Of a DNA stretch of 64,000 bases, positions 1 to 64,000 are shown piece by piece. The first letter of the stretch is position 1. Each line of letters opens with the position of its first letter. The translations under genes and the position numbers were made by a program. Source of the DNA: Microtetraspora sp. NBRC 16547 (GTDB taxonomy: Bacteria > Actinomycetota > Actinomycetes > Streptosporangiales > Streptosporangiaceae); assembly GCF_030268965.1 (NCBI RefSeq), contig NZ_BSSE01000003.1:186001-250000 (forward strand), in the 5' to 3' direction. The notes under the pieces were generated by a model, which was given only the letters and a program-made list of their open reading frames with translations, was not told the origin of the DNA and made no database searches.

Positions 1-966
1 CGCGAAACCGGCCCGGTCCAGCTCGGCCAGCAACGCCTCGCCTTCCACGTAAAGACACGAAAAGGTGACAATATGCGGCAGCCGCAGAAGCGGATCGCCG
101 ACCACCTCCACGTCCGGCACCAGGCGCGGCACCTCCGTCCTGATGCGATCGACCAGGGCGGACAGCCGCGTGCTCTCCGAGATCTCTTCAGTGGCCTCCC
201 CAGCGGCGTTCTCCGCGGCCCTGGCGCGCAGCGCCGCCGCCGCGGCCACGATCGCCGGGATGTTCTCGAAACCGGGCACGCGGCGCCGTTCCCGCTCGTC
301 CTGCGGGTACGGCGACCGCCAGCGGGTCCCCTTCCGCACCGCCAGCACGCCGACGCCCGCCGGGCCGCCCCACTTGTGCGCGCTCGCCGTCAGCACGGAC
401 CAGCCGTGGGGGAGCGGGAGCCGACCGGCGGACTGGGCCGCGTCCACCAGCAGCGGCACCCCGGCCTCCTGGCAGGCCGCGGCGGCCTCCTCGACCGGTT
501 GGAGCGTCCCCACCTCGTGGTTGGCCGTCTGCAGGCAGGCCAGGGCCGTACCGGGGGCGGAGACGGCCTCGGCGAACGCCCCGGCGTCCACCCGGCCCGT
601 ACGGCTCACGCCCACGATCTCCACGGTGCCGCCCTCGCGCTCATGGGTCTCGGCGGAGTGCAGGACGCTGGAGTGCTCAACGGCGCCGACCACCAGATGA
701 CGGCCGGTCCGTCTGCGCCCGTTCAGCGTGCCGAGCACGCCGAGATGAACCGCCTGGGTGCCCGACGAGGTGAACACGACCTCGTCGGGGCGGGCGCCGA
801 GCACGTCCGCCACGTCGGCCCGGGCCTGCTCAAGGAGCATCTGCGCCCGTCGGGCGTGGCCGTACAGACGGGCCGGATCGGCCCAGCCGGAGTCGAGGGC
901 GGCCAGGAGCGCGTCCCTCGCCGCGGGGTGAAGGGGTTCGGTCGAGGCCGCGTCCAGATACACCAC
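1..966 (-). CDS. Cysteine desulfurase / class V aminotransferase (3' end cut off)
   Basis: The reverse strand reads from a GTG pair at 966/963 into VVYLDAASTEPLHPAARDAL and continues to the window edge, so the C-terminus is missing. It is a PLP-dependent fold-type I enzyme of the NifS/IscS kind that takes sulfur from cysteine for Fe-S clusters and thio-modifications. Visible family marks are the N-terminal YLDAAST, the cofactor-pocket ANHEVGTLQP segment, the aspartate of VDAAQSAGR and the Schiff-base lysine in SAHKWGGP. The active-site cysteine loop may be the late FSCLYVEGEALL segment. It diverges from ctaC across 187 bp. The family is clear; whether it serves Isc, tRNA thiolation or another sulfur acceptor is not. 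Confidence 0.88.
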   Translation of the reverse strand, partial: MVYLDAASTEPLHPAARDALLAALDSGWADPARLYGHARRAQMLLEQARADVADVLGARPDEVVFTSSGTQAVHLGVLGTLNGRRRTGRHLVVGAVEHSSVLHSAETHEREGGTVEIVGVSRTGRVDAGAFAEAVSAPGTALACLQTANHEVGTLQPVEEAAAACQEAGVPLLVDAAQSAGRLPLPHGWSVLTASAHKWGGPAGVGVLAVRKGTRWRSPYPQDERERRRVPGFENIPAIVAAAAALRARAAENAAGEATEEISESTRLSALVDRIRTEVPRLVPDVEVVGDPLLRLPHIVTFSCLYVEGEALLAELDRAGFA

Positions 967-1153
967 AGTTAGGACATTAACGGGGGCTGCTCAGAGGGGC
1001 GGTGCCGGTCCGCGCTAATGTGTCCCCCAGCGTGAACTCAATCAAGTAAAGAGGTGACCGGTGCGAAGCCGCACGGGTCCCTAGTGAACGTGCAAGTTGG
1101 AAGATTCGCCCAGGAGAGGGACTCTTGGGCTTCACCTGTGGGGTAGGCAATCC

Positions 1154-1984
1154 GTGAGTCCGACCCGCCGTACGACACGGCGACCGTTGGCCCGCCGCCG
1201 GTTGCCACGCGTCGCCGCTCTGGCGGTGCTCGTGGCGTCCGCGACGGCGTGTAGCGCCCAGGCGACTGAACAGTGGTCTCGTGGCGGCATGCCAGAAGGC
1301 GCCACCGAGCAGGCGCACCTTACCCAGAACCTCTGGAACGGGGCCTGGATCGCGGCTCTGGCCACCGGCATCATCGTGTGGGGCCTGATCCTCTGGACGT
1401 GCGCGTTCCACCGCAAGAAGAAGAACTCGCCGGACCAGCTGCCGCCTCAGGTGCGGTACAACCTGCCGATCGAGATCCTCTACACCGTGGTGCCCATCAT
1501 CATGGTCTCGGTCTTCTTCTACTTCACCGCCCGTGACGAGACCGAGATCATGAGGGTCTCCGGGAACGCCCCGGTGAAGGTCAAGGTCGACGGCTACCAG
1601 TGGAGCTGGCGCTTCACCACCGAGTACGAGGGCAAGACCGTCAAGGTCGACGGCATGCCGGTCGACCTGGCGAAGCAGAGCGTGGAGAACCCCGAGGGCC
1701 CGCAGCTCGTGCTGCCGACGGGTGCCGAGGTCGAGTTCGACCTCCACTCGCCCGACGTCATCCACTCGTTCTGGGTGCCGGCCTTCCTGTTCAAGCAGGA
1801 CGTGTTCCCCGGCCAGGTGCACAACAAGTTCCAGATCAAGACGCTGAACCGCCCGGGCGTCTTCGTCGGACGGTGCGCTGAGCTTTGCGGCGTCGACCAC
1901 AGCAAGATGCTGTTCTCGGTGAAGCTCGTACCGCAGGCGGAGTTCGACCAGTACATCCAGAGCCAGGCGGGGAGTGCACAGTGA
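1154..1984 (+). CDS. ctaC: Cytochrome c oxidase subunit II
   Basis: Subunit II of the aa3 oxidase, which receives electrons through CuA at the outer face of the membrane. I start at GTG 1154, preceded by GGGGTAGG; it gives a basic lipoprotein signal ending in a VASATAC lipobox. An upstream in-frame TTG at 1097 would only add a non-signal extension. Two membrane helices follow ([19 protein letters not shown] and [19 protein letters not shown]), then a cupredoxin domain with DVIHSFW and the CuA cluster [12 protein letters not shown]. It overlaps ctaD by GTGA, so translation is probably coupled. 276 residues, a normal length. Confidence 0.95.
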
Positions 1985-3639
1985 CCGCCATCCAGCAACC
2001 CGCCATCGTGGCCCGGCCGTACACCAAGGGCTCGGCCGTCGCCCGGTGGCTTTCCTCCACCGACCACAAGGTGATCGGGCACCTGTACCTGATCACGTCC
2101 TTCGTGTTCTTCCTGATCGGCGGCGTCATGGCGCTGGTCATGCGCGCCGAGCTCGCCGCTCCGGGCCTGCAGTTCGTGACGAACGAGCAGTTCAACCAGC
2201 TGTTCACGATGCACGGCACGATCATGCTGCTGATGTTCGCGACGCCGCTGTTCGCCGGTTTCGCCAACGCGATCATGCCGTTGCAGATCGGCGCGCCCGA
2301 CGTGGCCTTCCCCCGGCTGAACATGGTGAGCTACTGGCTCTACCTGTTCGGCAGCACCATCGCGGTGGCGGGCTTCATCACCCCCGGCGGCGCCGCCGCC
2401 TTCGGATGGACGGCCTACGCGCCGTTGTCCAACGCGGTGACCTCGCCCGGCATCGGCGGCGACATGTGGATCATGGGTCTGGCGCTGTCCGGACTCGGCA
2501 CGATCCTCGGCTCGGTGAACTTCATCACCACGATCATCACCATGCGCGCGCCCGGCATGACCATGTTCCGGATGCCGATGTTCACCTGGAACATCCTGCT
2601 CACCAGCATCCTGGTGCTGCTGGCCTTCCCGGTCCTCGCGGCAGCGCTGCTGGCCCTGGAGGCAGACCGTAAGCTCGGCGCCCACATCTTCGACTCCGCG
2701 ACCGGCGGCGCGATCCTGTGGCAGCACCTGTTCTGGTTCTTCGGGCACCCCGAGGTCTACATCATCGCGCTGCCGTTCTTCGGCATCATCACCGAGGTCA
2801 TCCCGGTGTTCAGCCGCAAGCCGATCTTCGGCTACATCGGCCTGGTCGGCGCGACGATCGCGATCGCGGGCCTGTCGATCACCGTGTGGGCGCACCACAT
2901 GTTCGTGACCGGCCAGGTGCTCCTGCCGTTCTTCTCCTTCATGACGTTCCTCATCGCGGTGCCAACCGGTGTGAAGTTCTTCAACTGGATCGGCACGATG
3001 TGGCGCGGCCATCTGACGTTCGAGTCGCCGATGCTGTTCGCGGTGGGCTTCCTGGTGACGTTCCTCTTCGGTGGTCTCACCGGCGTCATCCTGGCGTCGC
3101 CGCCGCTGGACTTCCACATCAGCGACACCTACTTCGTCGTCGCCCACTTCCACTACGTGATCTTCGGCACCGTGGTGTTCGCGATGTTCTCGGGCTTCTA
3201 CTTCTGGTGGCCCAAGTTCACCGGGCGGATGTTGAACGACCGGCTCGGCAAGGTCCACTTCTGGCTCACGTTCTTCGGCTTCCACCTGACCTTCCTGGTG
3301 CAGCACTGGCTGGGTGTCATCGGCTTCCCCCGGCGCTACGCCGACTACGCCGCGGTGGACGGCTTCACCGACCTGAACCTCATCTCGTCGGTGGGCGCGT
3401 TCCTTCTCGGCGCCTCGCTCCTGCCGTTCTTCTACAACGTGTGGATCACCTGGAAGAAGGCTCCGAAGGTCACCGTCGACGACCCGTGGGGTTACTGCGG
3501 TTCGCTTGAGTGGGCGACCTCCTGCCCGCCGCCGCGGCACAACTTCAAGTCGCTGCCGCGTATCCGGTCCGAGCGGCCGGCGTTCGACATCAAGTACCCG
3601 CACCTTTCCGCGAAGCCTGCTCTGGAGGAAAGCCGATGA
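1981..3639 (+). CDS. ctaD: Cytochrome c oxidase subunit I
   Basis: Catalytic haem-copper subunit of the aa3 oxidase, reducing O2 and pumping protons. The start is GTG 1981 inside the ctaC stop (GTGA overlap), giving 552 residues beginning [17 protein letters not shown]. About twelve hydrophobic segments are evident. Diagnostic motifs are the binuclear centre [11 protein letters not shown] with its cross-linked His-Tyr pair, the CuB histidine pair in VWAHHMF, and [12 protein letters not shown] carrying haem histidines. No key residue is missing. It is followed directly by ctaF with an ATGA overlap, so ctaC-ctaD-ctaF is one transcription unit. Confidence 0.97.
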
Positions 3640-4031
3640 AGATCCAGGGATGGATGTTCGTGCTGTGCGGCCTCTTCTTCGCCGCCGTGGACCTGGTGTA
3701 CTGGTTCTGGTCCAAGGAGCCGACCGGCACCGCCGTGCTGGCCATATCCGTCGGCCTCGCCCTCATGATCGGCTACTACCTGCTGTTCACGGCGCGCCGC
3801 GTCGGTGATCAGCCGGAGGACAACAAGGAAGCCGAGATCAGCGACGGCGCCGGGGAGCTCGGCTTCTACAGCCCGCACAGCTGGTGGCCGCTGTTCGTCT
3901 GCCTCTCCGCCGCGCTGGCGTTCTTCGGCTTCGCCGTCGGCATGTGGCTGTTCCTGATCGGCCTCTTCTGCGTCGTGATGAGCACGATCGGTTTCGTGTT
4001 CCAGTACTACCGGGGTCACTTCTCGCACTGA
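3636..4031 (+). CDS. ctaF: Cytochrome c oxidase subunit IV (actinobacterial)
   Basis: Small structural subunit found in actinobacterial bcc-aa3 supercomplexes. ATG 3636 overlaps the ctaD stop (ATGA) and has GGAGG about ten bases upstream. The 131-residue product has four hydrophobic helices ([57 protein letters not shown] and [19 protein letters not shown]) and ends [10 protein letters not shown], which matches the CtaF family in size and shape. It supports assembly and does not bind haem. The gene ends just before a strong hairpin. Confidence 0.93.
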
Positions 4032-4046
4032 CCGGGAACGTCCTCC

Positions 4047-4084
4047 GTCGCGGCCGGCCAACGATCATGTTGGCCGGCCGCGAC
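4047..4084 (+). terminator. Rho-independent-type terminator of ctaCDF
   Basis: Perfect 16-bp stem (arms 4047-4062 and 4069-4084) around a 6-base GATCAT loop, followed by GCTTTTCTTTG. It lies 16 bases past the ctaF stop and separates the oxidase operon from the transpeptidase gene. Confidence 0.9.
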
Positions 4085-4181
4085 GCTTTTCTTTGCCAGC
4101 TGTCATCCCTGGCCTGAGCACGGACCCACCGTAATCGGGTACTAACCCCATGCAAGTGGTACGTGGCCGGGGGGAGACCAA

Positions 4182-5360
4182 ATGCGAGCTGGTGCTGGGG
4201 TACTTGCCCTGCTGATGGCGACCGGATGTACCGCCGCGGCGGCTGAACGCGAGCAGGAGGCCGCCGCCGCGCCCGCGACGGCGGTGGGCATCACGCCGGA
4301 GAACGGGGCTCAGGGCCTCGTTCCAGAGCTGCCGATCATGGTGACGGCCGCCGGCGGGACGCTGAAGAGCGTCACCGTCGAGGCGACGGGGAAGCGGGTC
4401 GAGGGGATGTTCAGCGCCGACCGGACCAGGTGGCGCAGCGCGCGGCCGATGACGCCGGGCACCGACTACACCGTGACCGCCGTGGCGATCAACCGGGCCG
4501 GCAAGACGACCGAGACCAGGAGCGCCTTCTCCACGCTGAAGGCGGCCAAGTCCTTCGACGTCCAGACCATCCTGCCGAACAAGGACCTGACCGGCCTGAC
4601 CGTCGGCATCGGCATGCCGATCATGATCACGTTCGACCACGACGTCACCGACCGGGTCTCGATCGAGAAGAACCTGCAGGTGCAGGCGTCCAAGCCGGTC
4701 CAGGGCGCGTGGCACTGGTTCGACAACCGCCACGTGTCGTTCCGGCCCAAGGAATACTGGCCGGCCCACACGAAGGTCCGGCTCGTCGCCCGGCTCGCCG
4801 GCGTACGCGGCGGCGACGGGATGTACGGCGCGAAGGACTACGTCCGCGACTTCACCATCGGCCGCTCCCAGATCAGCCACGGCGACACCGGAACGCACTA
4901 CATGAAGGTGGTGCGCGACGGGAAGGTCATCCGGAACATGCCCATCAGCGCCGGCATGGGCGGTGCGATGAAGTACTACACGACCTCGGGCGTCCATCTC
5001 GCCATGGACCGCGAGCTCGTCACCGTCATGACCTCGCCCGGGATCGGCCCCGGCAGCCCCGGCTACTACCAGACCACCGTCTACGACACCGTACGGATCT
5101 CCGACACGGGGGAGTACGTGCACGGCGCCCCGTGGTCGGTGGGAGACCAGGGCAACTCCAACGTGAGCCACGGCTGCGTCAACATCAGCCCCGCGAACGC
5201 GAAGTGGTTCAGGATCAACACCCTGATCGGCGACCCCATCATCATCAGCGGATCGCCGCGGCCGCTCGACCCGACGAACGGCTGGGGCCACTGGCAGGAG
5301 TCCTGGAAGCAGTGGCTCAAGTGGAGCAGGCTCCGCGGCGCCAGCACCGAGCCGCTCTGA
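4182..5360 (+). CDS. Lipoprotein L,D-transpeptidase (Ig-like + YkuD)
   Basis: Cell-wall cross-linking enzyme that makes 3-3 peptide bridges, acting outside the membrane. ATG 4182 follows GGGGGGAG. Residues 1-17 form a lipoprotein signal with lipobox LMATGC. Two Ig-like stretches (about 35-130 and 130-235, the second starting with KSFDVQTILPNKDLTG) precede the YkuD domain, whose catalytic motif is SNVSHGCVNIS near residue 328. The upstream histidine in SGVHLAMDRE is also conserved. The C-terminal tail (WGHWQESWKQWLKWS) is Trp-rich, as in mycobacterial LdtMt2-type enzymes. 392 residues, complete. Placement after the oxidase operon looks incidental because a terminator lies between them. Confidence 0.94.
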   Translation: MRAGAGVLALLMATGCTAAAAEREQEAAAAPATAVGITPENGAQGLVPELPIMVTAAGGTLKSVTVEATGKRVEGMFSADRTRWRSARPMTPGTDYTVTAVAINRAGKTTETRSAFSTLKAAKSFDVQTILPNKDLTGLTVGIGMPIMITFDHDVTDRVSIEKNLQVQASKPVQGAWHWFDNRHVSFRPKEYWPAHTKVRLVARLAGVRGGDGMYGAKDYVRDFTIGRSQISHGDTGTHYMKVVRDGKVIRNMPISAGMGGAMKYYTTSGVHLAMDRELVTVMTSPGIGPGSPGYYQTTVYDTVRISDTGEYVHGAPWSVGDQGNSNVSHGCVNISPANAKWFRINTLIGDPIIISGSPRPLDPTNGWGHWQESWKQWLKWSRLRGASTEPL

Positions 5361-5383
5361 CGGCCTCTCCGCGCCGCTGACCA

Positions 5384-5416
5384 CGGCTCGCGTCCCACTT
5401 GTGGGGACGCGAGCCG
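5384..5416 (+). terminator. Hairpin after the transpeptidase gene
   Basis: Arms 5384-5396 and 5404-5416 pair over 13 bp around a 7-base loop, starting 23 bases past the stop codon. There is no strong T run; it resembles the tract-less hairpins common in actinomycetes. Confidence 0.7.
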
Positions 5417-5462
5417 TTCGCCGTCTCGGAGGATCTGAGGGCCGTCCACGGCGGGAGAAGCG

Positions 5463-5498
5463 AAACGGCCCGGGTGGGAATCCCCACCCGGGCCGTTT
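5463..5498 (-). terminator. Hairpin at the end of the ctaE-qcrCAB operon
   Basis: Perfect 16-bp inverted repeat (5463-5478 and 5483-5498) with a 4-base loop, 18 bases beyond the qcrB stop on the minus strand. The A-rich outer ends give a short T run in either direction, so it may act for both converging units. Confidence 0.85.
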
Positions 5499-5516
5499 GC
5501 GTATGAGTCAGTCGAC

Positions 5517-7142
5517 TCAGTGAACTTCCTTGCGCTCCCCGGCGCCGACGGCGGCGTGCTCCTCGCCGTGGGCCTCCTCGAGAGGAATGTGGTCCGTGCC
5601 GTACGCCTTGCTCATCTTGGCGCGGAGCCTGCCGAGGAGAGAACGGGCGCCCTTGGGCGGGACCCCCTCCTTGTCGGCTCCGCTCTCGATGACCGGGATC
5701 TCCTTCTTGCCGCGCATGTGCGCCAGGATGTCGTCCGAGGTCGGCGTGTGCACCTCGATGTACTCGCCGTTCGGCATCCGCTTGATGACGCCGGACTCGA
5801 CACCGTGGGACACGATCTCGGCGTCCTTGCGCTGGAGGCCGATGCAGATCCGGTAGGTGACGATGTAGGCGATCAGCGGGCCGAGGAAGACCGCGATGCG
5901 ACCGAAGATCGTCGTCTCGTACAGGCCGATGTGGAAGTTGGCCGAGATCTCGTCGTTCGCGCCCAGCAGCCACAGGACGCCATAGAAGGTGATCGCCGCC
6001 ATGCCGATCGAGGTCCGGTGCGGGTTGTTGCGCGGCCGGTCGACGATGTGGTGCTCGCGACGGTCGCCGGTCACCCACTGTTCCAGGAACGGATACAGCG
6101 CCAGGCCGGTCATGATGATGCCCAGCGGTAGCAGCGCCGGGATCAGCACACTGAGCGGGATCGTGCCTCCGGACGTGCCGAAGAGGTTGATCTCCCACGC
6201 GGGCATCAGGCGCAGGGATCCTTCGAGGAAGCCCATGTACCAGTCGGGCTGGGAGCCCGCCGAGATGTCCGCCGGTGTATACGGTCCGAACAGCCAGATC
6301 GGGTTGATCTGGGCGAAGGTGCCCAGGCCCGCCAGGACCGCGAAGGTGAACAGGAAGTACGCGCCCGCCTTGGCCATGAAGGCCGGGTAGAACGGAGCGC
6401 CGACCACGTTCTTCTCGGTGCGGCCCTTGCCCGGCATCTGGGTGTGCTTCTGCACCCACATGAGGATCATGTGGGCGGTGATGAGCGCCAGCAGGATGCC
6501 CGGGATGAGCAGGATGTGCAGCGTGAAGAAGCGCGAAATGATGTCCTCACCGGGGTATTCGCCACCGAAGAGGAAGAACTGGATGTACGTGCCGATCAGC
6601 GGGATCGACAGGATGACACCCTGGGTGATCCGCAGACCGGCGCCGGACAGCAGGTCGTCAGGCAGCGAATAACCGGTGAGACCCTCGAACAGGGCGAGGG
6701 ACAGCAGGCCGATGCCGATCAGCCAGTTCAGCTCGCGCGGCTTGCGGTATGCCCCCGTGAAGAACACGCGGAGCATGTGCACCACCATGCCGGCGATGAA
6801 CAGCAGGGCCGCCCAGTGGTGGATCTGCCGGATGAGCAGGCCACCGCGCACGTCGAAGCTGATGTTCAGCGCCGAGGCGTACGCCTCGGACATCATGACG
6901 CCCTTGAGCGGCTCGTACGACCCGTTGTACATCACCTCGCCCATGGTGGGCCTGAACCAGAAGGTCAGGAACGTACCGGTGAGCAGCAGAATGATGAACG
7001 AGTAGAGCGCGATCTCGCCCAGCAGGAACGACCAGTGGTCGGGGAACATCTTCCGCAGGTTGCGCTTGAGGAAGCTGCCCGCGCCCAGGCGGTCGTCGAG
7101 GAAGGTCGAGACGCCGGCGATTGCCTTGGGAGGAGTGTCCAT
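5517..7142 (-). CDS. qcrB: Cytochrome bc1 complex cytochrome b subunit
   Basis: Membrane quinol-oxidising subunit of complex III, holding two b haems. 541 residues, with ATG 7142 overlapping the qcrA stop by one base (TAATG). Haem-ligand histidines sit in RQIHHWAALLFIAGMVVHMLR and in FTLHILLIPGILLALITAHM. The quinol-site motif appears here as PDWYMGF (PEW-like region) after AGSQ. The long hydrophilic C-terminal tail (roughly residues 430-541, Lys/Glu-rich) is typical of actinobacterial QcrB. It is the last gene of the operon. Confidence 0.96.
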   Translation of the reverse strand: MDTPPKAIAGVSTFLDDRLGAGSFLKRNLRKMFPDHWSFLLGEIALYSFIILLLTGTFLTFWFRPTMGEVMYNGSYEPLKGVMMSEAYASALNISFDVRGGLLIRQIHHWAALLFIAGMVVHMLRVFFTGAYRKPRELNWLIGIGLLSLALFEGLTGYSLPDDLLSGAGLRITQGVILSIPLIGTYIQFFLFGGEYPGEDIISRFFTLHILLIPGILLALITAHMILMWVQKHTQMPGKGRTEKNVVGAPFYPAFMAKAGAYFLFTFAVLAGLGTFAQINPIWLFGPYTPADISAGSQPDWYMGFLEGSLRLMPAWEINLFGTSGGTIPLSVLIPALLPLGIIMTGLALYPFLEQWVTGDRREHHIVDRPRNNPHRTSIGMAAITFYGVLWLLGANDEISANFHIGLYETTIFGRIAVFLGPLIAYIVTYRICIGLQRKDAEIVSHGVESGVIKRMPNGEYIEVHTPTSDDILAHMRGKKEIPVIESGADKEGVPPKGARSLLGRLRAKMSKAYGTDHIPLEEAHGEEHAAVGAGERKEVH

Positions 7143-8227
7143 TACGCCTTCTCCGCCTTCTGCCTAGCTTCCGCCTCCGCGTCCCCGCGCTCCCAGAAGC
7201 TGGGCCCGACGGGCACGTTGAAGTCGGCCTTGGCGATGAGGAAGCCCTCGTCGTCGATCCCGATCGGGAGCTGCGGCAGCGGCCGGGCCGCGGGACCGAA
7301 GACGACCTTGGCGCCGTCGGCGGCGTCGAAGGTCGACTGGTGGCACGGGCAGAGGATGTGATGGGTCGTCTGCTCGTACAGCGCCGCCGGGCAGCCCACG
7401 TGAGTGCAGATCTTCGAGTAGGCGACGATGCCGTCGTGCGTCCAGTTCAGGTTCGTGCCGGACTTGATCTCCTCCGGACGGAACTTGAGCAGGATCAGCG
7501 TGGCCTTGGCCAGGGCGTTGAGGTCGTGCTCGTAGCCCTCGGGGACCACCGACAGGATACCGCCGGGCGAGTTGAAGTCGGCGGCGCGGATCGGCTGGCC
7601 GGTGCCCTCGGTGATGAGGCGGCGCGGCTTGCCGGTCTTGGTGGGCTCGCCCCACACCGTGTGCCGGAGCTTGGTGCCCGGCAGCGGGCCGAGGTCCTTC
7701 AGCAGCACGAGAGGGGCCAAGCCCAGGGGAGCCGCGGCCAGCAGCAGCGTCCGGCGCAGCAGCTTGTGCTTGACGAAGCCGCTCTCGTCGGCGCCCGCCA
7801 GGAACGTCTCCTTGACGGACTCACGGGTCTCGGTGTCGGAGGCCATCGGGTGGCGCTCCTGGACCATCGTGTACTTCGGCATGATCCGGCGCACCCACGT
7901 CGTGATGCCGGCCGCCAGCGAAAGCAGCGCGAGGGTGAGCGTGCCGCCGAGCGCGAAGTTGGACGTCGACGTCTTGTCGATCGTCCCGACCTGGAAGGCG
8001 ACGTACGAGACGATGAACCCGACGCCCGCGAGGAAGGCGATCGTGAAGAGCAGCGCGACCGTCTTCTCGGCCTTGCGGGCGCTCACCGGGTCCTGGTACT
8101 GCACGCCCGGCAGGGCGGCGGGCTCGTGGACGGTCTCGTCCTTGAGAACGGCCTCCGTGGGAGGCGGCGTGCCGATGACGCGCTTCGGCACGCGATCCTC
8201 GGGCTGGTCGATGGTGTTGTCTGTCAT
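7142..8227 (-). CDS. qcrA: Cytochrome bc1 complex Rieske iron-sulfur subunit
   Basis: Rieske [2Fe-2S] subunit carrying electrons from quinol to cytochrome cc. I start at ATG 8227 ([16 protein letters not shown]), which overlaps the qcrC stop as ATGA. 361 residues. Actinobacterial type: a long N-terminus with three membrane helices (about residues 60-80, 95-115 and 190-210) before the Rieske fold. The cluster motifs are CTHVGCPAALYEQ and CPCHQSTFD. No ligand is missing. Confidence 0.96.
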   Translation of the reverse strand: MTDNTIDQPEDRVPKRVIGTPPPTEAVLKDETVHEPAALPGVQYQDPVSARKAEKTVALLFTIAFLAGVGFIVSYVAFQVGTIDKTSTSNFALGGTLTLALLSLAAGITTWVRRIMPKYTMVQERHPMASDTETRESVKETFLAGADESGFVKHKLLRRTLLLAAAPLGLAPLVLLKDLGPLPGTKLRHTVWGEPTKTGKPRRLITEGTGQPIRAADFNSPGGILSVVPEGYEHDLNALAKATLILLKFRPEEIKSGTNLNWTHDGIVAYSKICTHVGCPAALYEQTTHHILCPCHQSTFDAADGAKVVFGPAARPLPQLPIGIDDEGFLIAKADFNVPVGPSFWERGDAEAEARQKAEKA

Positions 8228-9057
8228 GAATGCGCCTGTCGCTTCTTCGCGGTGATCCAGATGGCGGCGAGGACCAGCAGGCTGATGCCGGCGATCCAGG
8301 CCACCAGGCCCTCGGTCACCGGACCGATACGGCCGAGACTGGCACCGCCCGGGTCCACCTGGCTGCGGACGCTGGTGATGTACGCGATCATGTCCCGCTT
8401 CTGCTCGGGAGTGATCACTGAGTCGTTGAAGACGGGCATCGCCTGCGGACCCGTGGCCATCGCCTCGTAGATCTGCGTCGGCGACGACTCGTGCAGCGGC
8501 GGAGCGTACTTGCCGTAGGTCAGCGCGCCGCCGGCGCCGACGAAGTTGTGGCACTGGATGCAGTTCGCGCGGAACAGCTCGCCACCCTTCGCCGGGTCAC
8601 CCTTGGCCGGGTCGACCTGCTCGGCCGTCGGCCTGGTCGGGCCGCCGCCCAGTGACTGGACGTACGCCGCGAGCTGGTCGATGGCCTGCGGGGTCACCCA
8701 CTCGTCGAGGGGCTTGCGCGGAGCCTGGGCCCCCGGGTCGGCCGCAGGCATGCGCCCGCTGCTCACCTGGAAGTCCACGGCCGCCGCGCCCACGCCCACC
8801 AGGGTGGGGCCGGACTTGGTGCCCTCGGCGTTCAGCCCGTGACAGCTGGCGCAGTGGGCCACGAAGAGGCTCTTGCCCTGCGCCACGTCGTCGGCCTTGC
8901 CGGACGCGACTGCCGCGTCCGCGGTGCTGCCGGTCGGCGCGGCGAGTGCGTATCCTCCGCCGAGGAGGCCCAGCGCGAGCGCCACAACGGCAAAACGCGC
9001 GAGGGGATGCCGCCGTCGCGCGGTGATGGAGTTCACCGATCTCCCCGTTCCGATCAT
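8224..9057 (-). CDS. qcrC: Cytochrome bc1 complex dihaem cytochrome c subunit
   Basis: Cytochrome cc subunit that hands electrons directly to the aa3 oxidase, replacing a soluble cytochrome c. 277 residues from ATG 9057, which overlaps the ctaE stop (ATGA). An N-terminal signal/anchor ([19 protein letters not shown]) is followed by two haem-c sites, CASCH and CIQCH, and one C-terminal membrane helix ([20 protein letters not shown]). This is the usual actinobacterial architecture. Confidence 0.96.
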
Positions 9058-9671
9058 TTGATGATGTAGATGGTCGCGAAAAGGCCGATCCAGACCACGT
9101 CGACGAAGTGCCAGTAGTAAGACACGACGATCGCGCTGGTCGCCTGCTCATGGGTGAAGCGCTTCGCGGCGTACGTGCGTCCCAGGATGAACAGGAACGC
9201 GATCAGTCCACCCGTCACGTGCAGACCGTGGAAGCCTGTGGTCAGGAAGAACACCGAGCCGTAGGCGGTGGAGGCGAGGGTCACGCCCTCCTCCACCAGG
9301 ACGCGGTACTCGTTCAGCTGGCCCGCGACGAAGATCGCGCCCAAGATGAAGCTGAAGATGTACCAGAACCTGAGCTTCTTGACCTGGCCCTTTTCCGCGG
9401 CCCATACACCGAACTGGCACGTCACGCTGGACAGAACCAGGATGATCGTGTTCGCCGTGGCATACGGGATGTCGAGATGGGCGTCCGGCCAGGGTTTGCC
9501 CTGGCCGAGGCTGACCGACCGGATGGTGAAGTACATCGCGAACAGCGCCGCGAAGAACATGAGCTCAGAGGACAGCCAAACGATGGTCCCGACCTGGACG
9601 AGGTTCGGCCTGCGGGACCCGTACGGTGTCGTCGTCGTTGTAATTGCGGATGCTGTCGCCACGGGCAGCAT
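9054..9671 (-). CDS. ctaE: Cytochrome c oxidase subunit III
   Basis: Subunit III of the aa3 oxidase; five to six membrane helices, stabilising the proton-pumping core. I choose ATG 9671 ([10 protein letters not shown]) because AGGAG lies about ten bases upstream and the length (205 residues) matches relatives. An upstream ATG at 9722 adds 17 residues without a clear ribosome site. Family marks are [33 protein letters not shown] and [22 protein letters not shown] at the end. It heads the ctaE-qcrC-qcrA-qcrB operon, so the oxidase genes are split over two units. Confidence 0.95.
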
Positions 9672-9834
9672 TATTGCGGCTCTCCTGGTCGGGTCGCCGC
9701 ACGGCCCCCCGTTAGAGGCCATTTGCTCGGTTTAGAACCGGAGAAGCGTGGCAGGAAGCCCTGGGCTGCGCGTCCGGCGCGTACGCCGGTAGCATCACGA
9801 TGACCATATCCCGCGATTCGACAGTGAGCGTGAC

Positions 9835-10251
9835 ATGAGGGTTCTCGTCTACAGCGACGACGCAGGCACTCGTGAGAAGGTGCGGCTGGCCATCGGGCGG
9901 CGTCCCGCCGCGGACGTGCCCCTCGTTGAGATCGTCGAGTGCGCCACACAGCCTGCCGTGATCAAGCACCTCGACTCCGGCGACATCGATGTCGCGGTTC
10001 TCGACGGCGAGGCCGCCCCGGCCGGAGGCATGGGCGTCAGCCGGCAGGCCAAGGACGAGGTGCACAACTGCCCGCCGATCCTGCTCATCATCGCGCGCAA
10101 GGACGACCGCTGGCTCGCCAACTGGTCCCGCGCCGACGCCGTGGTCGCCCAGCCGCTCGACCCCATGGCCGTTGCCGAGGCCGTCGCCGATCTCATGCGC
10201 CGGAGGCTGAGTCTGTCCGGATCGTCCCGCCCAACTCAGCCCGTCTCGTAA
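9835..10251 (+). CDS. Receiver-like (pseudo-receiver) protein
   Basis: 138-residue stand-alone domain with the alternating strand/helix pattern of a response-regulator receiver: acidic pair near residues 8-9 (YSDDAG), a candidate phospho-acceptor Asp57 ([11 protein letters not shown]), then a strand ILLIIAR. The lysine expected before the last loop is Gln106 ([10 protein letters not shown]), so phosphotransfer may not work and it is better called a pseudo-receiver. There is no output domain. It lies 14 bases before trpD and is probably co-transcribed. It diverges from ctaE. The function is unknown. Confidence 0.7.
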
Positions 10252-10265
10252 CGGAGCCTCTCCAT

Positions 10266-11309
10266 ATGGACTCGCGTACCACCTGGCCGTCCCTGCTGAA
10301 CACCCTGCTCGCCGGTGAGCACCTGACCGCCGACGAGACGGCGTGGGCCATGGGCGAGATCATGTCCGGCGACGCCACGCCCGCGCAGATCGGCGCGTTC
10401 GCGGTCGCGCTGCGGGCCAAGGGTGAGACCGTCGCCGAGACGTCCGGCCTGGCCAGGGCCATGCTCGACCGGGCGGTGCCGCTGTCCATCGAGGGGCCCG
10501 TCGTCGACATCGTCGGCACCGGAGGCGACCGGGCGCACACCGTCAACGTCTCCACGATGGCGGCCGTCGTCGCGGCCGCGACCGGCGCCCGGGTGGTGAA
10601 GCACGGCAACCGCGCCGCCTCCTCCCTGTGCGGCGCGGCCGACGTGCTGGAGCACCTCGGCGTCGTTCTCGACCTGTCCCCGGACGCCACCGCACGGCTC
10701 GCGGTTGAGGCCGGGATCGCGTTCTGCTTCGCGCCCGTCTACCACCCCGGCTTCCGGTTCGCCGGACCGCCGCGCAGGGAGATCGGGATCCCCACCGTCT
10801 TCAACTTCCTCGGCCCGCTCACCAACCCGGCGCGCCCGTCGGCCCAGGCGATCGGCGTCTTCGACGCGCGGATGCTGCCCGTGGTCGCGGGCGTTTTCGC
10901 CCAGCGTGGCGTGTCGGCGCTGGTCTTCCGGGGCGAGGACGGGCTGGACGAGCTCTCCACGACCGGTCCCTCGCGCGTCTTCGTCGTCCGCGACGGTGTG
11001 GCCAGGGACACGGTCTTCGACCCCGCGGACATCGGCGTGGCCCGCTCCCGGCCGGACGCCCTGCGCGGCGGCGACGTGGCGTTCAACGCCGCGGCCGTGC
11101 ATGACACGCTGGCGGGAAAGACCGGGCCGGTGCGCGACGCGGTGCTGCTGAACGCCGCCGCGGCGCTGGTCGCGCTCGACGGCACGGGCGATGACCTGGT
11201 CGCCGACCTCGGCGCCGCCTATACCCGGGCTGCGGAGGCGGTCGACACCGGCCGCGCCGCTGCCACGCTCGACCGCTGGGTCGAGGTCAGCCGCTCGCTC
11301 GCCTCCTGA
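10266..11309 (+). CDS. trpD: Anthranilate phosphoribosyltransferase
   Basis: Second step of tryptophan synthesis: anthranilate + PRPP to phosphoribosyl-anthranilate. ATG 10266 has GGAG ten bases upstream. 347 residues. Motifs: PRPP loop DIVGTGGD (81-88), KHGNRAASS (112-120), anthranilate/Mg region [11 protein letters not shown] and the [11 protein letters not shown] segment; a second acidic metal motif is DGLDELS. The gene stands alone, away from other trp genes. I see no Trp-rich leader upstream, so attenuation is not supported here. Confidence 0.95.
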
Positions 11310-11410
11310 GCCACTCCTGAACCGCGCGGGCCGGGGTCCGTCCCCGGAGGGATTCCCGGTCCGCCTTCGAGGTGACGCCTTCGGCACGGCGTGAGCCGTA
11401 CGGTGCCCGA

Positions 11411-12229
11411 ATGACGCGCCTCCTGCTCGCCCGCCTGGCTCGCCTCGCCCGCCGATGTGCTCCCGGGCTCCCGGACTTTCGCGGCGGCCGGCCGGTAGAA
11501 CCCGCTTCCTCGCCCGCGTGGCCGCCACGGCCGCCGTGGCTCGTGCCCACGCGGGAGCGGCTTGGCCTGGCGCGCACGCGGGAGCGGCTTGGCCTGGCGC
11601 GCACGCGGGAACGGCTCCGCATCGCGTCCGAGCTGCATGACGTCGTCGCCCATGACCTGAGCGTGATGACCCTGGGTGTCGGCGCCGGCCGCGTGTTCAT
11701 GGACAGGGATCCCGCGCGGGCGATCCAGACCCTTCGCGAGGCGGAGGAGTGGGGCCGCCAGGCGCTGGGCGACCTGCAGCGCGTGATGGCGCTGCTGCGC
11801 GTGGACGGGGTCTCCCGCGCCCCCCAGCCCCGTCTTACCGAGCTCCCCGCGCTGCTGGACGCGTTCACCGCCGCGGGGCTGGACGTGACGTTCGCCGAAG
11901 AGGGGGTACGGCAGGCCCGCCCCTCGCTGGAGCTGTCGGCCTACCGGATCGTTGAGGAGGCCCTCGGCAACGCCATGCGGCACGGCGCGGCGCGCACGGC
12001 CGCGGTCAGGCTGCGCTGGACCCAGGGCGTGCTCGACCTGACCGTCCGGGACGACGGCGTGCCCCGGGACCGGTTGCTCGGCGCCTGGGAGCGGGCCTCG
12101 CTGTTCGGCGGTTCGGTGTCGGCGCGCGTCCTGCCCGGCGGCTTCGAGACGCGGGTCCGGCTGCTGGCCGGTCAGTCCCCGTCGTTGAGACCGATCGAGA
12201 AGGCCGCGTCGAGGTCGTGGCGGGAGTAG
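11411..12229 (+). CDS. Truncated / degenerate sensor histidine kinase-like protein
   Basis: 272 residues from ATG 11411. The first ~45 residues are Arg/Pro-rich with no membrane or sensor segment. A 9-residue unit (TRERLGLAR) then repeats almost three times and runs into a HisKA_3 dimerisation helix with phospho-acceptor His76 (SELHDVVAHDLSVM). The ATPase part keeps an N-box (RIVEEALGNAMRHG) and DDG, but the glycine-rich lid is degraded (RLLGAWERASLFGG). No response regulator is adjacent, and the last 58 bases overlap the converging AsnC gene. It may be a decaying NarL-type kinase or a soluble remnant; function is doubtful. Confidence 0.55.
   Translation: MTRLLLARLARLARRCAPGLPDFRGGRPVEPASSPAWPPRPPWLVPTRERLGLARTRERLGLARTRERLRIASELHDVVAHDLSVMTLGVGAGRVFMDRDPARAIQTLREAEEWGRQALGDLQRVMALLRVDGVSRAPQPRLTELPALLDAFTAAGLDVTFAEEGVRQARPSLELSAYRIVEEALGNAMRHGAARTAAVRLRWTQGVLDLTVRDDGVPRDRLLGAWERASLFGGSVSARVLPGGFETRVRLLAGQSPSLRPIEKAASRSWRE
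11549..11629 (+). repeat. 27-bp tandem repeat inside the kinase-like gene
   Basis: Two identical 27-base units (11549-11575, 11576-11602) and a diverged third (11603-11629), in frame, encoding the TRERLGLAR units ahead of the phospho-acceptor helix. Confidence 0.9.
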
Positions 12230-12459
12230 GTGCGGAAGGCGATGTGGGTCTCGGTCTGGAGCACCCCGGGCACCTTGTTGATGCGGCCGGGCACGACCTC
12301 GGCGATCTCCTCGTAGCGCGCGACGCGGATCATGGCGAGCAGGTCGTAGTCGCCGGTGATGGAGTAGACCTCGCTGACCCCGTTGAGCTCGGCGACCGTC
12401 TGCGCGACCTCGGGAATCCGGTCGACATCAGCCTTGATGTGCACGATCGCGGTGACCAT
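12172..12459 (-). CDS. Lrp/AsnC ligand-binding domain protein (no DNA-binding domain)
   Basis: 95 residues, MVTAIVHIKADVDRIPEVAQ to the end, matching the C-terminal RAM/AsnC effector domain alone: betaalphabeta-betaalphabeta pattern with GVSEVYSITGDYDLLAMIRV. The helix-turn-helix of full-length Lrp is absent, which is normal for this stand-alone family. Such proteins are thought to bind amino acids and form oligomers, sometimes with full-length Lrp. It lies 67 bases downstream of the DEDD exonuclease on the same strand, and its 3' end overlaps the converging kinase-like gene. Confidence 0.88.
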   Translation of the reverse strand: MVTAIVHIKADVDRIPEVAQTVAELNGVSEVYSITGDYDLLAMIRVARYEEIAEVVPGRINKVPGVLQTETHIAFRTYSRHDLDAAFSIGLNDGD

Positions 12460-12526
12460 TCGCGTTCTCCTGTGTCAGTCGGGTGCGGTCCCCGCTCCGA
12501 CGGCGCGCGCGGGGCGGGATCGTGGT

Positions 12527-14281
12527 TCATCGTAGGGGCTTGCCCTCGCGAGGCTGGTGCCTGGGCAGCCCCTGGTAGGCGCGTTCCATCCGGTCTCTGA
12601 GTCGGCCGGCGCCGTACGCGGGCAGGCTCCACGTCCCCTCCACCCGGACCAGGCGCACGCCGGGGGAGTCGAGCCAGCGCAGGACGCACTCGGTCTCCTC
12701 CGCGCTGGCGGCCGGAATGGGGCCGGGGCCGGGCCGCACGGTCTCCGCCGTGGCGACCAGGGCGTCGACGTAGGGGACGGGATGAGCGCCGCGCGGCATC
12801 ACCCCCGCCGCCGCGAGCCGCCCGTGCCGCACCACGTGGATGTCCCAGCCGCCGTCGAAGGCGGGGCTGGCCGCCACCATCTGCGGGATCCCGGTGAGCG
12901 AGCGCAGCCGCTGCATGCGGGCCGCCGTGCGGACGTAGGCGGCGAGCCGGTCGCGGTCGACGGCGGCCTCCTCGTACCGCTGCTCGGCCGAGAGGCGGCG
13001 CATGCGCGCCTCGATCGCGGAGAAGACCACATCGGGATCCCGCTCCATCGCGTGCCGGGCACTTTCGACGTGCTGGGCGTAGTCGTCCTCGGTCTCGCGG
13101 CCCTCGCAGGGCGCCCCGCACCGGCCGAGCTCGGCCAGCGTGCACGCGGTGCGGCGGGTCCGCGCGGACAGCCGTTCCCTGCACTGGCGCAACGGGAGCG
13201 CTTCGTGCAGCGCCGCGCGGGCGTCGTCGGCCATGCGGCTGCTGGGGAACGGCCCGAGATAGGCGCCGTGGTCGTCCTTGATCTCCCGGACGACGCTGAG
13301 CCGGGGGAACGGCTCGTCGGTCAGCTTGAGCCAGACCACACGCTCGGGGAACCTGGACCGCTTGTTGTAGCGCGGTTTCGCCGCCGCGATCATGCGCAGC
13401 TCGTGGACCTCAGCCTCCAGGGCCGTCGCGCAGACGATCGTGCGGACGCTCTCGGCGATGCCGACCATCTCGCGCACGCGGGGCCGGGTCTCGCTCGCCG
13501 TGAAGTAGCTCCGGACGCGGTTGCGCAGGTTCGAGCTCTTCCCGATGTAGAGCGCCTCGCCCTTGGCGTCCTCGAAGACGTACACCCCCGGGGCACTGGG
13601 CACGGACTGCGCCAGGTGGCGCTTGCGCTGCTGCTCCGGGGACGGCGCCCGGACGAAGGAGCGCAGGTCCTCCAGGGTGTGCACGCCGTACGACCCGACC
13701 CGGCCGATCAGGCCGTGCAGCACGTCGACGGTCGCCCTGGCGTCGGCGAGCGCCCGGTGGTGGGGCTCGGTGGCGCTGCGGAACAGCCGCGCGAGGGTGG
13801 ACAGCTTGCAGTTGGGCGTCTCGTCCCGGGTGAGGACCCGCCGGGCGAGGTCGGCGGTGTCCACCACCGGGTTAACGGGCGGCGGGTAGCCCGCGGCGGC
13901 ACACGCGGCCTTGAGGAACGACATGTCGAAGGGCGCGTTGTGCGCGACCAGCGCGGCGCCGGTGATGAACTCCAGGAAGCTGGGAACCACCTCGGGCATC
14001 TTCGGCGCGGCCACGACCATGGCGTCCGTGATGCCGGTGAGGACGGAGATGAACGGCGGGATCGGGCCGCCCGGGTCGACCAGCGTGGCGAACTCGCCGA
14101 GCACCTCGCCGCCGCGCACCTTGACCGCGCCGATCTCGGTGATCGCGTGCTCGGCGGCCGCCCCGCCCGTGGTCTCCAGGTCGAAGACCACGAACGTCAC
14201 GTCCTGGAGGGGAGTGCCGAGCTCGTCGAGAGTGCCCTGTACCGCTTCCACGCGCTCGACCTTAGAGACGGTCACCGACAT
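12527..14281 (-). CDS. DEDDh 3'-5' exonuclease fused to GIY-YIG (UvrC/Cho-like) nuclease
   Basis: 584 residues from ATG 14281. Residues about 25-200 form a DnaQ/epsilon-type exonuclease: FVVFDLETTG (Exo I), LVAHNAPFDMSFL (Exo II) and HHRALADARATVD (Exo III with catalytic His). After a linker, residues about 225-310 are a GIY-YIG domain (PGVYVFEDAKGEALYIGKSSNLRNRVRSYF split over its core) as in UvrC/Cho. A UVR-like helical hairpin (SAEQRYEEAAVDRDRLAAYV) and a further C-terminal domain follow. The fusion is common in actinobacteria and presumably acts in DNA repair. It is not full UvrC: the C-terminal RNase H-like half is missing. Confidence 0.9.
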   Translation of the reverse strand: MSVTVSKVERVEAVQGTLDELGTPLQDVTFVVFDLETTGGAAAEHAITEIGAVKVRGGEVLGEFATLVDPGGPIPPFISVLTGITDAMVVAAPKMPEVVPSFLEFITGAALVAHNAPFDMSFLKAACAAAGYPPPVNPVVDTADLARRVLTRDETPNCKLSTLARLFRSATEPHHRALADARATVDVLHGLIGRVGSYGVHTLEDLRSFVRAPSPEQQRKRHLAQSVPSAPGVYVFEDAKGEALYIGKSSNLRNRVRSYFTASETRPRVREMVGIAESVRTIVCATALEAEVHELRMIAAAKPRYNKRSRFPERVVWLKLTDEPFPRLSVVREIKDDHGAYLGPFPSSRMADDARAALHEALPLRQCRERLSARTRRTACTLAELGRCGAPCEGRETEDDYAQHVESARHAMERDPDVVFSAIEARMRRLSAEQRYEEAAVDRDRLAAYVRTAARMQRLRSLTGIPQMVAASPAFDGGWDIHVVRHGRLAAAGVMPRGAHPVPYVDALVATAETVRPGPGPIPAASAEETECVLRWLDSPGVRLVRVEGTWSLPAYGAGRLRDRMERAYQGLPRHQPREGKPLR

Positions 14282-14360
14282 TCCCGGCGGCGGAGCCCCG
14301 AGTAGCGCGCGTTCGCGGCTACGCCGCGGAGTTCACGCTGTGGGGTTTATGCCACGGAGT

Positions 14361-14921
14361 TCATGCCGCGGGGTTCCACTCCCGCTGGAGCATTCCGTAG
14401 ACCAGCTCATCGCTCCACTCGCCCTTGAACAGCTCGTTCTCCACGAAGTGGGCCTCGCGCCGCATGCCGAGCCGCTCCATCAGCCTGGCCGAGGGGGTGT
14501 TGCGAGCGTCGCAGCGGCCGTAGATCCGGTGCAGGCCGAGATCGTCGAAGCCGAGGCGCAGGACCTCCCGGGACGCCTCGGTGGCGAGTCCCCGTCCGTG
14601 GTAGGCGGGGTGGAAGACGAAACCGATCTCGCCCTGGCGGTGCTCGGGGCTCCGCCAGAACAGGGAGAGGTCGCCGATCAGCGCGCCGGTCTCGCGCAGC
14701 TCGACGGCGATGTTGAGGGTGCCGCCCTCCTCGCGCAGGACCGCCAGCCCGACCTTGGTCTCCAGGGCCGCCTTGGTCTCGTCACGCGTACGCGCGTCCC
14801 AGTAGAGGTATCGGGCGACGTCGGGGCGCGAATGGAAGGAGTGCAGCGCGTCGAGGTCGTCCATGGTGAAGGGGCGGAGCAGCAGCCGGGGAGTTTCGAT
14901 GGGATACGACGGGTTCAGCAC
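14361..14921 (-). CDS. GNAT family N-acetyltransferase (RimJ/RimL-like)
   Basis: 186 residues. N-terminal TPRLLLRPFTMDDLDALHSF, the acetyl-CoA pyrophosphate loop region FHPAYHGRGLATEASREVLRLGF (HGRGLA core) and C-terminal LHRIYGRCDARNTPSARLMERLGMRREAHF are all hallmarks of the RimJ/RimL protein N-acetyltransferase branch. The substrate is not predictable; candidates are protein N-termini or an aminoacyl compound. It follows the DEDD nuclease divergently by strand context only; no operon partner is evident. Confidence 0.9.
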   Translation of the reverse strand: MLNPSYPIETPRLLLRPFTMDDLDALHSFHSRPDVARYLYWDARTRDETKAALETKVGLAVLREEGGTLNIAVELRETGALIGDLSLFWRSPEHRQGEIGFVFHPAYHGRGLATEASREVLRLGFDDLGLHRIYGRCDARNTPSARLMERLGMRREAHFVENELFKGEWSDELVYGMLQREWNPAA

Positions 14922-14925
14922 GCGA

Positions 14926-15159
14926 TCATCCTATTGGGGGTGCGGCCGGCCCGTTCGCCTCCCGTTCCAGCCTGGCGGCGACGCTCAGCAGATCCTCGGA
15001 GAACTGGTGCAGCATGCGGCGCCAGCAGTGGAGCTCCTGGTCGAAGCGTTCCGCGGCGGGGCCGGTCCAGCGCGGGAACCCGCGCAGCGCCGTCACCGGA
15101 TCCAGCAGGTCGTCGAACCGGGGAGCCGCCCTGCGCATCGCGTCACTCTCGAACGTCAC
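14926..15159 (-). CDS. WXG100-like small helical protein
   Basis: From GTG 15159 the product is 77 residues (VTFESDAMRRAAPRFDDLLD...). It has two amphipathic helical stretches joined by a central RWTGPAAERFDQEL, which contains the W-x-G turn of ESX/WXG100 proteins, and no signal peptide. It diverges by 38 bp from a DUF1023 alpha/beta hydrolase, a family often linked to WXG-type proteins. A longer frame to 15267 exists but has no ATG/GTG near and would overlap the divergent gene. Size is shorter than the typical ~100 residues, so the assignment is tentative. Confidence 0.6.
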   Translation of the reverse strand: MTFESDAMRRAAPRFDDLLDPVTALRGFPRWTGPAAERFDQELHCWRRMLHQFSEDLLSVAARLEREANGPAAPPIG

Positions 15160-15197
15160 GCCGCAAGCCTGGCAGAAGTGAGCACGCAGCGTGACCG

Positions 15198-16634
15198 ATG
15201 GCCTACGATCCGCTGGTGACCATGCTGTGGTTGGCCGATGCGCCGTCTCTGCGCGCGCTCGCCGCACGCCTGGACGATGTGTCGGGAGGACTGGCGCCGC
15301 GAGTGAGCGCCGGGCTGTCCCCGCTGTTCAGCACCGACCAGGTGTCGCGCTATCCCGAACTGGCGCACTACGCCGGTCGGCTGCGGTCGCTCCGTCAGTG
15401 GTGCGAGGCGACGTCGGCGGACTTGCGGCGCAGAGCCGCGATCGCCGAGCAGGCCGACGCGGTGGCCCTCGACCCGGTGGAGCCGCCGGCCGTCAGGAGT
15501 GCGCTGATCGCCGCCGCCTCTGGCACGGGCGACGCGGCGCTGTCCGAGCTCCGGCTGCTGCTCGCCGCCGATGGAGCTGGGCCCGGCCGTGACGGGAAGG
15601 TGGCCGCGTTCTTCGCCGCGCTCCCTCCCGACGCCGCGCTCGCGGTGGCCCTCGCCGGCGCCGCGCTGGTCGGCCCGCTCGGCGGCGTGCCGTACGACCT
15701 GCGCTACGCGGCGAACCGGCTCCTCATCCGGCAGGCCCGCGCCGAGGCCGGCGCCCTGTGGCTCACCGACCGGGTCGCCCTGTACTCCCGGCTGCTCGAA
15801 CCGCGCGAGGTGCGGACCGTGCGCGACGGGCGGGTCGTGTCCGAGAAGCTGCCCAGGCAGTTCCTGCTGTTCGACCCCTCCGGGCAGGGACGTGTCGCGG
15901 AGGTGTTCGGCGACCTCGACACGGCGACGTCGGTCGCCGTCACGGTGCCCGGCACCGGGAACAACCTCGGCACCTACGGCGACGGCCCCGGCGCGAACGC
16001 GCGGGCCCTGCACGATTTCGCCGAACGCTTCTCCGGGGGAAGGTCGGCGACGATCGCCTGGATGGGCTGCGACCTGCCGCAGTCGCTTCCGCAGGCCACC
16101 TGGACGTCCTATGCCGAGGCCGGCGGGCCGATGCTCCGCGACTTCGTGACCGGCCTGCGCCTCAGCGCGGACGTCCGTGCGACCCTGGTCGGTCACTCGT
16201 ACGGCAGCACGGTGACCGGGCACGCCGTGAGCGCGGGTCTGCGGCCCGGCAGCCTCGTCGCCGTCGCCAGCCCGGGGTGGGGGGTCTACTCCGCCGATGA
16301 CCTGCACGCCCCTGGCACCCGCATGTACGCCCTCCGGCATCCCCATGACGCGATCAGCGTCGCTCCCGTCCTGTCGGCGGTCTCCAAGGCCGGGCTGCTG
16401 GGCCTGCTGGCCACGCCCTGGGCGGGTCACGGGCAGGACCCGATCCTCCTCGCCGGTGTCACACGCCTCGCCACCGGTACGGACGGCGACCTGGTGCAGC
16501 TGGGCCTCGACATCGACGCCCACGGCGACTACTTCACCACCTCCGGCCCCACAACTCTGTCCATCAGCAACATCGCTCGAGTGATCCTGGGCAAGCGGCC
16601 GATTACTTTCTTAGAGGCGAGAGCGTCGCGGTGA
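15198..16634 (+). CDS. Alpha/beta hydrolase, DUF1023 family
   Basis: 478 residues. The N-terminal ~150 residues are alanine-rich helices; the C-terminal half holds the DUF1023 hydrolase core: VAVTVPGTGNNLGTYG, the nucleophile elbow LVGHSYGSTVTGHAV with catalytic Ser, and acid/His candidates in LRHPHDAISV and DIDAHGDYFT. No signal peptide or membrane helix. Start ATG 15198; GTG 15216 is an alternative and neither has a strong ribosome site. The following lipoprotein gene overlaps by GTGA, so the two are coupled. The substrate is unknown. Confidence 0.85.
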   Translation: MAYDPLVTMLWLADAPSLRALAARLDDVSGGLAPRVSAGLSPLFSTDQVSRYPELAHYAGRLRSLRQWCEATSADLRRRAAIAEQADAVALDPVEPPAVRSALIAAASGTGDAALSELRLLLAADGAGPGRDGKVAAFFAALPPDAALAVALAGAALVGPLGGVPYDLRYAANRLLIRQARAEAGALWLTDRVALYSRLLEPREVRTVRDGRVVSEKLPRQFLLFDPSGQGRVAEVFGDLDTATSVAVTVPGTGNNLGTYGDGPGANARALHDFAERFSGGRSATIAWMGCDLPQSLPQATWTSYAEAGGPMLRDFVTGLRLSADVRATLVGHSYGSTVTGHAVSAGLRPGSLVAVASPGWGVYSADDLHAPGTRMYALRHPHDAISVAPVLSAVSKAGLLGLLATPWAGHGQDPILLAGVTRLATGTDGDLVQLGLDIDAHGDYFTTSGPTTLSISNIARVILGKRPITFLEARASR

Positions 16635-17098
16635 TATATCGGACTTTCCTCATCGGATCGTTGACCATAGTCCTCGGAGCGGGAGGGTGCGCTGTGAGCC
16701 AAAGCTCAGACGAGCCGCGCATCGCGCAAGCGCTACGCGAACTGACCGGGGCGCTGGCGGAAACGATCGAGGTGAGTGGACTTGACGCCGAGCCGACCGC
16801 ACAGCGGGCGCTATGGCCATGTGAGGACGCGGGAAAGCGTGCCTTCACGATCAGTTATGACGTGATCGTTCCTGATCCGCATCGGGTGGTGAATGCCGTT
16901 GTCGACCATTGGCGGCAGCGGCGCTTCACGGTTCAGGTCGATCGTTCACGGGATCACAGCCAGCCGGAGGCAATAGTCAAATCCCGAATCTTTGAACTGT
17001 CAGTACATGGATTTCCCGACCGGAGTTCTGTCTGGGTGCGCGGTAACACGGTTTGTTTGCCGGGGGAGGTTCCGGAGGACTGGCGGGACGTCCGGTAG
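16631..17098 (+). CDS. Small lipoprotein of unknown function
   Basis: 155 residues from GTG 16631, overlapping the DUF1023 stop. Signal MIYRTFLIGSLTIVLGAGGC ends in a lipobox cysteine (residue 20). The mature part contains an NIPSNAP-like or resistance-lipoprotein-like alpha/beta pattern (FTISYDVIVPDPHRVVNAVVDHW) and two further cysteines (WPCEDAG, NTVCLPG). Base composition is visibly less GC-rich than the neighbours (ATA, AAA and TTT codons), which may mean recent acquisition. I do not recognise the family. Confidence 0.75.
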   Translation: MIYRTFLIGSLTIVLGAGGCAVSQSSDEPRIAQALRELTGALAETIEVSGLDAEPTAQRALWPCEDAGKRAFTISYDVIVPDPHRVVNAVVDHWRQRRFTVQVDRSRDHSQPEAIVKSRIFELSVHGFPDRSSVWVRGNTVCLPGEVPEDWRDVR

Positions 17099-17380
17099 GC
17101 GTCCCCCGGGATGAGCGGGAGCGTACGCGTCGACCCGTCCATCTGCTCGGCCCGTTCATCTGCTCGGCCCGTCGTTCTGTGGGGCCGTCCTGAGTCCGTA
17201 TCGCAACCAAGCGGTCGGTCGGACTCCGTTAACCTCAGCGTTTCGTGCATCGTACGGAGCCGCCGTGATGCCACGAGAGAGCTCCCGAGGGGGCGGCCGC
17301 CGAGGCAGGAGCGCCGCGCGACCCGGTCAGGTGCGCGACAGCCGTACCCTTTAAACAGGACAAGGATGAGGAGCAAGCGG

Positions 17381-18697
17381 ATGAGTTCAGCCGGAGAGGG
17401 CCTGTCTCGTCCGCTGCCGGAGCAGGTGCGCTTACACGTGGTGGAGCTCGCGGCTCAGGTTCTGGGCTCCATGCCCGCCGCCGCGGTCCCGCCTCAGTTG
17501 CGCGGCATCGCCAAGTTCGACCCGCGTAAGCGCGCCCGCCTTGGCAGCGCGCCGATCGCCACCCTACTTGAGACGGACAAGGAGTTTCGCGAGACCGTCG
17601 CGGAGACGCTCCGGTCCGCCTGGCCCGACCTGGTCGCCGGGCTCGCCGAAGGCGTGGTTCCGGCCGCCGCCGAGCCGGTGATCGTCGCCGCCGCGGCGTA
17701 CCTCACCCGGCCTCCGGGCTGGCCGGAGCTGGTCGAGCGCGCGCGTGAGGACCTGGAGCAGGCCACGTCGGCCGAGGCGGGACGGGACCAGGTGGAGTCC
17801 CGGCTCCGCGAGCAGCTCGCCGCCCAGCGGACGGCCGCCAAGGAGGAGGTCGAGCGTTTCCGTGAACAGGTCAGGGTGGCCCGCGCGGAGAACGCCGACC
17901 TGCGGCGCAGGCTGCACGACGCGCGCGAGCGGTCCAAGGTGGCCGAGCGCAGGGCGGCCGAGCTGGAGGCCGAGACCGCCGACGCCAGAGCCAAGGTGGC
18001 GAACGCCAGCGGCGCGGCCGAAACCGAGATCCGCAGGCTGAAGGAGCGTCTCGCGGACGTGGAGCGGCACCTGGAGGCGAGCCGCCGCGCCGCCCGGGAG
18101 GGACGCAGCGTGGAGGACGCCCGCATCCGGGTGCTCATGGACGCGTTGCAGGACGCCGCTGCCGGGCTGCGCAAGGAGCTGGCCCTGCCCACGGTGATCA
18201 GCAGACCGGCCGACTACGTGTCCGCCGTGGTCCCGGGTGCGCCGAGCGTGCGGGCGGTGCCCGCCAGGGCGCTCGCCGACGACGACCCGCAGTTGTTGGA
18301 CCAGCTGCTGGCCATCCCGAACCTGCACGTCATCATCGACGGCTACAACGTCACCAAGACGGGTTATCCGTCGCTCACGCTGGCGGACCAGCGGTCGCGG
18401 CTCCTCACCGGTCTGGGCGGCCTCGCCGTACAGGCCAGGGTTGAGGTCACCTGCGTCTTCGACGGCGCGGAACTCAACGGGCCGGTCCAGGTCTCGGCGC
18501 CGCGCGGGGTCCGGGTGATGTTCAGCGCCCCCGGCCAGATCGCCGACGATCTCATCCGGCAACTGGTCAAGGCGGAGCCCTCCGGCCGCGCCATCGCCGT
18601 GGTCTCCTCTGACCGGGAGGTCGCGGATTCGGTACGCCGGATGGGGGCGCGGCCGGTGCCCTCGCTGCTGTTGCTCCGCCGTCTCGGCCGTGCCTGA
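17381..18697 (+). CDS. NYN-domain (YacP-like) RNA-binding/nuclease protein
   Basis: 438 residues from ATG 17381, with GAGGAG seven bases upstream. Residues 1-115 form an alanine-rich helical domain; about 125-240 is a long coiled coil (heptads rich in Arg/Glu/Ala); the C-terminal ~165 residues are a NYN/YacP PIN-like nuclease domain: LHVIIDGYNVTKTGYPSL, VTCVFDGAELN and AIAVVSSDREVADSVRRMGA supply the conserved acidic residues. This actinobacterial family is annotated as RNA-binding and is thought to act in RNA turnover in the cytoplasm. Monocistronic; the preceding 282 bp (17099-17380) holds only a 16-bp direct repeat (17140, 17157) and no gene. Confidence 0.88.
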   Translation: MSSAGEGLSRPLPEQVRLHVVELAAQVLGSMPAAAVPPQLRGIAKFDPRKRARLGSAPIATLLETDKEFRETVAETLRSAWPDLVAGLAEGVVPAAAEPVIVAAAAYLTRPPGWPELVERAREDLEQATSAEAGRDQVESRLREQLAAQRTAAKEEVERFREQVRVARAENADLRRRLHDARERSKVAERRAAELEAETADARAKVANASGAAETEIRRLKERLADVERHLEASRRAAREGRSVEDARIRVLMDALQDAAAGLRKELALPTVISRPADYVSAVVPGAPSVRAVPARALADDDPQLLDQLLAIPNLHVIIDGYNVTKTGYPSLTLADQRSRLLTGLGGLAVQARVEVTCVFDGAELNGPVQVSAPRGVRVMFSAPGQIADDLIRQLVKAEPSGRAIAVVSSDREVADSVRRMGARPVPSLLLLRRLGRA

Positions 18698-18822
18698 TCA
18701 CTGAGCGCTCCATTCTGGTTGCCATAGGTGATGATCGGGTCGAATACCTGCGAATCGGTTGAATCGTCATGATCGCCTGAGTAAAGTCGCGCCCCAGGTT
18801 TATCTATGGCAAGGGGGCCTGA

Positions 18823-19782
18823 GTGCGAGGGCGTGTATCGGTGGCCGTCGGCTTGGCAGCTGTGGCGCTGCTGCTGCCTGTGACTGGCGCGCAGGCCGAT
18901 CCCAAGCCGACGATCGCGGAGGCCAAGGCCAAGCTGAAGAAGCTCAACGAGCAGGCCGACAAGGTCGTGGACCAGTACAACGCGGCCAACGAGAAGTGGA
19001 AGAAGGCCAAGAAGCAGTACTCCACGATCAACGCCAGCTACGCGAAGCAGGCCGGCGAGGTCGAGGAACTGCGCGAGGGCCTGGTGACGGTCGCCTCCAG
19101 CACGTACCAGACCGGTGACGTCATCTCCATGGGGCTGTTCTACAACGCGAACCCCGACGCCATGCTCAGCGGTCTCGCCGCGCTCGACCAGCTCTCCCAA
19201 GGGCGCGCCAGGCGGCTCGACGAGTACAAGAGCGCCATCGCCGGCCTCAAGCGGCAGCGCGACCAGAAGAAGGGCGTCTTCGACGAGGCGACCAAGGTCA
19301 AGGCCGACCTTCTCAAGCAGAAGAAGGAGGCCGACGACCTCGTCAAGGAGCAGACCGAGCTGCTGCGCCGCCTGGGGGCGTACAACCCCGGTAACCCCAA
19401 CAGCGCGGGTGTCACCTACTCGGGTGCCGCCTCCGGCAACGCGCTCGCCGCGCTCCAGTTCGCCTACCGGCAGATCGGCAAGCCGTACCGCTACGGCGCG
19501 ACAGGGCCGGGCTCGTGGGACTGCTCGGGGTTCGTGCAGGCGGCGTGGTCGGCCGGTGGAGTGTCGCTCCCGCGTACGAGCTACGAGCAGTGGGCCTGGG
19601 GGGCGAGCCGCAGGGTGCCGCTCAGCGCTCTTCAGGCCGGCGACCTGCTCTGGCACAGCGGCTACGGGCACGTGGGCATCTACGCCGGTGACGGCAAGGT
19701 CGTCCACGCGCCCCAGACCGGCGACGTGGTGAAGGTCGTCACGCTCGCCCAGTACAACGCCATCGGCGCCGTACGCCCCTGA
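18823..19782 (+). CDS. Secreted coiled-coil NlpC/P60 peptidoglycan hydrolase
   Basis: 319 residues from GTG 18823. A Sec signal (VGLAAVALLLPVTGAQA) is followed by a coiled-coil domain (about 28-190, Lys/Glu/Ala-rich) like that of RipA-type enzymes, then NlpC/P60 at about 205-319. The catalytic triad is visible: Cys in SWDCSGFVQAAW, His in HSGYGHVGIYAG and a third polar residue in KVVHAPQTG. It cleaves within peptide stems; the coiled coil normally keeps such enzymes inactive until FtsEX or a partner acts. No c-di-AMP riboswitch is seen in its 125-bp leader, unlike the next paralogue. Confidence 0.93.
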   Translation: MRGRVSVAVGLAAVALLLPVTGAQADPKPTIAEAKAKLKKLNEQADKVVDQYNAANEKWKKAKKQYSTINASYAKQAGEVEELREGLVTVASSTYQTGDVISMGLFYNANPDAMLSGLAALDQLSQGRARRLDEYKSAIAGLKRQRDQKKGVFDEATKVKADLLKQKKEADDLVKEQTELLRRLGAYNPGNPNSAGVTYSGAASGNALAALQFAYRQIGKPYRYGATGPGSWDCSGFVQAAWSAGGVSLPRTSYEQWAWGASRRVPLSALQAGDLLWHSGYGHVGIYAGDGKVVHAPQTGDVVKVVTLAQYNAIGAVRP

Positions 19783-19816
19783 TGCCCGCCGCCGGAGCGC
19801 CGGCGACCCCTCGGTA

Positions 19817-19843
19817 GCGGGACACCCGTCGTCGGTGTCCCGC
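19817..19843 (+). terminator. Hairpin after the first NlpC/P60 gene
   Basis: A 10-bp perfect stem (19817-19826 with 19834-19843) and 7-base loop, 35 bases past the stop; no T run. Confidence 0.65.
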
Positions 19844-20240
19844 GCCGCAAATCCAGGAGCTGTCCAGGCGCTGCTTCGTGTCAGCGACCAGCCGTTGTCA
19901 TCGCGCCCTGCGCCTGGCAGCCGTCGCCGCGCCGCGTACTCAGACGCACCGATCGTCCCGGGCGGACGCTCCGACCGTGTGGTCCTCGTGGTCCTCGCTG
20001 TGTCCAAACGTGCCGTTGTGAGCCGCTGTACGGCTACCTGAGGCGCATATCGAGTCCAGGGGAACAAAAGGGCTCGGCTCCGTCGCGTACGGCCGCCTCT
20101 CGCGAAAAGGGCATGCCCTACCCCGATAAAGAGCGGGATCATCCGACGTATCTGTAGTCCCCGGCCGTATCGCGACGATTCGCCGCCGTGGCTGATCATG
20201 ATTTCGACCGCCCTGTGGCCCATCCTGCGGAAGCGGTATA

Positions 20241-20256
20241 TGTGACAACTTTCACA
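20241..20256. promoter_or_regulatory. CRP-type box 1
   Basis: TGTGACAACTTTCACA, an exact TGTGA-N6-TCACA match to the CRP-family consensus used by E. coli CRP and mycobacterial Rv3676. It lies 526 bases upstream of the SD of the second NlpC/P60 gene. Confidence 0.65.
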
Positions 20257-20380
20257 CTAAGGCGCCGCTGATCATGCCTTCTTGTGATCTCTCCGCGCTA
20301 ATCGCGATCACCACTATTGATCTACCAATCACTGCGTCTCGTGGTGTAAAAGTGGCGAATTTGGGCGCTGTTTCGCAATG

Positions 20381-20396
20381 TGTGACTAGAGTCACA
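20381..20396. promoter_or_regulatory. CRP-type box 2
   Basis: TGTGACTAGAGTCACA, an exact TGTGA-N6-TCACA palindrome (TGTGAC and GTCACA arms), 140 bp downstream of box 1 and 195 bp before the riboswitch. Two exact sites this close in a GC-rich genome are unlikely by chance. Confidence 0.72.
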
Positions 20397-20590
20397 TTTT
20401 GCTACGGAATGCGCCGTGTATGCAGGAATTTCGCTTTGCCGGATCATTTATTCGATCTTTATTTCTTGGTGGTGGCTTTGCCGACCTATGGCACGAATCG
20501 GTAACTTCTGGGCCGCGGCGAGCACTCCAATGCCGTCGCCACGAACGCCGGTGTCGTGCCGCGTTCGTGCCGATCATCCGTCGTCGTCAC

Positions 20591-20763
20591 CCGCTTCGTG
20601 ATCCCCCCGGGTACGGCGACCTGCCGAGTCCGTGCAGTCAGGAGGCACGGAGCCGGGGACCCAAACGACCTTCATTCGAAGGTCCGGGGTGAATCGGCGC
20701 ATCGCGCGCCGTAGGGCGACTTCCCCGCCCGAATCCGTCAGCTAACCCGGTAGGCGCAAGCGG
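20591..20763 (+). ncRNA. c-di-AMP riboswitch (ydaO-yuaA leader)
   Basis: Hallmark ydaO/yuaA conserved blocks occur in order: GCCGGGGACCCA (about 20652), GGGGTGAATC (20686), CGTAGGGCGACTT (20710) and the diagnostic CGAATCCGTCAGCTAACC then GGTAGGC (20730-20755). P1 closes with CCGCTT (20591-20596) against AAGCGG (20758-20763). This class binds c-di-AMP and turns genes off; in actinomycetes it precedes cell-wall hydrolase genes such as rpfA and NlpC/P60. The P1 helix ends nine bases before the SD, and I see no separate terminator, so control could be at translation or by an overlooked terminator. Confidence 0.93.
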
Positions 20764-20769
20764 AAGACC

Positions 20770-20785
20770 ATAGGAGCGATCCTGT
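20770..20785 (+). promoter_or_regulatory. Small hairpin holding the SD and CTG start
   Basis: ATAGGA (20770-20775) can pair with TCCTGT (20780-20785) through a GCGA tetraloop, with one G-U pair. The stem contains the AGGAG ribosome site and the CTG start of the downstream gene, so it could dampen initiation or respond to the riboswitch. Confidence 0.4.
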
Positions 20786-21420
20786 CTATCACCCCTGCAC
20801 GCCTGTCCCGCCTTGCCCGCGTCACCCTGGGTGGCGTCGCGATCACCGCCTCCGTAGGGGCCGCCGGAGTCCAGCCGGCCTCGGCCGACCCCGTGACGGA
20901 CGGTCTGGCGGCGGAAACGGTAACCACGACGGCCACGACGACGGCCACGACGGCGGCCACCACGGCGGCCACGACGGCGGCCACCACGGAAACCGCCGTC
21001 ACGACGGCGGCCACGGCCTCGGCGACCACACTCCGGCAGTCCAAGGCCGAACGGCAGAGGACCAAGGCGGAGAAGGCCGTCGAGGTGGCCAAGAAGCACA
21101 TCGGCGACCCGTACCAATGGGGAGCCACCGGACCGGGCGCGTTCGACTGCTCGGGCCTGGTCCAGTACGCCTGGCGGAAGGCGGGCGTGACGATCCCCCG
21201 GACGACCTGGTCACAGCAGAGCGAAGTCAAGAAGAAGGTCTCCTGGAACAACCTCAAGCCGGGTGACCTGATCTTCACCAGCGGCGGCGGCCACGTGGGC
21301 ATGTACGTCGGCAAAGGCAAGATGATCCACTCGCCGCACACCGGCGCGCGGGTGCGGATCGACAAGCTCGACCAGTACCGCAAGAGCACCTTCGTCGGCG
21401 CCGTCCGTCCCGGAGCCTAG
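20782..21420 (+). CDS. Secreted NlpC/P60 hydrolase under riboswitch control, CTG start
   Basis: The frame open from 20893 (GTG) would lack a signal peptide. Extending it upstream gives no ATG, GTG or TTG, but CTG 20782 has AGGAG five bases before it and yields LSITPARLSRLARVTLGG, then ITASVGAAG and a clean VQPASAD cleavage site: a normal Sec signal. I therefore call CTG as the start (212 residues). A Thr/Ala-rich linker (about 40-80, near-perfect ACG/GCC repeats) joins it to an NlpC/P60 domain with Cys in AFDCSGLVQYAW, His in SGGGHVGMYVG and KMIHSPHTG. Its partner paralogue is the coiled-coil enzyme upstream. Confidence 0.85.
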   Translation: MSITPARLSRLARVTLGGVAITASVGAAGVQPASADPVTDGLAAETVTTTATTTATTAATTAATTAATTETAVTTAATASATTLRQSKAERQRTKAEKAVEVAKKHIGDPYQWGATGPGAFDCSGLVQYAWRKAGVTIPRTTWSQQSEVKKKVSWNNLKPGDLIFTSGGGHVGMYVGKGKMIHSPHTGARVRIDKLDQYRKSTFVGAVRPGA

Positions 21421-21475
21421 CCCCGGCAACCCCCCGCCCCCGGCAACCCCCAGCCGGGTGTGTCCGGCATCGGAC

Positions 21476-21532
21476 CCCCACCCCCCCGAACCCCCCACCC
21501 CCCGAACCCCCCACCCCCCGAACCCCCCAGCC
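21476..21532. repeat. C-rich 16-bp tandem repeat
   Basis: The unit GAACCCCCCACCCCCC occurs at 21488 and 21504 with a partial third at 21520, within a longer C-run tract between two genes. The minus strand has many runs of six G, so a G-quadruplex is possible. Confidence 0.85.
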
Positions 21533-21678
21533 GGCGTGCCCGGCATCGAACCCCACCCGGGCGCGCCCGGGCCGACCACCCCGGCCGGGTGCGGTTCGAC
21601 TCAGGCACGCCGTACGGCCCCGCCTCTCGTCCAGAGGGGCGGGGCCGCGGCATGTCCGGAGGCTCGTACGATTTCGGC

Positions 21679-22572
21679 ATGCGTGCTGTGGCCCGCCTCA
21701 CGGCGGCGGTGGTGGTCGTGGGGGCGGTGGCGGCCCTGCCCGCCGACGCGCCGCCGGACCGGGCGCTGGCCACGGCGCGGGCGGTCATGCGCGAGCATCC
21801 CGAGATGTGGATCGGGGCGTCGATCGCCAGGGGAGAGCACGCCGTCGTCATCGAAGGACGGGCGGCGGCCGGATCGGGGACCGCTTCCCACTCCCTCTCC
21901 GTGCCCGGCTCCCGGCCCGTGGCGCGACCCGCGACCGTTCACGTCGCCGGGCTGGCCGCCGTGGCCGACTCCGCCCGCCGTACGGTCGCCCGGGTATGGG
22001 GACCGGTGGACGCGGTGATCCTCGTTCCGGCGACCGACGAGCAGGCCGCTGTGCTCGCCTCGCCCTCCGGGGTGACGGGCCTCGCCGCCCTGGCCGACGT
22101 CGATCACGTCGTCATCGCGCCCTCCGGGTTCGCCCGGCTCTCCGAGACCGGCCGGCGCGTCGTGCTCGCCCACGAGCTGACACACGTCGCCACCGGGGCC
22201 GCGGTCGCCGGGAACATGCCGGCCTGGCTGGTGGAAGGCTTCGCCGACTACGTCGGATACCTCGGCAGCGGCCTGACCGTCCGCGCCGTCGCGGCGGAGC
22301 TGGCCGCCGAGGTCCGCGCCGGTGCGGTCCCCGCGGCGCTGCCCGGCCGCGAGGCGTTCCGTCCCGGCTCGCCACGGCTTCCGCAGGCGTACGAGGAGGC
22401 GTGGCTGGCCTGCCGATACGTCGCCGAGCGGTACGGGGAACGCGCGCTGGTGGCCTTCTACCGCGCGGCCCGCGACCATGATCTCGCCACGGCGCTGGTA
22501 GAAACGTTAGACACCGACCTCCCGGAGCTCACCACGGCCTGGCGAGGGTACCTGCGGAGCGAGCTCGCCTGA
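21679..22572 (+). CDS. Secreted zinc metalloprotease (HExxH, peptidase MA-like)
   Basis: 297 residues from ATG 21679, giving a signal peptide (LTAAVVVVGAVAALPADA). An upstream ATG at 21652 would add nine residues. The catalytic motif is VLAHELTHVATG, with a third zinc ligand Glu in WLVEGFADYVGY, the gluzincin/MA(E) pattern. The N-terminal third resembles a small NTF2- or secretin-like beta region. It follows the C-rich repeat and lies 49 bp before the M48 gene on the same strand. The substrate is unknown. Confidence 0.85.
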   Translation: MRAVARLTAAVVVVGAVAALPADAPPDRALATARAVMREHPEMWIGASIARGEHAVVIEGRAAAGSGTASHSLSVPGSRPVARPATVHVAGLAAVADSARRTVARVWGPVDAVILVPATDEQAAVLASPSGVTGLAALADVDHVVIAPSGFARLSETGRRVVLAHELTHVATGAAVAGNMPAWLVEGFADYVGYLGSGLTVRAVAAELAAEVRAGAVPAALPGREAFRPGSPRLPQAYEEAWLACRYVAERYGERALVAFYRAARDHDLATALVETLDTDLPELTTAWRGYLRSELA

Positions 22573-22621
22573 CGCGCCGCCCGCGAGAGACCACCGGGGG
22601 ACTGTGAAGGAGTGATGGGGG

Positions 22622-23914
22622 ATGCCACGAAGTGATGTCGCCGACTGGTCGGACGCCGGCGCGGGAACCGGGACCCGGGCGGCGGGGATCGCGCTGGCGG
22701 TCCTGGGAGCTGTCCTGGCGGGAGTCGTCGCCCTCACGACCCCGTGGAACCCCCTCGGCCCGGGGGCTCCGGACGTGCCCGCCGACCCCGCGCGGGACTT
22801 CACCACCGCCCAGATCGCCCGCGCCGACGCGTTCGACGCCGCGACCTCGCTTCCCGGCTACCTGTCGCTCGCGCTGACCCTGGTCATCGCGGGCGTGCTC
22901 GTCCTCACCCCGGTCGGCGCCCGGCTGATCGGACGGCTCAAGGGGCCGTGGTGGGTCAGGGCGATGCTCGGCGTGCTCGGCGTCTATGTCGTCTCGCTGC
23001 TGCTGAGATGGCCGCTCGGGATGTGGATGGAGTCCGTGCTGCGGGACTACGGCCTGTCCACCCAGACCTGGGGCACCTGGACCGCCGACCGGCTGAAGAA
23101 CTTCGGCCTGCAGATCGTGCTCTCCGGTGTCGCCGTGCTGGTGATCGTCGCCCTCGCGCGGAAGTGGCCGCGCACCTGGTGGATCCCCGCGTCCCTGGGT
23201 GCCTTCGCGCTGACCGTCGTGTTGTCCTTCGCCTACCCGGTCGTGGTCGAGCCGATGTTCAACACGTTCACGCCGCTGCCCGCCGGGCAACTGCGCACCG
23301 ACCTGCTCGCGATGGCCGAGAAGGACGGCGTCCCCGTCAAGGACGTGCTGGTCGCCGACGCCTCCCGCCGCACCACCGCGCTCAACGCGTACGTCTCTGG
23401 GTTCGGGGCGACCCGCCGGATCGTCGTCTACGACACGCTGGTCCGCCAGCCGGCCGACGAGGTCGAGCTGATCGTCGCGCACGAACTGGGCCACGCCAAG
23501 AAAGACGACGTCCTCTACGGCACGCTGGTGGGCGCGCTCGGCGCCGCGGCGGGGACCTGCCTGCTGTTCCTCGCCGTCCAGGCGCTGCGCCGGCGGGCGG
23601 GCGTGTCCTCCGCGGGCGATCCCCGGGCCGTCGGCCTGCTCATCGGGCTCATCTCCCTCGGCACCGTGCTGTCCGGACCCGCGCAGAACGTGGTGAGCCG
23701 GCAGATCGAGGCCCGCGCCGACGCGCACGCGCTCGACCTCACCCGGGACCCGTCCACGTTCGTGGCGATGCAGAAGAGCCTGGCGCTGCGCAACATCTCG
23801 GATCTCTCACCGAACGCCCTGGAGTACGTGCTGTACGCCTCGCACCCCTCGACCGCGGAGCGCATCGCCATGGCCAGGTCGTGGGCCGGGCGGGCCGGCC
23901 TGCCGCGGCCGTGA
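22622..23914 (+). CDS. M48 family integral-membrane metallopeptidase (Ste24/CAAX-protease-like)
   Basis: 430 residues, with at least five hydrophobic helices in the first 240 residues (M48_N region) and the zinc site VELIVAHELGHAKKDD at about 288. The distal glutamate ligand is in SRQIEARADAHAL. YVSGFGATRRIVVYDTLV is the conserved strand ahead of the site. The order of helices, HExxH and late helices matches Ste24-like proteases; bacterial members act on membrane or secreted proteins. Start ATG 22622 has a GGGGG tract 4-8 bases upstream. It precedes the glycosyltransferase by about 40 bp. Confidence 0.92.
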   Translation: MPRSDVADWSDAGAGTGTRAAGIALAVLGAVLAGVVALTTPWNPLGPGAPDVPADPARDFTTAQIARADAFDAATSLPGYLSLALTLVIAGVLVLTPVGARLIGRLKGPWWVRAMLGVLGVYVVSLLLRWPLGMWMESVLRDYGLSTQTWGTWTADRLKNFGLQIVLSGVAVLVIVALARKWPRTWWIPASLGAFALTVVLSFAYPVVVEPMFNTFTPLPAGQLRTDLLAMAEKDGVPVKDVLVADASRRTTALNAYVSGFGATRRIVVYDTLVRQPADEVELIVAHELGHAKKDDVLYGTLVGALGAAAGTCLLFLAVQALRRRAGVSSAGDPRAVGLLIGLISLGTVLSGPAQNVVSRQIEARADAHALDLTRDPSTFVAMQKSLALRNISDLSPNALEYVLYASHPSTAERIAMARSWAGRAGLPRP

Positions 23915-23954
23915 CCGCGCGATCATGAAGAGCGGCGGGCCAGGAGGAGCGGCC

Positions 23955-25178
23955 GTGGACAGGACGCTGTTCGTCACCAACGACTTCCCGCCCAGGGCCG
24001 GAGGAATCCAGGCGTTCGTCCACGGGATCGCCTCCCGTCTCGACCCGGCCTCGGTCGTGGTCTACGCCCCGCGTTGGAAGGGCTGCGAGGCCTTCGACGC
24101 GCGGCAGCCGTACGAGGTGGTGCGACATCCGACGTCGCTGATGCTGCCCACCCGGCAGGTGGCGCGCCGGGCCGCCGAGCTGGCGCGGGACTGCCGCGCC
24201 GTCGTCTTCGGCGCCGCGGCCCCGCTCGGCCTGCTCGCGCCCGTGCTGCGCGACGCCGGAGCCAGGCGGGTGGTGATGCTGACGCACGGCCACGAGGCGT
24301 CGTGGGCCCGGCTGCCGATCGCCCGCGACGTCCTGAGGCGCATCGGCGAGGGCGCGGACGTGGTGACCTACCTCGGCGGATACACGCGCCGCCACCTCGC
24401 GCCGCACATCGCCGACACCCGGCTCGTACGGCTCGCGCCTGGCGTGGACACCACGGTCTTCCACCCCGGCGCGGGCGGAGCGGAGGTCAGGAAGTCCCTG
24501 GGGCTCGGCGGGCGGCCCGTGGTCGTCTGCGTCTCACGGCTGGTGCCGCGCAAGGGGCAGGACATCCTGGTCCGCGCGTGGCCGCTGGTCCGGGCGCGGG
24601 TCCCCGACGCGGTTCTGCTGCTGGTCGGGGGCGGTCCCTCGCGCGGCGCGCTGCGGCGGATGGCGGACAGGAGCGGGCTGCGGGACTCCGTGCTGTTCAC
24701 CGGTTCCGTGCCCTGGTCCGCTTTGCCGTCGTACTACGACGCGGGTGACGTCTTCGCCATGCCGTGCCGTACCCGCCTGGGCGGGCTGGACGTCGAGGGG
24801 CTCGGCATCGTCTACCTGGAGGCGTCGGCGACCGGCCTTCCCGTCGTCGCGGGCGCGTCCGGAGGCGCCCCCGACGCCGTACGGCACGGCGAGACGGGCC
24901 TGGTGGTCGACGGCACGTCGCACGAGGAGGTGGCGGCCGCGCTCGTCGAGCTGCTGAGCGACCCCGCGCGCGCCCGCGCGATGGGGGAGCGGGGCAGGGC
25001 GTGGATCGAGGAGGAGTGGCGCTGGGACCTCGTCGCCGCCCGGTTCTCCGCGCTGCTCGCGCCGGAGTCGGCTGGGTTCTCCGCGCCGCTCGCGCCGGAG
25101 TCGGCAGGGGAGGAGCCGGCGGCCCCGTCCCGGGATCGCGTGATCCCGGGGGGAGGCGGGCAGGAGGCGCAGCCGTAG
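23955..25178 (+). CDS. GT4 glycosyltransferase, PimB-like mannosyltransferase
   Basis: 407 residues from GTG 23955, which has AGGAGGAG six bases upstream; an earlier ATG at 23925 is poorer. GT-B fold: N-terminal LFVTNDFPPRAGGIQAFVHG, C-terminal donor site SRLVPRKGQDILVRAW and E-x7-E type motif EGLGIVYLEASATGLPVVAG. This is the PimB' group, which adds the second mannose to phosphatidylinositol mannoside with GDP-mannose at the cytoplasmic face; the exact acceptor here is inferred. The tail carries an 11-residue tandem duplication (FSALLAPESAG / FSAPLAPESAG, 25044-25109) absent from the core fold. Confidence 0.85.
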   Translation: MDRTLFVTNDFPPRAGGIQAFVHGIASRLDPASVVVYAPRWKGCEAFDARQPYEVVRHPTSLMLPTRQVARRAAELARDCRAVVFGAAAPLGLLAPVLRDAGARRVVMLTHGHEASWARLPIARDVLRRIGEGADVVTYLGGYTRRHLAPHIADTRLVRLAPGVDTTVFHPGAGGAEVRKSLGLGGRPVVVCVSRLVPRKGQDILVRAWPLVRARVPDAVLLLVGGGPSRGALRRMADRSGLRDSVLFTGSVPWSALPSYYDAGDVFAMPCRTRLGGLDVEGLGIVYLEASATGLPVVAGASGGAPDAVRHGETGLVVDGTSHEEVAAALVELLSDPARARAMGERGRAWIEEEWRWDLVAARFSALLAPESAGFSAPLAPESAGEEPAAPSRDRVIPGGGGQEAQP

Positions 25179-25200
25179 GGCCGGCCCGTGAAGCCGGCCC
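25178..25200 (+). terminator. Hairpin between converging genes
   Basis: 8-bp stem (25178-25185 with 25193-25200), 7-base loop, directly after the glycosyltransferase stop and just before the 3' end of the opposing acyl-CoA ligase; may serve both. Confidence 0.55.
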
Positions 25201-25206
25201 GCGGGG

Positions 25207-26991
25207 TCATCCGTACAGCTCGTCGATCTGCTTGGCGAAGTCCTGCGCCACGACGTGACGCTTGATCGACTGCTTCGGCGTCACGTGGCCGCTCTCCTCG
25301 CTCAGGTCGATGTCGAGGATGTGGAACTTCTTGATCTGCTCGGCCTTGGAGACGGAGACGTTGGCGTTGTCCACGGCCTGCTGCACCTCGGCCACGACGG
25401 CCGGGTCGGTGCAGAGTTCGGCCATCGTGGCGCCGGTCCGCCCGTTGGCCTCCTTCCACTGCTCCATGGCCTCGTGGTCGAGGGTGACCAGCGCGGCGAC
25501 GAACGGCCGGTCGTCGCCGACCACCATCACCTGGCTGACCAGCCGGTGTGCCCGGATGCTGTCCTCGAGCGGGCCCGGCGCGACGTTCTTGCCGGCCGCG
25601 GTGACGAGGATCTCCTTCTTCCTGCCGGTGATGCGCAGGTAGCCGTCCTTGTCGAGCTCTCCGACGTCGCCGGTGTGGAACCAGCCCTGCGGGTCGATGG
25701 CCTCCTTGGTGGCCCGCTCGTTGTTCCAGTAGCCGCCGAACACGTGGCGGCCCTTGACCAGGATCTCGCCGTCGTCGGCGATGCCGATCGTGACGCCGGG
25801 GAACGGCTTGCCCACGGTCCCGACCTTGTTGGCGCCCGGGATGTTGACGGTCGAGGGGGCGCTCGTCTCGGTGAGGCCCCAGCCCTCGAACACCTCGATG
25901 CCGACGCCGCGGAAGAAGTGGCCGAGCCGCTCGCCGAGGGCGGAGCCGCCGGAGACGGCCGCGCTCAGCGCGCCGCCGGTCGCCGCCCGCAGCTTGCCGT
26001 ACACGAGCTTGTCGAAGAGGGCGTGCTTGAGGCGGAGACCGAGGGAGGCTCCGCCGGAGCTCTCCGCCTTGCTCCATTCGATCGCCACGCCTACGGCGGT
26101 GTGGAAGATCTTCCCCTTGCCCTCGGAGGTGGCCTTGAGCTCGGCGGCGTTGTAGACCTTTTCGAACACCCGGGGCACGCCGAGCAGGAAGGTCGGCTTG
26201 AACGTCTGCAGGTCCGGGGCGACGTTCTTCATGTTGGGCGTGTGCCCGATCACGGTGGCCGTCTCGATGAGGACGATCTGGATGATCCTCGCGAAGCTGT
26301 GCGCGAGCGGCAGGAACAGCAGTGCGGCCCGGTCCCGCACGTCGAACAGCAGCTCCAACGGTCCCTGTGCCACGTTCCGCGCGGTGAACAGCAGGTTGTC
26401 GTGGGAGAGCACGCACCCCTTGGGCCGGCCCGTTGTGCCGGACGTGTAGATGATCGTCGCGAGGTCGTGGCCGCCCCGCGCGGACCGCCGCTCGGCCAGC
26501 GTGTCATTGGAGACGTCGGCGCCGAGCCGGATCAGCTCCTCCAGCCCGCCGTCCTCCAGGCGCCAGATCGAGGCGAGGTCGGGCGCGGCCTCTTTGACCG
26601 CCTTCTCGTGCGACTCCTGCTCGACGAAGGCGCTCTTGGCGCCGCTGTCAGAGATGATCCACTTCACCTGCTCCACGGAGGAGGTCTCGTAGATCGGCAC
26701 CCCCACCGCGCCCGCGGCCCAGATGGCGTAGTCGACGACGGTCCACTCGTAACGCGTACGCGACATGAGCGCCACCCGGTCACCGGGCTCGACTCCCGCG
26801 GCGATCAGGCCCTTGGCGACGCCCGCGACCTGGTCGCGGAACTCGCGCGCGGTCACCGGGACCCAGGCGTCACCGTCCTTGCGGCGGATCACCACGGCGT
26901 CCGGATCGTCGACACCGCGCTGGAACACCGTGTCAGTGCAGTTCGCGGACAACGGGACGTCCACCAGCACGGGAACGCTGTACTCGCGCAC
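25207..26991 (-). CDS. Long-chain fatty acid-CoA ligase
   Basis: AMP-forming acyl-CoA synthetase of the FadD15 type, 594 residues. GTG 26991 has GGAG about five bases upstream. The P-loop TIIYTSGTTGRPKG (about 179-192), GWGLTETSAPST, and YLRITGRKKEILVTAAGKNVAP with the C-terminal catalytic lysine region are complete. Residues around 285-330 (SSGGASLGLRLKHALFDKL...) are the linker typical of eukaryote-like long-chain synthetases. It activates fatty acids for beta-oxidation or lipid synthesis in the cytoplasm. It converges on the glycosyltransferase. Confidence 0.93.
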   Translation of the reverse strand: MREYSVPVLVDVPLSANCTDTVFQRGVDDPDAVVIRRKDGDAWVPVTAREFRDQVAGVAKGLIAAGVEPGDRVALMSRTRYEWTVVDYAIWAAGAVGVPIYETSSVEQVKWIISDSGAKSAFVEQESHEKAVKEAAPDLASIWRLEDGGLEELIRLGADVSNDTLAERRSARGGHDLATIIYTSGTTGRPKGCVLSHDNLLFTARNVAQGPLELLFDVRDRAALLFLPLAHSFARIIQIVLIETATVIGHTPNMKNVAPDLQTFKPTFLLGVPRVFEKVYNAAELKATSEGKGKIFHTAVGVAIEWSKAESSGGASLGLRLKHALFDKLVYGKLRAATGGALSAAVSGGSALGERLGHFFRGVGIEVFEGWGLTETSAPSTVNIPGANKVGTVGKPFPGVTIGIADDGEILVKGRHVFGGYWNNERATKEAIDPQGWFHTGDVGELDKDGYLRITGRKKEILVTAAGKNVAPGPLEDSIRAHRLVSQVMVVGDDRPFVAALVTLDHEAMEQWKEANGRTGATMAELCTDPAVVAEVQQAVDNANVSVSKAEQIKKFHILDIDLSEESGHVTPKQSIKRHVVAQDFAKQIDELYG

Positions 26992-27310
26992 GGTTACTCC
27001 TTCTGGTGCGCTCCTGTGGTCTCCTCAATCGAGGCTGGAGCGGGAATCGGCTTCACCGGACGCTACCGCGCGAAGTTACGCGTGGGTAGATCCGTCACCC
27101 AGGCGTTATCTGGGCATTCGCACGCTATCAGGGGGGCTGTGCCGGGCCTTTGCCCAGCACGTTCCGTGAATGAGTCGCGCCCCGCTCCTTACCGTGCCGC
27201 CGCCCGGTCCGGCCGCCGGGGGGCGAAGAAGCATTCCGGGAGTCGAACAGGCGTTAAGGAGAGACGAGCCCCGGGGCGCGTCCGAGGGCCGGTATTGCGC
27301 CGGTATTACG
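26992..27310. other. Intergenic region between fadD and metallophosphoesterase
   Basis: 319 bp separating two divergent genes, so it should contain both promoters. I see no clear consensus hexamers. Just before the phosphoesterase start the sequence CGGTATT is repeated (27289 and 27299). No gene or structured RNA is recognised. Confidence 0.6.
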
Positions 27311-28087
27311 ATGACCCGCATGCGGGTCCATGTCGTCAGTGACGTCCACGGCCGGGCCGATGCCCTGGCGCGGGCGGGCGACGGCGCCGACGCCCTCGTG
27401 TGCCTGGGCGACCTCATCCTCTTCGTCGACTACGCCGACCACTCCCGCGGGATCTTCGCCGACCTGTTCGGGCGCGAGAACGCCGCCGCGTTCATCGGCC
27501 TGCGCACCGCAGGCCGGTTCGACGAGGCGCGGGCCATGTCGGCCCGGCTGTGGTCCACGCTCGACGGCGATCCCCGTGACCACATCGAGGCCGCGGTGCG
27601 CCGCCAGTACGCCGAGATCTTCCAGGCGATGCCGGCGCCCGCCTACATGACGTACGGCAACGTCGACATCCCGCGCCTGTGGCCGGAGTTCGTCCGGCCC
27701 GGTCACCTCGTCCTCGACGGGAGCACCGCCGAGATCGGCGGCCTGACCTTCGGGTTCGTCGGCGGGGGCCTGCGCACTCCGTACCGCACGCCGTACGAGA
27801 TCGACGACGAGGAGTACGCGCGCAAGGTCGCGGCGGTGGGGGAGGTGGACGTGCTGTGCTGCCACATCCCGCCCGCGATCCCCGAGCTGCTCTATGATGT
27901 GGTCGCCCGCCGGCTGGAACGCGGCAGTGAGGCCACGCTCGAGGCGATCAGGAGGACGCAGCCGAGATACGCCCTGTTCGGCCACGTTCACCAGCCCCTG
28001 GTGAGCAGGACGCGCGTGGGCCGGACCGAATGCGTCAACGTCGGTCATTTCCGCGGGCGCGGCACGCCTTTCGCCCTGGAATGGTGA
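27311..28087 (+). CDS. Metallophosphoesterase
   Basis: 258 residues from ATG 27311 (ATG 27320 is equally possible). Calcineurin-like fold with dimetal motifs in order: VVSDVHGRADAL (D-x-H), LVCLGDLILF (G-D), MTYGNVDIP (G-N-x-D), CCHIPPAIP (H) and LFGHVHQPLVS (G-H-x-H). A helical insert lies between motifs II and III (about 45-105). No signal peptide, so it acts in the cytoplasm on an unknown phosphodiester or monoester. It precedes the SRPBCC/ArsA-like/DUF5304/glucokinase series by 14 bp. Confidence 0.92.
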   Translation: MTRMRVHVVSDVHGRADALARAGDGADALVCLGDLILFVDYADHSRGIFADLFGRENAAAFIGLRTAGRFDEARAMSARLWSTLDGDPRDHIEAAVRRQYAEIFQAMPAPAYMTYGNVDIPRLWPEFVRPGHLVLDGSTAEIGGLTFGFVGGGLRTPYRTPYEIDDEEYARKVAAVGEVDVLCCHIPPAIPELLYDVVARRLERGSEATLEAIRRTQPRYALFGHVHQPLVSRTRVGRTECVNVGHFRGRGTPFALEW

Positions 28088-28101
28088 AGTACGGTTAGCC
28101 C

Positions 28102-28539
28102 ATGGCTGATCGAACCACGTCGAGCATCACGATCGGCGCCGACCGGGCGTCGATCATGACCGTGATCGCCGACTTCCCCGCCTATCCCGAGTGGGCCGGC
28201 CAGGTGAAGTCCGCGAGCGTCCTGGACACGGGGGCGGAGGGCCGCCCCTCACGGGTCCGGTTCGTCCTCGACGCGGGAGTGATCAGCGACGACTACGTCC
28301 TCGGCTACGACTGGTCGAACGACGCCGCCGTCAGCTGGCACGTCGTCGAGGCCGGGAAGATGGTCTCCGGCCTGAACGGCAGCTACCGCCTCGCCGAGAC
28401 GGCCGGCGGCACCGAGGTGACGTACGAGCTCGCCGTGGATCTCAAGGTGCCGATGATCGGCATGATCAAGCGCAAGGCCGAGAAGGTCATCATCGACACC
28501 GCGCTCAAGGGGCTCAAGAAGCGCGTCGAAGGCCGATGA
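28102..28539 (+). CDS. SRPBCC (polyketide cyclase/START-like) protein
   Basis: 145 residues. Helix-grip fold pattern: SSITIGADRASIMTVIADFPAYPEW at the N-terminus, alternating strands, and a long C-terminal helix (IKRKAEKVIIDTALKGLKKRVEG). The family binds hydrophobic ligands or lipids. Its stop overlaps the next start (ATGA), so it is translated with the ArsA-like ATPase. In actinobacteria this pairing is conserved; a lipid-related role is inference. Confidence 0.88.
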   Translation: MADRTTSSITIGADRASIMTVIADFPAYPEWAGQVKSASVLDTGAEGRPSRVRFVLDAGVISDDYVLGYDWSNDAAVSWHVVEAGKMVSGLNGSYRLAETAGGTEVTYELAVDLKVPMIGMIKRKAEKVIIDTALKGLKKRVEGR

Positions 28540-29696
28540 GGGTCCTCCTCTTCACGGGGAAGGGCGGGGTCGGCAAGACCACCGCGGCGGCGGCGACCGC
28601 GACCCTCGCCGCGGAACGCGGCCTGAAGACGCTGGTCGTCTCCACGGACACCGCCCACTCGCTCGCCGACGCGCTGGCCGCGCCCCCGTCACGGGAGCCG
28701 GTCGAGGTCGCGCCGGGACTGCACCTCCAGCAGGTCGACACCCAGAAGGCACTCGAACGCCACTGGGGCGAGCTGCGGGGATACGCCAAGAACGTGCTTC
28801 AGGAACTCGGCCTGGACGAGATCACCTCCGAGGAGATCACCGTCATGCCCGGCGCCGAGGAGATCATCGCGCTCCTGGAACTACGCGAGCAGGCCCGCAC
28901 CGGCCGCTGGGACGTGATCGTGGTCGACTGCGCGCCGACCGCGGAGACGCTGCGGCTGCTAGCCCTACCGGAGGCCCTCGACTGGCACGTCAGCCGGCTG
29001 CTCCCGACCGCCCGGCGGGTGCTGCGCGCCGTCTCCCCGGTGATCAGGCACGTCGCCAAGGTGACCGCTCCCGAAGGCGCCGTCATATCGGCGGGCGAGC
29101 GGCTGCACCGCGGCCTGATGGAAGTCCGCGACCTGCTGACCGGCGACAACGCCTCGGTCCGCCTCGTGCTCACCCCCGAGGCCGTGGTCGTCGCCGAGGC
29201 CCGGCGCACGCTCACCTCGCTCAGCCTGTACGGCTACCGCGTCGACGCCGTCATCGCCAACCGGGTCTTCCCCGCCGAGGACGCCGACGACTGGCGGCGC
29301 GGCTGGGTCGAGGCGCAGGCCAGGCAGCTGGCGGAGATCCACCAGTCGTTCGCACCCTTGCCGATCCACACCGTGCCGTACCTTCCCACCGAGCCGGTCG
29401 GCCCGCGCGCCCTGGCGGAGGTGGCCGCCGAGCTGTACGGCACGGTCGACCCGTTCGCCCCTCCCGCCGCCGAGCCGCCGATGAGCGTCGGGGCCGACGA
29501 GCTGGTGCTGGCCCTGCCGCTGGCCGACAAGGAGGCCGTCGATCTCGCCCGCAAGGGGGAGGACCTGATCGTCACGGCGGGCTCCTACCGCCGGGTGATC
29601 GCACTTCCCTCGGCCCTGGCCCGCAGGGGGATCTCCACCGCGGTGCTCCGGGACGGGCGCCTCCGGGTACGGTTCGAGACAGGAGGGGCGAAATGA
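28536..29696 (+). CDS. ArsA/GET3-like P-loop ATPase
   Basis: 386 residues, ATG 28536 overlapping the previous stop. Deviant Walker A FTGKGGVGKTTAAAA at residues 5-19, switch-like DTAHSLADAL, Walker B region WDVIVVDCAPTAETLRLLALP, and a C-terminal domain (about 310-386) with ADKEAVDLARKGEDLIVTAGSYRR as in GET3-like actinobacterial proteins. No arsenic genes are nearby and the metal-binding cysteines of true ArsA are absent, so arsenite export is unlikely. It overlaps the following DUF5304 gene by ATGA. Confidence 0.9.
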   Translation: MRVLLFTGKGGVGKTTAAAATATLAAERGLKTLVVSTDTAHSLADALAAPPSREPVEVAPGLHLQQVDTQKALERHWGELRGYAKNVLQELGLDEITSEEITVMPGAEEIIALLELREQARTGRWDVIVVDCAPTAETLRLLALPEALDWHVSRLLPTARRVLRAVSPVIRHVAKVTAPEGAVISAGERLHRGLMEVRDLLTGDNASVRLVLTPEAVVVAEARRTLTSLSLYGYRVDAVIANRVFPAEDADDWRRGWVEAQARQLAEIHQSFAPLPIHTVPYLPTEPVGPRALAEVAAELYGTVDPFAPPAAEPPMSVGADELVLALPLADKEAVDLARKGEDLIVTAGSYRRVIALPSALARRGISTAVLRDGRLRVRFETGGAK

Positions 29697-30145
29697 CGGA
29701 GAACAACGACAGCAACGGCACCAACGGCTCCCCCCGTCAGGACCCGCTCGGGTCGGCGGCGGAGGAGGCCATGAAGCTCTTCGACGCCCTGCAGCGGCGC
29801 GTCGGTCGCGAGCTGGGCAAGGGCTTCGTGAAGGGCGGCATGAGCGGGCTCGGCGGTGCCTTCGGCGGCGGCTCCGGCGGCGCTTTCGGAGAGGGTCGCG
29901 CCGACGACGTGTGGGGAGAGGCCGTCGCCGGGCATGACCACGATGAGTACATCTGCCGGGCCTGCCCGGTCTGCCGGGTGATCGCCGCGGGCAAGGAGTC
30001 CGGCGGCGACGTGACCGACCACCTGATCGCGGCGGGCGGCGAGCTGGTCGCCGCGCTGCGCCAGGCCGTGGACGCCCTGCAGCAGCGCACGGCCCCGGCG
30101 AAGCGGCCGGAAGAGCCGCACGTAGAGCACATCGACCTGGGCTGA
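29693..30145 (+). CDS. Conserved actinobacterial protein, DUF5304-like
   Basis: 150 residues. Acidic/Asn-rich N-terminus, a helical segment (AEEAMKLFDALQRRVGRELGK), a Gly-rich stretch, then a cysteine motif EYICRACPVCRVIAAG (C-x2-C-x2-C) and a helical end (GGELVAALRQAVDALQQR). By position just before the ROK glucokinase it corresponds to the Streptomyces gene reported to affect glucokinase expression (SCO2127), a link I recall rather than test. Gap to the kinase is 15 bp. Confidence 0.75.
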   Translation: MTENNDSNGTNGSPRQDPLGSAAEEAMKLFDALQRRVGRELGKGFVKGGMSGLGGAFGGGSGGAFGEGRADDVWGEAVAGHDHDEYICRACPVCRVIAAGKESGGDVTDHLIAAGGELVAALRQAVDALQQRTAPAKRPEEPHVEHIDLG

Positions 30146-30160
30146 CAGAGGTTTCGAGCA

Positions 30161-31102
30161 ATGGCCTTGACCATCGGCGTGGACATCGGCGGCACCAAGA
30201 TCGCTTCTGGGGTCGTCGCGGAGGACGGCCGGATCATCGACCGGGCCCTGCGACCCACCCCCGCCGACAGTCCCGAGCTGGTGGCCGGGGCCATCGCCGA
30301 CGCGGTGACCGAGCTGGCCGCGCGGCACTCCGTTGAGGCCGTCGGGCTGGGCGCCGCCGGGTTCGTGGACGAGACCCGGTCGATCGTCAGGTTCGCGCCC
30401 AACCTGGCCTGGCGCGAGGAGCCGCTGCGCAAGAAGGTCGCCGAACTCGTCGGCCTTCCCGTGGTGGTGGAGAACGACGCCAACGCCACGGCCTGGGGCG
30501 AATACCGCTTCGGCGCGGGCCGGGGCGAAAGCCACGTCGTGTGCGTGGCCCTGGGCACCGGCATCGGCGGCGGGATCGTCCTCGGCGGCGACCTCTACCG
30601 AGGTCGCTGGGGCATGGGCGCCGAGCTGGGCCACATGCAGATGGTGCCCGGTGGCCTGCCCTGCAAGTGCGGGAACCACGGCTGCTGGGAGCAGTACGCC
30701 AGCGGCAACGCCCTCGTGCGCCAGGCCAAGATCAACGCCGCGGCCGACCCGTCGTCGGCGGTCCGCCTGCTCGAACTGGCCGGCTCCCCGGACGCCGTCG
30801 TCGGTCAGCACGTCACCGTCGCCGCTCGGGAGGGGGACGCCGCCGCGCTCGCGGCGTTCGGCTTCGTCGCCGGCTGGCTCGCTCAGGGCTTGGCCGACCT
30901 CGCCGCCATCCTGGACCCCGGCTGCTTCATCATCGGCGGTGGCGTCTCGGACGCGGCGGACCTGTTCCTCGACCAGGTCCGCGAGCACTACGCCGCCCGC
31001 CTCACCGGGCGCGGGCACCGGCCACTCGCCGACATCCGCGCCGCCCAGTTCGGCCCGGCCGCCGGGGTGGTCGGCGCCGCCGACCTCGCCCGGCTCCGCT
31101 AG
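30161..31102 (+). CDS. glk: ROK family glucokinase
   Basis: Phosphorylates glucose with ATP; in Streptomyces the orthologue also drives carbon catabolite repression. 313 residues. Phosphate-binding IGVDIGGTKIASGVV (5-19), catalytic Asp106 in VVENDANATAWGE, ALGTGIGGGIVL, the ROK signature GAELGHMQMVPGG and zinc motif CKCGNHGCWE (168-177). No N-terminal helix-turn-helix, so it is a kinase, not a ROK repressor. It ends a five-gene unit that may begin with the metallophosphoesterase. Confidence 0.95.
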   Translation: MALTIGVDIGGTKIASGVVAEDGRIIDRALRPTPADSPELVAGAIADAVTELAARHSVEAVGLGAAGFVDETRSIVRFAPNLAWREEPLRKKVAELVGLPVVVENDANATAWGEYRFGAGRGESHVVCVALGTGIGGGIVLGGDLYRGRWGMGAELGHMQMVPGGLPCKCGNHGCWEQYASGNALVRQAKINAAADPSSAVRLLELAGSPDAVVGQHVTVAAREGDAAALAAFGFVAGWLAQGLADLAAILDPGCFIIGGGVSDAADLFLDQVREHYAARLTGRGHRPLADIRAAQFGPAAGVVGAADLARLR

Positions 31103-31160
31103 CCGACAGGCGCGAACCGACACAGGGCAGACGCGGGCAGGCACGGGCGGTCAGGAGTAG

Positions 31161-32060
31161 GTGCGGCGGGCACGCCGCAGGCAGGGCCGGGCGAGGAGCA
31201 GCGACGGAACGACGCGGAACGCAGGGACGCTGGGACGCAGAGACAGGACTCGGGAGCGACGGCTGCCAGACATCAGGATCGCCACCTACAACGTGCGGTC
31301 GGCACGGGACGACCGGCGGGCGCTCGTGAGGGTCATCAGAGCCATCCGGCCCGACGTGCTGTGCGTCCAGGAGGCGCCGGCGCTTCCGGGCAGGCGGCGC
31401 CGCCTCGCGCGTGACGCGGGCATGACGATCGCGGCCGGGGAGCGCCCGGTGAGCGCGCGTCTGGCGGGAGTGGCGGTCCTCACCGGCCCCGCCGTACGGC
31501 TCCTGCACGCCGAGCAGCGCCGGCTGCGCTGGTTCCCCGGGCTGGAACCGCGCGCCGTCGCCCTCGCGGTCGTCGAGAAGGACGGTCTCCGGCTGGTGGT
31601 CTGTTCCTTCCACCTCGACCTGCATCGCGGAGCCAGGCTCCGGCATGCCGCCGAGATCATGCCGATCGCCGACCGCCTCGCCCGGCTCTTCGGGGCGCAC
31701 GCCGTACTGTGCGGGGACGTGAACGAGGAGCCCGCCGGGCCGACCTGGCGCTACCTCGCGAGCCGTTTCACCGACTGCTACGCCAAAGCGCCCAAAGGGG
31801 ATGGCGGGACCTACAGCGCCAGACGGCCGGCGAAGCGGATCGACGGGATCTTCGCCGCTCCCGAGCTCACCGTGGCCCGCTGCGGTGCCGCGGACGCCGC
31901 ACCCGCCGACCTCGTGGCCGCCACCGATCACCGCCCCGTGGTCGCCGACCTGTGCGGCCGGCGGTCGGGGGAGGGAACCGGAGAGGGACCGGCCGAGCGA
32001 TCGGGCGAGGAACAAGGTGAGGGATCGGGCGGGACATCGGCGGCGGGATCGGCCGGATAG
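31161..32060 (+). CDS. Endonuclease/exonuclease/phosphatase (EEP) family protein
   Basis: The catalytic fold starts at residue ~36 (DIRIATYNVRSARDD) and continues through VLCVQEAPAL, VVCSFHLDLH, AVLCGDVNEEP, RIDGIFAAP and ATDHRPVVADL: all EEP motifs with acidic and His residues. GTG 31161 has AGGAG only three bases away; a CTG at 31263 with GGGAG six bases upstream would remove a low-complexity Arg-rich extension of 34 residues, and may be the true start. The last 35 residues are Gly/Glu/Ser repeats. The substrate is not predictable. Confidence 0.8.
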   Translation: MRRARRRQGRARSSDGTTRNAGTLGRRDRTRERRLPDIRIATYNVRSARDDRRALVRVIRAIRPDVLCVQEAPALPGRRRRLARDAGMTIAAGERPVSARLAGVAVLTGPAVRLLHAEQRRLRWFPGLEPRAVALAVVEKDGLRLVVCSFHLDLHRGARLRHAAEIMPIADRLARLFGAHAVLCGDVNEEPAGPTWRYLASRFTDCYAKAPKGDGGTYSARRPAKRIDGIFAAPELTVARCGAADAAPADLVAATDHRPVVADLCGRRSGEGTGEGPAERSGEEQGEGSGGTSAAGSAG

Positions 32061-32127
32061 GTCACATTCGAGACCTGAACCGAGACCTCGCGCACACGAG
32101 CCGCTCCCGTCCCCGTACGATTTGTTC

Positions 32128-33264
32128 ATGACCCGCCGCCACAGACGGCGCGCGGCACCGCTTGATGTGCTCCTCGCCGGTCTCGTGGCCGGTTCCCTCC
32201 TGTGCGTCACATCGGTGGCGCACGCGCACGCCGAACCGGGCAGTCCGGAGTCGGACAAGCAGGCCGCGCGCAGCCGGACGTCGTCCGCGAAACTCCAGGC
32301 CGACGGCTCGCTGTCCGACGTCGCGGGCCTGTCGGAGAAGGACGTCTGGGCCGTCGGCCAGCAGGACGTATGGGACTTCTGGCAGAACCAGGGCGTCATC
32401 ACCCACTGGAACGGCAACTCCTGGACCGAGGTGGACGTCCGCAACGACACCACGGGCGCCGGTCACCTGCGCTCCGTCGCCGCCGCGTCCAAGAGCGACG
32501 TGTGGGCGGTCGGTGACGGTCATGACGGCCTGCCGTACGTCGCGAGGGGCAACCGGGACGGGTTCGACCGGCTGCCCATGCCGCAGCTCCACGGGGGCGA
32601 CTGGCTCGGCGCGGTCGCGGCGACGACCAGCCGCGCGGTGCTGGTCGGAAGCCGGGACGGCAAGACGTTCGTCGCGACGGCGAGCGGCCCCTCATGGACC
32701 TCCTGGGACACGATTCAGGGTCCGGCGGGCGCGCTGTACGGCGTCGGCCTCACCGGCAAGTCGGAGGGATGGGCGGTCGGCGACTCCGGCTCCCGGCCGC
32801 TGGTCCTCCGGCTCACCCCGAGCGGGTGGAAGGTGTCCCAGGTCCCGGTGGTCAAGGGCGGTTTCCTGCGCGACGTGTACGTCCAGAGCCGCAAGCGGGC
32901 GATCGCGGTCGGCGGGGTCTACCAGCGGTCCGGCAAGATCACGCCGCTCGTGCTGGCCTGGGACGGCGAGAGGTGGACCCGGGAGCGGCTCCCGATCGGC
33001 CAGGCCGAGCTGTACGGCGTGACCGGCGACGGCGACGGCGCGTTCTGGGTGTCGGGCTACGATCCGCAGCGGCCGGGGACGGCCTTCCTGCTCAACTACA
33101 CCGGGTCGAAGTGGAAGGTGGTGCGCGGCGACTCGGCGCCCGACCGGACGGTCCGGCTGCAGGCGGTGACCCGGGTCGGTGAGACCACCGTGGCGGTCGG
33201 GCACACGCTCGCGAACGACCGCTACCACGATGTGATCGAGACCTTCGGCGCCCCGGCCAAGTGA
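32128..33264 (+). CDS. Secreted beta-propeller-like protein
   Basis: 378 residues. Signal peptide MTRRHRRRAAPLDVLLAGLV-type with cleavage near SVAHAHAEP. The mature protein is a series of WD/Kelch-like blades marked by repeats: EKDVWAVGQQD, KSDVWAVGDGHD, KSEGWAVGDSGS, FWVSGYDPQ, TTVAVGHTLA, each followed by a strand and a tryptophan-rich W-x-E/R turn. No catalytic motif is seen. It is probably an extracellular binding protein. 64 bp separate it from the EEP gene. Confidence 0.8.
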   Translation: MTRRHRRRAAPLDVLLAGLVAGSLLCVTSVAHAHAEPGSPESDKQAARSRTSSAKLQADGSLSDVAGLSEKDVWAVGQQDVWDFWQNQGVITHWNGNSWTEVDVRNDTTGAGHLRSVAAASKSDVWAVGDGHDGLPYVARGNRDGFDRLPMPQLHGGDWLGAVAATTSRAVLVGSRDGKTFVATASGPSWTSWDTIQGPAGALYGVGLTGKSEGWAVGDSGSRPLVLRLTPSGWKVSQVPVVKGGFLRDVYVQSRKRAIAVGGVYQRSGKITPLVLAWDGERWTRERLPIGQAELYGVTGDGDGAFWVSGYDPQRPGTAFLLNYTGSKWKVVRGDSAPDRTVRLQAVTRVGETTVAVGHTLANDRYHDVIETFGAPAK

Positions 33265-33309
33265 GCCGTGCGGCCTGCGTAGGAGGGGTCAGGCCGGGTC
33301 AGAGGCGAG

Positions 33310-33762
33310 TCAGATGACGGCGCCGTCGTCCCAGCCGGAGTCGGCGGGCGGGCTGTCGCCCATCCGCACGACCAGCGCCACGAACCCGCCGATGAACGCG
33401 GCTACGGCGGTGAAGACGATCCAGCCGTCCATCGGCCAGCCCAGCAGGGCCGCGAGCAGCAGGTACGCGGGGCCGCCGAACAGGGCCGCCCACGCCGCCT
33501 TGGCGACGCCGTCCGCCCGGGGCAGCGGCGGCGGAGGCGGAGGAACGTAGTGGTCCCCATCGTCGGCTGAGTCGCCGGCTTGGCCCTGACCGGGCGTCGG
33601 GACGGCCTCGGTGTCCTCCTCCTCCTTCTCCTCTTCGGCGGGCTCGTCCGGGACGTTCTCCCGGTCGGGCCATGGCTGACCGGCCGAGGTGTCCTCGGCT
33701 TTCTCGTTGAAGGAGGCGACGATCTGACGCCAGACCTCGTCCTCGTCACTCTGCGGCGTCAC
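33310..33762 (-). CDS. Acidic-headed small membrane protein
   Basis: 150 residues from GTG 33762. The first ~65 residues are very acidic (EEEKEEEDTE), followed by a PPPPPPLPR stretch and two hydrophobic helices (WAALFGGPAYLLLAALLGW and GWIVFTAVAAFIGGFVALVV). I recognise no family. It lies 12 bases downstream of the lipase gene on the same strand and is likely co-transcribed. Topology suggests the acidic head faces the cytoplasm. Confidence 0.75.
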   Translation of the reverse strand: MTPQSDEDEVWRQIVASFNEKAEDTSAGQPWPDRENVPDEPAEEEKEEEDTEAVPTPGQGQAGDSADDGDHYVPPPPPPLPRADGVAKAAWAALFGGPAYLLLAALLGWPMDGWIVFTAVAAFIGGFVALVVRMGDSPPADSGWDDGAVI

Positions 33763-33774
33763 TTCGATCCCGGG

Positions 33775-34539
33775 TCAGGAGTCCTTCGTCAAGGGTACCG
33801 AGGCATGAGCGCGAATGAAGTCGAGGCTCCCCGCGAAGATCGTGGGTGCATCGTTGTCCAATGTCGCGACATGGTAGCTGTTCGGTAGTTCTCTGATTTC
33901 CAGATTGTTCCCCATCCGTCCCCGAAGGAACTCCACGTTCGCCGGTTTCAGCACATGGTCCTGCGGGCTGCGGTAGAGCAGCACCGGCTGCGTGATCCGG
34001 TCCAGGTCCTTCTGGACGAGCTTCCAGAAGCGCGGCAGCGTGGCGGCGGCCCGGACGGGAGTCCGCGCGTAGGCGAGCTCCACCGCGCCCTCCTTCTTGA
34101 TGTCGCCACCCACGCCGGGGACCGACCGCAGGAACCACTTCAGCACCGGGGCCAGCCGCAGGAGCGGCACGTCGTTCACCACTGACGGGTTGACGACCAC
34201 GACCCCGCGGACCGCGTCGCCGTGCACCTCCGCGAGCCGGAGCGCCATGCAGGCGCCCATGGACAGGCCCATCACGAACACCTCCGCGCAGGCCCCCCGG
34301 AGGTCGGCGAACGACTTGTCCAGCTCCGCGTACCAGTCCTCCCAGCGGGTCCGGCTCATCTCCTGCCATGTGGTGCCGTGCCCGGGAAGCCGGGGGAGGG
34401 AGACGGTCAGCCCGGCCTCCGCGAGATATTCTCCCCACGGTCTCAACGCCTGCGGCGACCCGGTGAAACCATGGCACAGCAAGACGCCGATCTCGCCACC
34501 GTCGTGCTGGTACGGCTCGGCGCCGGGAAGCAGCGGCAT
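33775..34539 (-). CDS. Alpha/beta hydrolase (monoacylglycerol lipase / carboxylesterase type)
   Basis: 254 residues. HGFTGSPQALRPWGEYLA oxyanion region, nucleophile elbow VMGLSMGACMALRLA, acid in YRSPQDHVLKP, and His in LPNSYHVATLD: the Est30/GehM-type esterase set. No signal peptide. It diverges by 122 bp from a lysophosphatidate acyltransferase, which makes a role in membrane-lipid turnover plausible but unproved. Confidence 0.92.
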   Translation of the reverse strand: MPLLPGAEPYQHDGGEIGVLLCHGFTGSPQALRPWGEYLAEAGLTVSLPRLPGHGTTWQEMSRTRWEDWYAELDKSFADLRGACAEVFVMGLSMGACMALRLAEVHGDAVRGVVVVNPSVVNDVPLLRLAPVLKWFLRSVPGVGGDIKKEGAVELAYARTPVRAAATLPRFWKLVQKDLDRITQPVLLYRSPQDHVLKPANVEFLRGRMGNNLEIRELPNSYHVATLDNDAPTIFAGSLDFIRAHASVPLTKDS

Positions 34540-34661
34540 GAGAGACCTCCGTGTCCGGTGCTTTTCCTGATTCGCCCGATAGTCGCACGTTGGCCATGGT
34601 TAGTGCGAGCACCTTAAGACATGGGAAGATGACTGCACATCCGACCGAAGGAGCGCCCGCG

Positions 34662-35369
34662 GTGTTGTATTGGGTGGTGAAGGCCACCATCTGGCCATTG
34701 CTCCGTCTGATTTTCCGGCCCTGGGCTCAGGGTCTGGAGAACGTTCCCCAGGAAGGTCCGGTGATTCTGGCGGGCAACCACCTGTCGTTCGCCGATCACT
34801 TCTTCGGCGCGGGGTTCCTGCCGCGCAAGGTCATCTCCCTCGGCAAAGCGGAGTACTTCACCGGGCGCGGCATCAAGGGCATGTTCAGCCGGGCCTTCTT
34901 CTCGGGCGTCGGGACCGTTCCCATCGACCGTTCCGGTGGCAAGGCCAGCGAGGCGGCGCTCCGCACCGGCTTGCGCATCCTGAAGGACAACCAGGTCCTC
35001 GGCATCTACCCCGAGGGCACGCGCTCTCCCGACGGCCGGCTGTACAAGGGCAAGACCGGCGTCGCCCGCCTCGCCCTGGAGTCCCGCGCCCCGGTGATCC
35101 CCTGGGCGATGGTCAACACGTTCGAGATGATGCCGCCCGGGCATCCCCTCCCCAAGTTCGGCATCCGCCCGGGGGTCCGGTACGGCAAGCCGCTCGACTT
35201 CTCCCGCTACTACGGCATGGAAGGCGACCGTCTCGTCCTCCGCGCCGTCACCGACGAGATCATGTACGCGCTGATGGAGTTGTCCGGCCAGGAGTACGTC
35301 GACAAGTACGCCGCCAGCGCCAAGGTCGAGATGGTCCGAGCGGCCAGGGCGGCCTCCTCGAACTCGTGA
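34662..35369 (+). CDS. 1-acyl-glycerol-3-phosphate acyltransferase
   Basis: Phospholipid synthesis enzyme of the PlsC family, membrane-associated. I start at GTG 34662 (VLYWVVKATIWPLLRLIF) because AAGGAG lies eight bases upstream and this opening is usual for the family; an earlier ATG at 34629 adds 11 residues. Catalytic H-x4-D is NHLSFAD, the substrate motif GVGTVPIDRSGGKAS and the EGTR motif YPEGTRSPDGRLYKGKTG-type are intact. 235 residues. Confidence 0.92.
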   Translation: MLYWVVKATIWPLLRLIFRPWAQGLENVPQEGPVILAGNHLSFADHFFGAGFLPRKVISLGKAEYFTGRGIKGMFSRAFFSGVGTVPIDRSGGKASEAALRTGLRILKDNQVLGIYPEGTRSPDGRLYKGKTGVARLALESRAPVIPWAMVNTFEMMPPGHPLPKFGIRPGVRYGKPLDFSRYYGMEGDRLVLRAVTDEIMYALMELSGQEYVDKYAASAKVEMVRAARAASSNS

Positions 35370-35419
35370 CGCCACGGCGACCTTGGGAGGTCGCAGTGTC
35401 GGGACGAGGTGTTCCGAGG

Positions 35420-36283
35420 TCAGATCCGGGCGCGGATCTGGCGGATGTGCTCCGGGGTGGTGCGGCAGCAGCCGCCGATGTAGGACGCGCCGAGCGCGCG
35501 CCACTCCGCGGCGGCCTCGCCGTACTCGACCGGGTCGGTGAGACCGAGCCACCGGTGGTTCGCGGAGTCCCAGGTCTCCCCGGAGTTCGGATAGACGACG
35601 ACGGGCTTGCCCTCGATCCGGCCGATCAGGCTGGGGACGTACCTCGGGGCCGTGCAGTTCACGCCCACCGCGACGACCTGGGGCAGCTCCGCGAACAGCG
35701 CGGCGCACTCGCGCAACGGCGTGCCGTCGCTGATGTGCTCCCCGTCACGGCAGGAGAAGCTGACCCACGCTCGCACCGACGGCAGTTCCCGCAGCAGACT
35801 CGCCAGTGCCCGGGCCTCGGCGAGCGAGGGGATGGTCTCGCACGCCAGCAGATCGGCTCCGGCGTTCGCCAGGATCTCCATGCGCTCCCGGTGCCAGGCG
35901 GTCAGCCCTTCCTCGTCAAGGTCGTAGTCGCCGGTGTATTCGGATCCGTCGGCCAGGTACGCGCCGTACGGGCCGACGCTCGCGGCCACGAGGCCGTGCC
36001 CCACGGTGTCCCGGGCCTGTACGGCGAGCTCGACCGAGAGGCGGATGAGATCCTTGGCCTCCTGAGAGGTCAGGCCGCGCTTGACGAAGCCGGGGATGCT
36101 CGCCTGGTAGCTCGCCGTGGTGGCGACGTCCGCACCGGCCGCGAAATAGTCGAGGTGAGTCCGGCGGATCACACCGGGATCCTCGATCAGCAGCTTGGCC
36201 GACCAGAGGTCGTCGGAAAGGTCGCAGCCGAGGGCCTCAAGGTGGGTGGCGAGGCCGCCGTCGAGGATCAGTAGGGAACTCAC
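35420..36283 (-). CDS. mmuM: Homocysteine S-methyltransferase
   Basis: Transfers a methyl group from S-methylmethionine (or S-adenosylmethionine) to homocysteine. 287 residues, GTG start at 36283. N-terminal LILDGGLATHLEALG, zinc ligands Cys in GVNCTAPRY and the double Cys in YIGGCCRTTPEHI at the C-terminus. The residue set for a functional barrel is complete. Monocistronic. Confidence 0.93.
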   Translation of the reverse strand: MSSLLILDGGLATHLEALGCDLSDDLWSAKLLIEDPGVIRRTHLDYFAAGADVATTASYQASIPGFVKRGLTSQEAKDLIRLSVELAVQARDTVGHGLVAASVGPYGAYLADGSEYTGDYDLDEEGLTAWHRERMEILANAGADLLACETIPSLAEARALASLLRELPSVRAWVSFSCRDGEHISDGTPLRECAALFAELPQVVAVGVNCTAPRYVPSLIGRIEGKPVVVYPNSGETWDSANHRWLGLTDPVEYGEAAAEWRALGASYIGGCCRTTPEHIRQIRARI

Positions 36284-36366
36284 CTGACAACCCTATGCGT
36301 TTCGCGGCATATCGGGCTCAAACGGCTCGTCGGCCGTGTACTGCGCCGCCGCTAGCTGGACGGTGG

Positions 36367-39231
36367 CTACCGCGACTGCTCTCCCGTACCCGCCTCGCCT
36401 GCTCTCGCCGATCGTGGCGCCCGCGGCGGTGTGGGCGGCGGGGCCGACGTCTCCGCGGCCGGTCGCCCGGAAAGCCGGGCGAGCACCTCGACGGTCCGCC
36501 GCCAGAGGGCGTCGAGGTCGGCGGTGGCCCGCTCGGCCTGTTCGAGCGCCTCCGCCAGATCGGACAGCTCGGCATGGCCGCCGATCATGTGATCGAGCAC
36601 CCGGAGACGGCTGGCGAGGTCCGCGAGGTAACGGCGACGGGCCGGTTCCGGGGCCGATTCCACGGCGTGGAGCCGCTGGAGTTCCTCGGCCAGCTGTCCT
36701 CTGACGCCGTCAAGAGTCGTGGCTGCCGGTGCGGTCTCCCCGGCGTACCAGCCGGGGACAGCACCGGTGAACCCTCGACCGGGCCGCGGAGACCGGATCG
36801 CCGGCCCGGGGGCGGCGAACGGCTTCGGCGCGGACGGCGGGCCGCCTGGGACCGGCGGTGTGTTGATCCCGGCGTCCGTCCAGCCGATGAGCGTGTCGGC
36901 GGCCTCGTCCGGCGCGGGGGCGCTCTCCGCGAAGAAGGCCATCCTGGTCATGGACGCCGTCATCACCGGCTGGGGTGACTCCCAGCCGCTGGGCAGCTCG
37001 ACCGGCTGGATCACGCGGTGCTCCGGCCGACCCCCGGCGACGATCCGTGTGTCCACCGCGACGAACGCGGTGAACCGGCAGAGCACGCCGAAGCGCAGCG
37101 ACGTCTCGATGATCTCGTGTTCGAGCGATCGATCGCCGATGGCGTACCGATCTTCCAGGTCGCGTACGTGCGCGCGTGCCCACATGGCCCGCGCCGCGCC
37201 ACCCTCGGCGGCGCCTCTCACGGTCACGGCGGGCACTCGCGTCTCCCACGGCCGTCCGTCCGAGGTCAGGCCGTGCACGGTCAAGGCCTGCTCGCCGGAC
37301 GGGTGCGTGCTCTGTCCCGTCGCGTCGGCGGTGCCCGATCGGAGGGCCGGTCCCGGCCCGCCGGCGGCCGGACGGCCGCGATAGCGGCCCGAGACCAGCA
37401 ACGGGACGCCGGGGTACAGCGACCCGGCATGCGTCACCGTGCCCGGAGCCAGCTCGAACCCATCGGTTCGGAGCGAGAGGCCGGTCACCAGTGGAGAGCC
37501 GATGCGGCGATGGATGTTCTCCATAGCCTCGTCGAGGCGGTCTTCTGATTCGACCAGCTCGCACCGTCCCGAGCCGAGCAGCGCCAGCCTGCCGAGGAAC
37601 CCGGCGTTGACTGCGCGGTCGATCCCGACGGTGTGGACGCGGATCCCGCTCAGCCGCGTGCCGGTTCGCTCCAGGATCTGGTCCTCGTTGCCGACCTGTC
37701 CGTCGGTGACCAGGACGAGCACCCGATCTCTCGGCTCCCGACGCTCCACCGACGCGTCGTCGCCGGCTCGCGGTGAGCCCTGCGCTGTCGCCGACTCATG
37801 CGGCGATTCGGGCTCGGTGGCGTACGCGAACGCCGGGTCCGGCCCCTGGCCGGGGAAGTGGTCAGGGGAGCGGACGGCTGCCGGACGATCGGTGGGACGA
37901 TCGGGTGACGGCCAGGTATCCGACCCGGTGAGCAGGCGCAGTGCCTCTTCCATCGGGGCCAGGATCTCGGTGCCGCCTCGCGCGTTCACCCGGGACAGGT
38001 GCTCGACGGCTCGATAGCGGTTGCGGTCGGTGGCTGGTGTGAGCCCTCCGGAGAAGGCCCGCTCGATCGCCGAGTCGAACGCGAGAACGGCGAATCTGTC
38101 CCGCTCCGTCAGCGTGTCGACGATGCGTGCGGCGGCTCGCCGGGCGGCGACCATCTTCCAGCCCGCCATGCTGCCCGACCTGTCCAGCAGGAGCACGACG
38201 TCCCGTGGGGCGACCTCGGCGGCCAGGTCCGTGGGCGGCATGACGGTCAGCGTGAACGTGCCCTCATCAAACGTGCCCTCATCAGAGGATGCGGACGACG
38301 TGACCTCACTGGAAGACGCGGACGTCCCTTCAGCGGAGACGGCGGGCTCATGCATGTCACCGTCTGCCGGCTTCCCGCCGATGGTGCCGGTGTCCGGCCC
38401 CTCGAGAGCTCCGGCGTCGGCCAGGGCGTCCGGCGCGAGGGCCAAGGACGAGGACGGGGCGAAGGCGAGCCGCAGGATGAAGTCGCGGTCCAGACGCTCT
38501 CCAGGCAGGAGGCTGATGGTGTCACCCTCTCGGGTGATCTCGTGGAGGCTGGAGCGGATCTCGCTGAGTTCGAGCCCGGCCGGGTCGATCGTCGCCGCCA
38601 GCGAGAGCCGCACCGGGTTGGGGAAGCCGGGCAGCAGGACCGGCGGGGTCACTCGGGAGGCGTCGGGCACCGCGTCGGTGTCCGGTGCGGTGCCGTCCCC
38701 CGCACGGCCGCCGTCCAGCGGCGTGCCGGGAACATAACGCGGCGCTACCACGAGCGGGAAGCGGAACTCGGCCGCTCCGTCCTCGAAGGGGAGGGGCTGG
38801 CTGAGCGTGAGGTGCACGCGTACCCGCTCACCCGGCAGGATGTTGCCGACCCGGATGGTGAAGACGTCGGGTCGGTCCTCCTCGGCTATCGCGGCCCGGC
38901 GGCCCTCGGTGAGTGCGCGGTCGTAGTCGGCTCTGGCCTGGCCGCGCTCCTTCAGCACCCCGTGGATCACCCGGTCGCCGGCCTCCATGCGGAAGGCCGT
39001 CACCGCGGCGCGGGGCGGCAGCGGGAAGACGTATGTCGCCTCCAGCGTGACATCGAAGGGGTTGTGGAACCCCTGGTCCATGTCTACGCCAGCCACGAGT
39101 CCCGCGACGTGCGCGGTGATGTCGACACTCTCCAGCGGAAGGTTGCCTCTGGCGGTTTCCAGCGTGCCCAGCCCGGCGTCCGGCACGGGACGACACTCTT
39201 CGGGCGGCAAGGTGGTGATCGGGGCAGACAT
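36367..39231 (-). CDS. VIT + von Willebrand A domain protein
   Basis: 954 residues. Residues about 15-165 form a VIT (inter-alpha-trypsin N-terminal) domain: VDITAHVAGLVAGVDMDQGFHNPF, EATYVFPLPPRAAVTAF, GNILPGERVRVHL. A vWA domain starts near 343 with MIDAS D-x-S-x-S at 350-354 (LLLDRSGSMAG); ARGGTEILAPM and VLVTDGQVGNED complete the site. A Ser/Glu-rich low-complexity linker sits at about 295-325. The C-terminal 150 residues are Ala/Pro-rich with helical segments. No signal peptide or anchor, so it may be cytoplasmic. It starts three bases after the MerR gene stop, so the two are coupled. Confidence 0.9.
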   Translation of the reverse strand: MSAPITTLPPEECRPVPDAGLGTLETARGNLPLESVDITAHVAGLVAGVDMDQGFHNPFDVTLEATYVFPLPPRAAVTAFRMEAGDRVIHGVLKERGQARADYDRALTEGRRAAIAEEDRPDVFTIRVGNILPGERVRVHLTLSQPLPFEDGAAEFRFPLVVAPRYVPGTPLDGGRAGDGTAPDTDAVPDASRVTPPVLLPGFPNPVRLSLAATIDPAGLELSEIRSSLHEITREGDTISLLPGERLDRDFILRLAFAPSSSLALAPDALADAGALEGPDTGTIGGKPADGDMHEPAVSAEGTSASSSEVTSSASSDEGTFDEGTFTLTVMPPTDLAAEVAPRDVVLLLDRSGSMAGWKMVAARRAAARIVDTLTERDRFAVLAFDSAIERAFSGGLTPATDRNRYRAVEHLSRVNARGGTEILAPMEEALRLLTGSDTWPSPDRPTDRPAAVRSPDHFPGQGPDPAFAYATEPESPHESATAQGSPRAGDDASVERREPRDRVLVLVTDGQVGNEDQILERTGTRLSGIRVHTVGIDRAVNAGFLGRLALLGSGRCELVESEDRLDEAMENIHRRIGSPLVTGLSLRTDGFELAPGTVTHAGSLYPGVPLLVSGRYRGRPAAGGPGPALRSGTADATGQSTHPSGEQALTVHGLTSDGRPWETRVPAVTVRGAAEGGAARAMWARAHVRDLEDRYAIGDRSLEHEIIETSLRFGVLCRFTAFVAVDTRIVAGGRPEHRVIQPVELPSGWESPQPVMTASMTRMAFFAESAPAPDEAADTLIGWTDAGINTPPVPGGPPSAPKPFAAPGPAIRSPRPGRGFTGAVPGWYAGETAPAATTLDGVRGQLAEELQRLHAVESAPEPARRRYLADLASRLRVLDHMIGGHAELSDLAEALEQAERATADLDALWRRTVEVLARLSGRPAAETSAPPPTPPRAPRSARAGEAGTGEQSR

Positions 39232-39234
39232 CGG

Positions 39235-40260
39235 TCAGCTCCCTTCCATGGAGGAGTCGGGCACGACGGCCAGTCCTCTGGCGATGAGGTCGGCGATGAG
39301 AGGGACGGCCGCCTCGCGAAGCGCGGCCAGATCATGGTCGGTGGGCGTGCGCGTCGCGCCGTCCAGGACGACGGTCACTCCCGGAGCGAGCCGTACGCCG
39401 TAGACGAGGTCGGCGACGCGAGGGTGTGGTTGGAGCGGGCCTCGCGTGTGGCCGCCGGCGGCGGGAGCAGCCGGAGCATGAGCGGGACCAGGAGCGTGAG
39501 CGGGACCGAAAGCAGGATCGAGACCAAGCGCATGAGTGGGCCCGATGGCAGTGCGGTCGGCCGGCGTCGTGTCGACGGTCGGCGCCGCGATGTCGAGCAG
39601 CGCCCGCGCGGAATCCGCTCGTGACGGCTCGGGCGGGGTGGGAGGGAGGGAGGGACGTGTCCAGAAGCGCTCGGCCCCTCGCGCTCTGTCGGCACTGGCG
39701 GATGGAGGCGAGGCGAAGGCTGCGGCGGCGCCGGCCGCCAGGTCCACAGTGGTGCGACCGGCGGTTCCACCACCACCACCACCATCACCAGCGGCGGCGT
39801 CAGCGGTGTCGGCGGCGGCATCCCCGCCATGCACGAGATCGGGAAGCTCCGGCCCGATGCCCGGAACGATCTCCTGGCCGCTGCCCGGGCGGATCTCCCG
39901 TCCCGTGCTCCGATCGGTCTCCCGACCGCTGGCCGACGTGCCGATCGCGTCGTCGGACAGGCCGGAGACTCGCTCCAGCATCCCATCGGTGGCTCCGGCG
40001 AGCTCGGTCTGGATGGCCGCGATGGACAGGCCCTCGGCCTGGCGGCGTTTGATGGCGACGAGTTGGAGCAGATGGCGTCGGCCGTACAGAGCGACCCTGC
40101 CACGCCGGGCCAGCGGCGGATCGAGCAGGCCGATCGTCGTGTACCACCGGATGAGGCGCGCGTTCGGCACGTCACGGACCCGCCCGTTGCGGCGCGGCCC
40201 CGCGGCGAGCAGCGCCGCGGCGTGCTCGGCCAGCTCCCCGATGGTCCACGTCTCACTCAT
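39235..40260 (-). CDS. MerR family transcriptional regulator
   Basis: 341 residues. N-terminal winged-helix WTIGELAEHAAALLAAGPRRNGRVR, then RLIRWYTTIGLLDPPLARRGRVALYGRRHLLQLVAIKRRQAEGLSIAAIQTEL in the MerR pattern (about 1-90). A long Ala/Pro/His low-complexity linker (about 130-265) precedes a ~60-residue domain (VRLAPGVTVVLDGATRTPTDHDL). No metal-binding cysteines are seen. A palindrome nine bases upstream is its probable operator. Low-complexity segments such as HAPGPAHAPAAPAAGG are unusual for the family. Confidence 0.88.
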   Translation of the reverse strand: MSETWTIGELAEHAAALLAAGPRRNGRVRDVPNARLIRWYTTIGLLDPPLARRGRVALYGRRHLLQLVAIKRRQAEGLSIAAIQTELAGATDGMLERVSGLSDDAIGTSASGRETDRSTGREIRPGSGQEIVPGIGPELPDLVHGGDAAADTADAAAGDGGGGGGTAGRTTVDLAAGAAAAFASPPSASADRARGAERFWTRPSLPPTPPEPSRADSARALLDIAAPTVDTTPADRTAIGPTHALGLDPAFGPAHAPGPAHAPAAPAAGGHTRGPLQPHPRVADLVYGVRLAPGVTVVLDGATRTPTDHDLAALREAAVPLIADLIARGLAVVPDSSMEGS

Positions 40261-40269
40261 GCCCTCATG

Positions 40270-40296
40270 TTGACACTGTCATCGTGACAGTGTCAA
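40270..40296. promoter_or_regulatory. 27-bp palindromic operator between merR and dps
   Basis: Perfect inverted repeat: arms TTGACACTGTCA (40270-40281) and its complement (40285-40296) around TCG. Each arm end carries TTGACA, a perfect -35 hexamer on either strand. On the minus strand CAACAT (40272-40267) lies 18 bp after the -35 and six bases before the MerR ATG, so the regulator would be leaderless. MerR proteins characteristically bind between -35 and -10. Confidence 0.8.
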
Positions 40297-40374
40297 TGTT
40301 TAGTGGGTGTGGAAGGGGTAGGCCTGGTAGTCGGTTGCACTGACGAAGGACACCGATCGGAGGGAGGCGCCTTC

Positions 40375-40842
40375 ATGACCTCGATAAGCAGTCCGCTCTC
40401 GGCCGAGAACAAGAAGATCGTCACGGATTGTCTGCAGGGCGCGTTGATCGATCTGATCGACCTGTCCCTGGAAGGTAAGCAGGCCCACTGGAACGTCATC
40501 GGACGTCACTTCCGTCCGATCCATCTGCACCTCGACGAGATCGTCGACCTCGCTCGTGAGAGCTCGGACCTCGTCGCCGAGCGTGCGGTGGCACTTGGGG
40601 CCAACCCCGATGGCCGCCCCGGGACCGTGGCGAGAGACAGCCACGTGACGCGGGTCGACAGCGGCTACATCGAGGACGGCAAGGTCATCGCGATCTTCAC
40701 CGACGTTCTCGAGTCGATCGTTCGCCGGATGCGGGAGCGCATCGAGGCGACCGAGACGACCGACCCCGTGACGCAGGACCTTCTCATCGGGATCACCCGT
40801 GACCTCGAGAAGCACCACTGGATGATGCAGGCTCAACGCTGA
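40375..40842 (+). CDS. dps: Dps family ferritin-like protein
   Basis: 155 residues, ATG 40375 after GGAGGGAGGCGCC. Ferroxidase motif KQAHWNVIGRHFRPIHLHLDEI-type at about 34-55 supplies the His and Asp/Glu ligands at the dimer interface; four long helices are evident. Dps shells oxidise and store iron with peroxide and protect DNA. It has no long basic tail, so DNA binding may be weak. The start is 79 bp past the divergent palindrome, suggesting control by the MerR protein. Confidence 0.93.
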   Translation: MTSISSPLSAENKKIVTDCLQGALIDLIDLSLEGKQAHWNVIGRHFRPIHLHLDEIVDLARESSDLVAERAVALGANPDGRPGTVARDSHVTRVDSGYIEDGKVIAIFTDVLESIVRRMRERIEATETTDPVTQDLLIGITRDLEKHHWMMQAQR

Positions 40843-40857
40843 TCGTCCGGGTGCTCC

Positions 40858-43800
40858 TCAAAGGAGCCTGCGAGCGAGATCGGCCATGGGCGGCAGGCTC
40901 GCCAGCAACTCGCGCAGGGCGTCCCATTCCGGGGCGCCCTCACGCGTGTCAGGGACATCCGCGCCCGCCCAGGAGCCCGTCATCCTGTACGGCACGAGCC
41001 TGCTCCGGGCCAGCGCCTCCTCCCAGGCGCGGGCGCGCCCTGCGGACGCCGCCCGTTCCAGAACCTCAAGGACCGTCTCCCCGGAGCCGCACTCCTTGGC
41101 CAGCGCGGACAGCAGATGCGGCCAGCGGACGGCCAACGCCGCCACCTTCGCCACCGCCGCGTCATCGGCCCGCTCGGCCCCCGCGAGGCTCTGGCGGTAC
41201 GTCACGAACGAGTAGAACCTGAAGACGTTCACGTAACGCTTGAGCTGCCGCGGGTTGGTGGCGGACAGGGCGGGAAGCGCGGCCTCGATCGCCCGGTAGG
41301 CGTTCTCGTCGGTGTACAGGTCGTCGAACACCCGGTCGGCGGCGAGTCGCGTTTCGGCCCACAGATCCGGCACGGCGTCTCTCCCGGGTTCGAGATCGCC
41401 TGCGTATCCGATGCTTTCGTGGCGCACGGTCCGACGTCGTCCGAAAAGACCCGAACCTCCTGCACCGGTGCCACGGCCGGAGCGGCCTTCCCCAGCGGTG
41501 ACGGCCTCCTGCGCTTCCCGGGCGGCCGCGTCCAGCGTCTCCGCGGTCGGCCGGGCGGCCCGGATGGCCGACTCCAACAACTCCACGAGCCGCAGGTCGG
41601 GGGTACGGCCCCTGGACGATCCGGGCGCGTCCGCCCCCTGCGCGTCCGCCCCCTGCGCGTCCGCCTGCTGCGCGTCCGCCCCCTGCGCGCCTGCTCCCTG
41701 TGTGCCTGCTCCTCGTGCGCTCGTCGCACGCTCAAGAACTCCCTGAGTGCCAGCCCCGGCGGCACGACCTTCGTCAGCACGACCTCCGGGAGCTCCCGCG
41801 CCGGAAGCGCGTACACCCTCGGCGAGGGCGCGGGTCCTTCGAGGACGGGGTCCGTGAGTACGGGCTTCCCGCACATCAGCGCCCCGATCGTCGGTGGTTC
41901 GCGGACGCTCGCGGCCCTCGCCGTACGCCGGCGACGTCCATCCCCAGAAGCGCGCATCCGCCGGACGGGTGGGCGGGACCGCCCGGCGTCCTTCGGCCCG
42001 CGTCCCCGCGCGGTCCACGCCCAGCAGCGCGCTGACGTACCCGGGCAGGCGGTGGGCGTCCTCCAGCACCGGCAGGCTGAGCGGAAGCTGGACGATCTTC
42101 TCCAGGAAGCGCCACCCGAGGCCGGAACGCAGCTCTCCGGGCATGGCCTCCGCGAGACCCTGGTAGGCGACCTCCACGTGGGCCACCACCACCTCGGGTT
42201 CCATGGCCAGGACGAAGACGCAGTTCGGGAACTCTCCGGCGAGGAAGAGGTTGATCGCCTCGATCACCTGGGCCACGGTCCCGGAGCAGCAGCGGTCCAG
42301 GTCGTCGACGAAGACCACGAGCGGACGCTCCTCCGTGGCGACCAGCCGCAGCACCCGCCGCATGTCGGTCTGGACGAGATGCAGGAATCCCGTCTTCGAG
42401 CCATATCCGGGGTCGTTCACCAGGTCATCCGCCAACCCCGGAACGGGTCCGAGCAGATCGGGCGGTCGGATCAGCCTGCCGAACGCCGTCTCGGCCGACT
42501 CGGTCAGGAACCGCGCCAGCCGTACGGCTCCCGCGACGAGCACGCCCACGGAGCCGCCCGTGCCGAGCGCGGCGGCCGCCGCGCGCAGGGCGGGGCCGAG
42601 AGCGGGCACCAGCGCGGCCGCGGCGAGCGAGGCGCAGGTGAGCACGAGCGTGGCGGCGAGCGCGAGCGCGACAGGCGTCAGCCGGATGATCGCCATCCGG
42701 TAGGCCCGGCGGCGCACGGCCTCGCGGTCGATCCTGCCGAGGTTGAGCTCCAGCCAGAACCGCTCGCGCTCGCCACGGGGCAACCGGCCGGTGACCTGAG
42801 TGATGATCTCGTGGACGAGGCCGGCCCAGACCTGCTCGCCGTTCTGGTACATCCACGGGTTGAACCACACCGTGGGCCGCCAGTCGGAGGCGCGCAGCGA
42901 GAGCCGTTCGGGTGCTGAGAGGTCGGCGTCCTCTCGGGACCGTTCGGTCCCTCGCCGCCTCGCGCGCGAGAGCACCTCGGCGTTGGTCACTCCGGGAGCC
43001 GGCCGCAGCCGGGCGAGCCGGGACCTCTTCTCCGCATCCCCCGGTGGTGCCGGACTGTCGAGGTGGATCTCGGCGGGCCTGCCGTCCGATGCCCCGGGAT
43101 CGAGCAGGTTCTGGATCATGCGCATCAGCGACGTCTTGCCGGTGCCCCACGGCCCCTTGATGCCGATCGTCAGCGGCGCCAGCGTCTCGGGATGGCGGAT
43201 GAACGCGGCGATGGCCTCCGCGTAGATCCGGTGCCCGAGCTGGTCGTTCGTCGTCCAGCGGTCCGGGGTGAGCCTGGCCCGCGGCTGTACGGCCCGCCGC
43301 CCGGCCCGCCACCGCCGCAACGCCACGGAGGCACGCGCGTACTCCTCGCGGGTCAGCCGCGCCCACCCGACATCGCGTACGGAAGGGTGGGCGAGGGAGC
43401 CCGCGCCGTCCACCAGTTCCCATGGCGTGCCCAGCTCGGCGAGGGCCCTCCCGCCGATCCCGGCGCTGTCCCCGGCTACCTTGCCGTCCGCGAGCAGCAG
43501 TTCCGCGAGATCGGAGGTCAGCGGCTCGCCGTCCTCCAGCAGTGAGGCGAGCCGCAGCAGATCCTGGGCTGGTGCCCCCAGGTACACGTCGTAGATCCGC
43601 GCCACGATCTCCTGCGGTGTCGAAGGGACGGCGGTCTCGCCGCGCCTGACCAGCTCGCCGGCCGCCGCCAGCAGCTCCTCGGGCACCGTGCCGGAGGCCG
43701 CCCGGCCCGTACGCGCGAGCGGAACGTCGGGAGCGTCCCCATACACGCTCAGGAGGGGACGCAGCCCGGTGCCCGCGCAGGCGGCGACGGCGTATCGGTG

Positions 43801-44451
43801 CAGGTCCGAGATGGTGATCACGCCGTCGCCGTCGATGTCGGCCGACCCGGTGAGGAGGCCGTCGGCGATCAGGCCGGTGAGCGAGAACCCCCGGGCGGGC
43901 GGGCGCTCGCCCATGGCCAGGCCGGTCGTCAGGGCCGCCGCCACGATGGGCGGCTCGCCGCGTACGGGAAGCCTGCTGACGCTGCGACCGGAGTCGCTGG
44001 GGTCGTCGGTGTCCGTGTCGCCGGGACCGGTGTCCACCACCCAGCCGAAATCCACGATCATCACGAGGGCGTCGGCCGCGCAGTCGCCCGCGCGGCGCGC
44101 GAAACCGCTGATCAGCGCGGCGAAGTCGCGGGAGCTCCAGCCCCGGCCGGTCGGCCAGCGGACGACCAGCAGATCACCCGGTTCCGCGGCGTCGAGGAAC
44201 CGGCCGAGGTGACGGTGGTCCTCGGAGCGTCCGCCCGGCACGGACTCGACCGCGTACCCGTTGCTTGCCAGCGCGCTGACGAGCCGCCGGGCGGGCAGGC
44301 CGCCGGACGCGTCTCCGGTCGGCGTCCCGGGGGCCTCCGGCTCCTCGGGGTCCAGGAACACCAGCGCCTTGCGGGCGTGCACCCGGCCGTCCATCGGCTC
44401 GGCGGCCGCGTAGGTGCCCGAGGCCGGGGCGTCTACCGTGCCGTGGGTCAT
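40858..44451 (-). CDS. Degenerate caspase-like domain fused to a membrane KAP P-loop NTPase
   Basis: 1197 residues from ATG 44451; the open frame runs further upstream, but this ATG begins recognisable sequence. Residues 25-225 have a caspase/C14 layout: KALVFLDPEE, DLLVVRWPTGRGW where GHG is expected, ALVMIVDFGWVVD where D-x-C-x-S-G is expected, then FSLTGLIADGLLTGSADIDG and an EF-hand-like loop (205-217) as in bacterial caspase-like proteins. Both catalytic His and Cys are absent. Residues about 400-800 are a KAP NTPase: Walker A GPWGTGKTS (433-441), VWFNPWMYQ (528-536), two hydrophobic helices (about 590-645) and Walker B LVVFVDDLDRC (711-721). A low-complexity QGADAQ insert (895-945) precedes the final domain. 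Membrane-associated; the enzyme activity of the N-terminal part is probably lost. Confidence 0.85.
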   Translation of the reverse strand: MTHGTVDAPASGTYAAAEPMDGRVHARKALVFLDPEEPEAPGTPTGDASGGLPARRLVSALASNGYAVESVPGGRSEDHRHLGRFLDAAEPGDLLVVRWPTGRGWSSRDFAALISGFARRAGDCAADALVMIVDFGWVVDTGPGDTDTDDPSDSGRSVSRLPVRGEPPIVAAALTTGLAMGERPPARGFSLTGLIADGLLTGSADIDGDGVITISDLHRYAVAACAGTGLRPLLSVYGDAPDVPLARTGRAASGTVPEELLAAAGELVRRGETAVPSTPQEIVARIYDVYLGAPAQDLLRLASLLEDGEPLTSDLAELLLADGKVAGDSAGIGGRALAELGTPWELVDGAGSLAHPSVRDVGWARLTREEYARASVALRRWRAGRRAVQPRARLTPDRWTTNDQLGHRIYAEAIAAFIRHPETLAPLTIGIKGPWGTGKTSLMRMIQNLLDPGASDGRPAEIHLDSPAPPGDAEKRSRLARLRPAPGVTNAEVLSRARRRGTERSREDADLSAPERLSLRASDWRPTVWFNPWMYQNGEQVWAGLVHEIITQVTGRLPRGERERFWLELNLGRIDREAVRRRAYRMAIIRLTPVALALAATLVLTCASLAAAALVPALGPALRAAAAALGTGGSVGVLVAGAVRLARFLTESAETAFGRLIRPPDLLGPVPGLADDLVNDPGYGSKTGFLHLVQTDMRRVLRLVATEERPLVVFVDDLDRCCSGTVAQVIEAINLFLAGEFPNCVFVLAMEPEVVVAHVEVAYQGLAEAMPGELRSGLGWRFLEKIVQLPLSLPVLEDAHRLPGYVSALLGVDRAGTRAEGRRAVPPTRPADARFWGWTSPAYGEGRERPRTTDDRGADVREARTHGPRPRRTRALAEGVRASGAGAPGGRADEGRAAGAGTQGVLERATSARGAGTQGAGAQGADAQQADAQGADAQGADAPGSSRGRTPDLRLVELLESAIRAARPTAETLDAAAREAQEAVTAGEGRSGRGTGAGGSGLFGRRRTVRHESIGYAGDLEPGRDAVPDLWAETRLAADRVFDDLYTDENAYRAIEAALPALSATNPRQLKRYVNVFRFYSFVTYRQSLAGAERADDAAVAKVAALAVRWPHLLSALAKECGSGETVLEVLERAASAGRARAWEEALARSRLVPYRMTGSWAGADVPDTREGAPEWDALRELLASLPPMADLARRLL
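41626..41715. repeat. 15-bp in-frame tandem repeats in the KAP gene
   Basis: About six imperfect copies of a 15-base unit close to CCCTGCGCGTCCGCC, encoding AQGAD-type pentapeptides between the NTPase core and the C-terminal domain; copies diverge towards 41715. Confidence 0.85.
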
Positions 44452-44749
44452 GGATCGATCACCGTGGTTCGCTGGAGGGCTGGTGGGGGCCTCAATGTAA
44501 ACCTGGGCGTGTCCGCGATGATCGCGACGGGCGGCGTCGATTACGTACTTCTCGCGCAAAGTTTGCACAGACGAAGCGTGGGGATTCCCCGGGCGTTCAT
44601 AACGTTTTGATCGGCTGTCTGGACCGACCGTGCGTAGCGCGCCAACGAGACGCACTGGACAGACGCCACAGACACGGGCCGGGTGGCGGGAAACGGGGTT
44701 CCGGGGCCCATCCGGGCCGTGTGCCCACGAACAGGCCAAGGAGACGATC

Positions 44750-45961
44750 ATGTCGCGTCGTACGTCCGTGCGGCCGGAGGCGACTCCAGTTCTGACCGGC
44801 TCGTTGTGGCGCTCCGCTTGCGCGGCGCCGGGCGTCCGGAGGGGGAGCGGCGGCTCGGGGGTTCCACCCGGCGTCCCCCCATCGCACAGCGCCCCCGCTT
44901 CGCACAGCGCCCCCGCGAGCGGGGACGGCAACCCGTACGGGGACCTGGACGCGCCGGACGGCAACGGCATCGCCCTCGCGCGCGGGTTCACCAGCCGCGT
45001 CGTCGGGCGATCCGGCCAGCGGGTGGGCGGGCTGACCTGGCACGCCGCTCCCGACAGCGGAGCCTGCTTCGCCGACGGCGACGGCTGGATCTACGTCTCC
45101 AACTCGGAGATTCCGCTGCTCGGCGGCGTGTCGGCGATCAGGTTCGGCCCCGACGGGACCATCAGGAACGGCTACCGGATCCTGTCCGGGACCGACAGGA
45201 ACCGCGCCGGCGGGGCGACACCCTGGGTCACCTGGCTCTCCTGCGAGGAGACCGGCCGGGGCCGGATCTTCGAATGCGACCCGTACGGCGACCGCGCCGC
45301 CATGCCCCGGCTCGCGATGGGCCTGTTCCGGCACGAGGGCGCCGCGTTCGATCCCTCCCAGGCGGTCGTCTACCTGACCGAGGGCGAGCCGGACGGCTGT
45401 TTCTACCGGTTCCGGCCCGAGGAGTGGGGCGACCTGACGACCGGCGTCCTCGAGGTGATGGTGGGCGGACCGGGGCCCGGGCCGGTCACCTGGCGGCGTG
45501 TGCCGAACCCGGCCGCCCTGTTCGAGCCGACGCGGGAGCAGGTCGAGGGGGCCAAGCGGTTCGACGGGAGCGGAGGGTGCCACTACTCGGGCGGCTTCTG
45601 CTACTTCACCACCAGGGGCGACGGCCACGTCTGGGCATACGACACGGCGAACGAGTGGATCACGATCCTCAACGGAGCAGAGAACGCGCCGGGCGCGCCG
45701 ACCGCTGGAGCGGACGGCGCGATCCCCGGCCTGACCGGCGGCCTCTTCGTCGCCGAGTGCGGACGCATGGAGATCACCGTCATCACGGACGGCGGCACGG
45801 CAGCGCCGTTCCTGCGCGTCTTGGGCCACGGCGGATCGGAGATCACCGGCCCGGCCTTCTCACCCGACGGCGGCAGGCTCTACTTCTCCGCACGCCTCGG
45901 CGGCGAGGGATCACCCACGGCGGGAGTCACCTACGAGGTCACCGGCCCCTTCCGCCGCTGA
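44750..45961 (+). CDS. PhoX-like / DUF839 protein
   Basis: 403 residues, ATG 44750 with AAGGAG seven bases upstream. From residue ~60 it matches the PhoX/DUF839 beta-propeller: GLTWHAAPDSGACFADGDGWIYVSNSE, VTWLSCEETGRGRIFE, FRHEGAAFDPSQAVVYLTEGEPDGCFYRF, GCHYSGGFCYFTTRGDG and GPAFSPDGGRLYFS. PhoX enzymes are Tat-exported Ca-dependent phosphatases; here the N-terminus has SRR but no hydrophobic stretch, so export is uncertain. Phosphatase activity is not established for all members. It diverges from the KAP gene across 298 bp. Confidence 0.82.
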   Translation: MSRRTSVRPEATPVLTGSLWRSACAAPGVRRGSGGSGVPPGVPPSHSAPASHSAPASGDGNPYGDLDAPDGNGIALARGFTSRVVGRSGQRVGGLTWHAAPDSGACFADGDGWIYVSNSEIPLLGGVSAIRFGPDGTIRNGYRILSGTDRNRAGGATPWVTWLSCEETGRGRIFECDPYGDRAAMPRLAMGLFRHEGAAFDPSQAVVYLTEGEPDGCFYRFRPEEWGDLTTGVLEVMVGGPGPGPVTWRRVPNPAALFEPTREQVEGAKRFDGSGGCHYSGGFCYFTTRGDGHVWAYDTANEWITILNGAENAPGAPTAGADGAIPGLTGGLFVAECGRMEITVITDGGTAAPFLRVLGHGGSEITGPAFSPDGGRLYFSARLGGEGSPTAGVTYEVTGPFRR

Positions 45962-45996
45962 GTGCACCACCTCGGCTCGCCGCACCAGCGCCTCCC

Positions 45997-46066
45997 ACCA
46001 CCGGGCCTGCCACCACAGGGCCCGCCACCACAGGGCCCGCCACCATCGGGCCTGCCGCCACTGGGT
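45997..46066. repeat. 15-bp tandem repeat between converging genes
   Basis: About five copies of a unit near GGGCCTGCCACCACA, varying at three positions, just past the PhoX-like stop and before the glpK stop. It is not inside a gene. Confidence 0.85.
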
Positions 46067-46092
46067 TTTCCATCACCAGGATGACGGCGGCG

Positions 46093-47541
46093 TCAGGAGG
46101 CCCAGTCCCGCGCGCGATCGACGGCCTTCTTCCACAGGGCGTAGGAGGCCGTGCCGTCCTCCCGCGCGGGCTCGAACCGGCGGTCGAGCCGCCAGGTGGC
46201 GCGCAGCTCCTCCTGGGAGGACCAGACGCCCGCCCCGAGCCCGGCGAGGAACGCCGCGCCCAGGGCCGTCGTCTCCTGGGCGACCGGCCGCTCGACCGGC
46301 GTGCCGATCTGGTCGGCCTGCAGCTGCATGAGCAGGTCGTTGGCGCTGGCCCCGCCGTCGGCCTTCAGTACGGGAACGGGCAGGTCCATCGTCTCCACGA
46401 TGTCGCGCACCTCGAAGGCGATCGCCTCCAGCGTCGCGCGCACGAGATGCGCCCGCGTCGTGCCGCGCGTGATGCCGAGGATCGTGCCCCGCGCGTCCGG
46501 GTCCCAGTACGGCGCGCCGAGCCCGGTCAGGGCGGGGACGAAGACGACGCCTCCCGAGTCGGGCACCGTCCGGGCGACTGCCTCGGTCTCCGCGGCGCTC
46601 TGGATCAGGCCCAGGCCGTCGCGTAGCCACTGGACGGCGGCCCCGGTGACGAACACCGCCCCTTCGAGCGCGTACGTCATGGCGCCGGACGGAGCCTGCC
46701 AGGCCACCGTGGTGAGCAGCCCCGCCGCCGAGCGGACGATCTCCTCGCCGGTGTTGACCAGGATGAACGAGCCCGTGCCGTACGTGCATTTCACGTCACC
46801 CGGGGAGAAGCAGGTCTGGCCGAACAGCGCGGCCTGCTGGTCGCCCGCCACGCCGCTGATCGGCAGGTCGAGTCCGAGGAACGCCTCGGGAGACGTCCGG
46901 CCGATGTCCCCGTAATTCGGCACGAGCTCCGGCAGCGCCTTCACCGGCACGCCGAACAGCTCGCAGAGTTCCGGCGACCAGGCGCCGCGCGTGATGTCGT
47001 ACAGCAGGGTCCTGGACGCGTTGGACGGGTCGGTGACGTGCCGCCGGCCGTTCGTGAGGCGGGCGATCAGATAGGAGTCGACCGTGCCGATCGCCAGGTT
47101 GCCCGCGTTCCACGACCCGGGGTCGTTCTCCGCCAGCCAGGCCAGCTTGGTTCCAGTGAAATACGGGTCGAGCCGCAGGCCCGTCAGCTCGGACACCCGC
47201 GGCTCGTGCGCGCGGAGCCGGTCGCAGACGTCCGATGAGCGGCGGTCCTGCCAGACGATCGCCCGGCGCGGGGCGGCCAGCGTCGTCCGGTCCCACAGGA
47301 CCGCGGTCTCCCGCTGGTTCGTGATGCCGACGCACCGGGGAGTCGTCGCGGACCCGTCCAGCGCGGTACGGCAGGCCGCCAGCGTCGCCTGCCAGATCTC
47401 CTCGGGGGCATGCTCGACCCAGCCCGGCCGGGGAAAGTGCTGCGCGAACTCCTCGTATCCCCGTGACTCGATCCGGCCGTCCTCGGACACGACCAGGGCG
47501 GTCACCCCGGTCGTTCCCGCGTCGATCGCCAGGACGCTCAC
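46093..47541 (-). CDS. glpK: Glycerol kinase
   Basis: Makes glycerol 3-phosphate from glycerol and ATP. 482 residues from GTG 47541, which follows GGAGG; the frame extends upstream but this start gives the family's usual SVLAIDAGTTGVTALVV. FGGY motifs: GITNQRETAVLWD (Arg-Glu that binds glycerol), DPSNASRTLLYDI, GVAGDQQAALFGQTCF, KCTYGTGSFILVNTG and LKADGGASANDLLMQLQAD. Glycerol-binding residues are intact. No glpF or glpD is adjacent. Its 5' side faces pfkA across 326 bp. Confidence 0.94.
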   Translation of the reverse strand: MSVLAIDAGTTGVTALVVSEDGRIESRGYEEFAQHFPRPGWVEHAPEEIWQATLAACRTALDGSATTPRCVGITNQRETAVLWDRTTLAAPRRAIVWQDRRSSDVCDRLRAHEPRVSELTGLRLDPYFTGTKLAWLAENDPGSWNAGNLAIGTVDSYLIARLTNGRRHVTDPSNASRTLLYDITRGAWSPELCELFGVPVKALPELVPNYGDIGRTSPEAFLGLDLPISGVAGDQQAALFGQTCFSPGDVKCTYGTGSFILVNTGEEIVRSAAGLLTTVAWQAPSGAMTYALEGAVFVTGAAVQWLRDGLGLIQSAAETEAVARTVPDSGGVVFVPALTGLGAPYWDPDARGTILGITRGTTRAHLVRATLEAIAFEVRDIVETMDLPVPVLKADGGASANDLLMQLQADQIGTPVERPVAQETTALGAAFLAGLGAGVWSSQEELRATWRLDRRFEPAREDGTASYALWKKAVDRARDWAS

Positions 47542-47867
47542 CGCGCCTCCTTCGCCGGCACGTTGGCTACTGTGTTGTGGGCGGATATTAACCCGGGTTC
47601 GCCGTCCGGGCAGGGTGCGTCGGCCCGGAAACCGGCCCGGAGAGCCAGCGCCGAACGGCCGATGCGCCGGGGGAGGCTGATAAGGAACGCGGCGCCGCGC
47701 GGCCGGTCGTGAGAATCCCGGCGCGGCACAGGCCCGCTGATTAGGCTTGATCACTCAACCTCACGCTTGGTCTAGACCATTGGTGCCACCTCGGGCAGAA
47801 TGCGTTGCGTTGACGCGCTGGAGTGCCGGCACCGGTCTGGCCGTGGATACATATGGAGGAACCCGTC
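47542..47867. other. Divergent promoter region of glpK and pfkA
   Basis: 326 bp with no gene. It holds an exact 12-bp DasR-type palindrome at 47768-47779 and a T/A-richer patch near 47745-47780; a TTGACG at 47809 is a possible -35 for pfkA. I see no riboswitch. Confidence 0.65.
47768..47779. promoter_or_regulatory. DasR-type (dre) operator
   Basis: TGGTCTAGACCA, a perfect palindrome identical to the core of the dre bound by the GntR/HutC regulator DasR in Streptomyces, which senses glucosamine-6-phosphate. It sits 89 bp before the pfkA start and 227 bp before the glpK start. Flanks are not fully consensus beyond the core. Confidence 0.7.
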
Positions 47868-48893
47868 ATGCGTATCGGAGTGCTGACCGGAGGCGGAGAC
47901 TGCCCCGGTCTGAACGCCGTGATCCGCGCCGTCGTCCGCAAGGGCATCGGGGTCTACGGACACGAGTTCGTCGGCTACCGTGACGGTTGGCGTGGCCCGC
48001 TGGAGGGCGAGACCATGGAGCTGGGCATCCCGGCCGTGCGCGGCATCCTTCCGCGCGGCGGCACGATCCTCGGCTCCTCCCGCACGAACCCGATCAAGAT
48101 CGAGGGCGGCGTCGAGCGGATCAAGGACAATCTCGCCGCGTCCGGAGTCGACGCCCTGATCGCCATCGGCGGGGAGGACACCCTCGGGGTCGCCAAGCAG
48201 CTCTACGACCGCGGCGTGCGGGTCGTCGGCGTTCCCAAGACGATCGACAACGACCTCAACGCCACCGACTACACCTTCGGCTTCGACACCGCCGTGAACA
48301 TCGCGATGGAGGCCATCGACCGCCTCCACACCACGGCCGAGTCGCACCACCGCGCCCTCATCTGCGAGGTGATGGGCCGCCACGCGGGCTGGATCGCGCT
48401 GCACGCCGGGATGGCCGCGGGCGCCAACGTCATCCTGATCCCGGAGAAGCCGTTCGACATCGACCGCGTCTGTTCGTACGTGGAGTCGCGCTTCAAGACC
48501 CGTTACTCGCCCATCATCGTCGTCGCCGAGGGGGCGCACCCGATCGAGGGCCAGATGACCCTGCAGGCCGGGGAGCTCGACGCGTTCGGGCACGTACGGC
48601 TCGGCGGCATCGGCGAGATCCTCGCCGCGGAGATCGAGAAGCGCACCGGCAAGGAGGCCCGCACGACGGTCCTCGGCCACATCCAGCGCGGCGGAACGCC
48701 CACCGCCTACGACCGCGTCCTGGCCACCCGCTTCGGTCTCGGCGCGATCGACGCCGTTCACGAGGGAGATTTCGGCAAGATGGTCGCCCTGAGTGGAACC
48801 GACATCGTCCGCGTCGGCCTCGACGCGGCGACCGCCGAGATCAAGACCGTCCCGGTCTCGCGCTACGAGGAGGCCGAGGTCTTCTTCGGCTGA
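47868..48893 (+). CDS. pfkA: 6-phosphofructokinase, predicted PPi-type
   Basis: 341 residues, ATG 47868 after GGAGG. Catalytic TIDND is present (PKTIDNDL, 123-130) and the phosphoryl-donor loop reads GGEDT (101-105). In this superfamily Gly104/Gly124 go with ATP and Asp104/Lys124 go with pyrophosphate; here residue 104 is Asp and 124 is Lys. GVLTGGGDCPGLNAVI (4-19), MGRHAGWIALHAG and GHIQRGGTP are conserved. It catalyses the fructose-6-phosphate/fructose-1,6-bisphosphate step in the cytoplasm, reversibly if PPi-linked. Some actinobacterial ATP enzymes carry related motifs, so the donor is a prediction. Confidence 0.93.
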   Translation: MRIGVLTGGGDCPGLNAVIRAVVRKGIGVYGHEFVGYRDGWRGPLEGETMELGIPAVRGILPRGGTILGSSRTNPIKIEGGVERIKDNLAASGVDALIAIGGEDTLGVAKQLYDRGVRVVGVPKTIDNDLNATDYTFGFDTAVNIAMEAIDRLHTTAESHHRALICEVMGRHAGWIALHAGMAAGANVILIPEKPFDIDRVCSYVESRFKTRYSPIIVVAEGAHPIEGQMTLQAGELDAFGHVRLGGIGEILAAEIEKRTGKEARTTVLGHIQRGGTPTAYDRVLATRFGLGAIDAVHEGDFGKMVALSGTDIVRVGLDAATAEIKTVPVSRYEEAEVFFG

Positions 48894-48907
48894 CCGGCAT
48901 CGCAAAG

Positions 48908-48941
48908 GAAGGGCCGCCCCGGGGTTCCGGGGCGGCCCTTC
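48908..48941 (+). terminator. Terminator after pfkA
   Basis: 15-bp perfect stem (48908-48922 with 48927-48941) and 4-base loop, 15 bases past the pfkA stop, ending in TTC; no long T run. Confidence 0.85.
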
Positions 48942-48978
48942 GCGGCCTCAACCCTCATCCGGGCCCTCATCCGGGCCC

Positions 48979-49480
48979 TCAACCAGGACGGTGGTGGTGT
49001 TGCGGCTCGTGGGGGAAGGGCAGCATCGATCCGGCCCGCCGCTCGGCCAGCCACTCCACCAGTTCCGCCTCCGCGCGCAGCTCGCGCTCCGACGGTGCGA
49101 GGATCGCCGAGAGCAGCGCTTCCCGTGAGCAGCCCGCCCGCGAGCAGCGGGCCCGGCCGCGCGCCGCCGTACGTGACGAGGAACAGCCCGGCGCCGACCA
49201 CGGTCACCGCGATGAGCGCGGAGGCGACGGTGAGCGGGATGTCATAGCGGATCGGGACGTGCCCAACGTCGAACCCCATCATCGCGATGAAGTGCATGAC
49301 CCAGATCCCGGTGCCGCCGATCGACACGGCGCCTCTGGCGAGCCAGCGCACCCGCGCGCCGCCGATCGCGAAGCGGGCGCGCGCGGTCAGCATCAGCCCG
49401 AGCATCGAGCCGATGCTGGACATCACGTAGGCGAGCAGCGGGGTGAGCAGCCCGTACGAAAAATGGTTTATGTGTGCCAT
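48979..49480 (-). pseudogene. MHYT-domain membrane protein, internally deleted and frameshifted
   Basis: ATG 49480 (with AGGTGA upstream) starts MAHINHFSYGLLTPLLAYVMS and runs through three to four helices with one MHYT-like motif (WVMHFIAMMGFDV). After LLAGGLLTG (near 49130) the frame departs into Arg/Pro-rich sequence. In the neighbouring frame the DNA still encodes a normal hydrophilic tail (LRAEAELVEWLAERRAGSML, then PFPHEPQHHHRPG and a stop at 48979). The second and third MHYT units expected for a seven-helix protein are missing, so an internal deletion with a phase shift joined the N-terminal half to the tail. Confidence 0.7.
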
Positions 49481-50147
49481 GAATTCACCTTTCGGTAAAT
49501 CGAGACACCGGGAGTATCGCAATAGAACGGCATTTATGAGGTTGGTGTGGTTGATGCCCAAGGCGTGGGGTGGGCATTTTCGTCCCGGGGGAGTGGTAAT
49601 GCATCACCGATGCGGAAGGCGGCACTCCGAGTGAGGTTCGGTTCACGTTTTCCGAGGTGAAGATCGCGGATGGGGCTCCTCCCCGGTTTTGACTGGACGA
49701 AATGGCCCGATATTGGTCCGATCTTGTTTCGATCTGGACGTGACCGGAAAGTCAGTGCTCGGAGGTTTTCGGTGGTGAGGGGGAATTCCCGGGCGGGGTT
49801 CCTGGATCGCGCCGGCGAAATCTCTACCTGTATCCGGCGTGACATTCGGTGAGGGCGTCCCCTACGTGCCGTTGCGTCCCTTTGTGGTCCTTGCGGTGCC
49901 CTTGCGCGTACCGGCCGGTCTCATGGACGGGGCAAGCCCGTCCGGCCTGCACCTGATCCCCTTGCCGGTCGAGGCTCTCCGGCTGGGGCGGAGGGGGGGC
50001 GAGCGCGGACTAAAGTAGCGGGACCGCGGCGTTGTGCCTTGCCGGACGTGCCTTGCCGGACCGGTTTCCGGTTCGCCGTAGCCGCCCGTACGCGCCACAC
50101 TTGCGGTAGCCCTACCTGTCTCGAACCGCTTCGCCGGAGGTAACACG
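49481..50147. other. Intergenic region upstream of thiI
   Basis: About 670 bp. The first half is less GC-rich (CGATATTGGTCCGATCTTG region at 49700); later there is a repeat of CCTTGCCGGAC (50037, 50050). Open frames here have poor codon bias and no ribosome site. I see no RNA gene or mobile element. Confidence 0.6.
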
Positions 50148-51356
50148 ATGTCCGTGACGGCCATGTCGGCCCTGGGTGAGCCCTGCGTGCTGCTCAAGCT
50201 GGGCGAGGTCGTCCTCAAGGGCAGGAACCGCGAGCTCTTCGAGAGCCGGCTGCGCGCCAACATCAAGGCCGCGCTCAAGGAGTTCACGGTCGACATCCGG
50301 CAGCGGCACGGCGTGATCGCGCTGTTCCTCCCCGCGGGCACCTCCGTGGACGTCGCCGAGGCGGTGGCGCAGCGCGTGTCCGAGGTGCCCGGCCTGGTAC
50401 GGGTCAACCTCGCCTGGCGGGTCGCCAAGACCCCCGAGGCCGTCACCGACGCCGCCATCGAGCTGATCAAGGACAGGGACGAGGTCGCGCGCAAGGCGCG
50501 GTTCGCCGTGCGCTCGCGCCGCAGGGACAAGCGCTTCCCGCTCCGCTCCAACGAGCTGGACCGCCTCGTCGGCGGCCACATCAACGACACGTACGGCCTG
50601 CCGGTCGACCTGAAGAACCCCGAGCTGACCGTCTACATCGAGGTGGACCGGGACGAGGTCTTCGTCTTCACCGACGGGCTGCCCGGCCAGGGCGGCCTGC
50701 CGGTCGGCTCCAGCGGGCGGGCGCTGGTCCTGATGTCCGGCGGCATCGACTCGCCGGTCGCCGCCTACCGCATGATGCGCCGCGGCCTGCGGGTGGACTT
50801 CCTGCACTTCTCCGGCATCCCGTTCACCACGTCCGAGTCGATCTACAAGGCGTACGCGCTGGTCCGCCGCCTTGACCGGTTCCAGGGGAAGTCACGCCTG
50901 TGGGTGGTGCCGTTCGGCAAGGCACAGCAGTCCATCAAGGCTTCCGGACAGGACAGGCTGGCGGTGATCGCGCAGCGGCGGCTGATGCTGAAGACGGCGG
51001 AAGAGGTCGCCCACCGCATCCGCGCGGAGGCGCTGATCACCGGAGACTCGCTCGGCCAGGTCTCGTCGCAGACGCTGGCCAACATCACCGCGCAGGACCA
51101 CGCGGTCGACATGCCCATCCTGCGGCCGCTGATCGGGCTGGACAAGACCGAGATCATGGCCGAGGCGCGGCGGATCGGCACGCTGGAGATCTCCGAGCTG
51201 CCGGACGAGGACTGCTGCACCCTCCTCGCACCGCGTACGGCCGAGACCCGGGCCAAGATCGAGGACCTCAAGCAGATCGAGAAGCGGCTCGACGCCGAGG
51301 AGCTGGCCGTCCAGCTCGCCGACTCCCTGCAGGAGTACAAGCTCGAAGGCGTCTGA
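50148..51356 (+). CDS. thiI: tRNA 4-thiouridine synthase ThiI
   Basis: Adds sulfur to U8 of tRNA and may supply sulfur for thiamine synthesis. 402 residues, ATG 50148 with GGAGG nine bases upstream. N-terminal ferredoxin-like domain and THUMP (about 60-165), then the PP-loop adenylation site VLMSGGIDSPVAAYRMM (195-210). The C-terminal rhodanese domain with the catalytic Cys of E. coli ThiI is absent, as in many bacteria, so the sulfur donor must come from a cysteine desulfurase. Monocistronic. Confidence 0.93.
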   Translation: MSVTAMSALGEPCVLLKLGEVVLKGRNRELFESRLRANIKAALKEFTVDIRQRHGVIALFLPAGTSVDVAEAVAQRVSEVPGLVRVNLAWRVAKTPEAVTDAAIELIKDRDEVARKARFAVRSRRRDKRFPLRSNELDRLVGGHINDTYGLPVDLKNPELTVYIEVDRDEVFVFTDGLPGQGGLPVGSSGRALVLMSGGIDSPVAAYRMMRRGLRVDFLHFSGIPFTTSESIYKAYALVRRLDRFQGKSRLWVVPFGKAQQSIKASGQDRLAVIAQRRLMLKTAEEVAHRIRAEALITGDSLGQVSSQTLANITAQDHAVDMPILRPLIGLDKTEIMAEARRIGTLEISELPDEDCCTLLAPRTAETRAKIEDLKQIEKRLDAEELAVQLADSLQEYKLEGV

Positions 51357-51386
51357 CCAGGCCGGTGCGGTGGCCCGGTCGTCCGG

Positions 51387-52982
51387 TCAGAAGGACGGCT
51401 CCCGATAACCGTAGATGTCGTCGAGGTCGTACAGCGCGATCTCGTCGGGGGCCTCCTTCGCCGCCTGGCGCAGGTGCTCCGAGAAGCCGTGCATGGAGAA
51501 GATCGCGAGTACGGCGTTCTCCGCCTTGTGGTCCTTGGCCAGCAGCGCCCGGATGTGGCGAAGGCGCTCCAGGTCCTTCAGGCCGCGCGGCCGCTCGGTC
51601 GCCTTGGTCTCGCCGATGGCGGTGATCGTCGAACCCTTGGGGCGGCCACTGGTGTTGTGAGCGAGACCGATGTAGTCCACCTCGTGGGTGGTCCGGTTGG
51701 CCGGGTCGGGCACCAGGGCCCAGCCGTCCGTGCCGAGGTCGGTCCGGTTGTACAGCAGGCGGAACGCGCTCCACGTGGCGGTCTGCTCGAACGCCGGGCC
51801 GATCACCTGGGAGCGGAAGCTCTGCTGCGCGTCCCGCCAGGCGTCCTCCGGAGTCGTCACCCCGCGCGCCAGATCGCGCATGCGCGACTCGACCACGGCG
51901 TGATGGAAGCGGACGATCGGGTCGTTCAGCCGGAACAGGTAGTCGCGGGGCCGTAGGAGGTCGCGCCACTCCTCGACGTACCGCATGGCCACCAGCCGGG
52001 CGACGATCCCGTCGGTCTCGTCCTTGGAACGGCCGATGGCCCCGCCGATCTCCGTCAGGGTGGCGTTGCCTTCGGAGATCGCCTTCATCGCCTGCCGGTA
52101 GATGTCCTTGTCCGTGATGCGCGGGTCCTCGCGGAGCAGGCGATCGATCTCGGCCTCGGTGAAGAAGTCCGGCCGTGGCCGGAGCAGTGCGTCGGCGAGC
52201 CAGGCGTCCAGTTCCTCCATCGTCTGCGGAATCGGGAGCCCCGTCAGTTGCAGGAGCGGATTCCGATAGCCCGGAGCGCCGCCGAGCGCCGCGAAGAGGG
52301 TGAACGCCACCCGGCGATCCTCGATCCCCCAGAACCGCGCCATGTCGACATGGTCGAATGGGTCCATGGTCAGCTTGAAGGTGAGGCGGCCGAAGAGCGG
52401 CCGGGAGCCGTGACCGAGCTCGTGGATCACCGACATCGCCGAGCCGCAGAGCAACATGCGCCCCTCGATGAGCCGGTCGTAGTAGCCGATCCAGAGGCCG
52501 GGCTTGCCGGGCTCGCCGCGCCGGAACGAGCTGGTGTCGTAGATCGACTTCACGATCGACTGCAGGTCCGGGGTGTCCCGCAGCAGATAGGGGAACTCGT
52601 CGATCACGACGGGGGGAATCCGGTTTCCCTCGCTCCTGCTGAACGTCGCGTCCATCGCGATCTGGAGCAGCAGGTCCCACGTGTCGGGCGCGTCGAGAGT
52701 CAGGGCCGACAGTTCGGCGGCCCGGGACGGGTCGTAGGTGCTCAGCTCCTTACGGAACCGCTGCTGGACTTTGATGAGCGTCTCCTCGAGGCGCGCCTCG
52801 AAGTAGAACCCGCCGGTCGCGACGGTGAAGTGCTTGAGAAGGTAGGACTTCCCGGTGCGGCGACGGCCGGCCAGTGCGGCCACCCCCGAGCCCGGGGTTC
52901 CGATGGGAGAAGGCCGCGCGAACCGCTCCAGGATCTCCCAGTCCTCGTCGCGGTCAACGATGTCGTCAGGTTTGGGCAACAT
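51387..52982 (-). CDS. AAA ATPase with C-terminal PD-(D/E)xK-like (DUF234-type) domain
   Basis: 531 residues from ATG 52982. Walker A ALAGRRRTGKSYLLKHF (35-51), Walker B PVVIDEFPYLL, sensor GSAMSVIHEL, a winged-helix region (about 290-370: GNATLTEIGGAIGRSKDETDGIV), and a C-terminal domain with VDYIGL then ITAIGETKATERPRG, which fits the D-x(n)-E-x-K core of restriction-like nucleases. This is the archaeal-type ATPase/DUF234 family, found mostly in archaea and patchily in bacteria; biological role is unknown, possibly mobile or defensive. It converges on thiI. Confidence 0.85.
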   Translation of the reverse strand: MLPKPDDIVDRDEDWEILERFARPSPIGTPGSGVAALAGRRRTGKSYLLKHFTVATGGFYFEARLEETLIKVQQRFRKELSTYDPSRAAELSALTLDAPDTWDLLLQIAMDATFSRSEGNRIPPVVIDEFPYLLRDTPDLQSIVKSIYDTSSFRRGEPGKPGLWIGYYDRLIEGRMLLCGSAMSVIHELGHGSRPLFGRLTFKLTMDPFDHVDMARFWGIEDRRVAFTLFAALGGAPGYRNPLLQLTGLPIPQTMEELDAWLADALLRPRPDFFTEAEIDRLLREDPRITDKDIYRQAMKAISEGNATLTEIGGAIGRSKDETDGIVARLVAMRYVEEWRDLLRPRDYLFRLNDPIVRFHHAVVESRMRDLARGVTTPEDAWRDAQQSFRSQVIGPAFEQTATWSAFRLLYNRTDLGTDGWALVPDPANRTTHEVDYIGLAHNTSGRPKGSTITAIGETKATERPRGLKDLERLRHIRALLAKDHKAENAVLAIFSMHGFSEHLRQAAKEAPDEIALYDLDDIYGYREPSF

Positions 52983-53209
52983 GCGGGCAGCGTATTTTCC
53001 CGGCTCGGCCGTCCGCTGGGATTCCAGGAAACCCTTCCGACCTGCGGTTATATGCGGATTTCGCGACGAATGTGCCCCGCCGGTCGGTACGGCTCGCCGC
53101 TCGTGGCGCAAGCCGTACCCGCTCGTCCGCGGCCGGACGGCCGCACATTCAGAAGGTCAGGGGCGCGAGGCCACGCGGTGGCGGGCCGCGCCCCGAGGCG
53201 AGCCGGAGA

Positions 53210-54256
53210 TCACGCGGGCACCGGGACCGCGTGCGTGGCGTCGGCGAGCGTACGGCCCAGCAGCGGGGGGAACTGGCGCATCACCCGCGCGAGCTCGCGC
53301 AGGTCGCCGTTGACCAGGGCCTGGGGGCCGTCGCAGAGCGCCTGCTCGGGGTGGGGGTGGACGTCGATGATCACGCCGTCGGCGCCGACCGCGATGGCCG
53401 CGCGGGTGAGCGGCAGGACGAGGTCGCGGCGGCCGCCCGAGTGGGACGGGTCGATGATCACGGGGAGGTGGGAGAGCCGCTGCGCGACGGGGACCGCGGA
53501 GACGTCCAGGGTGTTGCGGGTGGCGGTCTCGAACGTGCGGATGCCGCGCTCGCACAGCACGATGTCGAGGTTGCCGCGCTGGGCGATGTACTCGGCCGAC
53601 ATCAGCCACTCTTCGATCGTGCCGCTCATGCCGCGCTTGAGCATGACCGGCTTGCCCGCCGCGCCGACCGCCTGGAGCAGCGCGAAGTTCTGCGTGTTGC
53701 GGGTGCCGATCTGCAGCATGTCCGCGTAGGACGCGACCAGCTCGACGTCGTGGGCGTCCACCACCTCGGTGACGATCGGCAGGCCGGTCTTCTCGCGTAC
53801 GTCGGCGAGGATCCGCAGGCCCTCCTCGCCCAGCCCCTGGAAGGCGTACGGCGAGGTGCGCGGCTTGAAGGCGCCGCCGCGCAGCAGGGTCGCGCCCGCG
53901 GCCTTGGCCATCTCGGCCGCCTCCAGGGTCTGCTGCGGGGTCTCGACGGCGCACGGGCCCGCGATCAGCGTCACGGTGTCCGGGCCGATCGGCACCCCGC
54001 CCACCCTGACGGTCGACCGTTCCGGGTGGTTCTCCCGGCTGACCAGCTTGTACGGCACGGACACGCGCATGACGTCCGCGACGCCGGACATGCCGCGCAG
54101 GTTCAGCGCCGCGAACCGTTCGACGTCGCCGACCAGCCCGATGATCGTCCGGCTCACGCCGCTGCTGACGAACGCCTCGCCGCCGGCCGTGGCGACGAGC
54201 CCGACGATCGACTCGATGTCGCCCTGGGTCGCCTCGGACCCCATGACGATGACCAT
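53210..54256 (-). CDS. aroF: DAHP synthase (3-deoxy-7-phosphoheptulonate synthase)
   Basis: First step of aromatic amino acid synthesis: PEP + erythrose-4-phosphate. I choose ATG 54256, which AGGAG precedes by five bases; a GTG at 54262 lies on top of the SD. 348 residues. N-terminal ferredoxin-like regulatory domain (about 1-75), then a (beta/alpha)8 barrel: TLIAGPCAVE, LLRGGAFKPRTSPYAFQG, IGTRNTQNF, CERGIRTFE and VIIDPSHSGGRRD hold the metal and phosphate ligands. This is the AroF/KDO8P-synthase-like class (I-beta), not the plant-like class II. Expression is predicted to be attenuated by the leader upstream. Confidence 0.95.
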   Translation of the reverse strand: MVIVMGSEATQGDIESIVGLVATAGGEAFVSSGVSRTIIGLVGDVERFAALNLRGMSGVADVMRVSVPYKLVSRENHPERSTVRVGGVPIGPDTVTLIAGPCAVETPQQTLEAAEMAKAAGATLLRGGAFKPRTSPYAFQGLGEEGLRILADVREKTGLPIVTEVVDAHDVELVASYADMLQIGTRNTQNFALLQAVGAAGKPVMLKRGMSGTIEEWLMSAEYIAQRGNLDIVLCERGIRTFETATRNTLDVSAVPVAQRLSHLPVIIDPSHSGGRRDLVLPLTRAAIAVGADGVIIDVHPHPEQALCDGPQALVNGDLRELARVMRQFPPLLGRTLADATHAVPVPA

Positions 54257-54296
54257 GGTCACTCCTAGTGGGTGCTGTCGTTTTCCTCGCGAAACG

Positions 54297-54334
54297 CGAA
54301 AGGCCCCGGGTCCGTGTGGACCCGGGGCCTTTCG
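54297..54334 (-). terminator. Attenuator hairpin ahead of aroF
   Basis: 17-bp perfect stem (arms 54297-54313 and 54318-54334) with a 4-base loop, followed on the minus strand by CGTTTCGCG. It begins 13 bases after the leader-peptide stop and ends about 40 bases before the aroF start, inside the leader. The 5' arm includes GGGTCC, which can also pair with GGACCC in the leader-peptide coding sequence (54381-54386), a possible antiterminator. Confidence 0.8.
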
Positions 54335-54347
54335 TTCGCCTTGGCTG

Positions 54348-54416
54348 TCAGCGCAGCGCTAAGGGGCGAGCGGTCCCTGCGGGTCCGTCGCCATACCAAA
54401 ACTCAGCGATACGCAT
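54348..54416 (-). CDS. Aromatic amino acid leader peptide (Phe-Trp-Tyr) upstream of aroF
   Basis: A 22-residue peptide from ATG 54416 to TGA 54348. It begins MRIAEFWYGDG and carries Phe, Trp and Tyr as three consecutive codons (TTT TGG TAT, 54401-54393), the three end products that control DAHP synthase. The stop lies 13 bases before the attenuator. A candidate -10 (TATATT, 54429-54424) is seven bases upstream of the ATG, so the leader may be translated from a leaderless or nearly leaderless RNA. No -35 is obvious. I see no strong SD. Confidence 0.82.
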   Translation of the reverse strand: MRIAEFWYGDGPAGTARPLALR

Positions 54417-54598
54417 GCCACGCAATATAGCGCATGTCCAACACTGCGAGCGGCGCCCTTCCCTTAAAGCGATCATGGGGTGAAGGGGCGATGCACCCCC
54501 GCGTCCGGCTCCGCCGATCACGCCGGGCCGACGGGCGGCGGAGCCGCTGGCGGGGTCCCGGTGGCGGGGAACTGAACGGCTGGTGGCAGGATGGCGAC

Positions 54599-55210
54599 GT
54601 GCCGGAGATTCCCGAAGAGGAGAGCCGTCTGCCCCCCGGGCAGTACATCCCGCGCGGCCGGCCCGTCCTCCACTACGGCCGGGTTCCGGCGTTCCGTCCC
54701 CAGAGCTGGCGGTTCCAGGTGTTCGGCGCGACCGCCTCGGGCGACGCGTACATGTTCGGGTGGGAGGAGTTCGCCGCGCTGCCCAGGACTGCGATGATCG
54801 CCGACTTCCACTGCGTCACCAAGTTCTCCATCATGGGCAACGAGTGGTCGGGCATCGCGGCGAGGACGCTGATGGAGCGCGTTCCGCCGGCCCCGGACGT
54901 GCAGCATGTCATGATCTGGGCCGAGTACGGCTACAGCGCGAACATCCGCATGAGCGACTTCGACCGCGACACCACGCTGTTCGCCACCGAGCTGGACGAA
55001 AAGCCGCTCACCCCGGAGCGCGGGTTCCCCGTACGCATCGTGGTCCCGCACCTGTACGCCTGGAAGAGCGTGAAATGGGTGCGCGGAGTGGAATACCTGA
55101 CGGAGGACAGGCGCGGTTTCTGGGAGGATCGCGGCTACCACAACACCGCCGATCCCTGGCGGGAACAGCGGTACTCCTACCAGGAGGAGCCGGGCGAGGG
55201 CCCTCCCTGA
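54599..55210 (+). CDS. Sulfite oxidase-like molybdopterin oxidoreductase
   Basis: 203 residues from GTG 54599 (AGGATGG nine bases upstream). It contains the oxidoreductase molybdopterin-binding fold with the Mo-ligating Cys in MIADFHCVTKFSIMGNEW, and PHLYAWKSVKWVRGVEYL near the C-terminus. It lacks the dimerisation domain of true sulfite oxidase and has no Tat signal, so it is a cytoplasmic, short form. Physiological substrate unknown. It runs divergently from the aro leader. Confidence 0.88.
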   Translation: MPEIPEEESRLPPGQYIPRGRPVLHYGRVPAFRPQSWRFQVFGATASGDAYMFGWEEFAALPRTAMIADFHCVTKFSIMGNEWSGIAARTLMERVPPAPDVQHVMIWAEYGYSANIRMSDFDRDTTLFATELDEKPLTPERGFPVRIVVPHLYAWKSVKWVRGVEYLTEDRRGFWEDRGYHNTADPWREQRYSYQEEPGEGPP

Positions 55211-55339
55211 CGGTTCGAGTCGGGGTTCGCTCCGCGTTCGACTCCTCTCCACGGTCCGACTTCTCTGTGTGTCCGTGCGGGCACTCTTCGTCGCCGAATC
55301 CCTTGCGGGTCCGGCGGGCGAGGCGGCACGGTGGTGGGC

Positions 55340-56095
55340 ATGCTGCGTGTTATGGCCGTCGACGACGAGGCGTCCGCCTTGTCCGAGCTCGTCTATCTGC
55401 TGCGCCAGAACGAGCGGATCGAGCACGTCACCACCGCCCAGGACGGGCTGGCCGCGCTCCACACGATCGTGGCGATGATGGGTGCGGGTGAGCGCCTCGA
55501 CGGCGCCTTCCTGGACATCCGGCTGCCCGGCCTGGACGGATTCGAGCTGGCCAGAGTGATCGCCGGATTCCCGGCCCGTCCCCGGCTGGTCTTCGTCACC
55601 GCCCACGACTGCGCGGTCCGGGCGTTCGAGCTGGAGGCCGTCGACTACGTCCTCAAGCCCGTACGCCCCGACCGGCTGGCGGAAGCCGTACGGCGGCTCT
55701 CCTCGGCGGTCGCGGCTGCGACGGTCGAGGAGAAGGACACCGACGTCATCCCGGTCGAGCTGGGTGGCCGCACCAAGTTCGTCCAGCGGCAGGCCGTCTG
55801 GTACGCCGAGGCCCACGGCGACTACGTCCGCCTGCACACGGTGGACGGGACCTACCTCGTCCGGATGCCCCTCGCCGCGCTCGAACGCCGCTGGGGCGGT
55901 TCGGGGTTCGTCCGGGCGCACCGCAGCACCCTCGTCAACGCGCGGCATGTCAGCGAGCTGCGCTTCGACGGCGGCCGGATGGTGCTCCAGGTAGGGACCG
56001 AGGTGCTGCCGGTGAGCAGGCGGCACACCCGTGAGGTTCGCGACCAGCTCGTCCGGCGCTTCCGGGTCGCCGCGCCGCCGGCCGGTGCGATGTGA
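55340..56095 (+). CDS. LytTR family response regulator
   Basis: 251 residues from ATG 55340 (GTG 55331 is possible). Receiver domain (about 3-120): VMAVDDEASALSEL acidic pocket, phospho-acceptor Asp in DGAFLDIRLPGLDG, Thr/Ala switch in FVTAHDCAVRAFELEAVDYVLKP with the conserved Lys. LytTR DNA-binding domain at about 140-235 (TKFVQRQAVWYAEAHGDYVRLHTVDGTYLVR split, and FVRAHRSTLVNARHV). No LytS-type kinase is next to it. The stop codon lies inside the 18-bp repeat that follows. Confidence 0.92.
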   Translation: MLRVMAVDDEASALSELVYLLRQNERIEHVTTAQDGLAALHTIVAMMGAGERLDGAFLDIRLPGLDGFELARVIAGFPARPRLVFVTAHDCAVRAFELEAVDYVLKPVRPDRLAEAVRRLSSAVAAATVEEKDTDVIPVELGGRTKFVQRQAVWYAEAHGDYVRLHTVDGTYLVRMPLAALERRWGGSGFVRAHRSTLVNARHVSELRFDGGRMVLQVGTEVLPVSRRHTREVRDQLVRRFRVAAPPAGAM

Positions 56096-56154
56096 CCGGC
56101 CGGTGCGATGTGACCGGGCGGTGCGATGTGACCGGGCGGTGTGATGTGACTGGG
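56083..56154. repeat. 18-bp tandem repeat, four copies
   Basis: Four consecutive 18-base units (56083, 56101, 56119, 56137), close to CGGTGCGATGTGACCGGG; the third differs little and the fourth has three changes. The first unit supplies the stop codon of the LytTR gene, so the array grew from the gene end. Confidence 0.92.
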
Positions 56155-56573
56155 GCATCCGCGACGGCCGTGACGACGGAGCGGGCTTCGACCGTTCGTC
56201 GCGTCCGATGAGCCGCCGGTCCGGGCGGGCCTGCCCGCGCGTCGCGAAACACCGACCGCTCGTCCGAACTCCGGCCGTTGGTCCGGCCGGCGGCCGTAAT
56301 CTCTCCGTCATTGCAAGGCCACGCCGCGTAGCTGACAGAAGTTCGTGACCATGCCGCGCGGATGCCAGGCGGGCCCTCACTGGGGATGGGGCCATTGGGA
56401 AATGTCCGGAAGATGGTGGTTCGCCGAGTAAGGCGACATCTGCCGGATATGACCTGTCGCGGGATCCGCGAAAGCGGTCCGGCCATCGGGGGCGCCGGAC
56501 CGCGAGCGGGCCTGCTGCCAGCCGTGCCGTCAGCCGCCGTCAGCAGCGCTGTCCCCGCGCTGTCCTCGCGCCG
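56155..56573. other. Intergenic region between converging genes
   Basis: 419 bp between the LytTR gene and endonuclease IV. No credible gene, promoter pattern or structured RNA is seen. Short reading frames are unsupported. Confidence 0.6.
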
Positions 56574-57410
56574 TCAGCCGCGCAGCTTCTTCAGGAGCGC
56601 GATGTTCTCCCGGTCCTGGTCCACCTTGCCCGGTGTCTCGATGCAGAGCGGCACTCCGGCGGTCACAGGGTGGCGCATGATCTCCGCGAACGGCTCCTCG
56701 CCGATGTGTCCCGCGCCGATGTTCTCATGGCGGTCCTTCTTCGAGCCGCACACGTCCTTCGAGTCGTTCGCGTGGATCAGCTTGAGCCGTCCGGGAGCGG
56801 TCTGGTGCAACGCGTCGAGCATCGCGCCCACCCCGCCGGGAGCGGCCAGGTCGTGCCCGGCGGCGAATGCATGGCAGGTGTCCAGGCAGACGCCCACCTT
56901 CGGGTGGTGATCCAGCGCCTCCAGGTAGGGCCCGAGGTCCTGGACGGTCGCGCAGAGCATCTGCCCCTGCCCGGCCATCGGTTCGAGCAGCAGGTCGGGG
57001 CCGCCCTCGGGGATCTCGTCCAGCAGCGGGAGCAACTGCTCGTGGATCTGGCGCATGGCGTTGTCCCGCGACTGGCTGACGGCTGAGCCGGTGTGCACCA
57101 CCACGCCGAGGGCGCCGATCGCGGCGCCGCGCCGGAGTGTGTGCCTGACCACCGCCACGGAGTTCTCCAGGGTCGCCGCGGTGGGCGAGCCGAAGTTCAC
57201 CAGGTAAGGGGCGTGCGCGAAGACCGGCAGCCCGGACTCGGCGAGTTTCGCGTCCTCGGCCGGGTCGCCGTCGTTCAGCGCCCAGGTCCGGGGGTTGGTG
57301 ACGAAGACCTGGACCATCTCGGCGTCGACATCGGCCGCGTGGCGCAGTCCGCCGGTGGCGAGACCGCCCGCGACGGAAACGTGCGCGCCGATCGCATTTC
57401 TCGAGGTCAT
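56574..57410 (-). CDS. nfo: Deoxyribonuclease IV (AP endonuclease)
   Basis: Repairs abasic sites, cutting 5' to the lesion. 278 residues. Zn-ligand motifs in order: IGAHVSVAGGL (His), FAHAPYLVNFG (His), VVVHTGSAV (His), DLLLEPMAGQG (Glu), VGVCLDTCHAFAAGHDL (Asp/His), IHANDSKDVCGSKKDRHENIGAGHIGE (Asp/His/His) and LCIETPGK (Glu): full TIM-barrel trinuclear set. Actinobacterial type; complete. Confidence 0.95.
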   Translation of the reverse strand: MTSRNAIGAHVSVAGGLATGGLRHAADVDAEMVQVFVTNPRTWALNDGDPAEDAKLAESGLPVFAHAPYLVNFGSPTAATLENSVAVVRHTLRRGAAIGALGVVVHTGSAVSQSRDNAMRQIHEQLLPLLDEIPEGGPDLLLEPMAGQGQMLCATVQDLGPYLEALDHHPKVGVCLDTCHAFAAGHDLAAPGGVGAMLDALHQTAPGRLKLIHANDSKDVCGSKKDRHENIGAGHIGEEPFAEIMRHPVTAGVPLCIETPGKVDQDRENIALLKKLRG

Positions 57411-57580
57411 GATGGCTCCAGCCTAGTGTCCGGGCCTGCTGCCCTGGCTGCTGCCCTGGCTGGTGACCGGGCTTGGTGGCCGGGCTTTGTGGCAACGTAC
57501 AAACCCCGGCCGGGACACGGCGGGACAGTTGGGCGTTCACGCTGCTAGACCCGCCCTTCGCCGCGATGTTGACTGCTGGC

Positions 57581-58066
57581 ATGCGAGAACTCAGCCAGGA
57601 GGAGCTGCGCTCCTGCTGCGCGTCCACGACCTGGATGGCCGCGGTCGCGGCGCGGCAGCCGTACGCGGACCTCACCGCGCTGGTGGCGGCGGGCGAGGCC
57701 GCGATCGCGGCGCTCGACTGGCCCGACGTGGAGGAGGCGCTCGCGGCGCATCCCCAGATCGGGGAGCGGGCCGCCGCCGATCAGGCCGCCACCGACCGCG
57801 AGGCGGCGTGGTCCCGGGCCGAGCAGTCCGGTACGGCCGGCGCGGCCCAGACCGTGCTCGACGCCATCACCAGGGGAAACGCCGTCTACGAGCAGCGGTT
57901 CGGCCACGTCTACCTGGTCCGCGCCACGGGCAGGAGCGCCGAGGAGATGCTCGGCCTGCTGCTGGCCCGGCTCGCGAATGACGAGGAGACCGAGCGGAAG
58001 ATCGTCCGTGCCGAGCTCGCCGAGATCGTCCGGCTCCGCCTGGAGACGGCGGTGACCGGCGGATGA
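57581..58066 (+). CDS. uraD: OHCU decarboxylase
   Basis: Third enzyme of urate-to-allantoin conversion, giving S-allantoin. 161 residues from ATG 57581 (ATG 57566 is possible). Helical family with HPQIGERAAAD (the substrate-binding His-Pro) and NAVYEQRFGHVYLVRATGRSAEEML, ending IVRAELAEIVRLRLE. It heads the purine/ureide cluster and overlaps uraH by ATGA. Confidence 0.93.
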   Translation: MRELSQEELRSCCASTTWMAAVAARQPYADLTALVAAGEAAIAALDWPDVEEALAAHPQIGERAAADQAATDREAAWSRAEQSGTAGAAQTVLDAITRGNAVYEQRFGHVYLVRATGRSAEEMLGLLLARLANDEETERKIVRAELAEIVRLRLETAVTGG

Positions 58067-58410
58067 GCCTCTCCACCCATGTCCTCGACACCGCCAAGGG
58101 GCTGCCCGCGGCCGGCGTGCTGGTCCGGCTCTCGCGCATGACCGTGCACGGCTTCCTCGCCGCGGCCGAGGGCCGTACGGACGGGGACGGCCGGATCCGG
58201 GAGTGGTCGCCGGTGAGCGCGGAGTGGGTCGAGGGCGTGGACCCTCGCCCGGGTACCTACCGCCTGGTCTTCCACACGGGGGAATACCTGGGGGAGGACG
58301 CATTCTTCCCCGAGGTCAGCGTCGTCTTCACGCTCCGGGAGCACGGCGGGCACTGCCACGTGCCGCTGCTGCTCAGCCCGTACGCCTACTCGACCTACCG
58401 CGGGAGCTAG
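58063..58410 (+). CDS. uraH: Hydroxyisourate hydrolase
   Basis: Second enzyme after uricase, hydrolysing 5-hydroxyisourate. 115 residues, transthyretin-like: N-terminal SLSTHVLDTAKGLPA supplies a catalytic His, an Arg lies further on, and the family C-terminal tetrapeptide YRGS is exact. No signal peptide, so cytoplasmic. It sits between uraD and uricase. Confidence 0.95.
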   Translation: MSLSTHVLDTAKGLPAAGVLVRLSRMTVHGFLAAAEGRTDGDGRIREWSPVSAEWVEGVDPRPGTYRLVFHTGEYLGEDAFFPEVSVVFTLREHGGHCHVPLLLSPYAYSTYRGS

Positions 58411-58411
58411 C

Positions 58412-59341
58412 TTGATCGTCTTGGGTCCCAACCGATACGGCAAGGCCGAGACCAGGGTGGTCAGAGTCACCCGGCATGGCGACGCCCACCACATCAAGGA
58501 TCTCAACGTCAGCACGTCACTGTCCGGCGCGATGGCCGACGTGCACCTGACCGGCGACAACTCGGCCGTGCTCACCACGGACGCGCAGAAGAACACGGTG
58601 TACGCCTTCGCCAGGAAGCACGGCATCGGGGCGATCGAGGACTTCGCCCTGCTGCTGGCCCGGCGCTTCGTGGACTCCCAGCCGTCCGTCCACCGGGCGC
58701 GGGTCGCGGTCGAGGAGTACGCCTGGGAGCGGAACGCCGGCTCCGGGCACTCGTTCCTGCGCTCCGGCAGGGAGGTGCGGACCTGCGTCGCGCACTACGA
58801 CGGGTCGGCCGCCTGGATGGTCTGCGGCCTGCGCGACCTGGTTGTGCTGAACACCACGAACTCGGAGTTCCGGGGGTTCGTGAAGGACGAGTACACGACC
58901 CTGCCGGAGACTCGCGACCGGATCCTCGCCACGGCGGTCGACGCGTCCTGGCGGCACTCCTCGGTGCGCCCCACCGGCCCGGACGGAGACCCGGGCGGGG
59001 ACTGGGACAGGGGTCCGGACGGAAACGGAGAGGCCGCCAACGACTGGGACAAGTCGTACGAGACGGTTCGCCAGGCTCTGCTCACGGCCTTCGCCGGGAC
59101 CTACAGCCTCTCCCTCCAGCAGACGCTCTACGCCATGGGCGCCCGCGTGCTCGCCGACTGCCCGGAGATCTGCGAGGTACGGCTGTCGCTGCCGAACAAA
59201 CACCACTTCCTGGTCGATCTGGCGCCCTTCGGGCTGGACAACCCGAATGAGGTCTACCTCGCGGCGGATCGGCCGTACGGGCTGATCGAGGGGACGGTCC
59301 TGCGCGACGACGCCCCTGCCGCCGGACCGGCCTGGGAGTGA
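58412..59341 (+). CDS. pucL: Urate oxidase (uricase)
   Basis: Cofactor-free oxidation of urate to 5-hydroxyisourate. 309 residues from TTG 58412, with GGGAG six bases upstream, one base after the uraH stop. T-fold tandem: LGPNRYGKAETRVVRVTR, the active-site Lys-Thr pair near NSAVLTTDAQKNTVYAFA, SFLRSGREVRTC, and the C-terminal LSLPNKHHFLVDLAPFGLDNPNEVYLA. A Gly/Asp-rich insert (about 187-212: PDGDPGGDWDRGPDGNGEA) is longer than usual. Confidence 0.94.
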   Translation: MIVLGPNRYGKAETRVVRVTRHGDAHHIKDLNVSTSLSGAMADVHLTGDNSAVLTTDAQKNTVYAFARKHGIGAIEDFALLLARRFVDSQPSVHRARVAVEEYAWERNAGSGHSFLRSGREVRTCVAHYDGSAAWMVCGLRDLVVLNTTNSEFRGFVKDEYTTLPETRDRILATAVDASWRHSSVRPTGPDGDPGGDWDRGPDGNGEAANDWDKSYETVRQALLTAFAGTYSLSLQQTLYAMGARVLADCPEICEVRLSLPNKHHFLVDLAPFGLDNPNEVYLAADRPYGLIEGTVLRDDAPAAGPAWE

Positions 59342-59346
59342 CGGCG

Positions 59347-60249
59347 ATGGACTTCCTGCGCCCCGCCACCTGGGAGGAGGCCCTGGCGATGAAGGCCGCC
59401 CGGCCGGACGCCACGCCGATCCAGGGCGGCACGGACGTGATGGTCGAGATCAACCTCGACAAGGGGCGCCCGGCGGCCCTCCTCGACCTGAACCCGGTCG
59501 CCGAGCTGGCCGGGTGGGCCTGGACGGAGGACGCCGCGCCGATGCTGCGCGTGGGGGCCGGGGTGACCTACGCGCGGCTGATCGCGGAGCTGGGCGGCCG
59601 ACTGCCGGGGCTCGCGCAGGCGTCCCGGACCGTGGGATCGCCGCAGATCAGGAACCGAGGAACGCTCGCGGGCAACCTCGGGGCGGCCTCGCCCGCCGGG
59701 GACGGCCACCCGCCGCTGCTGGCCTCCGGCGCGCTGGTTGAGGCCGTGTCGGTACGCGGTACGCGGCTCATCCCGATCGCGGAGTTCTACACCGGCGTGA
59801 AGCGCAACGCGCTGGAGGCCGACGAGCTGATCCGCGCGGTCCACGTCCCTCCGGCCACCGGTCCGCAGTACTTCGCCAAGATCGGCACGAGGAACGCGAT
59901 GGTGATCGCGGTGTGCTCCTTCGCGATCGCCCTGCGCCCGGGGGAGCGGCGCGTGGGCACCGGGATCGGCTCGGCCGCCCCCACTCCGCGCCGGGCGTAC
60001 GCGGCCGAGGAGTTCCTCGCCGAGGAGCTGGACTGGGACGGCCGTGGGCCGCTCGATCCCGCGCTCGCCCGCAGGTTCGGCGAGCTGGTCGCGGAGGCGG
60101 CGTCGCCCATCGACGACGTGCGCGGCCAGGCGGCCTACCGGCGGCACGCGCTGGGCGTCATGGCCCGCCGCGCCCTCGGCTGGGCCTGGACCGATCACAC
60201 GGCGGGGCGAGCCGGCGGAGCGAGCGAAGGGACCGGTCTCAGCCTATGA
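59347..60249 (+). CDS. Xanthine dehydrogenase-type FAD-binding subunit
   Basis: FAD subunit of a molybdenum hydroxylase. 300 residues; I choose ATG 59347 (GGGAG eight bases upstream) over GTG 59338. MDFLRPATWEEALAMK, FAD-binding PIQGGTDVMVEINL, NRGTLAGNLGAASPAGDGHPPLLA and a C-terminal CO dehydrogenase flavoprotein domain. Complete. The expected molybdopterin subunit is not in the window. Confidence 0.92.
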   Translation: MDFLRPATWEEALAMKAARPDATPIQGGTDVMVEINLDKGRPAALLDLNPVAELAGWAWTEDAAPMLRVGAGVTYARLIAELGGRLPGLAQASRTVGSPQIRNRGTLAGNLGAASPAGDGHPPLLASGALVEAVSVRGTRLIPIAEFYTGVKRNALEADELIRAVHVPPATGPQYFAKIGTRNAMVIAVCSFAIALRPGERRVGTGIGSAAPTPRRAYAAEEFLAEELDWDGRGPLDPALARRFGELVAEAASPIDDVRGQAAYRRHALGVMARRALGWAWTDHTAGRAGGASEGTGLSL

Positions 60250-60308
60250 ACACCAGAGCTCCGCGCATGAACACCAGAGCTGCCCGCATGAATACCAGTG
60301 CCGCCCGG
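60246..60308 (+). repeat. Three 21-bp repeats, each beginning with ATG
   Basis: Units at 60246, 60267 and 60288 are near-identical and each starts ATGAACACCAGAGC or a close variant. The open frame continues to 60371 (about 41 residues) and overlaps the next gene by ten bases. No SD is seen before the first ATG, so it may be repeat expansion and not a gene. Confidence 0.8.
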
Positions 60309-60361
60309 CCTGACCGCCGGGACTCGCCGATCTTCTCAGGGAGCCTGTGGATGGAGGTCCG

Positions 60362-61063
60362 ATGCGGGTGAACGTCTCCGTCAACGGTCAGGCGATGACC
60401 GCCGACGACGTCTGGGAGGGCGAGAGCCTGCTGTACGTCCTGCGCGAGCGGCTGGGCCTGCCTGGCGCGAAGAACGCGTGCGAGCAGGGCGAGTGCGGGT
60501 CGTGCACCGTCTACCTCGACGGGATCACGGTGTGCGCGTGCCTGGTGGCGGCGGGCCAGGCCGAAGGGCGGGAGGTGGTCACCGTGGAGGGCCTCCCCTC
60601 GGTGAGCATCGCCACGGCTGTCGCGGCCGGCACGGCTGTCTCGGCTGTCTCCGCGGGTGTGTCACCCGGCGTGCTCACGGGCGACACGGCGGGTGACACG
60701 GCGGGTGACACCGCGGGCGATACCGCAGGCGTTTCCATGGGCGTATCCGTGGGGGCCGAGCCGGTTTCGGGGGACGGGCTCGACGAGGTGCAGCGCTGCT
60801 TCGTCGAGGCGGGAGCCGTACAGTGCGGGTTCTGCACGCCCGGGCTCGTCGTGCAGGCGCACTCCCTGATCGCGAGAGCGTCCGGAGTGCCGCAGGATGC
60901 CGAGATCCGCGAGGCACTGGCCGGCAATCTGTGCCGGTGCACGGGTTACGAGAAGATCCTCGACGCCGTACGGCTGGCCGCCGCCCGCGCCCTCGCCGGG
61001 AACGGCGCCGCGCCGGGATCGTCGCCGCTCGTGCCGCCGGGACAGGGAGGCTCCCGTGACTGA
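60362..61063 (+). CDS. Xanthine dehydrogenase-type [2Fe-2S] subunit
   Basis: 233 residues from ATG 60362, with GGAGG six bases upstream. Plant-type ferredoxin motif CEQGECGSCTVYLDGITVCAC, then a helical domain with CGFCTPGLVVQAH and NLCRCTGYEKIL for the second cluster; all eight cysteines are present. Between them lies an extra ~50-residue loop with four GDTA units (12-bp repeats, about 60680-60730), absent from normal relatives. It overlaps the next gene by eight bases. Confidence 0.92.
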   Translation: MRVNVSVNGQAMTADDVWEGESLLYVLRERLGLPGAKNACEQGECGSCTVYLDGITVCACLVAAGQAEGREVVTVEGLPSVSIATAVAAGTAVSAVSAGVSPGVLTGDTAGDTAGDTAGDTAGVSMGVSVGAEPVSGDGLDEVQRCFVEAGAVQCGFCTPGLVVQAHSLIARASGVPQDAEIREALAGNLCRCTGYEKILDAVRLAAARALAGNGAAPGSSPLVPPGQGGSRD

Positions 61064-62432
61064 TCCGGCGCCCCGGCGCGTGGTGATCGAGAACGCCTAC
61101 GTCGTCCCGGTGGCCGGCGCCGAGATCCCGGCCGGACACGTCGTGATCGAGGGCGATCGCATCGTCGCGGTCGGCCCCGGCGCGGCGGAAGGCGCGGCGG
61201 ACGCCGTACCCGCCGACGCCGAGCGGATCGACGGGAGCGGGTGCCTGGCAACGCCCGGTCTGGTCAACACCCATCACCACCTCTACCAGTGGGCCGCGCA
61301 AGGGGTCACACCCGACGGGACGCTGTTCGATTGGCTGGTCGCGAGCTATCCGCTGTGGGCGGGCCTGGACGCCGAGGTGGTGCACGGCGCGGCGACGGCG
61401 GGGCTCGCCTGGCTGGCCGCGTCGGGATGCACCACCACGACCGACCATCACTACATCTTCCCCAAGGGACGCGGCGACCTGTTCGACGCGGAGATCGAGG
61501 CGGCATGGCGGGTCGGCGTGCGGTTCCACCCGTGCCGGGGATCGATGGACCGCGGGCGGTCCCAGGGCGGCCTGCCGCCGGACGAGATCGTGGAGGACGT
61601 CGACGAGATCCTCGCCGCCACCGAGGACGCGATCCGGAAATATCACGACCCGTCGTTCGGGTCGATGCTCCGGATCGCGGTCGCCCCCTGCTCGCCCTTC
61701 TCGGTGAGCGGCGAGTTGATGACCCGGTCCGCCGAGCTCGCCCGCTCCCACGGCGTACGGCTGCACACGCACATCGCCGAGAGCAGGGACGAGGACGAGC
61801 ACTGCGTGGCGCAGTTCGGCGTCCCTCCGGTGGAGTACCTCGACCAGCTCGGCTGGCTCGGGCCCGACGTCTGGCTGGCCCACGCCGTCCACCTGACCGA
61901 CAAGGACGTCCGGCGGTTCGCCGAGACCGGTACGGGCACGGCGCACTGCCCGTCGTCGAACGGCCGCCTCGGCTCGGGCATCGCCCGGATCTCCGACCTG
62001 CTGCGCGCCGGAGCGACGGTGGGCCTCGGCGTCGACGGCGCCGCGTCCAGCGAGATGACCACGCTGGCGGGCGAGATCAGGACGGCCATGCTCATGCAGC
62101 GCGCCCGCTACGGCCCGCGTGCCCTGACCGCCCGGCAGGCACTTGAGCTGGCCACGCTGGGCGGGGCGCGATGCCTGGGCCGTGACGCGGAGATCGGGAC
62201 GCTGGAGCCGGGCAAGCTGGCCGACGTCGCCCTCTGGCGGCTGGACGGCTTCTACGACGCGATCGACGACCCGGTGGTCGCGTTCGCCTACGGCAGGACG
62301 CCACCGCTGGCCCGGCTGCTCGTCGGCGGCCGGACCCTGGTCGAGGACGGCGAACTGCGCACGGTCTCCGGCACGGAGGCGGCCCAGGCGGGCGCGGCGG
62401 CGCACCGCCGTCTCATGAGCGCGGTCCGATGA
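61056..62432 (+). CDS. 8-oxoguanine deaminase
   Basis: Amidohydrolase that turns 8-oxoguanine into urate, which feeds the uricase in the same operon. 458 residues from GTG 61056, after GGGAGG. Metal ligands: NTHHHLYQW (HxH), HTHIAESRDEDEH (His), LAHAVHLTDKD (His), and GLGVDGAASSEM (Asp). TTTTDHHYIFPKG, typical of the 8-oxoguanine/ATZ-TRZ group, is present. Closely related guanine deaminases cannot be fully excluded by eye. Confidence 0.9.
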   Translation: MTDPAPRRVVIENAYVVPVAGAEIPAGHVVIEGDRIVAVGPGAAEGAADAVPADAERIDGSGCLATPGLVNTHHHLYQWAAQGVTPDGTLFDWLVASYPLWAGLDAEVVHGAATAGLAWLAASGCTTTTDHHYIFPKGRGDLFDAEIEAAWRVGVRFHPCRGSMDRGRSQGGLPPDEIVEDVDEILAATEDAIRKYHDPSFGSMLRIAVAPCSPFSVSGELMTRSAELARSHGVRLHTHIAESRDEDEHCVAQFGVPPVEYLDQLGWLGPDVWLAHAVHLTDKDVRRFAETGTGTAHCPSSNGRLGSGIARISDLLRAGATVGLGVDGAASSEMTTLAGEIRTAMLMQRARYGPRALTARQALELATLGGARCLGRDAEIGTLEPGKLADVALWRLDGFYDAIDDPVVAFAYGRTPPLARLLVGGRTLVEDGELRTVSGTEAAQAGAAAHRRLMSAVR

Positions 62433-62507
62433 CCCCACCCGGCGGGGCGGGGTACGGCGTTCGACGATGATGGTCGTGATCCGTTCACAGAGGCCCAGGG
62501 AGCAGTA

Positions 62508-63839
62508 ATGAGGGACCACGTCGTCATCGCGCCGGACAAGTTCAGGGGGTCGCTGACCGCCGCGGACGTGGCCGAGCATGTGGCCGCCGGGCTGGGAGAC
62601 GTGCCCGCCGTACGCCTTCCGGTGGCCGACGGCGGCGACGGCACCGTGGACGCGGTCGTGGCGTGCGGGTTCACCCGGGTCGAGGTCGAGGTGACCGGCC
62701 CCACCGGCGACCCCGTCCGCGCCTCCTACGCCACGCGGGACGGCGTCGCCGTGATCGAGTTGGCGGAGGCGTCCGGCCTGCGGCTGCTGCCGGCCGGTCC
62801 CGCCCCGCTGACGGCCACGAGCCGCGGAACCGGCGAGCTGATCGCCCATGCCGTACGGCACGGCGCCCGCAGGGTCGTGCTCGGCCTCGGCGGCAGCGCC
62901 TGCACCGACGGCGGTGCGGGCATGATCCAGGCGCTCGGCGCCCGGTTGCTCGACGAGAACGGCGATGAGCTGCCTCCCGGCGGAGGCGCGCTCAGGAATC
63001 TGGCGACGATCGATCTCTCGGCCTTCGGCCCCGGTCACACCCATGGGCACGGCGAGGACCATGGGCACGGTGAGGACCACGGGCACGGCCACGGGCATTT
63101 CGGCGGCGATCTGTCGGACGTCGAGTTCGTGGTCGCAAGCGACGTGGACAACCCGCTGCTCGGCCCGCACGGCGCCGCCGCCGTGTACGGCCCGCAGAAG
63201 GGGGCCGGGCCGGAGGACGTGGCGGTGCTGGAGGCGGGTCTGGCCCGGCTGGCCGCCGTCGCCGCGCACACCCACGGCGTCGTGGGAGCGGTCGAGCACG
63301 ACGGTGTCGTACGTTCCATGGGCGTCGCCGGGCGGCCCGGGGCCGGAGCGGCGGGCGGCGTCGGCTTCGCCGCGCTGGCCTTCCTGCACGCCGAGATCAG
63401 CCCCGGCATCGAACTTCTTCTCGGCCTGCTGGAGTTCGACCGGCATGTCGCGGGAGCCCGGCTGGTCATCACCGGCGAGGGGTCGCTCGACGAGCAGTCG
63501 CTGCGCGGCAAGGCACCGCTGGGCGTGGCGTCGGCGGCGGCCAAGCACGGGGTTCCGGTCGTCGCCGTCTGCGGCCGCCGGTCCATCTCGGACGAGGAAC
63601 TCCATGCGGCGGGCATCACCGCCGCGTACGCGCTGACCGATCTCGAACCCGACGTCGAGCGGTGCATGGCCGAGGCGGGGCCGCTGCTGGAGCGCCTGGC
63701 CGCGGACATCGCGGTCAACCACCTCTCCGCGTCCACGTCCACGTCCGCGTCCGCGTCCGCGTCCACGTCCGCGTCCGGGTCCGAGCCCCCGGCCGTGCGC
63801 CGGAGCGGCCACGGAGAAGATCACGGAGGTCACGCATGA
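62508..63839 (+). CDS. Glycerate kinase with His-rich insertion
   Basis: Class II glycerate 2-kinase/glycerate kinase family (GlxK-like), which would use glycerate from glyoxylate produced by allantoin breakdown. 443 residues. VIAPDKFRGSLTAADVAE, LPVADGGDGTVDAV, VVLGLGGSACTDGGAGM and LVITGEGSLDEQSLRGKAP are the family marks. Residues 176-200 are an insertion with nine histidines in G-H/E-D units (63036-63101), and the C-terminus adds a Ser/Thr/Ala hexanucleotide-repeat tail (about 63728-63780) ending in HGEDHGGHA. The core fold is intact. Confidence 0.92.
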   Translation: MRDHVVIAPDKFRGSLTAADVAEHVAAGLGDVPAVRLPVADGGDGTVDAVVACGFTRVEVEVTGPTGDPVRASYATRDGVAVIELAEASGLRLLPAGPAPLTATSRGTGELIAHAVRHGARRVVLGLGGSACTDGGAGMIQALGARLLDENGDELPPGGGALRNLATIDLSAFGPGHTHGHGEDHGHGEDHGHGHGHFGGDLSDVEFVVASDVDNPLLGPHGAAAVYGPQKGAGPEDVAVLEAGLARLAAVAAHTHGVVGAVEHDGVVRSMGVAGRPGAGAAGGVGFAALAFLHAEISPGIELLLGLLEFDRHVAGARLVITGEGSLDEQSLRGKAPLGVASAAAKHGVPVVAVCGRRSISDEELHAAGITAAYALTDLEPDVERCMAEAGPLLERLAADIAVNHLSASTSTSASASASTSASGSEPPAVRRSGHGEDHGGHA

Positions 63840-63863
63840 TCCGAGCAGGAGGCAGAGCCCGCC

Positions 63864-64000
63864 ATGGGTGAGCGCGCGGAGTCCGGCCTGCCGGCGGAGT
63901 TCGACCTGATCGTGAGCTCCCGCAGGGTGGTGACCCCGGACGGGGAGCGGCCGCTCGCGGTGGCCGTGCGGAACGGGAGGATCGCGGCCCTGCTCCCGTA
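63864..64000 (+). CDS. Allantoinase/dihydroorotase-type amidohydrolase (start only)
   Basis: 45 residues to the window edge. ATG 63864 follows AGGAGG. FDLIVSSRRVVTPDGERPLAVAVRNGRIAAL is the N-terminal beta-sandwich opening of the allantoinase/hydantoinase group. As the next step after uricase, UraH and UraD would give allantoin, this position argues for allantoinase, but the catalytic residues lie outside the window. Confidence 0.6.
   Translation, partial: MGERAESGLPAEFDLIVSSRRVVTPDGERPLAVAVRNGRIAALLP

Follow-up and report, generated by a model that had tools for sequence, protein, structure and literature searches.

The window analysed here, a stretch of 64,000 nucleotides, carries on its minus strand the DAHP synthase gene aroF of the B. 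subtilis/Thermotoga type (53210-54256). The aroF product scores 467.4 bits against PRK08673 (cut-off 335) and 387 bits against TIGR01361 (cut-off 267.75), and its best solved relatives are the DAHP synthases 1rzm, 1vr6 and 4grs, which we take to be of the Thermotoga type, class I beta. The start codon of aroF is ATG 54256, rather than the overlapping GTG 54262, and is preceded by the Shine-Dalgarno sequence AGGAG (54262-54266). Upstream of the gene and on the same strand, a leader peptide frame of 22 codons plus a stop (MRIAEFWYGDGPAGTARPLALR, 54348-54416), without a Shine-Dalgarno sequence, places the putative regulatory codons TTT TGG TAT (Phe-Trp-Tyr) side by side at 54393-54401. A spacer of 13 nt separates the leader stop from a predicted terminator hairpin of 17 bp with a 4-nt loop (54297-54334; -38.1 kcal/mol). 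The preliminary description had reported this frame with its three adjacent codons and the 17-bp hairpin ahead of aroF; both were read back from the window, the codons running from 54401 to 54393, and the NCBIfam models identify the gene as a DAHP synthase. The mechanical list of open reading frames puts the start of the leader frame at GTG 54521; because both conservation and a -10 box point to ATG 54416, the latter is taken as the start.

Several segments of the leader RNA are predicted to compete for partners. Region 1 (GGCGACGG, 54385-54392), whose first base comes right after the Tyr codon, would pair with region 2 (GGACCGCTCGCC, 54365-54376) to give the 1:2 hairpin. Alternatively, region 2 would pair with region 3 (GGCGAACG, 54333-54340), which lies between the leader stop and the terminator, and in this inner antiterminator helix the window's CGCTCGCC faces its GGCGAACG with one mismatch. 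It had also been noticed that GGACCC in the leader could pair with GGGTCC in the hairpin. The two hexamers, GGACCC at 54386-54381 and GGGTCC at 54323-54318 in the 5' arm of the hairpin, are reverse complements of each other. Their pairing covaries and forms the outer part of a larger nested antiterminator, in which GGACCCG (54380-54386) is the leader strand and CGGGTCC (54318-54324), from the 5' arm of the terminator, its partner. Folding of the 185-nt leader is 5.69 standard deviations better than that of its dinucleotide shuffles, none of 200 being as good. Rfam gave no relevant match at the leader, whether the entire window was searched with gathering scores or 54200-54480 with loose E-values. 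Elsewhere in the window, a c-di-AMP riboswitch lies on the plus strand at 20612-20771 (RF00379, 79.3 bits, gathering score 38).

Conservation of the leader in the family

The comparison was based on 150 genomes of the window's GTDB family, 144 of which gave a DAHP synthase match. Upstream DNA was covered for 149 of the 150 DAHP synthase places among the matches listed, the partial place G109:C29 being dropped, and the matches of four of the 144 matching genomes (G035, G039, G084, G091) lie outside the count. A homologous leader was found in 138 of the 140 main DAHP synthase copies examined; G117 has none, and the contig of G058 ends too early. The leader of G120, only two of whose aromatics cluster, was chosen by hand. 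The leaders are mostly 22-25 codons long, and their peptides are of three sorts, FWYGDGP as in the window, FFWYGQPG-like and FWRFYGYRP-like. Ahead of the first Pro, 127 of the 138 leaders hold Phe, Trp and Tyr and 11 hold Phe and Tyr only; counted over the whole peptide, all three aromatics occur in 129, and FWY is consecutive in 72. A hairpin below -15 kcal/mol accompanies the leader in 136 of the 138 loci.

Within the window's clade most leaders retain the motif FWYGDGP, as they might if the nascent chain itself stalled the ribosome or sensed a free amino acid in the manner of the arrest peptide TnaC. However, other clades keep the RNA pairings with different residues (GYRP, GQPG, DEPG), and conservation therefore follows the RNA. 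Since the pairings outlast the residue changes across clades, we reject an arrest peptide as highly improbable.

In 137 of the 138 loci the hexamer TANNNT begins 12-14 nt upstream of the leader's start codon, against an average of 0.6 of 138 for the other upstream slots. In the window it reads TATATT (54424-54429), and its conservation, together with the composition profile, predicts a transcript start at or adjoining the leader ATG. Between the leader start and aroF no TANNNT slot is common to more than five of the 138 loci, which argues against a transcript start downstream of the leader. Sequences of four nucleotides resembling a Shine-Dalgarno precede 2 of the 138 leaders, compared with 132 of the 138 aroF genes. 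Because the -10 box lies 12-14 nt upstream and a Shine-Dalgarno sequence is hardly ever present, the leader probably forms the opening codons of a leaderless mRNA, the start being deduced from the position of the -10 element. In addition, the first and last codons of the leader (MR...LR or MQR...LR) are complementary and covary, with 2 of 5000 permutations as good. Located at the predicted 5' end, such a helix might keep the leaderless start codon inaccessible; in the window it would lie near 54416 and 54348.

Codon choice at the sensing site differs from that of the gene itself. In 30 family aroF genes, Phe is encoded by TTC 196 times and by TTT 0 times, and Tyr by TAC 129 times and by TAT once, whereas the 30 matching leaders contain 30 TTT, 20 TTC, 30 TAT and 0 TAC. 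The last aromatic codon, placed by pattern in 135 of the 138 leaders, is TAT in 118, TTT in 10, TAC in 5 and TTC in 2. Because both codons of the Phe pair, and likewise of the Tyr pair, are normally read by one tRNA, our guess is that slow wobble reading accounts for UUU and UAU in the leaders, the alternative being avoidance of RNA pairing.

Competing helices and the modelled switch

Covariation was assessed in an alignment of 98 dereplicated leaders with 500 shuffles per helix. Three competing helices covary between clades, the 1:2 hairpin after the aromatic codons, the nested antiterminator and the terminator. Pairing in the terminator is 95.7%, with 167 double-change cells versus 59.6 in shuffles, none of 500 reaching the observed value, so that the hairpin covaries and does not drift freely. 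The outer antiterminator helix, GGACCCG:CGGGTCC plus one further pair, keeps 85.8% pairing and has 71 double-change cells versus 33.5 in shuffles (0 of 500 reach it); one of its column pairs is C-G in 38 leaders and G-C in 37, and another is G-C in 54 and A-U in 30. For the core of the 1:2 hairpin, with 89.5% pairing and a column pair that is C-G in 55 leaders and G-C in 33, the 36 double-change cells exceed the 14.3 in shuffles (0 of 500), while two of five measures are not above shuffles (changed pairs 299 of 500, pair types 296 of 500) and a slide of +3 also scores well. The covariation is largely between clades, and the double-change cells therefore stand for a smaller number of events.

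From clade to clade the inner antiterminator helix shifts its register, as in GTTCGCC with GGCGAAC and TGGTCTG with CAGACCA for region 2 and spacer, and for this reason partners were permuted among cluster representatives. With 16 representatives, from clusters drawn on the same sequences, and 5000 permutations, region 2 and the spacer pair at -11.97 kcal/mol versus -9.03 kcal/mol when permuted, and regions 1 and 2 at -14.96 versus -12.35 kcal/mol, with 0 of 5000 permutations as good in either case. In the same set of 16, the observed values of three control pairings were reached by 4740, 578 and 3921 of 5000 permutations. Pairing with the 5' arm was weakly better than under permutation for region 1 (100 of 5000) and no better for region 2 (1017 of 5000). 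The pairing test across all 138 leaders is also significant and ignores relatedness, and the 16-cluster test is therefore the one relied on.

Beyond its 3' arm the hairpin gives way to T-rich sequence, with 6.9 T in 15 nt versus 2.7; the stretch is short and interrupted, and TTTT occurs in 65 of the 138 loci. Measured in 136 loci, the distance from the hairpin end to the aroF start ranges from 15 to 106 nt, with a median of 41 nt. A hairpin could also act on translation by hiding the aroF ribosome site, transcription not being stopped, and leaderless cysteine sORFs of M. smegmatis have been reported to regulate translation of the downstream gene by attenuation (PMC9031893). For aroF such translational control is rejected as very unlikely, because the distance between hairpin and gene is variable, the Shine-Dalgarno sequence of the window's aroF is outside the hairpin, and the T-rich stretch follows the 3' arm.

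The folding of the 98 leaders was modelled with the ribosome as a mask, either stalled on the aromatic codons (short or long mask), at the stop codon, or absent. When the transcript extends as far as the spacer end, 97 of 98 leaders form the 1:2 hairpin if no ribosome is present, and 95 of 98 do so if the ribosome is at the stop; upon stalling, 9 (short mask) or none (long mask) of the 98 retain it. The 2:3 helix forms in 96 (short mask) or 98 (long mask) of 98 with the stalled ribosome, compared with 3 and 1 of 98 without a stall. For a transcript ending immediately ahead of the 3' arm, the 5' arm is largely base-paired with the leader in all 98 stalled leaders under the short mask and in 84 of 98 under the long mask; the same holds for 81 of 98 leaders whose ribosome is at the stop and for 67 of 98 that carry none, and the corresponding value for the window, with the ribosome at the stop, is 0.99. 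Since folding up to the 3' arm fails to separate the states, the model needs folding in the order of synthesis. Scored by the switch criterion, 91 of 94 real leaders switch in the model, four of the 98 leaders standing outside this control as their frame was not recovered. Of 470 leaders with synonymous recoding 214 also switch, and of 470 with a shuffled spacer 401. By this measure the leader sequence would matter clearly and the spacer only moderately.

Comparison of the genomes thus bears out a conserved leader with its codons, covarying helices and the position of the -10 element, and so supports the layout proposed in the preliminary description, attenuation reading all three aromatic amino acids. 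The locus is very probably a ribosome-mediated transcription attenuator of DAHP synthase, in which a single short run of codons monitors the charged tRNA-Phe, tRNA-Trp and tRNA-Tyr. The assignment of helices to states comes from the model; we infer from the sequence where transcription starts, that the leader is translated, that ribosomes stall in it, that transcription terminates and that each of the amino acids elicits a response. Transcription would begin at the leader ATG, and a ribosome would load on the leaderless 5' end. When Phe, Trp and Tyr are all plentiful, the ribosome would reach the stop codon and the 1:2 hairpin would form in the leader, leaving the terminator 5' arm free, so that the terminator halts transcription. 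When one of the three aromatics is short, the ribosome would stall on TTT, TGG or TAT and cover region 1. This would leave region 2 to pair with region 3 in the spacer, and GGACCCG to pair with the CGGGTCC in the 5' arm of the terminator. With this antiterminator formed, the terminator would not form and aroF would be transcribed.

Occurrence of the leader at other loci

A covariance model gave a full-length match in 71 of 75 family genomes (E <= 4.3e-17), the window's own lying at 54287-54416. In 69 of these 71 matches a listed aroF follows on the same strand at a distance of 8-102 nt. The match in G032, a genome with no listed DAHP synthase match, is followed by a 317-codon frame starting MVVVMAPEAT that is aroF-like by eye, and the one in G058 (contig C21) is at a contig end. 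Similar GC-rich hairpins elsewhere in these genomes give partial model matches (E 1e-8 to 1e-4), as would suit a simple terminator or insulator that separates divergent genes and is preceded by a fortuitous reading frame. However, frame, -10 box and helices are conserved together and are absent from nine second DAHP synthase copies examined. This explanation, contradicted by helices that covary with the leader codons, has next to no probability.

The next tier of model matches includes leaders such as MKRAAMTTTPESVPAR before threonyl-tRNA synthetase. Attenuator-like leaders of similar build (MKRAAMTTTPESVPAR, MQRAFVTTTPETVPAR) with a GC hairpin were seen before this gene at loci L313, L314 and L316-L318. 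At L318, in the window's own genome (C16:14900-17900), the leader end is seen at about C16:16372-16424 and the downstream protein matches TIGR00418. Such a threonyl-tRNA synthetase leader has already been reported as thrL of S. lividans (MKRVRPFLETTPGFVPAR; PMC8079986).

A second DAHP synthase match is present in 19 family genomes; the second matches of nine of the 19 are outside the count, and nine second copies were read. None of these nine (L182, L183, L210, L211, L225, L227-L230) has an aromatic leader. A class II match was found in 52 of 71 family genomes searched, including the window's genome, which has one class II DAHP synthase in addition to aroF; the 450 nt scanned upstream of that class II gene contain no aromatic-rich frame. 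Against the antibiotic-cluster model BagF/FevY, the window enzyme scores 629 bits, below the cut-off of 700. Because the nine second copies are without a leader and the window enzyme is below this cut-off, DAHP synthase copies without the leader may serve secondary metabolism.

In the taxonomic class to which the window belongs, 93 of 246 genomes have the enzyme, 72 of them outside the family, and 70 of these 72 upstream regions were long enough for comparison. An aromatic frame occurs in 29 of the 70 loci, versus 85 of 1400 shuffles, and in 23 of the 29 a -10 box lies at 12-13 nt. All three aromatics are in the peptide of 16 of these 23 leaders, and two aromatics in seven. In class family f19, none of its 20 loci is among the 23. 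As judged by this comparison of sequences, a related layout is present in other actinomycete families. Farther away, a stricter test of 64 named loci that belong neither to the window's family nor to its near kin is passed by 15, versus 81 of 1280 shuffles; several of the 15 come from Syntrophaceae or other Deltaproteobacteria and have frames resembling YYYWFY. At loci L062, L067, L071-L074, L101 and L107 of these bacteria, the same DAHP synthase type is preceded by frames such as YYYWFYTYF and NWYWFYYFF, and seven of the eight deltaproteobacterial aromatic frames have a VCP or ICP tail. The deltaproteobacterial frames are probably an attenuator of independent origin.

We tentatively propose, with a nearly even chance of being right, a three-input OR sensor in which the leaderless frame signals to the first enzyme of the shikimate pathway that Phe, Trp or Tyr is in short supply. 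Wobble-read UUU and UAU would have been chosen, against the UUC and UAC preference of aroF, for ribosome sensitivity; the sensor would be old in actinomycetes, with a look-alike in Syntrophaceae and other Deltaproteobacteria. It is possible, if somewhat doubtful, that an attenuator of the same build responds in practice to one or two aromatics, for example Phe, the other codons being kept for the RNA sequence or by history. The 11 of 138 family clusters that lack Trp fit such a narrower response, as does AroR of C. glutamicum, a Phe-Tyr-Phe leader for which a response to Phe and none to Tyr is reported (PMC11802643). Against it, 127 of the 138 clusters keep Phe, Trp and Tyr although just 72 have them consecutively, and outside the family the 16 of 23 leaders with all three aromatics outnumber the seven with two.

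Relation to known attenuators

The window's family is known for antibiotic producers, in which aromatic precursors matter, and the proposed attenuator would assign a control mechanism to the entry step of their aromatic synthesis. The three-input sensor would offer a natural system in which to study the weighing of three tRNAs within a single stall window and a possible role of wobble codons in setting its sensitivity. By word search, the main text of a 2005 survey of actinobacterial attenuators contains no aroF, aroA or DAHP (PMC1262725). The open PMC literature, which leaves subscription papers mostly uncovered, held no recognised Phe-Trp-Tyr leader for DAHP synthase. The attenuator is textbook in its logic; what is new is the three-aromatic sensor and its family-wide conservation.

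Neshat et al. reportedly described in 2014 the AroR leader peptide upstream of aroF in Corynebacterium glutamicum. The DAHP synthase of the window is of the B. subtilis/Thermotoga type, whereas that of C. glutamicum is presumably of the E. coli type. As far as the accessible text of the reports goes, AroR is the closest known system, with a Phe-Tyr-Phe leader peptide before aroF (PMC4046766, PMC11802643, PMC7356990). Similar to AroR, the window has an aromatic leader peptide and a predicted attenuator before a DAHP synthase gene in an actinobacterium; unlike the window leader with its Phe-Trp-Tyr, AroR is without Trp.

Similar to trp-type attenuators, stalling at regulatory codons would select among the 1:2 hairpin, the antiterminator and the terminator, but the trp-type ones sense a single amino acid, Trp, and control trp genes. 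E. coli trpL is of this type, and the trp leaders of Corynebacterium and Streptomyces are assigned to it as well (PMC1262725). Leaderless leader peptides have been reported in S. lividans, namely trpL, leuL, ilvL, metL and thrL, where the -10 motif is also TAnnnT (PMC8079986). In mycobacteria, leaderless attenuator leaders are likewise reported (PMC9031893, PMC4633059), among them polycysteine sORFs (PMC9031893). As in these, the sensor frame of the window is predicted to start at the 5' end of the mRNA, but they concern other amino acids and other genes, and none of the eight leaders named in the accessible part of the S. lividans report is for aroF. The shikimate pathway would thereby join the leaderless attenuators reported from mycobacteria and Streptomyces. 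Finally, similar to multi-input attenuators, one leader would sense several end products of a branched pathway. Such are ilvL and thrL of E. coli and, according to its published description, the 'LVVI' leader of ilvB1 in M. tuberculosis (PMC13236596), which carry branched-chain or Thr/Ile codons rather than those for three aromatics.
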